The notes under the pieces were generated by a model, which ran no database searches, was not told the DNA's origin, and saw only the letters and a program-made list of their open reading frames with translations. From Gammaproteobacteria bacterium (GTDB lineage: Bacteria > Pseudomonadota > Gammaproteobacteria > SZUA-229): a stretch of DNA of 37,997 bases. Made by a program: the position numbers and the translations under genes. The DNA is taken from the NCBI GenBank assembly GCA_029882355.1, contig JAOUKV010000007.1, positions 74,114 to 112,110 of the forward strand. Reading direction: 5' to 3'. Every line of letters starts with the position of its first letter. The first letter of the stretch is position 1. This document shows, one piece after another, positions 1-37,997 of the stretch.

Positions 1-994
1 TTGGGCCATGATTTTCATCGTGTTTATCTGAATAATTAGGGTGGATGCCGTGGGCGTTATCGACTGAGATCATCATCGACTGATTCATGCTGCGGGCAAA
101 ATTTTCGGGTGTCGAAGACAAACGATGCAAAACTGATTTCAGGAAATTACCCTGGGCACCCGCAGCTGACATACTACCGACTTCTTCATGATCATTAGAC
201 ACCAGCAAACAATTCTGTTTATCACCCGCCTTCAACAAAGCCATCAGCTCGGTATAACAACTGAGTAGATTATCCAGGCGTGCACTAGCAACGAAGTCCT
301 GATGCAGACCAATCACGGCGGGTGCCTGCACATCGTAGAAGCTCAATTCATAATCCAGTACTTTTTCTACTTTTAAATTCGGATCCTGTTTTAGCAGCAG
401 GCGTAGCAGAATATCGCGAAAATCAGGTTTCGTATTATTGCCTTCCGGCAATTTCATTAAAACAGGTGGAATATGCTGCTGCTTGTCGATCGAGTGATTT
501 TCGTTAGCTTCACGATCAAGGTGAATCGCTAAACTGGGGATAATCGCAATGGCTTGCTCAAAATCAACCAGCACGCTACCTACATCACCATCAGGCGTCA
601 CGTAATTAACCCTGCCAGCCAAAGACAAATCACGATCAAACCAGGTGCTCAGCAAAACGCCACCGTAAACTTCTACACCCAGTTGAAAATAACCGTTTTT
701 AGTCATCTCGGGATTCGGCTTTACTTTCAGGCACGGACTATCGGTATGCGCACCGACCATACGAAAACCATGTTCAACCGGATCACTACCTAGCGTGAAA
801 GCAATAATTGAAGAATCATTGCGCGTCACATAAAACTTACCGGTGTTTGCATGCAGTTCCCAGGCATCGGCCTCATTCAATCGTTTAAAACCATTGTCAT
901 TCAGTATCCGCGTCATTTCATCAACAGCATGAAATGGCGTTGGTGAAGCCTGAATGAATGACAATAAGCCTTCTATGAACTCTGAATCTTGCAT
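1..994 (-). CDS. apeB: M18 family aminopeptidase (aspartyl aminopeptidase type), 3' end cut by window
   Basis: This is a cytosolic zinc metallo-aminopeptidase of family M18, which removes N-terminal residues (often acidic) from peptides. Translating the minus strand from the ATG at 994 gives 331 residues open to the window edge. Family motifs appear in order: GAHTDSPCLKVKP (first metal-ligand region), DRDLSLAGRV, ASARLDNL, SNDHEEVGS (catalytic and metal Glu pair) and DNAHGIHPNYSDKHD. Full-length members have about 430 residues, so roughly the last 100 are missing here. The gene lies 32 bases downstream of the NAD-kinase-like gene on the same strand, so the two are probably co-transcribed. The family is certain; the exact substrate is not. 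Confidence 0.93.
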   Translation of the reverse strand, partial: MQDSEFIEGLLSFIQASPTPFHAVDEMTRILNDNGFKRLNEADAWELHANTGKFYVTRNDSSIIAFTLGSDPVEHGFRMVGAHTDSPCLKVKPNPEMTKNGYFQLGVEVYGGVLLSTWFDRDLSLAGRVNYVTPDGDVGSVLVDFEQAIAIIPSLAIHLDREANENHSIDKQQHIPPVLMKLPEGNNTKPDFRDILLRLLLKQDPNLKVEKVLDYELSFYDVQAPAVIGLHQDFVASARLDNLLSCYTELMALLKAGDKQNCLLVSNDHEEVGSMSAAGAQGNFLKSVLHRLSSTPENFARSMNQSMMISVDNAHGIHPNYSDKHDENHGP

Positions 995-1026
995 GATAGT
1001 GTCCTGATTAACTCTTATTTACTGCT

Positions 1027-2160
1027 TTAACTTATCTTATATAAAGTACGTTGCTCAAAACCAGTGACAATTTGCCTGATGCCTGCCAATTCTTTATCTA
1101 ACTGCGGGCTACCTGTATCGAGTAACAATGGCCGCCCCTGTAAAGAGCGTAGCTTTTCATTGGTCGCAACCACTATGATATTCCTACCACCCACTTTTGC
1201 AATGACTGTGGGGCTAAATTGCTGATTTCCTCGACCAAAAATATGGCCCTGACCACCAATCGCCGTCACCACTATCTTTGAAATTCGGTCTTTATGCGAG
1301 AGGTCATCTAACAAGGCCAATATAGTGGCCTCATCAACATCACTGGCGAGCAATTCTTTATTCAGAACAACGTCAACACCCAGCAAGCAGTTGGTCAAAC
1401 CAAGCTCATCCATCACTGCTGCCGTGGTAGTACCTGCGCCGATAAAATACAGTACCTCATCTTCCATATTCTCAGCGACATCAGCGGCGATATCCTGAAC
1501 CGCTATTTCTTCATGGTTAACCCCGCCCTGTTTCATCGCCTGCATACGCGCGTCGTCCACCGGTACCAATAAATAACCATAACAGCTTGATGAAACTTTG
1601 CCCTGACGATACGCCTGCTCATCCAGATCCATGACCTCAGCCTGCTTCAATGCCAGCGGCTCGCCCTGTTCAAGCATGGCTACCAGATCACCGGCCTGTG
1701 ATGGCGTAACCGCATACACCGCCGAGTGAATTTTGCAACCCGCAGGAATACCAAGCACGGGCAAAATCTCAGCCTGGCCACTTTTATTCAGCGCATCCAG
1801 CACATCACGAGCCGTACCGTCACCACCCGCAAACATCAGCAGATCGATATTGTGGTCGCACAGTTTGAGTACCGCTTCGCTGGTATCGCTGGCGCTAGTT
1901 TCTGTCGATGCCTGCATCACAGTTTCATAAGCCATACCGGCCTTTTCGAGCACATCAGCCCCCATGGCACCACTCACCGTGAGTATCGGTTGTTTGATAA
2001 CCTCCGCCAGTTTTGCTATCGCTAATAACGCTCGTTCAGCCGCTTTTGGCTCGGCACCCCGCGTCAACGCCTGCTCGACAATCTCACGACCATCACTACC
2101 CTTGAGACCGACCGTGCCGCCAATACCCGCCATCGGATTGATGATTAAACCCAGCTTCAT
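1027..2160 (-). CDS. ATP-NAD kinase-like protein (COG3199 type)
   Basis: This 377-residue cytosolic protein has an NAD-kinase/diacylglycerol-kinase-like fold. Its start, MKLGLIINPMAG, is the usual phosphate-loop beginning of the family, and the nucleotide-binding GGDGT motif is at residues 112-116. LGIPAGCKIHSAVYAV follows, as in the long ATP-NAD kinase family proteins rather than the roughly 290-residue housekeeping NadK. Function by family is phosphorylation of NAD or a related diphosphate substrate, but many members are uncharacterised, so I give no symbol. It is divergent from ispG across a 104-base gap that contains a perfect palindrome, and it leads into the M18 peptidase gene. Confidence 0.85.
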   Translation of the reverse strand: MKLGLIINPMAGIGGTVGLKGSDGREIVEQALTRGAEPKAAERALLAIAKLAEVIKQPILTVSGAMGADVLEKAGMAYETVMQASTETSASDTSEAVLKLCDHNIDLLMFAGGDGTARDVLDALNKSGQAEILPVLGIPAGCKIHSAVYAVTPSQAGDLVAMLEQGEPLALKQAEVMDLDEQAYRQGKVSSSCYGYLLVPVDDARMQAMKQGGVNHEEIAVQDIAADVAENMEDEVLYFIGAGTTTAAVMDELGLTNCLLGVDVVLNKELLASDVDEATILALLDDLSHKDRISKIVVTAIGGQGHIFGRGNQQFSPTVIAKVGGRNIIVVATNEKLRSLQGRPLLLDTGSPQLDKELAGIRQIVTGFEQRTLYKIS

Positions 2161-2197
2161 TAATGATATTGATCCAGTTTAAATAAAACCCTCATTC

Positions 2198-2213
2198 TAG
2201 CCTGTACAGGCTA
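2198..2213. promoter_or_regulatory. Perfect 16-bp palindrome, candidate operator between divergent genes
   Basis: TAGCCTGTACAGGCTA reads identically on both strands. It lies in the gap between the NAD-kinase-like gene (minus) and ispG (plus). A possible ispG -10 box (TAGAAT, 2228-2233) starts 14 bases downstream, so a bound dimer would cover the -35 position. The sequence shows symmetry only; no known regulator consensus was recognised. Confidence 0.35.
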
Positions 2214-2264
2214 CGACATTGCAATGGTAGAATGCCTTTTTTTCCAAAAAACAGATAAAACATT

Positions 2265-3497
2265 ATGGAATTCCCTCAGGCTTATCAACCTAGAAGAAGC
2301 TCTCTCGCCGTCGATATTGATGGCATCATTGTCGGTGGCACTGCGCCGGTGGTGGTGCAATCCATGACCAATACCGACACCGCAGATGTTGCGGGCACCA
2401 CCGCTCAAATCATCAAGCTGGCCGATGCCGGTTCTGAACTGGTGCGTATTACCGTCAACGATAATAATGCTGCTGCCGCTGTCGCAAAAATTCGTGATGC
2501 GCTGGATAAGAAAAATTACAGCACACCAATCATTGGCGATTTTCATTTCAACGGACATAAACTACTGAATGATAATCCTGAGTGTGGCGTAGCGCTGGCC
2601 AAATACCGCATCAATCCCGGCAACGTCGGTCGCGGTAAAAATCGTGATACCCAGTTCGCCACCATGATAGAACACGCCGTCAAAAACGACAAAGCCGTAC
2701 GCATTGGTGTCAACTGGGGCAGTATGGATCAGGCGCTGCTCGCCAGATTGATGGACGAAAATGCACAACTGGACGAACCACATGATGCCCATAACGTCAT
2801 GCTGGAAACTGTCATCCGCTCTGCCATCGATAGCGCCAAAGCCGCCGAATCCCTCGGCCTGCACAAAAACAAAATCATCCTCTCCTGCAAAATGAGTGTG
2901 GTCAAAGATCTGGTTACAGTTTATCGCTCATTAGCAGAACGCAGTTACTATGCCTTACATCTTGGCCTCACCGAAGCCGGTATTGGTTCCAAAGGCATCG
3001 TCGCTTCCACCGCCGCACTCAGCATGTTATTGCACGACGGCATCGGTGACACCATTCGTGTTTCGTTAACACCAGAACCGGGTGCAGCACGCGACAAGGA
3101 AGTTATTGTTGCTCAGGAAATTTTACAAACCATGGGACTACGTTCTTTTGTGCCACTGGTCACTGCCTGCCCTGGCTGTGGTCGCACTACCAGCGATTTC
3201 TTCCAGCAACTGGCTGCCGATGTACAAAATCACCTGCGCCAACAAATGCCCATCTGGAAAAATATACACCAGGGTGTCGCCGACATGAGCGTCGCCGTAA
3301 TGGGTTGCGTGGTTAACGGTCCCGGTGAAAGCAAACACGCCAACATAGGTATCAGCATGCCCGGCAGTGGAGAAATACCCGTCGCACCAGTGTATGAAGA
3401 TGGTAAAAAAACAGTCACTTTAAAAGGTGACAATATTGCCGATGAATTTAAGGCATTGATCGATAGTTACGTTGAAAGATCTTATTCAAAAATATAG
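2265..3497 (+). CDS. ispG: 4-hydroxy-3-methylbut-2-en-1-yl diphosphate synthase IspG
   Basis: This is the penultimate enzyme of the MEP isoprenoid pathway. It is a 4Fe-4S protein that converts methylerythritol cyclodiphosphate to HMBPP in the cytosol. The 410 residues begin with a TIM-barrel region (VQSMTNTDT, residues 31-39, then INPGNVG). The cluster-binding end follows: Cys302 and Cys305 in CPGCGR, Cys348 in GCVVNGPGE, and Glu355. The protein is longer than the 372-residue E. coli enzyme, having a larger middle section (around 155-180) as in many other proteobacteria. The TonB receptor starts 33 bases after it. No pathway neighbour is present. Confidence 0.97.
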
Positions 3498-3530
3498 CCT
3501 ATAAAAATCAGAATTAAATTCAAAACCAAT

Positions 3531-5606
3531 ATGAAAATACATCAACTAATAATAGTGTCTCTCGGTTTGCTTCAGACTTTATCCGCGCATGCGAATAGCG
3601 ATGAACGATTAGATCATTTTCTTTCTTTAAGCCTGGAAGAATTAGTAAATCTCGAAACCACCATTGCTAGCAATTCAAAACATACCATCACTAATGCGCC
3701 TGCAGTGGTCACACTGATTACCGCAGATGACATCAAAGCCACTGGCGCAACCAACCTGATGGATGTACTGGAAGGCGTGCCAGGTATTCATATCAGAGCC
3801 AGCCATTTTGCATTCAGACCGCTGGTGCATTTTCGTGGTGCCAATGCGGCTCAAACACTGCTCATGGTTAACGGTACTCCCATGAAAGATATGATGTGGG
3901 GCTTCGGCATTTTCTGGAAAGGGCTACCAACCAGCATGATTGATCGCATTGAAATTATCCGAGGCCCAGGCTCTGCCCTGTTTGGCGCTGATGCTTCTGC
4001 CGGTGTCATTAATGTTATAACGAAAACCGCGGGTAAAATTGAGCACTCTGAAGCGGGCATCAGAGTTGGAAGCTTTAATACAAAAACAGCATGGATGCAG
4101 CACGGTGATAACTGGAACGGTTTCGACATAGGTTTAACCGCTGAATTATTTAGCACCGATGGTCATGATCCATTCATCGAAGCGGATGGACAAACTTCAT
4201 CGGATCAAACTTATGCGACTAATACCTCTTACGCACCAGGTACTGCCGGATATGGCTGGGATAATAAGGACATTCGTTTTTCCGTTGCCAAAAATAACTG
4301 GCGACTTCTTGCTGACTATATACAGCATAGTGATTTAGAAATTGGCTTAACGGGTGCCGGTGTTCTCGATCCTGTCACCCAGGCGAGCGATAGCCGATAT
4401 AACATCGACTTACTTTATAACGATAAATCGTTTAGCCGAAACTGGGCGCTAGACGCAGAACTAAGCTACCTGCACCTCGACTATAGCTCCGGTGATGGCT
4501 TTCAGGAACGCCCTCCTGGCTATACCGATGCTACGGGCGTTTATCTAGATGGTATCATCAATCAAATGCGATCAGCCGAACGTCGTATGAACTTTGAGAC
4601 CAGTGGACTTTATAGCGGGCTAGAAAATCATGGATTACGTCTCGGAGCAGGATACACGCAACAGGATTTATATTCCGTCGAACAATTTATCAATAGTGGT
4701 ATCGGACCAGACGGAAATCCGCTGCCAATCGGTAGCGCATTAGTCAATGTTTCAGATACAGCCTATGCTTTTGCGCCTGAAAAAATGCGTAAAATCAGTT
4801 ATCTATTCCTACAGGATGTTTGGGCTATCGACGACGATCTGGAGCTAACTGTCGGCGCGCGTTATGATGACTACTCCGATTTTGGCAATACCTTTAATCC
4901 TCGCCTGGCATTAGTATGGGAAAACTCTGACAGACTGACAACGAAACTAATATACGGTCAGGCATTTCGTGCCCCCTCTTATCAAGAACTATTTTCTGAA
5001 ACATCTCGCACTCTGGGCAATGCCAATCTAAACCCTGAACAATCTAAAACTACGGAACTGGCATTTTCATTTATTGCGACAAAAAATCTACACCTGAATC
5101 TGAATCTGTACAATTTAAAACAGACCGACATTATTCGTGCCGTTGCCGTCACGGGGTTAACAAAAAACCAATTTCAAAATACGGGTGACCATACGATTAA
5201 TGGCTTTGAGTTAGAAGCACAGTGGCAAACAACGAAAGACGTAAGAATTTCCGGAAACTATTCACGAAATAATCAGGATGATAGCGTCTTCCGCACAATT
5301 CAGGAACCTGATCAGAATGCTTATCTGCGTTTGGACTGGGGCTTCCTGCCGGAATGGAACTGGAACTTACAAAGCAACTGGATTAGTGAGCGTCCACGAG
5401 CCTCTGGCGACAACCGACCTCCAGCAGACGATTATTTCTTAACCGACACTACGGTTCGCTACGCGCGTTCCGAAAGCTGGGAGTTTGCAGCATCAGTACG
5501 CAATTTGCTCGACGTTGATGCACGAGAATATACAGGTAGTGCTATCCCCAACGATCTACCACTACCCGAACGTAATTTATATGCAGAAGTGCGCTACACA
5601 TTTTAA
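3531..5606 (+). CDS. TonB-dependent outer-membrane receptor
   Basis: A 691-residue outer-membrane receptor that uses TonB energy to import a ligand such as a siderophore or cobalamin-like compound. A signal peptide covers about residues 1-21 (hydrophobic run ending SAHA). The plug domain, about 45-165, shows APAVVTLITADDI, a VLEGVPGI segment and IEIIRGPGSALFGADA. The rest is a beta-barrel with a receptor C-terminus (RNLLDVDAREY) and the terminal aromatic residue Phe (VRYTF). Its stop is 22 bases before a YfiR-like gene, which overlaps a hybrid histidine kinase gene, so the three probably form an operon. The ligand cannot be read from sequence. There is no N-terminal signalling domain of the FecA type. 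Confidence 0.93.
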   Translation: MKIHQLIIVSLGLLQTLSAHANSDERLDHFLSLSLEELVNLETTIASNSKHTITNAPAVVTLITADDIKATGATNLMDVLEGVPGIHIRASHFAFRPLVHFRGANAAQTLLMVNGTPMKDMMWGFGIFWKGLPTSMIDRIEIIRGPGSALFGADASAGVINVITKTAGKIEHSEAGIRVGSFNTKTAWMQHGDNWNGFDIGLTAELFSTDGHDPFIEADGQTSSDQTYATNTSYAPGTAGYGWDNKDIRFSVAKNNWRLLADYIQHSDLEIGLTGAGVLDPVTQASDSRYNIDLLYNDKSFSRNWALDAELSYLHLDYSSGDGFQERPPGYTDATGVYLDGIINQMRSAERRMNFETSGLYSGLENHGLRLGAGYTQQDLYSVEQFINSGIGPDGNPLPIGSALVNVSDTAYAFAPEKMRKISYLFLQDVWAIDDDLELTVGARYDDYSDFGNTFNPRLALVWENSDRLTTKLIYGQAFRAPSYQELFSETSRTLGNANLNPEQSKTTELAFSFIATKNLHLNLNLYNLKQTDIIRAVAVTGLTKNQFQNTGDHTINGFELEAQWQTTKDVRISGNYSRNNQDDSVFRTIQEPDQNAYLRLDWGFLPEWNWNLQSNWISERPRASGDNRPPADDYFLTDTTVRYARSESWEFAASVRNLLDVDAREYTGSAIPNDLPLPERNLYAEVRYTF

Positions 5607-5628
5607 TTTAATGGAATAACAAAGCAGA

Positions 5629-6243
5629 ATGATCGGATTGAAAGGGAAATCACACCCAAATAATAACAGCTACGGTGCTGGTGAATTGAAACGGTTAACA
5701 ATAAGGCTGTTGATCTGTTCCTGCCTTATGGTGGCGAATGCCATGCAGACCGCCACTGCACAAACTCGTATCGAAGAAGATAATTTACTCAAGGCAGCCT
5801 TCATTTACAATTTTGCCAAATTCACGAACTGGCCAGAAGGCACATGGAAACAACAGAATACTCCACTGAATCTGTGTACTGCTGGCAAGGATGGACTGGT
5901 CAGTAAGCTTAAGCATCTTGCCGGGAAAGTAATTAAACAGCGACCGGTTACTATCATGTCACTGAACAATATGCAGGTTCCGAAGAACTGTCATCTGCTT
6001 TACATTGCGAGCTCAGAGAAAAATGATTACAAAGACATCCTCAAAGCTGTGCATACGCAGCCGGTACTAACAATTAGTGAACTACCCCATTTTGCACGCT
6101 CAGGCGGTATGATTGAATTCGACCGGAAAAAAGATCAAACCAACTTTATCATTAATTTAGCTGTTGCCCGCGGAGCAGGGTTATCAATCAATTCCCGTCT
6201 GTTAAGTTTGGCAGAAGTGATCACTAATGAGAAAGCTCAATGA
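5629..6243 (+). CDS. YfiR-like periplasmic protein (DUF4154)
   Basis: A 204-residue protein of the YfiR/DUF4154 family. These are periplasmic proteins; in Pseudomonas YfiR restrains the membrane diguanylate cyclase YfiN. Diagnostic stretches are [19 protein letters not shown] (residues 53-71), LNLCTAGKD (Cys83), [12 protein letters not shown] (Cys121) and the ending [18 protein letters not shown] hydrophobic signal segment lies at about 24-45. The first ATG leaves a 20-residue polar lead and has no clear ribosome site. A TTG at 5686, just before KRLTIRLL, follows GGTG and is a reasonable alternative start. Its 3' end overlaps the kinase start by four bases (ATGA), so translation is coupled. 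I infer that it modulates the kinase's periplasmic sensor. Confidence 0.85.
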
Positions 6244-8165
6244 TCTTACAGAACGCCTCTATCAAACGAAAACTACAAACCATCATTCTGGGCACAGCTG
6301 CTATTGTATTGTTGCTAAGTTTACTACTGTTTATGACACTGGAAATTGTCTCTGCCCGAGATGATGCGAAGACACGATTGCAAGCGCTAGCGACCGTACT
6401 CGGTGCTAATAGTACCGCCGCAATTTCCTTTCAGGATAAAAAATCCGCAACAGAAACACTCGCCAGCCTCGCTTCACAGGATGACATCGTATGGGCTGAT
6501 ATCCACTACGCAGATGGTGAAATCTTTGCTGAGTACCGTTCATCAAAACTTGATGAGACATTCGAACTTAAACACGAAGAAACAAACAATGGATTTCTTT
6601 GGGGTCAGGTCGAGGTTGAAGAAGCTATCATATTTGATGGTGAGGTTATCAGCCACTTCCGAATCATTGGTGATATGAGCCGTGTACATGCCATCCTGCT
6701 ACAGCAATCCTATCTGGGACTGGGGATTTTTGCGATTTCCATGCTTGTGGCGCTGCTACTTTCCAATCGTCTGCAACAAGTTGTGTCAGTACCAGTACGC
6801 CGCCTACTCGATACCATGGAAGCCGTAACCACAAAAAGAGACTTTAGTCGCCGTGCCGAACGCCTCAGCAATGATGAGCTGGGTACTCTGGTCGATGACT
6901 TCAACATTATGCTGGACAACCTCGAGGGCTACGATAAAAAACTGACCAGTCACCATGAGGATCTGGAACGACTGGTACATGAGCGTACCCTTGAACTTGA
7001 TTTAGCAAAAATTCAGGCCGAAGCCGCCAGTCATGCGAAAAGTGATTTCCTGGCAACCATGAGCCATGAAATAAGAACACCGATGAATGGAATAATTGGA
7101 ATGTTAAATCTGTTTAAACGGACATCACTGACAGAAACACAGGCAAATTATCTTGATACTATTGATGTTTCAAGTGAACAGCTGCTGCTTTTACTAAATG
7201 ACATTCTCGATATTTCTGAAATAGAATCAGGCAAACTGGTGTTAGAGCATGCCCCGTTTAAATTATCAGAACTCAGTGATGATTGCATACATCTGATTGA
7301 GAGCAGGGCTAATCACAAGCATCTTGAACTATATATCGATGCCCAACCTGATCTGCCCGACGATCTTATTGGCGACGAAATACGTATGCGTCAGATTTTT
7401 ATTAATCTTTTAAACAATGCGGTTAAGTTTACAGAACAAGGCAGCATTACTTTGCGCATTGAAGTCATTGAGCAATACAAGAACACCGTTAATTTACTTT
7501 TTTCGGTAATTGATACAGGCATAGGTATCCCTGAAGAAAAATCACATCTGCTGTTTGATAAATTCTCTCAGGTAGATTCAAGTCTTAGTCGAAAACATGG
7601 CGGCAGTGGACTTGGTTTAGCCATCTCTAAAAAACTCGTCGATGCCATGGATGGTGAAATAGGTTTTAGAAATAATCTTGACAGGGGTTCGACTTTTTAT
7701 GTTTCATTGCAACTATCGATTGCGCCGGAAACTTCTATTAAGAATATCAACGAAGATATTAATAAAGATAACATTATCTCAGCACTGTCAATTCTTCTGG
7801 CCGAAGATAATAAAATCAATCGCTATGCAGCCAAAACACTGATGGAACAGGATGGACATCATGTAACGGTGGCGACTAATGGCGAGGAAGCCGTCGATGC
7901 CGTCATTAATTCAGACAAAGCCTTCGATGTTATTTTAATGGATATTCACATGCCAAAAGTAGATGGTATAGAAGCATGTTCACGCATAAGAGCATTACAG
8001 GACAAAGAAAAGCGATCAACACCAATCATAGCTTTAACAGCAAATATCCTGCAGGACGAAAAACATAAATGTTTTGAGGCCGGGATGAATAGTTTTATCA
8101 CCAAGCCATTTTCTCCTGAAAAGTTAAATGCTGAAATGGCATCACTTTTACGTAAAGATTTGTAA
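6240..8165 (+). CDS. Hybrid sensor histidine kinase with HAMP and receiver domains
   Basis: A 641-residue inner-membrane kinase. Membrane helices lie at about residues 13-35 and 155-175 and enclose a periplasmic sensor of about 115 residues resembling CHASE8-type domains. A HAMP linker (about 176-230) and a coiled coil follow. The HisKA domain has phospho-acceptor His276 in [10 protein letters not shown]. The ATPase domain has N-box LNNAVKF (391-397), DTGIGIP (425-431) and GGSGLGLA (454-461). The C-terminal receiver has Asp568 in [10 protein letters not shown] and Lys622 in TKPF. There is no Hpt or DNA-binding domain, so phosphate must pass to another protein. It is translationally coupled to the YfiR-like gene. 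This architecture (CHASE8-HAMP-kinase) commonly pairs with YfiR and a TonB receptor. Confidence 0.93.
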
Positions 8166-8315
8166 TATCAAGCGGCTAAACACTCCAGGACGATGCTATC
8201 GTATTTGTTTCAGCATAAATCTACTCTAAGAGCCCTCTTGCTGAGTTAAACCTTCCCAATACAAATGCTTATCTGTAGAATTTGGCCTTTATCGCATTCA
8301 TCGGAGCAATAGGGT

Positions 8316-9032
8316 ATGGGCAGAGCCTATCAAAACCGCAAAGCAGACATAGCAAAAACGTCTGACGCCAAAGCCAAGGTCTACAGCAAATATGGCCGTG
8401 AAATCTACGTCTGCGCCAAATCAGGTGGACTCGATCCAGAAGGCAACCTGGCATTGCGCGGACTTATTGAGCGAGCCAAAAAAGACCAGGTACCCAGCCA
8501 CGTTATTGCCAAAGCTATTGAAAAGGCCAAAGGCGGCGGTGGCGAAGACTTCTCCCCCGCCATTTATGAAGGTTACGGCCCCGGAGGCTGTATGGTGATG
8601 GTCGAATGCCTCACCGACAATCCCAATCGTACTTTTGGTGATGTCCGCGTTGCCTTCACCAAAACAAATTGCAAGATTGGTACTCAAGGTAGCACCAGCC
8701 ACATGTTCGATCACGCCTGCATCCTGGCCTACAAAGGCGAAGATGAAGATGCCGCACTCGAGGCATTGCTCATGGCCGATGTTGATGTCACCGATGTAGA
8801 AAGCGAAGACGGATTAATCACCGTATTTGCGCCTCATACCGAATACTTCAAGGCAAAAAATGCATTAACAGATGCTTTTGGGGAAATTGACTTTGAAGTT
8901 GATGCGATTCAATATTTGCCAACAACAAGCACAGCTCTTTCAGGCGAAAATTTAGAACTGTTTCATAAATTTTATGACATGTTGAATGAATTAGATGACG
9001 TGCAAAATATTTATCATGATGCGGAGTTTTAA
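8316..9032 (+). CDS. yeeN: YebC/PmpR family protein, YeeN subgroup
   Basis: A 238-residue cytosolic protein of the YebC/TACO1 family, whose members act in transcription control or help ribosomes through proline stretches. The N-terminus MGRAYQNRK and the line [20 protein letters not shown] match the shorter-lead YeeN branch rather than YebC proper, which starts MAGHSKW. Other family features are [29 protein letters not shown] and the ending [12 protein letters not shown]. It stands alone: the upstream 150 bases hold no gene, and a strong symmetrical hairpin follows the stop. The subgroup call is by recall of E. coli YeeN and is fairly secure; the precise function is unsettled. Confidence 0.88.
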
Positions 9033-9052
9033 ACGCACGTCTTAAACTTTAG

Positions 9053-9087
9053 ATACAGCGCAATAATGATAGCTTATTGCGCTGTAT
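9053..9087. terminator. Bidirectional hairpin between convergent genes
   Basis: A perfect 14-bp stem, ATACAGCGCAATAA at 9053-9066 and its complement at 9074-9087, encloses a 7-base loop. It fills the 62-base gap between the yeeN stop and the stop of the opposing DUF2235 gene. There is no long T-run on either side, so termination efficiency is uncertain, but the position is typical of a shared terminator. Confidence 0.65.
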
Positions 9088-9094
9088 AACAAGA

Positions 9095-10117
9095 TCAATC
9101 CTTTTCAACCTCATATTCCAGACCAAGTATCCACGGCTTATAAGGCGGCTCCGCTTTATTATCAACATTGTTACTGCGCTGCAAAACACTTTCATGCACA
9201 ACCGGTTTATCTGATCGGCTTGAATCCCAGAAACGCTGTTTCTTCGGATAAAGCCTGGTCCAGCCTTCACCGCGTGAATTATGCATATGGCCATTCACGT
9301 TGCCATTGATAGTAATTGAATGTTTGGGATAAATACGAAGACCGTGATTCATCGCCATATTCTGCATCCAGGCAAACGGAATATCTGACAACTCCTGCTC
9401 ATCATAACCACCACCAACATCGGTGTGCATGCCACAAAACCAGACCTGTTTAATGGTTTGATAATCTAAAGTTTCAGCATCCCAGAGAATAGGATGAAAG
9501 GTTTTTCGTTCATCATCAATCGCCAGTGCCTGATAGGCATTTTCGACTGACTCGTTCAATTTAAAATTTTGAAACGAATGCTGCATACCGGGAATTTTAT
9601 TAAGCAACACGCTCAGCGGTTTAATCGGCAAACCCAATGCTGCCACCGTATCATAGCAACCCAGAAACTTGATACGTGTCCACATAGTATGATGTCGAGC
9701 AACAAACTCTTTCGCCTTTGCCTTGCGCTTGCCATCATCTGAAATCTTATAAATTTTATAAGCCTGATCAATCAACTCAGGACGAGATTTTGGAATAACA
9801 CCAAAATAATGAATAAAACTACTCAAACTCCGTACCGTCGCCGCACCACGACTAAAACCAAACAAATAGATTTGATCACCGGCTTCAAAGTTTTCAAAAA
9901 TAAAGGTATAACATTCCAGAATATTTTTAGAGATACCCGCACCACTGACATTACCCGAAACTTTTCGCCAGCCAGTACCCAGACCCGCATCATAAAATGA
10001 AATTTGTTTTTGAGTTCGATCTTCAATGATATTGAAGAGTTTATAGATATTAGTATTGGCTCCCTTACCGCCTTCCTGTCCCGTTCCATCGGAAAATATT
10101 ACAATGTTTTTTGGCAT
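9095..10117 (-). CDS. DUF2235 alpha/beta hydrolase-like protein
   Basis: A 340-residue protein of the DUF2235 family, which includes Tle1-type phospholipase effectors of type VI secretion but also many uncharacterised stand-alone proteins. The N-terminus NIVIFSDGTGQEGG is characteristic. The nucleophile elbow GFSRG (residues 87-91, Ser89) and AGLGTGW fit the family, and GMHTDVGGGYDEQELSDIPFAWM is the conserved C-terminal segment. No signal peptide or membrane helix is seen. AGGAG lies seven bases before the ATG, supporting this start. No VgrG, PAAR or immunity-like gene is nearby, so an effector role is not supported by context. Hydrolase activity is inferred from the fold. Confidence 0.85.
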   Translation of the reverse strand: MPKNIVIFSDGTGQEGGKGANTNIYKLFNIIEDRTQKQISFYDAGLGTGWRKVSGNVSGAGISKNILECYTFIFENFEAGDQIYLFGFSRGAATVRSLSSFIHYFGVIPKSRPELIDQAYKIYKISDDGKRKAKAKEFVARHHTMWTRIKFLGCYDTVAALGLPIKPLSVLLNKIPGMQHSFQNFKLNESVENAYQALAIDDERKTFHPILWDAETLDYQTIKQVWFCGMHTDVGGGYDEQELSDIPFAWMQNMAMNHGLRIYPKHSITINGNVNGHMHNSRGEGWTRLYPKKQRFWDSSRSDKPVVHESVLQRSNNVDNKAEPPYKPWILGLEYEVEKD

Positions 10118-10168
10118 GGTTTTCTCCTTTTTTTGGTGTTTTTGTTCCTATGGTTTTACAACACGATT

Positions 10169-10193
10169 GATGCGGTTCGTACCTCACCGCATC
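10169..10193. repeat. REP-like palindromic repeat
   Basis: GATGCGGT (10169-10176) and ACCGCATC (10186-10193) form an 8-bp stem around a 9-base loop. The minus-strand form begins TAGGATGCGGTGAGG and ends GAACCGCATC, which I recall as a dispersed intergenic repeat in several gammaproteobacteria; only one copy lies in this window. Its edge supplies the stop codon of the small upstream ORF. Confidence 0.55.
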
Positions 10194-10406
10194 CTACGGT
10201 ACTGCTGAATAACCGACATAAGGATATGATAGTAGTTCTTCACTTGAGCTTAACCAATTGGGATCAGTGCTTTGAAACTTAAGACCGTCTTTAATAATGC
10301 CGATAGACAATTCTTTAGATATGACGACATCATGCTCCAGCCGTTCACGTCCCCAAAGTTCAACTATGTCCCAGAATTTGTATGATTCTATATCCATATT
10401 TCTCAT
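10194..10406 (-). CDS. Small hypothetical protein, probably truncated by a repeat
   Basis: A 70-residue ORF whose composition looks like real soluble protein rather than a chance frame: residues include YKFWDIVELWGRERLEHDVV and PYVGYSAVP. I do not recognise the family. The reading frame ends exactly where the REP-like palindrome begins (TAG of TAGGATGCGG), so the natural protein was probably longer and lost its C-terminus when the repeat arrived. A second ATG at 10397 has GAG five bases upstream and may be the better start. It lies between the aroG-type gene and the DUF2235 gene on the same strand. Expression is uncertain. Confidence 0.42.
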   Translation of the reverse strand: MRNMDIESYKFWDIVELWGRERLEHDVVISKELSIGIIKDGLKFQSTDPNWLSSSEELLSYPYVGYSAVP

Positions 10407-10558
10407 ATTGCCCAGCGTTTGAATTAATGGGCGTGGCGTTTTTTACCGAGTGATCTTCCCCCGTAAAAACAGACAGAATCTTCACTGATGTTTCAGTTAG
10501 GAAAACACAGGATCCCGACTAAGAAGTATACCGGGATAACGAACAAGAGAAGAAAAAA
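10407..10558. other. Gene-poor stretch with a weak aroG terminator candidate
   Basis: No ORF is supported here. The inverted repeat ATCCCG (10512-10517) / CGGGAT (10532-10537) lies just past the DAHP synthase stop on minus and could end that transcript. Its stem is only six pairs with a 14-base loop and lacks a proper T-run. Confidence 0.25.
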
Positions 10559-11614
10559 CTAAGCCGAACGCCTGGCCTTCACCGCCGCCGCCAATTCCCT
10601 CAACAAAGTCTCCGTCGATTCCCATGAAATACAGGCATCGGTAACGCTCTGTCCATAGGTAAGTTCCTGTCCTTCAACTACATCCTGCCTGCCTTCTACC
10701 AGATGACTTTCGATCATCACGCCCATGATGCGTTTATCGCCTTTGCTGATCTGACCTGCGACATCACGACAAACATCGATCTGACGACGATAGTCTTTAT
10801 TGCTGTTGGCGTGCGAGCAATCCACCATCAAGGATGAACGTAAGTCACTTTTCTCTAATTGATCAGAGGCAGTTTGAATGCTTTTGCTATCGTAATTAGG
10901 CTGATTACCACCACGTAGGATGATGTGACAATCTTCATTACCGGTGGTGGAGAATATGGCGGAGTGGCCTTCTTTGGTCAACGACATAAACACGTGTGGA
11001 CGTGATGCGGCCTGAACGGCATCGATGGCAATTTTGAAGCCACCGTCGGTGCTGTTTTTGAAACCGATGGGGCAGGATAAACCGGAGGCCAGTTCACGAT
11101 GCCCCTGACTTTCGGTGGTGCGTGCACCCACTGCGCCCCAGCTAATTAGGTCGGCAATGTATTGCGGACTGATCAGGTCGAGAAATTCTGTGCCTGCGGG
11201 CACGCCTTGTTTGGCGAGGTCTAACAATAAACCACGAGCCAGACGCAGACCTTTGTTGATATAGAAGCTTTCATCCATGTCAGGGTCGTTGATCAAACCC
11301 TTCCAACCAACGGTAGTACGTGGTTTTTCGAAGTAAACACGCATGATGATGCAAAGATCATCAGATAGTTCTTCGATTAATGGTTTCAGGCGATTGGCGT
11401 ATTCACGTGCTGCATCGGGGTCGTGAATGGAGCAAGGGCCGACGATAACGACCAGACGATCATCCTCACCGTGCAGAATATTATGAATGGCTTCGCGATT
11501 TTTATAGACTGTTTCGGATGCCTGTTCATCTATCGGAAATTCTGCGTGCAGTTCAGCTGGTGGATGAACTTCGTGCAAGCCTGCTATACGGACATCGTCG
11601 GTTTTAAACTTCAT
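10559..11614 (-). CDS. aroG: 3-deoxy-7-phosphoheptulonate (DAHP) synthase, class I
   Basis: This enzyme condenses phosphoenolpyruvate and erythrose 4-phosphate to DAHP, the first step of the shikimate pathway. Its 351 residues match the length and line of the E. coli AroF/G/H enzymes: VVIVGPCSIHDP, MRVYFEKPRTTVGWKGL, GARTTESQGHRELASGLSCPIGFKN, CHIILRGG, VDCSHANS and GVMIESHLVEG. Among these are the metal-ligand Cys, His, Glu and Asp regions. Which aromatic amino acid inhibits it cannot be decided from sequence alone; the symbol is the nearest match. It stands alone, with a TATAAT (rc at 11652-11657) followed by a C-rich stretch just upstream. The HAD gene ends 55 bases upstream. Confidence 0.94.
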   Translation of the reverse strand: MKFKTDDVRIAGLHEVHPPAELHAEFPIDEQASETVYKNREAIHNILHGEDDRLVVIVGPCSIHDPDAAREYANRLKPLIEELSDDLCIIMRVYFEKPRTTVGWKGLINDPDMDESFYINKGLRLARGLLLDLAKQGVPAGTEFLDLISPQYIADLISWGAVGARTTESQGHRELASGLSCPIGFKNSTDGGFKIAIDAVQAASRPHVFMSLTKEGHSAIFSTTGNEDCHIILRGGNQPNYDSKSIQTASDQLEKSDLRSSLMVDCSHANSNKDYRRQIDVCRDVAGQISKGDKRIMGVMIESHLVEGRQDVVEGQELTYGQSVTDACISWESTETLLRELAAAVKARRSA

Positions 11615-11669
11615 TCTATTATCGTGTAGTTATCTAATTTTAAGGGGGGGGATTATATCGAATTCGGAG

Positions 11670-12377
11670 TCAATTGGCCTGCATTTCGCTCAGGATTTGT
11701 GGCAAAACCGCCAATGTTTCTATTTGCCAATCGGCCTGGTAGTCATTATGTGGCCACGGTTGCCCTGCTCGATTCAGCCAGATGCTGCGAATACCGGCAT
11801 CAAAAGCACCTTTAATATCACGCTGCGGATCATCACCAATGTGTATAACCTCGCTAGCACCCACTCCAGCTTTGTTCATCATGGTCTCAAAAAACAGGGG
11901 GTGCGGCTTCTGATGACCAACATCAGCCGCCGAAACTGAGAATTCGAACCAGTGTGAGACGCCCGTTTTTTCGATACTGGCATTGCCGTTGGTGAGTGCC
12001 GTCATCCGGTATTGCTGCTGTAATACATCCAATGCGGGGGCGACATCATCATACAGCGTGACTTGCTGGCGCGCCTGATAAAAGATACTGAAGGCTTCAC
12101 TCACCCAGTCTGATTCAATGTTCATCTCGGATGCCAGTGCTTTCAGTGACTCAATGCGCAATGCCGACATATCGTGTGCCAGATCCTGTCTTTGTTGCAG
12201 AAAATTTATTCGATGTGTGCGCAGAGATTCAATATCAAAATTCCGTGTAATTTCCGGCACCCGCCGTTGCATCCACTGGTACAGTTTGTGCTCGGCGGAC
12301 ATGATGGTGGGTTTACATGGCCACAGGGTATCATCGAGATCAAAGCTCAGTAGTTTTATTTTTTTTTGGTCAGTCAT
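11670..12377 (-). CDS. yigB: HAD-superfamily phosphatase, YigB-like
   Basis: A 235-residue cytosolic HAD subfamily IA hydrolase that probably dephosphorylates a small metabolite; E. coli YigB acts on FMN and related phosphates. Motif I is DLDDT (nucleophile Asp13, acid Asp15), motif II is LTNGNAS, the loop-4 Lys lies in GHQKPHPLFF, and motif III is HIGDDPQRDIKGA. A helical cap (about 30-100) sits between motifs I and II. It is 23 bases downstream of the SPOR gene on the same strand, suggesting one transcript. Substrate is inferred from similarity only, so the symbol is tentative. Confidence 0.82.
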   Translation of the reverse strand: MTDQKKIKLLSFDLDDTLWPCKPTIMSAEHKLYQWMQRRVPEITRNFDIESLRTHRINFLQQRQDLAHDMSALRIESLKALASEMNIESDWVSEAFSIFYQARQQVTLYDDVAPALDVLQQQYRMTALTNGNASIEKTGVSHWFEFSVSAADVGHQKPHPLFFETMMNKAGVGASEVIHIGDDPQRDIKGAFDAGIRSIWLNRAGQPWPHNDYQADWQIETLAVLPQILSEMQAN

Positions 12378-12400
12378 TGGCGCAGAAAATAGAAGGAAAT

Positions 12401-13165
12401 TTAAGGTTCGATACGAGCAACATAACCGGCACCAGAATAGTATTTTTCATAGCGACTCAAAGCCTGCTGGCCGCTGGAATAAGAACTGAAATATCCAAAC
12501 CTGACGTTGTAACGGGTTTCATCTTTCTTATTTTGGTACTCATCAAGATAAGCACTCAGTTCTAAATTCAGCAGCTCTGCTACTCTAGTCGAAGCATTTC
12601 CAAAATCACTATACATTCCGACCTGTATGGAATAACGCGCAGTTTCCTCGCTGGCATCGTCTACGATAGTTAGTTCTTCGGTGGCATGACCAGGCAATGA
12701 TTCTATTTCAGAGTCATTCATTGCCAGCTCACCGATCCTGGATACTGTCGTCAGTAGTTTTGTTTTACTCGTTTCAATGCTTGCTTGCGCATTAGTTTCT
12801 ACTACCGCTACTTCAAGTCCGGTATATGCATCTGGATTATTGGCCACACTTAACGTCTTGTCATCACCCTCGCCTACGCTATCGACATCAATACTGGCTC
12901 CAGGCTCATCGATTTCGGGGGGCTGTGCCTCAACCATCGCCAGAGCAGATATACCCGCATTTGGCAAAGCAATTTCCACTGGGTCAAGTTTAGCCATCCA
13001 TTTGTTATTAGATTTTTCAAAGCCCAGAATATAACCACCAAAAAAAGTTATAAAGGCAAACAGGCCAACACTCAGCCAGATCCATTTCAAATTTCGATGA
13101 TCCAGAAGAATAGGTGATTTATAATATCGACCTCGGGATCTATGACGAATGTGGGTATTACTCAT
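12401..13165 (-). CDS. SPOR-domain inner-membrane protein
   Basis: A 254-residue bitopic protein. A short basic cytoplasmic lead (RHRSRGRYYKS) precedes one membrane helix at about residues 29-48. An acidic, low-complexity periplasmic linker (about 60-175) is followed by a C-terminal SPOR domain (about 177-254: ARYSIQVGMYSDFGNA and RYNVRFGYFSSYSSGQQAL). SPOR domains bind glycan strands stripped of stem peptides and usually bring proteins to the division site. The layout is like DedD or FtsN, but the linker has no recognisable motif, so I assign no symbol. It is divergent from the glycosylase gene (37-base gap) and upstream of the HAD gene. Confidence 0.82.
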   Translation of the reverse strand: MSNTHIRHRSRGRYYKSPILLDHRNLKWIWLSVGLFAFITFFGGYILGFEKSNNKWMAKLDPVEIALPNAGISALAMVEAQPPEIDEPGASIDVDSVGEGDDKTLSVANNPDAYTGLEVAVVETNAQASIETSKTKLLTTVSRIGELAMNDSEIESLPGHATEELTIVDDASEETARYSIQVGMYSDFGNASTRVAELLNLELSAYLDEYQNKKDETRYNVRFGYFSSYSSGQQALSRYEKYYSGAGYVARIEP

Positions 13166-13202
13166 AAAATTTAGTGAACCTTATTAATCCAACAGGCGCT
13201 CA

Positions 13203-13820
13203 ATGAAAAAAAAAGTACAGGCAGCAACCCGGCATTTAAAACAAGTCGATGCCACGCTCAAAAAACTGATTGATAGACACGGCGCCTGCACCTTATTCGA
13301 TAATAATGGCTTACTGCATCGCTCAGATTTTCATGTGCTTATCTGGGCAATCATCAATCAACAACTCTCCGTAAAATCCGCAAGAGCGATTGAAAACAAG
13401 CTACTCTTCAAACTATCTACTGATAATTTCAATCAGAAGAGTATAGACGCTCTGTCTGATAATGAGCTGGCTGGCTGCGGACTTTCTAAACAAAAAATAC
13501 GGTATATACGAGCTTTATGCCAGGCTAGCCAGACACGCAGCATTCCACTGGAGCGCATGCATGAAATGGATAACAAGCAAGTCAGCGATAGCCTTATTCA
13601 ATTGCCCGGCATTGGCCCATGGACAGTTGATATGTTCTTGATGTTCTCGCTGGGCAGACTTGATGTATTACCACTCGGTGATCTCGCCTTAAGAAAATCT
13701 TTTTCTCAACATTACTCACTGCCTGAGAATCCCTCGACCGATGATTACTTAAGCATTGCCCGGTGCTGGCATCCTTATGAAAGCATTGCCAGCTGGTATT
13801 TATGGGCTGCTGTTGATTAG
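13203..13820 (+). CDS. DNA-3-methyladenine glycosylase II, AlkA-type (HhH-GPD)
   Basis: A 205-residue base-excision repair enzyme that removes alkylated purines. The HhH-GPD fold is complete: INQQLSVKSARAIENKL (residues 51-67), LSKQKIRYI (94-102), the helix-hairpin-helix LPGIGPWTV (134-142) and the catalytic Asp160 in LGDLALRKS. It lacks the N-terminal beta domain of the 282-residue E. coli AlkA, as is normal for the short AlkA/MAG group. No Ada domain or ada gene is adjacent, so adaptive-response control is not indicated. Its stop is only seven bases from the stop of the convergent inositol-monophosphatase-family gene, with no terminator between them. Confidence 0.9.
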   Translation: MKKKVQAATRHLKQVDATLKKLIDRHGACTLFDNNGLLHRSDFHVLIWAIINQQLSVKSARAIENKLLFKLSTDNFNQKSIDALSDNELAGCGLSKQKIRYIRALCQASQTRSIPLERMHEMDNKQVSDSLIQLPGIGPWTVDMFLMFSLGRLDVLPLGDLALRKSFSQHYSLPENPSTDDYLSIARCWHPYESIASWYLWAAVD

Positions 13821-13827
13821 TCTGCCT

Positions 13828-14637
13828 TTAGCAAACTGGCACACCGATCCACTTATACCAATCATCGAACAATGTGGTATCCAACGAAGCCAATACTGAA
13901 CGTGTTTCGAGCTTACCTCTAAAAACAGACTCACCATCCAGAGAAACAGAACGACCGCCAACTTCAGAAAAAATTAAATGTCCTGCTGCATAGTCCCAGA
14001 GTTTTTGTCCACCGTGCAAATAAATATCAAAACGCCCGGCAGCGGCCCAGCACCAGTCTATCGCCGAAGAACCTGAATTACGTTGTGAGCCATAGGGCTG
14101 TTCTTTAATTAAACGCATTATCAGCTCTTCGGGCAATCGTTTTAATTCAATTTCAGCAATAATGCGCTTTGCATGACGTGTACTTGTTACAACGTCTAAT
14201 TTTTTTTCATTGAGAAAAGCGCCTTCACCCTTGCACGCAGTAAACATTTCATCACGCGTTGGGTCGTAAATTAAACCCTGCACCGATTCCCCGTTGATAA
14301 TCAATGCAACCGAAACCGCAAACATGGGAATACCCGCCGCGTAGTTGTTGGTGCCATCAAGTGGATCAATACACCAGTAGGCCTGACCACTATCAATAAC
14401 TGCCTGCTGTTCTGCATCGGTCATTTCCTCACCGACGATCGCAATATTTGGCCAAACTTCAGTGAGCTCTGATTCCAGTCTTGCCTGCATCGCCAGATCA
14501 GCTTTGGTGATAACGCTATGATCTTCCTTATAGGTAAACTCGCGTTTACCAAAACCCGGCAGTAATTCTTCTATCGCGGCCCGCTTAACAATTCTCTGCA
14601 ACTGTTCTTGATCGTTTTTTGTGAAATCAAATGTCAT
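13828..14637 (-). CDS. Inositol monophosphatase family phosphatase
   Basis: A 269-residue lithium-sensitive-type sugar or nucleotide phosphatase. Metal-site motifs are in order: GEE (69-71), DPLDGTNNYAAG (Asp91 and Asp94) and LWDYAAG (Trp214, Asp215), with SSAIDWCWAAAGRFD before the last. The family includes SuhB, CysQ and histidinol-phosphatases; DPLDGTNNY, rather than the SuhB form DPLDGTTNF, leaves the substrate open. It follows the SDR gene by 26 bases on the same strand, so the two likely share a transcript. Family membership is certain, the exact reaction is not. Confidence 0.88.
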   Translation of the reverse strand: MTFDFTKNDQEQLQRIVKRAAIEELLPGFGKREFTYKEDHSVITKADLAMQARLESELTEVWPNIAIVGEEMTDAEQQAVIDSGQAYWCIDPLDGTNNYAAGIPMFAVSVALIINGESVQGLIYDPTRDEMFTACKGEGAFLNEKKLDVVTSTRHAKRIIAEIELKRLPEELIMRLIKEQPYGSQRNSGSSAIDWCWAAAGRFDIYLHGGQKLWDYAAGHLIFSEVGGRSVSLDGESVFRGKLETRSVLASLDTTLFDDWYKWIGVPVC

Positions 14638-14663
14638 GGTTTTCTCTTGTTTATTTGCCGCTA

Positions 14664-15365
14664 CTACCAGGCTATATCTGTGCCATCAATGTCGATAAAT
14701 CGACCGCTATCTTCAGCTTTCAAAGCTAACAATATTTCAAACATTCTGCTTACACTTTCTTTCGTGCTGATCTCTGCGTTGGGTCCACCCATGTCGGTTT
14801 TCACCCAGCCCGGATGCAAGACCACACATTTTATCGACTTATCCGCAAGGTCGATGGATAAGCTTTTTACTACCGCATTCAAAGCCGCTTTACTGGAACG
14901 ATAGATATAACTTCCGCCGGAGCTGTTGTCATCCATGCTGGCCATTTTACTACTTAAACAGGCGATAACTTTTGACTTTCCCATAGCCAGTTGTTCGACA
15001 AATAGTTCTGACATTTTCATCGGCGCTATACTGTTTATTTTGAAGCTTTCTACCCAGTCATAGGCATCGACCTGACCGAATCGATTTTTATCCGAACCAT
15101 AAACACCGGCATTGTTGATTAACATATCAATGGCTTCGTGACGTAGCTCGTAGGCTAGCGCCTGCAGCGTTGCCAGCTCTGACATATCGGCTAGATAAAC
15201 GCTCACCCGGCCGTTGGATAACTGTGCCATCGATAGTAATTTCTCCGCTTGCTGAGGATTACGACAGCAGGCCAGTACATCCCAGCCCTGATCCATACAA
15301 TAGCGTACCATTTCAAGACCAATGCCCCGACTGGCACCCGTTATCAATATTTTCATTATCATCAA
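14664..15365 (-). CDS. Short-chain dehydrogenase/reductase
   Basis: A 233-residue NAD(P)-dependent oxidoreductase with a classical SDR plan: the cofactor motif TGASRGIG (residues 9-16), NNAG (84-87), catalytic Ser139, and YxxxK with Tyr155 and Lys159, followed by LHPGWVKTDMGG. The short length and the C-terminal GRFIDIDGTDIAW are typical of the C-factor-like subgroup. Two in-frame ATGs lie close together (15365 and 15356); the second gives the tidier start MKILITG. The substrate is unknown. It is divergent from the epimerase-like gene at 15455 and leads the inositol-monophosphatase-family gene. Confidence 0.87.
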   Translation of the reverse strand: MMIMKILITGASRGIGLEMVRYCMDQGWDVLACCRNPQQAEKLLSMAQLSNGRVSVYLADMSELATLQALAYELRHEAIDMLINNAGVYGSDKNRFGQVDAYDWVESFKINSIAPMKMSELFVEQLAMGKSKVIACLSSKMASMDDNSSGGSYIYRSSKAALNAVVKSLSIDLADKSIKCVVLHPGWVKTDMGGPNAEISTKESVSRMFEILLALKAEDSGRFIDIDGTDIAW

Positions 15366-15454
15366 TACCTCTTTTTTTCACCTGAAACACAGATGACTTG
15401 TACCACTCAGGAAATTATGCAATATTAAGACAGCCGTCTAATTAGGGAGTCTAC

Positions 15455-16507
15455 ATGTCTCATTCTATCGTTGTCACCGGTGCTACCGGCTTCGTGGGCA
15501 GCCATGTCCTTGAAGAGCTCAATCGCATTGGTCACAAAGAGCTGCATATTATCGCAGCCTGTCGTGATCGTCGAAAGCTTATTCCGGAATTTAAGGGCGA
15601 AGTAAGAGAAGGTGATTTGCGCGACCCCGATTATATGGATCGAGTACTAACCGGCGCTGATATTGTTTGTCATTGTGCAGCCTGGACTTCGCTGTGGGGC
15701 AAGAAACGAGAATCGAAAGAACTCTATCTTGACCCTTCTATTACACTCATAGACAAGGCCATGGAATGGCGAGTTAAACGCTTTATCAATATCAGTACCA
15801 GCAGCGCTGCATCCCCGGGCCCATCTGATAACGCCTATGCGCCGGGTATCAACCGACGTTACTGGCCGCATTTGAATAATGTTATCGCCATCGAGAATTA
15901 TATGCAGGAAAATGCCCATCGAAATACGTCGATGGTGAATCTGCGCTTAGGACTGTTTGCTGGCAAGCGTTATTCATTAGGCGTACTTCCTATGTTGTTG
16001 CCCAGACTAAAAACTCATCTACTACCCTGGGTGGCCGCGGGTAAAACAGGATTACCCATTATTGATGGCCGTGATATTGGTCAGGCAGTAGTGCGTGCGG
16101 CAATAGCACCGCAACTTCTGCCGTACGCCGCTTTCAATATTGTGGGACCTGAGGTACCTAGAGTGCGAGAGGTCATCAACTATATTGCTGACAATTTTGA
16201 TTACCCAAAACCACATTTCAGCCTGCCATTTTTTGCCGCCTACCATTTTGCATGGCTGATGGAAAAGTTGGATGCGGTGTTCCCGTGGCAACCCCTAATC
16301 ACCCGTAGCATGGTTCATCTTCTGGAAGAAACCAACGCCAACAATGAACAGGCAAGACAATTACTGGGATATATTCCGGAAATTCACTGGAAGGAAGCGG
16401 TGCATCGACAAATCACCGAGATGCATAAAAATCAATTTAGCAGTATGAAAATGTTTAAACCGATAAAATCATTGTCGATTAGTGCCGAGCAAAATGACAC
16501 GGACTAA
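15455..16507 (+). CDS. Extended-SDR, NAD-dependent epimerase/dehydratase-like protein
   Basis: A 350-residue Rossmann-fold protein of the extended SDR group (3-beta-hydroxysteroid dehydrogenase/epimerase-like). The cofactor motif TGATGFVGSH is at residues 8-17, and GDLRDPD and VCHCAAWTSLW follow. After the INISTSSAA strand the usual catalytic YxxxK is not visible: the register fixed by Glu147 puts His139 and Val143 where Tyr and Lys would be. The C-terminal half (FNIVGPE, NYIADNF) is family-like. The start is supported by AGGGAG ahead of the ATG. It may bind NAD without normal oxidoreductase chemistry. The substrate is unknown. Confidence 0.8.
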   Translation: MSHSIVVTGATGFVGSHVLEELNRIGHKELHIIAACRDRRKLIPEFKGEVREGDLRDPDYMDRVLTGADIVCHCAAWTSLWGKKRESKELYLDPSITLIDKAMEWRVKRFINISTSSAASPGPSDNAYAPGINRRYWPHLNNVIAIENYMQENAHRNTSMVNLRLGLFAGKRYSLGVLPMLLPRLKTHLLPWVAAGKTGLPIIDGRDIGQAVVRAAIAPQLLPYAAFNIVGPEVPRVREVINYIADNFDYPKPHFSLPFFAAYHFAWLMEKLDAVFPWQPLITRSMVHLLEETNANNEQARQLLGYIPEIHWKEAVHRQITEMHKNQFSSMKMFKPIKSLSISAEQNDTD

Positions 16508-16531
16508 TCGACATAGAACAGTGGCTGACAA

Positions 16532-18265
16532 TTAGCCAAGGTTATAGATGCGGTTCAGATAGTATTGTTCGTACTGATCAGAGGGTAAGGCTTTGCTCCA
16601 GTAAAAACCTTGAGCAAACTGACATCCCAGTCCCTTCAGCATTTCAAGCTGACGTTCATTCTCGATGCCTTCAGCCAGTAATTTCATCTTAAGGCCGCGA
16701 GTTAAACCGGCTATGGCCGTAACTACAGCAACATCGTGCTCATTATCTGGAACACCAGCAATAAATGCATTATCAATTTTAACGACATCAATTGGCAGAT
16801 CTTTCAGATTGGTCAATGAGGCAAAACCAATACCAAAGTCATCAACACTAATAGTCATACCCATGTCATGTAGCTTATTCAAGACTGTCTCAATTTCACC
16901 TTCACTAGTAATCAGTGTTTTTTCAGTAACTTCGATAGTCAATTCAGAACCTTCAATCTGATGCTCGTCCATAGCCATCTTGAAGAGTGCGACCAGGTCC
17001 TGATCCTTGAATTGTTTTGCCATCAGGTTAATAGAGATATTCTGATTTTCCATACCCGCTTCTTTCCAGATGCGAAGTTGATGACAAATGGTCTTAATCA
17101 TCCATTCACCAATAGGTACTATCAGACCACTTTCTATAGCCACCTGAAGAAAATCTTCTGGGTTAATAATGCCTTTTTCAGGGTGCTGCCAACGCAATAG
17201 CGCTTCCACACCGGCAATTTCATTATTATGAATATCAATTGTTGGCTGGTAGTGAATCACCAGCTCATTATTTTCGATAGCATGACGAATACTGTTTTCC
17301 AGTTCCAGTCGCTCCATCGCATTGACGCTCATTTCTGTTTTATAAAACTGGAAACAACGACGACCCTGTTCTTTTGCACGGAACATGGCAGTATCGGCAT
17401 TTTTCAATAAGTTGCTGGCATCCGAAGCGTCGTCGGGGAACATGGCAATGCCAACACTAGCACTAGTAAATGTTTCCAGATCACCAAGACGTACTTTATG
17501 CTCAAGGATAGTCGTTAAGTTATCAGCTATAGAAATGGCATCATCTACACCATCAACATTCTCAATGATAATGGCAAATTCATCACCACCCAGACGAGCT
17601 ACCGTGTCTGCACGACGCATAGCTTTAGACAACAACTCGCCTACTGCTTTAATTAACTTATCACCGGCTTCATGACCAAATGAATCATTCACCAGTTTAA
17701 AATCATCGATATCAACCACCATCAAGGCGATTGATTCTCTATGGCGGTCGGCGCGCACAATCGCCTGCTCAAGACGATCGGTAAATAATAAACGGTTAGG
17801 TAGCTGAGTTAAGGTATCGCGATACTCTAAACGATGCACTTTGCGCTCAGCCATGACACTTTTCACTATTGAGCGTACACGGTGTTTTAGTACAGCCCAT
17901 TTAATGGGTTTGGTGATGTAATCAATGGCTCCCGCTTCATAGGCACGCTCTACCGAAGCATCATCATCAAGACCGGTCAGCATAATCACAGGCACATCAA
18001 CATGCCCTCTTTCTTTGAGTTGCTGACACGTTGAAAAGCCATCCAGTCCGGGCATTACTGCATCCAGTAAAACCAGCGCAGGATGTTCTTTTTCAACCGC
18101 TTTAATCGCATCCAGGCCATCTTCTGCTTCAACAATCTCATAATTCTCAGATTCAAGTACGTGACGAACCATCAATCGAATAGATGGATCATCATCGGCC
18201 AATACAACGACAGGGCGTTCTTCCACTTTTGGTTCATTTTCGAAGAGAGAAACTACATTGTTCAT
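16532..18265 (-). CDS. Response regulator with GGDEF and EAL domains
   Basis: A 577-residue cytosolic c-di-GMP regulator. The receiver domain (about 18-132) has phospho-acceptor Asp68 and TKP at 118-120. The GGDEF domain has an intact GGDEF (226-230) and an inhibitory-site RxxD (217-220). The EAL domain starts with HYQP and has EALLRW (354-359), NLMAKQF, DDFGIGFASL (475-484) and LLAEGIEN. Both catalytic signatures are present, so it could make and degrade c-di-GMP, with phosphorylation setting the balance. It is monocistronic, convergent with the epimerase-like gene, and preceded by a plausible sigma-70 promoter. No cognate kinase is adjacent; the hybrid kinase at 6240 is a candidate donor, by inference only. 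Confidence 0.94.
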   Translation of the reverse strand: MNNVVSLFENEPKVEERPVVVLADDDPSIRLMVRHVLESENYEIVEAEDGLDAIKAVEKEHPALVLLDAVMPGLDGFSTCQQLKERGHVDVPVIMLTGLDDDASVERAYEAGAIDYITKPIKWAVLKHRVRSIVKSVMAERKVHRLEYRDTLTQLPNRLLFTDRLEQAIVRADRHRESIALMVVDIDDFKLVNDSFGHEAGDKLIKAVGELLSKAMRRADTVARLGGDEFAIIIENVDGVDDAISIADNLTTILEHKVRLGDLETFTSASVGIAMFPDDASDASNLLKNADTAMFRAKEQGRRCFQFYKTEMSVNAMERLELENSIRHAIENNELVIHYQPTIDIHNNEIAGVEALLRWQHPEKGIINPEDFLQVAIESGLIVPIGEWMIKTICHQLRIWKEAGMENQNISINLMAKQFKDQDLVALFKMAMDEHQIEGSELTIEVTEKTLITSEGEIETVLNKLHDMGMTISVDDFGIGFASLTNLKDLPIDVVKIDNAFIAGVPDNEHDVAVVTAIAGLTRGLKMKLLAEGIENERQLEMLKGLGCQFAQGFYWSKALPSDQYEQYYLNRIYNLG

Positions 18266-18320
18266 TAACTACGACTCCAGTGATATGTGTAGTGATTTTG
18301 ACAATACACAGATTTAATCT

Positions 18321-18349
18321 TACATAGCTAATAATTGTAGCTGTTTCAA
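18321..18349 (-). promoter_or_regulatory. Candidate sigma-70 promoter for the GGDEF-EAL regulator
   Basis: On minus, TTGAAA (18344-18349) and TATGTA (18321-18326) are separated by 17 bases, about 56 bases upstream of the ATG at 18265. The remainder of the 173-base gap up to the pepN stop shows nothing else clear. Confidence 0.42.
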
Positions 18350-18438
18350 TTGATCTCTGCATAAAAACAGAGAGAAATACCTGCGCCACCCTACCGAATA
18401 AACCATAAAAGCTGTTATATCAAATACTTAATAACGCA

Positions 18439-21060
18439 TTAATTCAGGCTTTTTTCGAGCAATTCGTACACATCCCGAGACAGCTGTGGCAATTGCTTCA
18501 AACGATCTAATTCAGTTTTCATATGCGTTTGTCGCTGATCGTCATAACGCTTCCAGCGAGTGAGCGGCGTGGTCAATCGTGAGGCGATTTGTGGGTTCAG
18601 ATCATTGAGCCGTTCGATGTAGTGACCCAACAGACGATAACCTTCACCGCTAGTGGCATGGAAACAAACTGGATTGCCGGAACAGAAAGCTCCCAACAAA
18701 GAACGTACTCGATTTGGGTTCTTCAAGTCGAAATCGTCGTGTTCGAACAGTTGCTCAACACGCTGCAAGGTATCGTCCTGTGGTGCTGTCGCCTGAATCA
18801 TGAACCACTTATCCATAACCAACTGGTCGCGTTTCCACTGCTGGTAGAAATCCTCGATAACCCGGTCACGTGAATCACAAGCATGATGAACCAGTACGCG
18901 AAAAGCCGCCAGTTGATCAGTCATATTACTGGCCTGTTCAAATTGCTTCAGCGCCAGGGCTTCTGCGCGTTTATCCTGACTCGCCACCATGTAAGACAGG
19001 GCGGTATTTTTTAGCACACGTGCGCCCATTGAAGCGGGCGACAAATCATATTCGACTGATTCGCATTGTTGGTAAACATCCAACCAGTTTTCAAACAGTT
19101 CTGAACCCAAAGCCTGCTCCATCAGCTTCTGTGACTGGTGAATCGCATCGACATCAATAACATCCATCATTTCCGAAATATAAGCCTGTGACGGTAAAGT
19201 CAGCGCCCTCGCGGACAAGGCTTTATCCAATGTCTGGTTGGATAATATTTTTTGATAAGCGCTCACATAATATTCAGGCACGGCCTGCACATCTGCCTGT
19301 TTAATACCATTGAGAATAATACGAACCGCCAGTTGCTGGCCAGCATCCCAACGGTTAAAACCATCGCCATCATTCGCCATACAAAAAGCCAGCTCTTCAT
19401 CGGAACGATTGAAATTCATTTTCACCGGCGCAGAAAAACCTCGCAGTATCGAAAGCACAGGTTTTTCTTTTACTTCTTCAAAAACAAAGTGCTGAATTTC
19501 TTCATTTAAGCGCAAGGTAAACGACGTATTTTTAATATCCGCGTGTGCAACTTCCATATCACTACCAGCGCTATCCATCAAAGCAACACGAACCGGAATA
19601 TCAAACGCTTGCTTACTCACCTGCTCGGCAGTCGCCGGTGTCGTCTGTTTTAATTCAAGCTCATAACGTTGTGTATTTTCATCATATGATTCTTCCACCG
19701 TAATTTCAGGCGTACCCGACTGTTTATACCAGCGCCTGAACTGTGTCAGCTCAACATCATTGGCGGCTTCCATTGCGACAATAAAATCTTCTGTGGTCAC
19801 AGCTTGCCCATCGTGGCGATCAAAATACAAATCCATACCTTTTCTGAAACCATCATCACCCAGAATAGTGTGAATCATGCGAATCACTTCCGCGCCTTTG
19901 TTATAAACGGTGACAGTGTAGAAGTTATTAATTTCAAGATAGGCATCGGGCTGAATCGGGTGCGCCATTGGCCCTGCATCTTCAGCAAACTGCGCGGTGC
20001 GCAACACGTTCACATCGTCGATTCGTTTAGGTGTTTCCGCATTCATGTCCGCTGTAAAACGTTGATCACGGAACACCGTTAAACCTTCTTTTAGCGTCAA
20101 CTGAAACCAGTCACGACAGGTAACTCGATTGCCACTCCAGTTATGAAAGTACTCGTGACCAATCACCGCTTCGATATTGATAAAATCAACATCGGTGGCG
20201 GTTTCTTTTTTCGCCAGCACGTATTTAGAATTAAAGACGTTAAGTCCCTTATTTTCCATAGCGCCCATATTGAAGTCGTCAACCGCAACGATGTTATAGA
20301 CACTCAGGTCGTATTCGCGCCCATAGACCTGTTCGTCCCACTGCATAGATTTAACCAGCGAACGCATCGCGTGGTCGCATTGATCAATATTGTGATGCTG
20401 CACATAAATACGCAGATCAACTTCTTTGCCCGACATCGTAGTGAACTTATCTTCTATAAATGCCAGATCACCCGCGACCAGTGCAAACAAATAACAGGAC
20501 TTTTTGAATGGGTCTTCCCAGCGACACCAATGATATCCACCGTCATAATCACCAGCAATAGTAGGATTGCCATTCGATAATAAAATTGGGTATTTTTTCT
20601 TATCGGCAATAATGGTTGTGCTGAACTTAGCCATCACATCGGGTCGATCGAGGAAATAAGTGATTTTACGGAAACCCTCAGCTTCACACTGAGTACAGAA
20701 ATTACCACTGGATTTATATAAACCCTCAAGCGAGGTATTTTCCTGTGGTTTTATGATGGTTTTTATTTCCAGCGTAAAACTGTCAGGCACCACATGAATA
20801 ACCATATCGGTGGCTGAAACAGCATATTCTGTAAGCTCAAGCGAGCGTCCATCAATTGAAACACCATCAAGCAGCAGTTCTTCACCCTGTAAAACTAGTG
20901 CCTGGTCACCCGCTATACTCTCATTCTTTTTAACAGTTAAGGTCGAAGTAACATAGGTCTGCTCTTCTACAAGATCAAATATCAGATCAACGTCAGTGAT
21001 CCAGTAAGCAGGTTGTGTGTAATCTTTCAGATAAATCATGTTCGGATTGGTATCTTTCAT
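18439..21060 (-). CDS. pepN: Aminopeptidase N
   Basis: A cytosolic M1-family zinc aminopeptidase of broad specificity, working late in protein turnover. Its 873 residues match E. coli PepN (870). The exopeptidase motif GAMEN is at 266-270, and the zinc site HEYFH at 302-306 is completed by Glu325 (KEGLTVF). The N-terminus (IYLKDYTQPAYWITDVDLIFDL) and the C-terminal helical domain (NPNRVRSLLGAF) are also typical. The start Met-Lys-Asp-Thr is the first ATG. It lies downstream of tRNA-Pro on minus but behind that gene's terminator, so it should have its own promoter in 21061-21191. Confidence 0.97.
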   Translation of the reverse strand: MKDTNPNMIYLKDYTQPAYWITDVDLIFDLVEEQTYVTSTLTVKKNESIAGDQALVLQGEELLLDGVSIDGRSLELTEYAVSATDMVIHVVPDSFTLEIKTIIKPQENTSLEGLYKSSGNFCTQCEAEGFRKITYFLDRPDVMAKFSTTIIADKKKYPILLSNGNPTIAGDYDGGYHWCRWEDPFKKSCYLFALVAGDLAFIEDKFTTMSGKEVDLRIYVQHHNIDQCDHAMRSLVKSMQWDEQVYGREYDLSVYNIVAVDDFNMGAMENKGLNVFNSKYVLAKKETATDVDFINIEAVIGHEYFHNWSGNRVTCRDWFQLTLKEGLTVFRDQRFTADMNAETPKRIDDVNVLRTAQFAEDAGPMAHPIQPDAYLEINNFYTVTVYNKGAEVIRMIHTILGDDGFRKGMDLYFDRHDGQAVTTEDFIVAMEAANDVELTQFRRWYKQSGTPEITVEESYDENTQRYELELKQTTPATAEQVSKQAFDIPVRVALMDSAGSDMEVAHADIKNTSFTLRLNEEIQHFVFEEVKEKPVLSILRGFSAPVKMNFNRSDEELAFCMANDGDGFNRWDAGQQLAVRIILNGIKQADVQAVPEYYVSAYQKILSNQTLDKALSARALTLPSQAYISEMMDVIDVDAIHQSQKLMEQALGSELFENWLDVYQQCESVEYDLSPASMGARVLKNTALSYMVASQDKRAEALALKQFEQASNMTDQLAAFRVLVHHACDSRDRVIEDFYQQWKRDQLVMDKWFMIQATAPQDDTLQRVEQLFEHDDFDLKNPNRVRSLLGAFCSGNPVCFHATSGEGYRLLGHYIERLNDLNPQIASRLTTPLTRWKRYDDQRQTHMKTELDRLKQLPQLSRDVYELLEKSLN

Positions 21061-21191
21061 AATGAATTTGCTATAGAGGCAGTGTTATAAGTTTATTTAG
21101 AAAGAGTTTAACCAAATATTGGTGGTGGTTGGAGATTAATACAACAGGGTGATTTTTATGGATATTACGAACAAGACCCTGCCGATTCGAC

Positions 21192-21221
21192 AAAAAAAAG
21201 ACCGTCTCGTTAGAGACAGCC
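21192..21221 (-). terminator. Intrinsic terminator after tRNA-Pro
   Basis: On minus, GGCTGTCTC pairs with GAGACGGTC (two G-U pairs) around a 4-base loop and is followed by a run of T residues (A-run on plus, 21192-21199). It starts 11 bases after the tRNA 3' end, a textbook rho-independent terminator. Confidence 0.85.
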
Positions 21222-21231
21222 TTTTTGTTTT

Positions 21232-21308
21232 TGGTCGGGACGGCAGGATTTGAACCTGCGACCACTACACCCCCAGTGTAGTGCGCTACCAGACTGCGCT
21301 ACGCCCCG
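21232..21308 (-). tRNA. tRNA-Pro(GGG)
   Basis: The minus strand folds into a 77-base cloverleaf. The acceptor CGGGGCG pairs with CGTCCCG (one G-U), the anticodon stem CTACA/TGTAG holds the loop CTGGGGG (anticodon GGG), and the T-arm has GGTTCAAATCC. The 3' CCA is encoded. It lies after the merR-type gene and is closed by an intrinsic terminator. Confidence 0.96.
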
Positions 21309-21412
21309 TGAAGGTCGCATAGGATACCCGAAACGGGTTCAACTTATAAGATCTGGAATGAAAGATTTTTGAAAAAACTCAATCAATAGAGCTTTGAATG
21401 ATGCAGAGTTTT

Positions 21413-21769
21413 CTAGTTTTTGAAAAGAACCAGTAATTCTTCGAGTTCGGTTCTCATCTGACGAACAATCTGCTGACTCTGATTATTATCATCAGCAACT
21501 TCTTCACCAGTCAGTTTTAAACGTGCGCCACCTATGGTGTAACCCTGATCATAGAGCAGGCTGCGGATCTGACGAATAAGAATGACATCGTGACGCTGGT
21601 AGTAACGTCGATTTCCACGACGTTTTACTGGCTTTAGCTGTGTGAATTCCTGTTCCCAATAACGCAGGACATGAGATTTAACGCCGCACAGTTCGCTGAC
21701 TTCACCGATGGTGAAATAGCGTTTGCCCGGTATTGTTGGTAATTCGTTATTATTGCTCGCTTCCAGCAT
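21413..21769 (-). CDS. MerR-family regulator following ihfA
   Basis: A 118-residue regulator with a MerR winged-helix DNA-binding domain at residues 18-85 ([25 protein letters not shown] in the first half, [11 protein letters not shown] in the wing). A short coiled-coil tail replaces an effector domain. There is no metal-binding Cys set, so a metal or redox sensor is unlikely. The same gene follows ihfA in Pseudomonas and many other gammaproteobacteria. The only available ATG lies inside ihfA, giving a 20-base overlap and likely translational coupling. The target is unknown. Confidence 0.88.
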
Positions 21770-22049
21770 AAGCTTCTACTCTTTGCTTCAGTTTTTGACC
21801 TGGTCGGAAAGTAACGACTCTTCTAGCAGAAATTGGAATTTCTTCGCCTGTTTTAGGATTTCGACCCGGTCTTTCGGTCTTGTCCCTCAGGATAAAATTA
21901 CCAAAGCCTGAAAGTTTGACGTGGTTAGCGTCACCCAATGCTGCACGAACCTCTTCAAAGAACAATTCAACCAGTTCCTTGGCCTCACGTTTGTTGAGAC
22001 CGAGTTCTTCATACAGACTTTCTGCCAAATCAGCTTTCGTTAATGCCAT
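21750..22049 (-). CDS. ihfA: Integration host factor subunit alpha
   Basis: A nucleoid protein that, with IhfB, bends DNA sharply at specific sites in recombination, replication and sigma-54 promoters. It has 99 residues, the usual length. Diagnostic segments are [20 protein letters not shown], the arm region [21 protein letters not shown] with the intercalating Pro, and [17 protein letters not shown]. It lies two bases after the pheT stop, the conserved pheST-ihfA arrangement, and so is co-transcribed with the Phe-tRNA synthetase genes. Confidence 0.97.
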
Positions 22050-22051
22050 AC

Positions 22052-24424
22052 CTACTCCCGAAGTGTAGCAGCAAATTTTTGTTTTAGTGTGGAAACGACT
22101 TTTTCTACTTCTGTCTCCACGTCGTTGTCGGTAAGAGTGCGTGAAAAGTCCTGTAAAATCAAGCCTAAAGCGACACTTTTTCGTCCTGAATCGACACCCT
22201 TTCCGGTATATATATCAAATATTTTAATATTCTGCAGTAAATCTGAGGTTATCTCGGTAATACAATCCTGTATCGACTGTACGGTCACGCTTTCATCCAC
22301 CACAACTGCCAGATCACGCCTTACTTCTGGGAAACGCGATAGTGGAGAAAATGTCGGTAAAACCGTCGATTTCACTATATTTAGCGTTAATTCAAAGACA
22401 TAGACAGTTTCATCTAAATCTAACTGTTTCATTATTTCTGGATGCAGTGTGCCTATCCAGCCGGAAAATTCACCATCAATTAAAACGCGCGCTGATTGGC
22501 CAGGATGTAGCGCTGGATGCCTTGCCGCTTCAAGCGCACACGCCTTACCTGTGCTTGATAACAGCGCTTCTACATCGCCTTTGAGGTCGAAGAAATCAAC
22601 TTTTTTAGCTTCTGCCGACCATTGTTCTGGTAGCAGATTGCCGCAAATAGCACCTGCGATCATATTCACCTGATTTAAGGCTCCATCATCACCTGGGTTA
22701 AAACACATACCGGTTTCGAACAGGCGAACCCGATTATGCTGGCGATTTAAATTGTGCTGCACTGCCTGGATCAAACCCGGCCACAGCGATGTTCTCATCA
22801 CCGCCATTTCTGACGAAATAGGATTCGCCAATTTCACTGCATTCGATTCGGGATCAAGCATTTTCTGCGCCTTAGGGTCAATGAAGCTGTAGGTGATCGC
22901 CTCAAAATATCCACGATTGACCAGCGTACTGCGCAATACCGAGGTTGAAACCTCATATTCGGTTTGTGGTTTCATGCAACCGCTGTAATCAGGCTGTGTT
23001 CTTGGAATATTGTTGTAACCGTAGATTCTGACCAGTTCTTCCAGCAAATCAGCTTCGATGGCAATATCAAAACGGAAACTGGGCGGTGTTACCTGCCAGC
23101 CGCCATCGACTACCGTTACCTGCATTTCCAGACGTTTGAAGATGGCTTCGACTTCATCAGCCTGCATCTCGATACCCAGCAAACGCTGAATACGGGCATG
23201 TCGCAAATGAATGGCCAGACCTTCCGTAGGATAAGCATCAGTGGTTTTTTCTATGACCGCACCGGCTTCACCACCACAAATTTCAAGTACCAGCGCTGTC
23301 GCTCGCTCAATGGCTTTTACCTGCAACTGAGGATCAACACCACGTTCAAAACGGTGTGAAGAGTCTGTGTGCAAACCAAAACCACGAGCTTTACCGGCAA
23401 TATATTCGGGCTTGAAGAAGGCGCTTTCTAGCAAGATTGAGGCCGTAGTATCGCTGACACCCGAACCCTCTCCACCCATAACACCTGCAAGAGCTAACGC
23501 CTTACTGTTATCAGCAATAAGCAGTGACTCTTCATCCAGTTCGATACATTTACCGTCAAGAAGTGTAATTTTTTCGTCTTTTTTAGCGAAACGAACTTGA
23601 ATACCCGTATCCAGCGTTGCCAGATCAAAGGCATGCATAGGCTGTCCCAGTTCGAGCATGACGTAGTTAGTGATATCCACAATCGGACCCAGACCACGAA
23701 TACCTGAACGCCTTAATCTTTCCAGCATCCACATGGGTGTTTGAGCTTTGCTGTCAACGCCTGTGATAACTCGGCCAGCATAATGACTACATACCTCTGT
23801 CGCCTGTATTTCAACGGGGAAACTGGCATCACTACTAGCAGCCACTGGCTCGCAGGCTTCACCGATGACATCACACTGGTTCAAAGTACCCAACTCACGC
23901 GCCACACCCGCAATGCTCAAACAATCACCACGGTTTGGCGTTAAATCTATTTCGATGCAATTATCATCCAGTTCCAAATATTCGCGCACATCCATGCCAA
24001 CAGGTGCATCTTCAGGCAGCTCCATCAAACCTTCAGCCTGATCCGCCAGACCCAGTTCTTTTTCGGAACAGAGCATGCCCGACGATTCAACGCCGCGTAA
24101 TTTTGCAGGCTTAATCTTAAAGTCACCTGGAAGTACTGCACCAATTTTTGCCAGAGGAATAATTAAACCTTCGCGCACGTTAGAAGCACCACATACAATT
24201 TGCAGGGTTTCTTTGCCGTCAGTTACCTGACAGACATTTAATTTATCGGCATCGGGGTGTTTTTCTATTGATTCAACGCGCGCAACTACAACATTATTAA
24301 ACTCTGCAGCCGCTGGCTCAACACCATCAATTTCCAGACCAGCCATAGTCAGCTGATCACACATTTCTTCAGTAGAAATATTTGGGTTAACCCAGCTTCT
24401 TAACCACTGTTCGCTAATTTTCAT
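22052..24424 (-). CDS. pheT: Phenylalanyl-tRNA synthetase beta subunit
   Basis: The beta subunit of the alpha2-beta2 synthetase that charges tRNA-Phe; it carries the editing site and tRNA-binding domains. It has 790 residues (E. coli 795). The N-terminal part is [14 protein letters not shown] with the EMAP-like tRNA-binding domain (around 40-150). The B3/4 editing domain includes GRVITGVD, the B5 domain [10 protein letters not shown], and the C-terminal anticodon-binding domain [17 protein letters not shown]. It is ten bases after pheS and two bases before ihfA on the same strand. Confidence 0.97.
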
Positions 24425-24434
24425 ACATCTACTC

Positions 24435-25451
<1,017 letters not shown>

Positions 25452-25517
25452 TCAATTCTCCCGTCTCACACTACAAAGCAGTTCGCCTTGTCTATTTGGT
25501 TGTTTTCAAGCTAAAGA

Positions 25518-25547
25518 GTAGAAGAAAAATGTTGATTTTTCATCTAC
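25518..25547. promoter_or_regulatory. Hairpin in the pheS leader
   Basis: GTAGAAGAAAAAT and ATTTTTCATCTAC (plus-strand arms, 25518-25530 and 25535-25547) pair over 13 positions with one mismatch around GTTG. It lies between the terminator after rplT and the pheS start. No T-run follows on minus, so it is more likely a regulatory or processing stem than a second terminator. Confidence 0.4.
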
Positions 25548-25575
25548 TTAGCAAAATTTATTAGAAATAAAAAGC

Positions 25576-25603
25576 AAAAAAAAGAGGGAAGCCAGCTTCC
25601 CCC
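25576..25603 (-). terminator. Intrinsic terminator or attenuator between rplT and pheS
   Basis: On minus, GGGAAG pairs with CTTCCC around a 4-base loop (stem 25586-25601) and is followed by eight T residues. It separates rplT from pheS. It may end the thrS-rplT transcript or, if partly read through, act as an attenuator for pheST. Confidence 0.75.
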
Positions 25604-25621
25604 TTCTTATATCGATCAATT

Positions 25622-25643
25622 TATCAGGCTTTCCGGCCTGATA
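25622..25643. promoter_or_regulatory. Stem-loop just after rplT
   Basis: TATCAGGC (25622-25629) and GCCTGATA (25636-25643) form a perfect 8-bp stem with a 6-base loop, starting 17 bases past the rplT stop on minus. No T-run follows. It may protect the 3' end of the upstream message or form part of a leader folding switch. Confidence 0.4.
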
Positions 25644-25659
25644 ATCGATGATAATCGAA

Positions 25660-26019
25660 CTAAGCAGCCAGAGCTTGCTTAGCTTTCTCAGCAAACTGAG
25701 TGAATGCAGCCATATCGTGAACAGCCAAATCAGCCAGCACTTTACGGTCAACTTCAATACCTGCTTTGCTCAAACCATTCATGAAACGGCTGTATGACAT
25801 ATCACATAGACGCGCTGCTGCATTAATACGAACAATCCACAATGAACGGAAAGTACGTTTTTTAACACGGCGGTCACGGTATGCATATTGACCCGCTTTA
25901 ATAACGGCCTGATGGGCAACGCGATAAACTCGACTACGCGCGCCGTAATAACCTTTTGCTTTGGCTAAAACTTTTTTATGTTTAGCTCTGGCTTGTACGC
26001 CTCTTTTTACTCTTGGCAT
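25660..26019 (-). CDS. rplT: 50S ribosomal protein L20
   Basis: A large-subunit assembly protein binding 23S rRNA domain II; in E. coli it also represses rpmI-rplT translation. It has 119 residues. The N-terminal basic arm [18 protein letters not shown] and the lines [33 protein letters not shown] and [25 protein letters not shown]-type core are characteristic. It is 29 bases after rpmI in the standard infC-rpmI-rplT order and is followed by a stem-loop and a terminator. Confidence 0.98.
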
Positions 26020-26048
26020 TTCTATATTCTCCGGTTAGCTAAGCTAAA

Positions 26049-26246
26049 TTAAACGTAAGGCAACATGCGGTTGATCATCTTGATGTCATTGTCATGAACC
26101 GTTGCCGCATCACGCAAATGACGTTTACGTTTAGTGCTCTTCTTGGTCAGAATGTGGCTGCGATGTGATTTACCACGTTTCAAAGCGCCAGTACCGGTGC
26201 GACGGAAGCGTTTAGCTGCGCCGCTGTGTGTTTTAATTTTAGGCAT
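26049..26246 (-). CDS. rpmI: 50S ribosomal protein L35
   Basis: A small basic large-subunit protein of 65 residues, the usual length. Diagnostic are [35 protein letters not shown] and the ending INRMLPYV. It lies between infC and rplT on minus. The 86-base gap to infC could contain the L20 translational operator known from E. coli, but I could not identify the pairing by eye. Confidence 0.98.
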
Positions 26247-26332
26247 AGTGCCATCTCCAATTTTGTTATCTTCAATCTAAGCTCGGTGTTCATCCTGAAA
26301 CTTGGAACCGGCTCACTCGTACTACATTGAGC

Positions 26333-26854
26333 TTATTTGCTCTTTTTCGGCCCCAAAAGCATTACCATCTGGCGCCCTTCCATGCCGGGCATCTGCTCGA
26401 CATTGGAAATATCTTCAAGATCTGCCACAACTCGTTTTAGCAAATCCATTCCTAACTCTTGATGTGCAAATTCGCGACCACGAAAACGCATAGTTATTTT
26501 TGTTTTATCGCCGCCCTCAAGAAACTTGCGAATCATTTTCAACTTAACATTGTAATCACCAATTTCAGTCCTTGGTCTGAACTTGATTTCCTTAGTCTGA
26601 GTTCTTTTCTGCTTCTTCTTAGCGCCCTGCTTCTGCTTACTATTTTCAAAGCGAAATTTACCAAAATCCATAATTCGGCAAACAGGTGGCTCTGCATTTG
26701 GAGAAACTTCTACTAGATCTAAACTTACAGCTTGCGCTTTGGCCAATGCTTCTGCGCTGGTAAGAATACCCAGCTGTTCACCATCCTGATCAATCACTCT
26801 AACCTGCGGGTGAGTGATGTTCTCATTCAGTAATGTCTTTTTAGGTGAAGCGAT
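26333..26854 (-). CDS. infC: Translation initiation factor IF-3 (AUC start)
   Basis: IF-3 binds the 30S subunit, keeps it apart from 50S and discriminates against wrong start codons. A GTG at 26797 would give only 154 residues and lose the conserved N-terminus. The frame extends upstream through codons reading [21 protein letters not shown] to an in-frame TAA, and the only sensible start is the ATC at 26854, eight bases after GGAGG. This gives 173 residues (E. coli 180, AUU start). Conserved lines are [19 protein letters not shown] and [19 protein letters not shown]. The AUC start is the expected basis of IF-3 autoregulation. Only three bases separate it from the thrS stop. Confidence 0.93.
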
Positions 26855-26857
26855 CTT

Positions 26858-28789
26858 TTATTCCTCCAAAACGGCAGAACCGCGGCACGCAATTTCATCT
26901 GAGAATCTGGTAATCAAGCCTTCTATAGACATTGATCCAAGATCCTCTCCACTTCGCGTGCGCACGGTCACCGTGTTATTTTCCAGCTCCTTATCGCCGA
27001 TCACCAGCATATAAGGAACCCGTTGTATTGTGTGCTCGCGGATTTTAAAGCCGATCTTCTCATTTCTCAAGTCTAATTCGACTTTAAATCCTTGTTCGAG
27101 CAACATTTTTTGCATTTTTATCGCAAAACCTGCCTGCTTGTCGGTAATGTTCATAATTACCGCCTGAACCGGTGCCAACCAGAGCGGGAAACGGCCTTCA
27201 TGTTCTTCGATCAAAATACCAATAAATCGCTCAACTGAACCCAGAATCGCGCGATGCAACATCACGGGGACTTTGCGAGTATCGTCTTCAGCCACATACT
27301 GAGCGTCCAGACGACCAGGCATTGAAAAATCGACCTGCATGGTGCCACACTGCCACTGCCTGCCCAGACAATCTTTTAATACAAACTCGATTTTTGGCCC
27401 ATAAAATGCGCCCTCACCAGGCTGTAATTTCCAGTCCAGCCCTTTGTCATCCAATGCTACTTCTAACGCTTTCTCAGCCTTATCCCATGCAGCATCATCA
27501 CCAACACGTTTTTCTGGACGGGTTGATAAAGCAACCATCACCTCGGTAAAACCAAAGTCCGCGTAAACCTCGTAAACCAGATCAATGAAAGCAGAGACTT
27601 CATCCTGTAACTGATCCTCGGTACAGAAGATATGCGCATCATCCTGCACGAAGTTACGTACACGCATCAATCCATGCAGCGTGCCTGATGGCTCATTACG
27701 GTGACAGGAGCCGAACTCCGCCAAGCGTAGCGGCAAATCACGGTAACTTTTCAAACCCTGATTGAAAACCTGAATATGACAGGGGCAGTTCATTGGTTTA
27801 ATGGCGTAGTCGTGATGCTCGGAATGCGTGGTAAACATCATGTCACCGAACTTGTCCCAGTGTCCGGATTTTTCCCACAGACTGCGATCAACAATCTGCG
27901 GCGTATGAATTTCCTGATAATCGTGCTGACGTAATTTTTTACGAATGTAATCCTGCACTTCCAGATTAATCAACCAGCCCTTTTCATGCCAGAACACCAT
28001 ACCCGGTGCTTCTTCCTGAAAATGGAATAGGCCCAGTTTTTTAGCCAACTTACGATGATCACGCTTCTCGGCCTCTTCCAGCTGGTGCAAATACTGATTG
28101 AGCTGCTTTTTATCAGGCCATGCAGTACCGTAAATACGCTGTAACATTTTGTTGTTGGAATCACCGCGCCAGTAAGCACCGGCCAGTTTCATCAACTTGA
28201 AGCCTTTACCCAACATTCCAGTGCTAGGTAAATGCGGGCCACGGCAAACATCGAACCATTCGCCCTGGCGGTAAATTGTTACTTCTTCGCCTTCGGGAAT
28301 AATATCTTCGATGATTTCGACTTTGTATTTTTCACCTAAATCACCGAACAGTTTGATAGCTGCTGCACGATCAATCACTTCACGTTCAATCGGCAAATCA
28401 CGTTTGACGATTTCGTGCATGCGCGCTTCGATTTTTTTCAGGTCCTCTTCATGAAAAGCTTCATCACGCGCAAAGTCATAATAGAAGCCGTTTTCAATCG
28501 CGGGCCCAATAGTAACCTGCGTGTCGGGGTACAGCTCTTGCACGGCCTGGGCCATGACATGTGCACCATCGTGGCGCATCAGCTCCATCGCCTCTTCGCT
28601 CTTACCGGTGATAATGGCCAACTCAGAATCAGATTCGATTAAAAAAGAAGCATCAACCAAATTGCCATTAACACGACCGGCTAAGGTAGCTTTTGCTAAA
28701 CCGGGACCAATATCCTCGGCCACAGCCATCACAGTTAAAGCAGAATCGAAAGAACGTTGAGTACCATCAGGAAGGGTAATGACAGGCAT
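26858..28789 (-). CDS. thrS: Threonyl-tRNA synthetase
   Basis: A class II synthetase that charges tRNA-Thr and represses its own mRNA in E. coli. It has 643 residues (E. coli 642). An N-terminal TGS domain ([20 protein letters not shown]) is followed by the second editing domain ([39 protein letters not shown]). The catalytic core has zinc-site [10 protein letters not shown] and motif 2 [20 protein letters not shown], and the C-terminal anticodon-binding domain starts at about [10 protein letters not shown]. The start is the ATG at 28789 after GGAG. The leader has a tRNA-Thr anticodon-arm mimic next to this ribosome site. It heads the thrS-infC-rpmI-rplT operon, behind tRNA-Val and its terminator. 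Confidence 0.98.
26863..26867 (-). promoter_or_regulatory. Ribosome binding site deciding the infC AUC start
   Basis: GGAGG on minus lies eight bases before the ATC codon and inside the last codons of thrS, whose TAA stop is in frame just ahead of infC. No ATG, GTG or TTG exists in frame at usable spacing. Confidence 0.85.
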
Positions 28790-28795
28790 TATTTT

Positions 28796-28824
28796 CTCCA
28801 GTGGCGACCATTACGAGAGGTCGC
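28796..28824 (-). promoter_or_regulatory. thrS translational operator: tRNA-Thr anticodon-arm mimic
   Basis: On minus, the thrS leader has a GCGACC/GGTCGC stem (28804-28824) capped by TCTCGTAAT. With one U-U pair closing, this is a 7-base loop CUCGUAA: U at position 33, then CGU, the anticodon of a threonine tRNA, then AA. The stem ends three bases before the GGAG ribosome site. E. coli ThrRS represses thrS by binding a similar anticodon-like arm upstream of the start codon. The fold and loop are read from sequence; the binding is inferred. Confidence 0.65.
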
Positions 28825-28844
28825 GTGTTATGTTTAAAAATACT

Positions 28845-28868
28845 AAAAAGCACCGCTTTGCGATGCTT
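28845..28868 (-). terminator. Intrinsic terminator after tRNA-Val
   Basis: AAGCATCGC pairs with GCGGTGCTT on minus (one T-G pair) around AAA and is followed by TTT. It starts seven bases past the tRNA 3' end. It may allow partial read-through into thrS. Confidence 0.75.
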
Positions 28869-28875
28869 AAAAAAT

Positions 28876-28952
28876 TGGTAGGCACGAGTGGATTCGAACC
28901 ACCGACCTCTTCCATGTCAAGGAAGCGCTCTAACCAACTGAGCTACGCGCCT
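28876..28952 (-). tRNA. tRNA-Val(GAC)
   Basis: A 77-base cloverleaf on minus. The acceptor AGGCGCG pairs with CGTGCCT, the D-arm has GCTC...GAGC, the anticodon stem CTTCC/GGAAG holds TTGACAT (anticodon GAC), the T-loop is GTTCGAATC, and CCA is encoded. It lies upstream of thrS with its own promoter and terminator. Confidence 0.96.
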
Positions 28953-28964
28953 GCGAGGCAGCGA

Positions 28965-28993
28965 ACAGTAGCAAAATATGAAGCTTTTCACAA
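28965..28993 (-). promoter_or_regulatory. Sigma-70 promoter for tRNA-Val
   Basis: On minus, TTGTGA (28988-28993) and TACTGT (28965-28970) are spaced by 17 bases, with the -10 box 12 bases before the tRNA 5' end, leaving a very short leader. Confidence 0.55.
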
Positions 28994-29069
28994 GAAAAAC
29001 ACACACCAAAATAACTACAATCCAGCGTTAATTTGGCATTATCATCGTAAACAGGCCTAGAATGTACAC

Positions 29070-29897
29070 ATGCCAAATACAAACAACACTATGAGAGATA
29101 CAGTTCTGCCAATCACAATGGCATTTTTACTGCTGCTTACATTTTCGTTGATAGCACGGGCAGAATCAGAATTTTCTCTTACCCCCTCACTGATGCATTT
29201 TGACTACACTGAATTCTCATACAATGGCACTGTACTTGATAGAGAAACCGGCTGGGTTCCCGGCATACAATTTCAGCTTGCACATGACATTAATGATCAA
29301 CTAAATATCGAACTTGGAATAAGTACTTATGGTGGGAATGTTGATTATGCCGGTCACACACAATCTGGGTTACCGCATAACACGCGAACAAATGAAGGAC
29401 TGACTCGAATTGATACTCGCTTTATTGCACCTTTACTTCCTGATACCAACATCTATCTCGCTACAAAATTTCATCAATGGGATAGAAATATTTACAGCAA
29501 CAATGGTGTTGCCGGGATATTTGAACAATACCAGTGGTGGGAAATTTCAGTGGGTGGCAGGATTTCATTTTGGATTAAAAACAACCAGGCATGGATAGCA
29601 GATATAGCCATACTAAGAACCATCAACCCCACTCTTTATGTCGACCTGTCCAGTGTAGATGCAGGCAATGCAGATCTTAATCTCGGTTCAGACACCGGTG
29701 CCCGCTTACAACTTATGTGGGAAATATCTACTAATGAGAGATACACATACGGCATTAATACTTTCTACGAGATCTGGGATTTTGGTATTAGTGATACGAA
29801 AAACACAACCGGTGGTTCATCGAGCTTTTCAATTTTTGAACCTAGAAGTGAAACCAGACATATCGGGATACAATTCCAGTTGAACTTTAAACATTGA
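29070..29897 (+). CDS. Putative outer-membrane beta-barrel protein
   Basis: A 275-residue protein of unrecognised family. A signal peptide (about residues 12-32, ending SLIARA) is followed by alternating aromatic and polar strands typical of an outer-membrane barrel (FQLAHDINDQLNIELGIS, IYLATKFHQWDRNIY, RLQLMWEIST), ending IGIQFQLNFKH. The sequence lacks cysteine in the mature part. An alternative start is the ATG at 29091; neither start has a convincing ribosome site. It is divergent from tRNA-Val and precedes a lipoprotein on the same strand by about 130 bases. A surface or transport role is inferred from architecture only. Confidence 0.72.
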   Translation: MPNTNNTMRDTVLPITMAFLLLLTFSLIARAESEFSLTPSLMHFDYTEFSYNGTVLDRETGWVPGIQFQLAHDINDQLNIELGISTYGGNVDYAGHTQSGLPHNTRTNEGLTRIDTRFIAPLLPDTNIYLATKFHQWDRNIYSNNGVAGIFEQYQWWEISVGGRISFWIKNNQAWIADIAILRTINPTLYVDLSSVDAGNADLNLGSDTGARLQLMWEISTNERYTYGINTFYEIWDFGISDTKNTTGGSSSFSIFEPRSETRHIGIQFQLNFKH

Positions 29898-30028
29898 AAA
29901 ACCCAAAGTGTCGAGTGTTTCACGCTTTTAAGCTGTCTTTCTCAGTTAATAAAACATAGAATATTCACCAATAATTTCACTTAGAACGAGTGCAAGTTGT
30001 TGTTCAAAAAAACTATAGGAGATTAACA

Positions 30029-30922
30029 ATGTCTGGATTTTTATCAAAAACAAGTTTAGCAATATTACTTTCATCCACCATGATATTCGCTGGTTGTGGC
30101 AGCGATAGCGGTGGCACTAGCGGTGGCACTAGCGGTGGCACTAACATTAACACTATCCCAGCCGCAATTGATTCAACCAACGCAGAAGCCATAGGAAAAG
30201 CAGCCGGCGAGGCCATTCAAATTGCTGATGCTACAAATGACTTGCCTAGTGCTATCGTAACTAGTTCGACGGGATTAACCGAAATAGATACTATTTTTAT
30301 TGATGCCGCCAATGCAGCCCTGAATGCCTCGACTAGCCTGCCTACTGGCGTGGATGCAACCACTAGCACATGTAGTTCTGGTACTGCATCAATATCGATG
30401 ACTGGAACTACAGGCCCAGTAGATTTGACAATGACTTACAACAACTGCGTAATGCTTGCGAACCCTGCCATAACAGTAAGTGGCACATTCGAAATACATT
30501 ACGATAATATTGGTGATATCTATGCAGGCTTTACGTTCACCTATACCAACTTTACAGTCATAAACAGCTTAACGAGCTTAACTACAACCATGAACATGAC
30601 CGTGGTCTGCAGTGACTACCTTACATGTACTACTAGTTCTGATTTTACTGGCACCGACGGCATCACCCACCGCGTAAGTAACTTTAGTATCACCGGCGAT
30701 GCTACATTTGGATTTGATGGTACGGCTACTTTTTCCCATGGCACCTACGGTAGCGTAGACATCGATGCCACCGGTATTACTTATGGTGCCTGTGGTGCTT
30801 ATCCTGATGGTGGCACGGTGGCTTTCAGTAGCACTAATGGATCTTCTGGAACAGTAATATTTAATGCCAACTGTACAGTATCAGGAACCTGGAATAATGG
30901 AACTGCATCTGGAAGTTTTTAG
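30029..30922 (+). CDS. Hypothetical lipoprotein, Thr/Ser/Gly-rich
   Basis: A 297-residue secreted lipoprotein of unknown function. I chose the ATG at 30029 because AGGAG lies seven bases upstream; a longer frame exists from 29990 without such a site. The signal sequence ends in the lipobox IFAGC, with lipidated Cys23 and Gly at +2, so the outer membrane is the likely destination. A (SGGT)3 repeat follows. The mature part is rich in Thr, Ser and Gly with short beta-like strands and several Cys residues (TCSSG, NNCVM, VVCSDYLTC, GACGAYP, ANCTVSG). It has its own terminator. No family was recognised. Confidence 0.78.
   Translation: MSGFLSKTSLAILLSSTMIFAGCGSDSGGTSGGTSGGTNINTIPAAIDSTNAEAIGKAAGEAIQIADATNDLPSAIVTSSTGLTEIDTIFIDAANAALNASTSLPTGVDATTSTCSSGTASISMTGTTGPVDLTMTYNNCVMLANPAITVSGTFEIHYDNIGDIYAGFTFTYTNFTVINSLTSLTTTMNMTVVCSDYLTCTTSSDFTGTDGITHRVSNFSITGDATFGFDGTATFSHGTYGSVDIDATGITYGACGAYPDGGTVAFSSTNGSSGTVIFNANCTVSGTWNNGTASGSF
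30107..30142 (+). repeat. 12-bp tandem repeat, three copies, in a lipoprotein gene
   Basis: AGCGGTGGCACT occurs three times head to tail and encodes Ser-Gly-Gly-Thr units directly after the lipidated cysteine. Copy number changes would stay in frame and alter only linker length. Confidence 0.9.
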
Positions 30923-30944
30923 ATAGCTTTCTATCTAAAACAGA

Positions 30945-30973
30945 AAAACGCGGGCACTGCCCGCGTTTTTTTT
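30945..30973. terminator. Strong bidirectional intrinsic terminator
   Basis: AAAACGCGGGC pairs perfectly with GCCCGCGTTTT around ACT and is followed by a T-run on plus; the A-run ahead of it serves the opposite strand. It lies between the lipoprotein gene and the convergent DUF302 gene. Confidence 0.93.
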
Positions 30974-31010
30974 GCCTTACTAGTTATAAAAAATACCTAA
31001 AAATCTCTTC

Positions 31011-31460
31011 TTACTCCGCACGCCTAAAATCATCAAATACCGAATAAACATCACTCTCCCAGCGCTGGAAAATAATTCGATCTTTCTCATCATCAACCAT
31101 CATCGCAAAGGCCATGGGGTTGGCTGTCACCAATAAGGTATCTCCACCTTCGGCAAATATTGAAACTTTGGGCGGCAGATAAGGAATCATTTCAGGATAT
31201 TTATTAGTCAGGTATTTTATTTCATCAGTTTTACCTACAAATACAACACGGTACATATCCGTTTTGTAGCCCATACCCGTTAAGCCAACATCAATACGCT
31301 GAACTCTGGCTACTGTATAACCGTGTTCTCTAAGCGATACCTGCAGGTTGGTCATCGCTTCTGAAAAAGACAAGGGAGAACGAGCCATGATCAAGTCTGA
31401 AGCAACCGCATTGGCACTAACGAAACAAAACAGCAAGAAACTTTTTAGGAAAGTATTCAT
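31011..31460 (-). CDS. DUF302 periplasmic protein
   Basis: A 149-residue protein with a signal peptide (about 1-21, ending AVAS) and one DUF302 domain over nearly all the mature part. Family-like segments are SFSEAMTNLQVSLREHGYTVARVQRIDVGL, a PYLPPKVSIFAEGG strand (usually LLPC or similar) and the ending VTANPMAFAMMVDDE. The start overlaps the stop of the cytochrome/DUF302 gene by four bases, so the two products are made together and probably work together in the periplasm. The function of DUF302 is not established. This copy has lost the Cys present at the equivalent LPC of its neighbour. Confidence 0.83.
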   Translation of the reverse strand: MNTFLKSFLLFCFVSANAVASDLIMARSPLSFSEAMTNLQVSLREHGYTVARVQRIDVGLTGMGYKTDMYRVVFVGKTDEIKYLTNKYPEMIPYLPPKVSIFAEGGDTLLVTANPMAFAMMVDDEKDRIIFQRWESDVYSVFDDFRRAE

Positions 31461-32491
31461 AATGAGGCATCCTCTAGAATACTTTCATAGGTTTCTGTCA
31501 TTGCCTTGCAGGCATCATTCAAGCCATCATTATTGAATAGCTTACTCAAACGCATGGGGTTGATGGTCATCATCTGAACTTTGCCCTCATGCTCGACAAC
31601 GGTGACACGACACGGCAAAAACATGCCCACTCGCGGATCGATACTCAATGCCTCAAACAAAAAATTAAAATTACAGAAATGCAAAACCACCTGTTTTTTA
31701 TTTTCCTTACCCTCATCGACAAACCCATGTTCCAGATAATCGGTTCGGATTAATTTGAAGTTCTGATTTTCAATGGCCTGCTTCAGGTTCTCAACGGTTT
31801 CTTCAAGACTATAAGGTGATTCAACAATGATGGCAGCACCGTTCTTTTCATCACTAATTGAAGTTGTTTCAAGCTTTTGGAAAGAACGAACATAGGCAAC
31901 AACATCATTAATATCTTTTTCTTTTAAGCCAGCCTTTAGCAGAGACACCATGGGTGTACCATCACGACCATGAATCAATGTATTCTTAATCATCATATCG
32001 CTGGCTGAAGCAAGAAAACCTGAGTTATTTAATGCCGGAGCAATAATAGGTAAGTCCCGTTTTCTTGAAAACGTTACACCTGTTCCCTTACCGCCTTTAC
32101 CATCTTCACCATGACATTGTGCGCAGCGTTTCAAAAATAATTCCTTGCCGTTTTTTTTGTCGCCGGTGACCGGAGTGGAGTCAAATTTAACCATAGGCAT
32201 ATCGGTCCAGCTTCGCACATGACCGACAATTGCCTTGACCTGCGCATCACTCAATTGTGGGAACGCAGGCATGATTCGACCAGGACGACCCACTCGAATT
32301 GTTCTATTCAAATATTCATTAGAAACACTGTTGATAAAGGAAGGCAATGATAGCGGCACGCCGACGCCCCCTTTACCTTCGCTGCCATGACAGGCTGAGC
32401 AGTGCTTATCAAATAGTGCCTTGCCATCCGGTGCAGCATTAGCAATACCGGAAACAATCAGCAGAAAAAAAAGAACGGTAAATTTAATCAT
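31457..32491 (-). CDS. Diheme cytochrome c fused to a DUF302 domain
   Basis: A 344-residue periplasmic electron carrier. A signal peptide (about 1-19) precedes two class I cytochrome c domains: CSACH (31-35) with axial Met74 in RIMPAF, and CAQCH (123-127) with probable axial Met181. From about 222 a DUF302 domain follows, with FLPCRVTVVEHEGKV and MMTINPMRLSKLF. The next gene is a second DUF302 protein, overlapping by four bases. A perfect FNR-type site lies 53 bases upstream of the start. I infer a role in low-oxygen respiration or sulfur or small-molecule oxidation; the partner and substrate are not visible. Confidence 0.88.
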   Translation of the reverse strand: MIKFTVLFFLLIVSGIANAAPDGKALFDKHCSACHGSEGKGGVGVPLSLPSFINSVSNEYLNRTIRVGRPGRIMPAFPQLSDAQVKAIVGHVRSWTDMPMVKFDSTPVTGDKKNGKELFLKRCAQCHGEDGKGGKGTGVTFSRKRDLPIIAPALNNSGFLASASDMMIKNTLIHGRDGTPMVSLLKAGLKEKDINDVVAYVRSFQKLETTSISDEKNGAAIIVESPYSLEETVENLKQAIENQNFKLIRTDYLEHGFVDEGKENKKQVVLHFCNFNFLFEALSIDPRVGMFLPCRVTVVEHEGKVQMMTINPMRLSKLFNNDGLNDACKAMTETYESILEDASL

Positions 32492-32543
32492 CTACACCTC
32501 TACAACAATATGCATATACTGCTACTTCTACAAAATGAGCACA

Positions 32544-32557
32544 TTGATTTTAATCAA
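32544..32557 (-). promoter_or_regulatory. FNR/ANR-type binding site upstream of the cytochrome c-DUF302 operon
   Basis: TTGATTTTAATCAA fits the FNR consensus TTGAT-N4-ATCAA with no mismatch. On minus, a -10-like TATATG (32513-32518) lies downstream, putting the site roughly 41-44 bases before the predicted start point, as at class II activated promoters. The site sits between the hinT stop and the cytochrome start. Confidence 0.72.
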
Positions 32558-32567
32558 GAGCCTATGT

Positions 32568-32912
32568 TTAACCCGGCGGCCAGTTCATTCTGCGACCACC
32601 CATAATATGTAAATGGATATGGAAAACGGTTTGCCCGGCACCTTCATTACAATTCATCACCAGACGGTAACCGCTTTCTTCAATACCTTCCTGTTTAGCT
32701 ACAGCTTGGGCAGCCAATACCATTTCACCAACAATGTTCTTATCATCGGCAGTTAATTCATTAACTGTTGAAATATGTTTACGGGGAATTACTAATATAT
32801 GAGTAGGTGCTTGAGGATTTAAATCTCTGAACGCAATCACCTGATCATTTTCAAAAATTTTGTCACAGGGGATTTCACCCTCAACAATTTTACAGAACAA
32901 ACAATCACTCAC
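32568..32912 (-). CDS. hinT: HIT-family nucleotide hydrolase HinT
   Basis: A 114-residue purine nucleoside phosphoramidase. The CLFCKIVEGEIPCDKI start, NPQAPTHILVIPRKHI, and the histidine triad HIHLH (98-102) followed by MGGRRMNWPPG are full-length and typical. Cys4 and Cys7 of CLFC are those often binding zinc in the family. It is 33 bases after recR on minus, so may belong to the dnaX-recR transcript. The next gene starts 76 bases on behind its own FNR-type promoter. Confidence 0.95.
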   Translation of the reverse strand: MSDCLFCKIVEGEIPCDKIFENDQVIAFRDLNPQAPTHILVIPRKHISTVNELTADDKNIVGEMVLAAQAVAKQEGIEESGYRLVMNCNEGAGQTVFHIHLHIMGGRRMNWPPG

Positions 32913-32945
32913 GATCCATCTCCAAACAATAATTAAAGAAAAAAA

Positions 32946-33542
32946 CTATAAGCCTATTTTTTGTCGACCTGAAAAAGCGTGCGCCAATGTGCCTGCATCA
33001 ATATACTCCAGTTCGCCGCCTAATGGCACTCCGTGTGCGATGCGAGTTGCTTCGACACCGTGATCTGCCGCCATCTCGGAAATATAATGCGCCGTGGTTT
33101 CACCTTCAACCGTGGGATTCGTCGCCAGAATTAATTCCTGCACCTCCCCCGAAGCCAGGCGCTGCTCTAACAACTCTAAACCCAATTCCGAAGGCCCGAT
33201 ACCATCGAGTGGTGATAGATGTCCCATCAAAACAAAATATTTACCGCGAAATTCGGCTATATGCTCAATTGCCATAACATCAACGGGTGACTCAACCACA
33301 CACAACTTGCTTCTATCTCGCCCTGTATGACTGCATATATTACATAGATCTGTTTCACTCAGGGTTCGACAAGATTGGCAGCGGCCAATTTTAGCCACGG
33401 CTTCATCAATAGTACGCGCCAGATGTGTTGCACCATCACGGTCGCGCTCCAGTAAATAAAAGGCCATGCGCTGTGCTGACTTGGGGCCAACGCCCGGCAG
33501 GCATTTGAGCGCATCAATGAGTTGTTCTAGTAGCGGGGACAA
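32946..33542 (-). CDS. recR: Recombination protein RecR
   Basis: A 198-residue ring-forming DNA-binding protein that loads RecA at gaps with RecFO. Features are the helix-hairpin-helix [12 protein letters not shown] (15-26), the four-Cys zinc motif (Cys55, 58, 67, 70) and a Toprim domain ([38 protein letters not shown]). It begins 15 bases after ybaB, in the conserved dnaX-ybaB-recR order. Confidence 0.97.
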
Positions 33543-33557
33543 ACTAAATACTATGCC

Positions 33558-33884
33558 TTAAAAAGGAAGTTTCATTCCACCGGGCAAATTCAAACCCGCA
33601 GTGACACCCGACATTTTTTCTGCCGATTGCTGCTCAATTTTTCTTACTGCATCATTCACCGCAGCGGCGACTAAATCTTCAATCATTTCTTTATCATCAG
33701 ACATCAGGCTATCATCTAAATCAACTTTGCGTAATTCATGACGGCCATTCATCAGTACCTTAACCATGCCACCACCGGACTGGCCTTCGACTTCCATATT
33801 GGCAATTTCTTCCTGCGCTTTTTTCATATCTTCCTGCATTTGTTGCGCCTTGCGCATCATGCCACCCATTGCACCTTTCATCAC
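33558..33884 (-). CDS. ybaB: YbaB/EbfC nucleoid-associated protein
   Basis: A 108-residue dimeric DNA-binding protein between dnaX and recR. The Met-rich N-terminal helix ([22 protein letters not shown]) and the core [25 protein letters not shown] with [16 protein letters not shown] are characteristic. Two adjacent ATGs (33884 and 33881) could start it. The gap to dnaX is 43 bases. Confidence 0.96.
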
Positions 33885-33927
33885 TTTTCTACCTCTTTAA
33901 CTCTTCAAGATTATATTAATATTGTTT

Positions 33928-35625
33928 TCAACCAACCGGCTTAACCGAACCCGGCACAATCTCTGCATTGAAATTATCTTTCATAGCCTGGACAAAACTA
34001 TCGCCTTCGATAGAGGTTTCTGCCTGCTGCTGGCGTTCACCGGTTTCACGTGCCTGCGATTGAGCCGGTGTTTCAATTTTCTGATTAACCGCCTCAGTTT
34101 TAGCACCTGTATTAACAACTATCTCTAACCGTAAATCTTTATCAAAATATTCACACAGCGCCTGCTTTAACCTTGCTTCACTTTTGGCATTGCGCAGTTG
34201 TTGATGCCCCGCATCAACAGCCAGTGTCACCGTGTTATCTTCAATGCTCTGCAAGACACAATTAGCCGCCAACTGTTTAACCATACCGTTAATAGCCAGG
34301 CCTTCCAGAATGTCTCGCCAGTCGCGACTGTCACGATTGACAGCATTGGATAGCGGACTGGCTGGTGGAACAGGGCTGCTTATTTCAGATGGCGTTGGTT
34401 CAGCTATCTTAGGTTGCGACGCCTGTGGAGATGCGGCAGGCGCAGACACGGGTGCGGGCGCAGCTTGTGTATTCTGAGAAGGCTGAACAGCAGGCGCGTT
34501 TGCGGTAGCATTCGTTGCCGTAACTACCACCTGCCCTGTTGATGCTGGACGAAATGACAACATACGCAACAACACCATTTCAAGACCGCTGCGTAAATCG
34601 GGCGACAGCGGCAAATCACGACGACCGATTAATGCAATCTGATAAAACAACTGTAAATCTTCCGAACTCAATTGCTCGGATAAGGCCAGCACTGCTTCGC
34701 GCTCACTGATGTAATCATCCAACGCTTCCGGTACTTTTTTTGCAAGCGCCATGTGATGTAACAGACTCAACAATTCAGCCAGCACATTTTCATAATCTGG
34801 CGTCAGTTCGGCGAGTGTCGCAACAGCCGCTAGCGTTGCAGAAGCATCACGGTTAACCAAAGCCCTGAGAATATTCAATACTTTATCGCGTGAGATGGTT
34901 CCCAGCATTTCACGGATTTCATTTTCATGAATGCTGCCACCGCCAAAAGCCAGGGCCTGATCCATCAAACTGAGCGCATCGCGCATACTGCCATCAGCCG
35001 CTTCGGCCAATAACTGCAGCGCAACAAGATCGTGTTCAACCCCATCGGTTTGCAGGATGTTCTGCAAATGCGAAATAATCAGGCTCACTGGCAGACGCTT
35101 AAGATTGAACTGCAGGCAACGAGAAAGAATCGTGACCGGTAATTTTTGCGGGTCAGTCGTCGCCAGCAGAAACTTCACATGCGGTGGTGGTTCTTCCAGT
35201 GTTTTTAGCAGTGCATTGAAACTGCTCTTGGAGAACATGTGTACCTCATCGATGAGATACACTTTATAACGACCACGCGTCGGTGCGTACTGCACGTTTT
35301 CCAGCAACTCGCGGGTATCATCAACACCGGTGCGGGAAGCCGCATCGACCTCGATCAAATCAACAAAACGACCTTCGGCGATCTCAAGACAGGAGCCACA
35401 TTCACCACAGGGCGTAGAAGTAATGCCCTTTTCACAATTTAATGCTTTGGCAAAAATACGCGCAATAGTAGTTTTACCCACACCGCGGGTGCCGGTAAAC
35501 AGATAAGCATGGTGTAAGCGGTCTTCATCCAGGGCATTAACGAGGGCTCGTTGAACATGCTCCTGACCGACCAGTGTTTCAAAATTAGCGGGGCGCCATT
35601 TACGAGCGAGAACCTGATAACTCAT
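33928..35625 (-). CDS. dnaX: DNA polymerase III subunit gamma/tau
   Basis: The clamp-loader ATPase of the replicative polymerase, 565 residues. MSYQVLARKWRPANFETLVGQEHV starts domain I. The P-loop is GTRGVGKTT (45-53), the zinc cysteines lie at 64-79, the DExx box LIDEVHM is at 124-130 and the sensor region is RCLQF. Domain III ends at about 360. A Pro/Ala/Ser/Gln-rich linker (about 365-430) leads to a C-terminal domain shorter than that of E. coli tau (643). An A7 run at codons 296-297 (Lys-Lys) could permit slippage, but at a different place from E. coli. It follows ffs on minus. Confidence 0.96.
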   Translation of the reverse strand: MSYQVLARKWRPANFETLVGQEHVQRALVNALDEDRLHHAYLFTGTRGVGKTTIARIFAKALNCEKGITSTPCGECGSCLEIAEGRFVDLIEVDAASRTGVDDTRELLENVQYAPTRGRYKVYLIDEVHMFSKSSFNALLKTLEEPPPHVKFLLATTDPQKLPVTILSRCLQFNLKRLPVSLIISHLQNILQTDGVEHDLVALQLLAEAADGSMRDALSLMDQALAFGGGSIHENEIREMLGTISRDKVLNILRALVNRDASATLAAVATLAELTPDYENVLAELLSLLHHMALAKKVPEALDDYISEREAVLALSEQLSSEDLQLFYQIALIGRRDLPLSPDLRSGLEMVLLRMLSFRPASTGQVVVTATNATANAPAVQPSQNTQAAPAPVSAPAASPQASQPKIAEPTPSEISSPVPPASPLSNAVNRDSRDWRDILEGLAINGMVKQLAANCVLQSIEDNTVTLAVDAGHQQLRNAKSEARLKQALCEYFDKDLRLEIVVNTGAKTEAVNQKIETPAQSQARETGERQQQAETSIEGDSFVQAMKDNFNAEIVPGSVKPVG

Positions 35626-35745
35626 TGTATTCGCCCCAGGTTATACGTTTTTTGCTTGCCTGATATTTGAATTACCATCGCCATCACTCAATGCAAATAG
35701 AATACTTCCTTTGATATGCCCTGCTGAGCGCAAAGCAAAAAATTA

Positions 35746-35860
35746 GGTGGCAACCTGCCCCAGCCACACCCCGGCACCCGATGTCACCACTACCGTTGCT
35801 TCCTTCCGGACCTGGCGGAGTTCGCGGTTAATCGTCGCGAGGGGACCGAAACAGGTCACC
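35746..35860 (-). ncRNA. ffs: 4.5S signal recognition particle RNA
   Basis: The small bacterial SRP RNA that binds Ffh and targets membrane proteins. The minus strand contains the nearly invariant domain IV core CCAGGTCCGGAAGGAAGCA with the GGAA tetraloop. The ends GGTGACCTG and CAGGTTGCC pair, closing a hairpin of about 115 bases. A T-rich tract follows the 3' end, and a TATAAT promoter precedes it. The neighbour dnaX downstream is conserved. The ends are estimated to within a few bases. Confidence 0.95.
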
Positions 35861-35872
35861 ATAAGGGGGTGG

Positions 35873-35901
35873 ATTATATATGGATTTTAACCGTCTGTAG
35901 A
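35873..35901 (-). promoter_or_regulatory. Promoter of ffs
   Basis: On minus, a perfect TATAAT (35873-35878) is preceded by TCTACA (35896-35901) at 17-base spacing. A C-rich discriminator follows (CCACCCCC), as at stringently controlled stable-RNA promoters. Confidence 0.55.
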
Positions 35902-35922
35902 GTTAAACGACATTTAAATGGT

Positions 35923-35928
35923 TATAAT
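35923..35928 (+). promoter_or_regulatory. Candidate -10 box of hemC
   Basis: TATAAT lies 43 bases before the hemC ATG. No good -35 match is found at 16-18 bases, so the call is weak. Confidence 0.35.
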
Positions 35929-35971
35929 ATATCAACTCAATAATCTACCAGCCTTTTAAGCGACTCATCAC

Positions 35972-36895
35972 ATGACAAAAACACTACGCATTGCCACACG
36001 CCAAAGTCCGCTCGCCCTCTGGCAAGCCGAACACGTTAAACGACGTCTACAAGAAGCCCATGCCGGACTTGAAATTGAACTCATCACCATGAAAACACAG
36101 GGCGATAAAATTCTCGACACACCGTTAGCCAAAATCGGTGGCAAAGGCCTGTTTGTCAAAGAACTGGAACAGGGCATGCTCGAAGGCCGCGCCGACATCG
36201 CTGTACACTCTATTAAAGATGTACCGATGGAATTTCCCGAAGGCCTGTTTTTATCTACCATCCTGGAAGGCGAAGAGCCCTGCGATGCCTTTGTCTCCAA
36301 CAAATTCAACAACGTCGACGAACTACCCGAAGGCGCCATCGTCGGCACCTGCAGCCTGCGCCGCGCCTGCCAGCTACTCAATAAACGTCCCGACCTGAAA
36401 ATCAGGGATCTACGCGGCAATGTAAATACACGCCTGGCCAAACTCGATGCTGGTGAATTTGACGCCATTATCCTCGCCTGCGCCGGCCTGATCCGTCTGG
36501 AAATGTCAGAACGTATCCGCCAGAGAATTCCATCTGAACTGATCCTGCCCGCCGTCGGCCAGGGCGCAGTCGGCATCGAAAGTCGCGTGGGTGATGAAGA
36601 TACCCTCGCCCTGCTCGCCGTACTCGACCACGCCGACACCCGTGATCGCGTGGTCGCCGAGCGTGCCTTCAACCACCGCTTACAGGGTGGCTGTCAGGTA
36701 CCCATCGCCTGCCACTCCATACTCGAAGGCGACACGCTGAAAATGCGTGGACTGGTCGGTGAAATCGACGGCAGCCGCATCATCGAAAGTGCCATCAGTG
36801 GTTCACGCCACGATGCCGAAAAACTCGGCATCGAACTGGCTAATGACCTGTTAGCACAAGGCGCAAAAGAAATACTGGATAAGCTCTACAGCTAA
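35972..36895 (+). CDS. hemC: Porphobilinogen deaminase (hydroxymethylbilane synthase)
   Basis: Joins four porphobilinogen units into hydroxymethylbilane in haem synthesis. It has 307 residues. Features are [33 protein letters not shown] (catalytic Asp83), [28 protein letters not shown] and the dipyrromethane-cofactor Cys241 in [10 protein letters not shown]. The usual partner hemD does not follow; instead an 83-base gap leads to tRNA-Ser. Its codons look more GC-rich than those of its neighbours, especially the AT-rich genes after the tRNA. It is divergent from ffs. Confidence 0.97.
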
Positions 36896-36978
36896 GCCTT
36901 ATCGATTGCATCCGGACGCCAAGTCACGTAACCTTGCGCCCCTGATTCTGGCAGTCCGCTGACAGATCAAAACAAACT

Positions 36979-37068
36979 GGAGAGATGTCCGAGAGGCCGA
37001 TGGAGCACGCCTGGAAAGCGTGTATACGGTTAAACGTATCGAGGGTTCGAATCCCTCTCTCTCCGCCA
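36979..37068 (+). tRNA. tRNA-Ser(GGA)
   Basis: A 90-base class II tRNA. The acceptor GGAGAGA pairs with TCTCTCC, the anticodon stem CACGC/GCGTG holds CTGGAAA (anticodon GGA), a long variable arm follows, the T-arm is GGGTTCGAATCCC, and CCA is encoded. Composition changes sharply after its 3' end, making it a probable integration target. Confidence 0.96.
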
Positions 37069-37110
37069 AACATGCAATAAAATCAAAAGGTTGCAAATGG
37101 ACTTTGCATA

Positions 37111-37131
37111 TACCCAACAACCTACCCAACA
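37111..37131 (+). repeat. Short direct repeat next to tRNA-Ser
   Basis: TACCCAACA occurs at 37111-37119 and 37123-37131, a 12-base period, about 43 bases past the tRNA 3' end. Such short direct repeats flank the att site of some tRNA-targeting integrases, but no integrase gene is in the window. Confidence 0.45.
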
Positions 37132-37226
37132 AAAATAAAATACTGCATTACTCTTTTACAGTCGCAAGAAATTCGCTCTTCACTTCATATCAACACAATG
37201 TTTGTATTTTTGGGGAATCAAAAAAC

Positions 37227-37663
37227 ATGATTAATTCATTTTTGATGAAATTCTGCGTACTTTTAATATGCATTACTTCACTTCCTATACATGCAGGGGA
37301 TTACGGTAATGTCACGGTAAGGGAAGTTACCAGTATTTATGATGCCGATACATTTCGAGTTAATATCAAGATTACCCCCCAATCGTTGGTGAAAACATTC
37401 CTATTCGGGTTAAGGGAGTAGATGCGCCTGAAATCAGGGGTAAGTGCGAATCAGAGAAAATAGCCGCTAGAATGGCAAAGAAATACACTGAGGAAACACT
37501 AAGGGTTGCCAAGGTGCTAGAGTTAAGAAATATTGAACGTGGTAAGTATTTCAGGGTACTGGCTGATGTTTATACGGATGGTAAGAGCCTAGCAGAGGGG
37601 CTGATTGAATCAGGCCATGCTAGGGCTTATGATGGTGGTAAGCGTTTGGGGTGGTGTAACTAA
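37227..37663 (+). pseudogene. Secreted thermonuclease-like (SNase) protein, frameshifted
   Basis: A staphylococcal-nuclease-like protein in two frames. The first runs from the ATG at 37227 (GGGGA ten bases upstream) through a signal peptide (ending PIHA) and the YDADTFRVNI strand with the metal-site Asp. Shortly after a C6 run (37375-37380) it falls out of frame and stops at 37421. The other frame continues with PPIVGENIPIRVKGVDAPEIRGKC, carrying the catalytic Arg and Glu, and KYFRVLADVYTDG, ending GWCN. One extra C in the run would rejoin them into about 145 residues. Either a sequencing indel, a real mutation or slippage is possible. It is AT-rich, unlike hemC. Confidence 0.8.
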
Positions 37664-37674
37664 GGAATCCATGT

Positions 37675-37842
37675 ATGAAAGATATATATAACGAATTCTT
37701 ATTACATTTCTGCAAGGTCGGTTTTGCATGCACTAATACAGAGCCTAATTGGCTAGGATGGATTTTTATTGCTATCGCATGCTGGGTCACATTAGCAATT
37801 ATATTTACTATAAGCATTGTTATTTACAACCTCTTTAACTAA
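37675..37842 (+). CDS. Small membrane protein, hypothetical
   Basis: A 55-residue ORF with AAGGA eight bases before the ATG. The sequence is MKDIYNEFLLHFCKVGF, then a polar hinge NTEPNW, then one strong membrane helix (about 27-52: LGWIFIAIACWVTLAIIF onward), ending YNLFN. Its start is 12 bases after the nuclease stop, so they may share a message. An upstream ATG at 37671 in another frame gives only six codons. No family was recognised. Confidence 0.55.
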   Translation: MKDIYNEFLLHFCKVGFACTNTEPNWLGWIFIAIACWVTLAIIFTISIVIYNLFN

Positions 37843-37894
37843 ACAAAGTTTAGAGCTTTACGCTTATTTAAAAACTTAATCGAAAATCAACATA

Positions 37895-37957
37895 TAACAA
37901 GTCGTTCGAGCGTAACTAGACGATAAACCCGTCTAGCCCATCAACTCGAATATGATG
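37895..37957. repeat. Nested inverted repeats, possibly attC-like
   Basis: CTAGACG and CGTCTAG form an inner 7-bp stem at about 37917-37936, flanked by TTCGAG (near 37906) and CTCGAA (near 37945) as an outer arm. The left edge ATAACAAGTCGTTCGAGC resembles the left half of integron attC sites. The right half does not show a well-placed GTTRRRY core, so the call is tentative; the inner stem could simply be a terminator without T-run. Confidence 0.3.
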
Positions 37958-37974
37958 CCATTAAAGGAGGGGTT

Positions 37975-37997
37975 ATGATTAAGCTCATTTTGGTTGG
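37975..37997 (+). CDS. Start of a further gene, cut by window end
   Basis: ATG at 37975 is preceded by AAAGGAGGGG, an almost ideal ribosome site, and opens a frame beginning MIKLILVG that runs off the window. Too little remains to name it. Confidence 0.5.

Follow-up and report, generated by a model that had tools for sequence, protein, structure and literature searches.

The stretch of DNA analysed here, a window of 37,997 nt from a gammaproteobacterial genome, carries on its minus strand thrS, the gene for threonyl-tRNA synthetase (ThrRS; 26858..28789; 643 aa; TIGR00418, 749 bits), followed in order by infC, rplT, pheS and pheT. The encoded ThrRS is full length and shares 60% identity with E. 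coli ThrRS in a full-length alignment, and 69% in the N-terminal 62 residues. All of the N-terminal domains needed for repression in an E. coli-type operator are present, and the best PDB matches include E. coli ThrRS 1qf6 and the 1kog sequence group. The E. coli residues N575, R583, R589, E600 and R609, which we take to have a role in anticodon contact, are retained. Upstream of thrS lies a tRNA-Val(GAC) gene (28876..28952, minus strand), and it is separated from the thrS leader hairpin described below, 51 nt away, by a terminator-like hairpin with a U-tract (28848..28868, minus strand). The first-pass annotation had likewise placed the leader hairpin behind a tRNA-Val terminator.

The leader hairpin is an anticodon-arm mimic (28804..28824, minus strand) that is defined by its sequence, its fold, covariation in relatives and a covariance-model match. 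A six-base-pair stem of GCGACC (28824-28819) and GGUCGC (28809-28804) closes a nine-nucleotide loop, U-CUCGUAA-U, in which a U-U mismatch (28818 and 28810) flanks a seven-nucleotide loop of the anticodon type, CUCGUAA (28811..28817), with C34 at 28815, G35 at 28814 and U36 at 28813. The first-pass annotation had the position and geometry right, including CGU at 34-36, but counted three bases between stem and GGAG where there are four, CACU (28803-28800). The arm is followed by a conserved CACUG element (28799..28803), also found in the E. coli thrS leader and in nearly all relatives, which overlaps the Shine-Dalgarno sequence GGAG (28796..28799): the last G of CACUG is the first G of the Shine-Dalgarno sequence, giving CACUGGAG. 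On the 5' side there is a conserved CA (28826..28827), for which UG at 28800-28799 is the proposed partner. The arm begins about 35 nt and ends about 14-15 nt ahead of the thrS AUG (28789-28787). It is both the minimum free energy and the centroid fold (-10.5 kcal/mol in 52 nt), with a z-score of -2.8 and equally good folding in 0 of 200 shuffles, and the hairpin is confirmed as real. The loop matches letter for letter the anticodon loop (CTCGTAA) of the tRNA-Thr(CGU) encoded in the same genome. That tRNA gene (L263, G000:C26:16590-16760) has a low score, 50.8 bits, and its anticodon stem is mismatched at 27-43 and at 31-39, the latter comparable to the U-U mismatch of the thrS arm. Rfam searches at the gathering score returned no match on the arm in the window, and the E. 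coli thrS leader gave only two weak chance matches to snoU13.

Chance is excluded by conservation of the arm rather than by its fold alone. Leaders of 110 thrS genes were gathered by ThrRS protein similarity alone, and a strict scan found the arm type in 37 of 111 thrS leaders versus about 1% (1.2%) of Markov-shuffled leaders. Hairpins of this type stand ahead of thrS in many Gammaproteobacteria, for example Marinobacter, Marinomonas, Zooshikella and Halopseudomonas, and are absent from the sampled thrS leaders of Betaproteobacteria and Methylococcales. A covariance model, R1, was built from an alignment of 41 leaders (A1), E. coli among them. R1 finds a single site in the 2.88-Mb genome of the window, at 44.6 bits with the runner-up at 13.2 bits, the window arm being one of the 41 training sequences. 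Matches at E <= 0.01 occur in 131 of 369 Gammaproteobacteria genomes, and at 119 loci fetched from this class search a thrS start follows the arm. In a sample of the phylum, 41 of 43 matching genomes belong to the same class and the other two matches are weak. All strong matches but one lie just ahead of thrS. The sole exception (L218:401-435; G339:C18:33392-33426) is a near-identical second thrS arm with a Shine-Dalgarno sequence and a short ATG frame and no thrS downstream, in a genome that also has a thrS leader of its own (L157). This copy is possibly a truncated duplicate or a decoy for ThrRS.

The first-pass annotation had proposed that related thrS leaders be aligned for covariation in the stem. 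In an independent set of 97 distinct arms, which has the same consensus as A1, 99.4% of cells pair, and there are 45 double changes versus 9.9 in shuffles, distributed over four pairs. The covariation score of this set lies above all 500 shuffles and all slid registers. The alignment was fitted to the model, yet it contains no gaps, and RNAalifold on its own arrives at the same six pairs. The outer CA/UG pairs (C-G or U-G, and A-U) are present in 99.5% of cells of the same set. This is consistent with a two-base-pair outer helix around a small internal loop, although these positions are too invariant for covariation to prove it.

What the loop conserves is a threonine anticodon of the form NGU rather than CGU itself. 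So that the count would not be circular, arms were chosen by stem and C-N-CUG only, blind to the loop, and NGU was found at 34-36 in 147 of 151 distinct arms. Position 34 of these NGU arms is C in 89, G in 33, A in 15 and U in 10. Among loci fetched by ThrRS protein alone NGU occurs in 45 of 47, the other two being unrelated chance matches. The first-pass annotation had expected CGU to be conserved; this holds for G35-U36, whereas C34 varies freely, and strict CGU conservation was dropped as a criterion. G and U have been named as ThrRS identity elements (PMC7373986). If ThrRS recognises G35-U36 regardless of the wobble base, G35-U36 should be kept and position 34 free, as is seen here.

How many arms does the operator have? 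Between the tRNA-Val and the proximal arm of the window there is no NGU arm, only the terminator hairpin with its 3-nt loop. The scan for second arms also misses domain 4 of the E. coli operator; in the window, however, domain 4 is excluded because the space itself is too small. The tRNA-Val gene is not a substitute second arm, a candidate that was rejected as its anticodon, GAC, lacks G35-U36. A second upstream NGU arm was detected in 15 of 158 leaders versus a chance rate of 1%, and owing to the blindness of the scan to domain 4 the single-arm counts are maximum values where no tRNA lies close to the arm. In 42 leaders the tRNA-Val ends at most 60 nt ahead of the arm, and all 42 lack a second arm; seven of them have a spacing of 13-29 nt, too short for a domain 4 of the E. 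coli type. Like the window, its closest relatives by ThrRS tree (L081-L095, L001) carry a single arm. The single arm is the commonest form found and is not peculiar to this genome. These leaders bear out, as far as sequence can, the earlier suggestion that the operator is simpler than the four-domain one of E. coli. The fusion of CACUG to the Shine-Dalgarno sequence occurs in 55 of 158 leaders, including the clade of the window.

Single-arm and double-arm leaders cluster on the ThrRS tree, in which the deep branches are weak. Two-arm leaders of related Gammaproteobacteria (e.g. L096, L098, L105, L108) share a proximal arm of the same consensus but carry, about 30 nt further upstream, another NGU arm whose stem is longer. 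Family f1 falls into two separate ThrRS groups, one with single-arm (L081-L095) and one with two-arm leaders (L096-L109), possibly through replacement of thrS together with its leader. Two or three tandem arm mimics, some each with a CACUG of its own, are found in the thrS leaders L229, L015, L004, L194 and L189. Some relatives have repeats between or within copies of the tRNA-Val gene upstream of thrS (L090:3510-3644, minus strand; similar in L084, L085, L089, L093, L094 and L095). The L090 repeat, behind tRNA-Val, matches the Rfam RtT RNA (RF00391), and a tRNA-Val copy in L094 and in L095 has its T-loop split by the repeat. The window has no such repeats.

We consider it highly probable (about 0.87) that ThrRS represses its own translation through this hairpin, which would be the bound arm of an operator like that of E. 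coli in a one-armed variant. Free ThrRS, without bound tRNA-Thr, would bind the loop through its anticodon-binding domain and read G35-U36. The bound enzyme would cover or sterically block the Shine-Dalgarno sequence and so exclude the 30S subunit; direct occlusion on arm binding is to be expected because the arm ends 14 nt ahead of the AUG and the Shine-Dalgarno sequence starts inside CACUG. Plentiful tRNA-Thr would displace ThrRS by competition, and thrS would be translated. With one arm in place of the two of E. coli, each mRNA would occupy a single subunit of the ThrRS dimer. Some points count against this explanation. The operator of E. coli works with two arms, U33 is retained in 131 of 151 arms and so not strictly, and a scan of the region upstream of thrS, which has a terminator-like hairpin ahead of the arm, gave no sigma-70-like promoter.

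The single arm could also be the partly decayed remnant of a former two-arm operator and regulate weakly or not at all. Two arms are described for the E. coli operator (PMC7373986), and the clade of the window as well as the 42 leaders close to tRNA-Val have no second arm. Decay would lead to drift, however, whereas in single-arm leaders of many families compensatory changes preserve the stem and NGU is retained, and we regard this origin as improbable. Somewhat less probable still is a generic hairpin that serves RNA stability, processing of a tRNA-Val-thrS cotranscript or Shine-Dalgarno spacing and is not read by ThrRS. Its location directly behind tRNA-Val in many genomes, at 13-29 nt in seven, would suit a role in processing, but such a hairpin would account neither for a G35-U36 that persists while the loop otherwise varies, nor for the exclusive link to thrS, nor for the orthology with the ThrRS-binding arm of E. 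coli. That the arm is a chance structure or a degenerate tRNA fragment is very improbable. The adjoining tRNA-Val, and the duplicated tRNA-Val 3' ends of some relatives, would be a source for such a fragment, but the stem has six base pairs and not five, the same element stands in distant genomes with no neighbouring tRNA, and it is found in about 1% of shuffled leaders. A tRNA pseudogene was rejected on stem length and conservation.

The mechanism that we propose, autorepression by ThrRS, is known in kind; what is new is the one-arm form, its fusion to the Shine-Dalgarno sequence and the coupling to tRNA-Val. A textbook case of RNA mimicry in a single species now extends to a large class, and a covariance model is at hand for an element that is apparently missing from Rfam. 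Does repression by the ThrRS dimer require two anticodon-like arms, or does a single arm overlapping the Shine-Dalgarno sequence suffice? The question has become testable. We tentatively suggest, at somewhat less than even odds, that a one-arm operator, often cotranscribed with tRNA-Val(GAC) and fused to the Shine-Dalgarno sequence in a third of leaders, is the common and perhaps ancestral gammaproteobacterial form, of which the well-studied two-arm form of E. coli would be an elaboration. The ThrRS dimer would then be engaged by way of one subunit, and the output of thrS would depend on transcription of tRNA-Val.

In yeast, AspRS binds a structure resembling an anticodon arm in the mRNA that encodes it (PMC9976931). 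The likeness, a synthetase bound to such a structure of its own mRNA, is an analogy only, as the yeast system is eukaryotic and involves another synthetase and another architecture. E. coli ThrRS binds two anticodon-like arms upstream of the Shine-Dalgarno sequence (PMC7373986). According to reviews, its N-terminus clashes with the platform of the 30S subunit and tRNA-Thr competes (PMC7373986, PMC3858243, PMC9976931), and control is lost without the N-terminal region (PMC7373986, PMC3858243). No survey of thrS leaders beyond E. coli was found in the open literature; subscription papers might contain one. The thrS leader of E. coli K-12 (L112) reads GUGAUC-UUUCGUGUG-GGUCAC-CACUG at the same place as the window arm, within the leader region that holds the ThrRS-bound arms of the known operator, and arm and CACTG stand 21 nt ahead of the AUG. 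Shared stem length, loop size, CACUG and position make the window arm an ortholog of domain 2 in the E. coli operator. The earlier claim of anticodon-arm mimicry as in E. coli ThrRS autorepression fits the presence of this arm at the equivalent place in E. coli, the covarying stem and the retained G35-U36. The window and the operator of E. coli (domains 1-4) are alike in the gene, the site ahead of the Shine-Dalgarno sequence, a stem of six base pairs, a loop of nine nucleotides, NGU in the anticodon register, CACUG 3' of the arm and a ThrRS with full N-terminal domains. They differ in that the window is without the second arm (domain 4), its arm ends 14 nt ahead of the AUG and not 21, its Shine-Dalgarno sequence begins inside CACUG, and a tRNA-Val gene with its terminator occupies the place of the rest of the E. 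coli leader.
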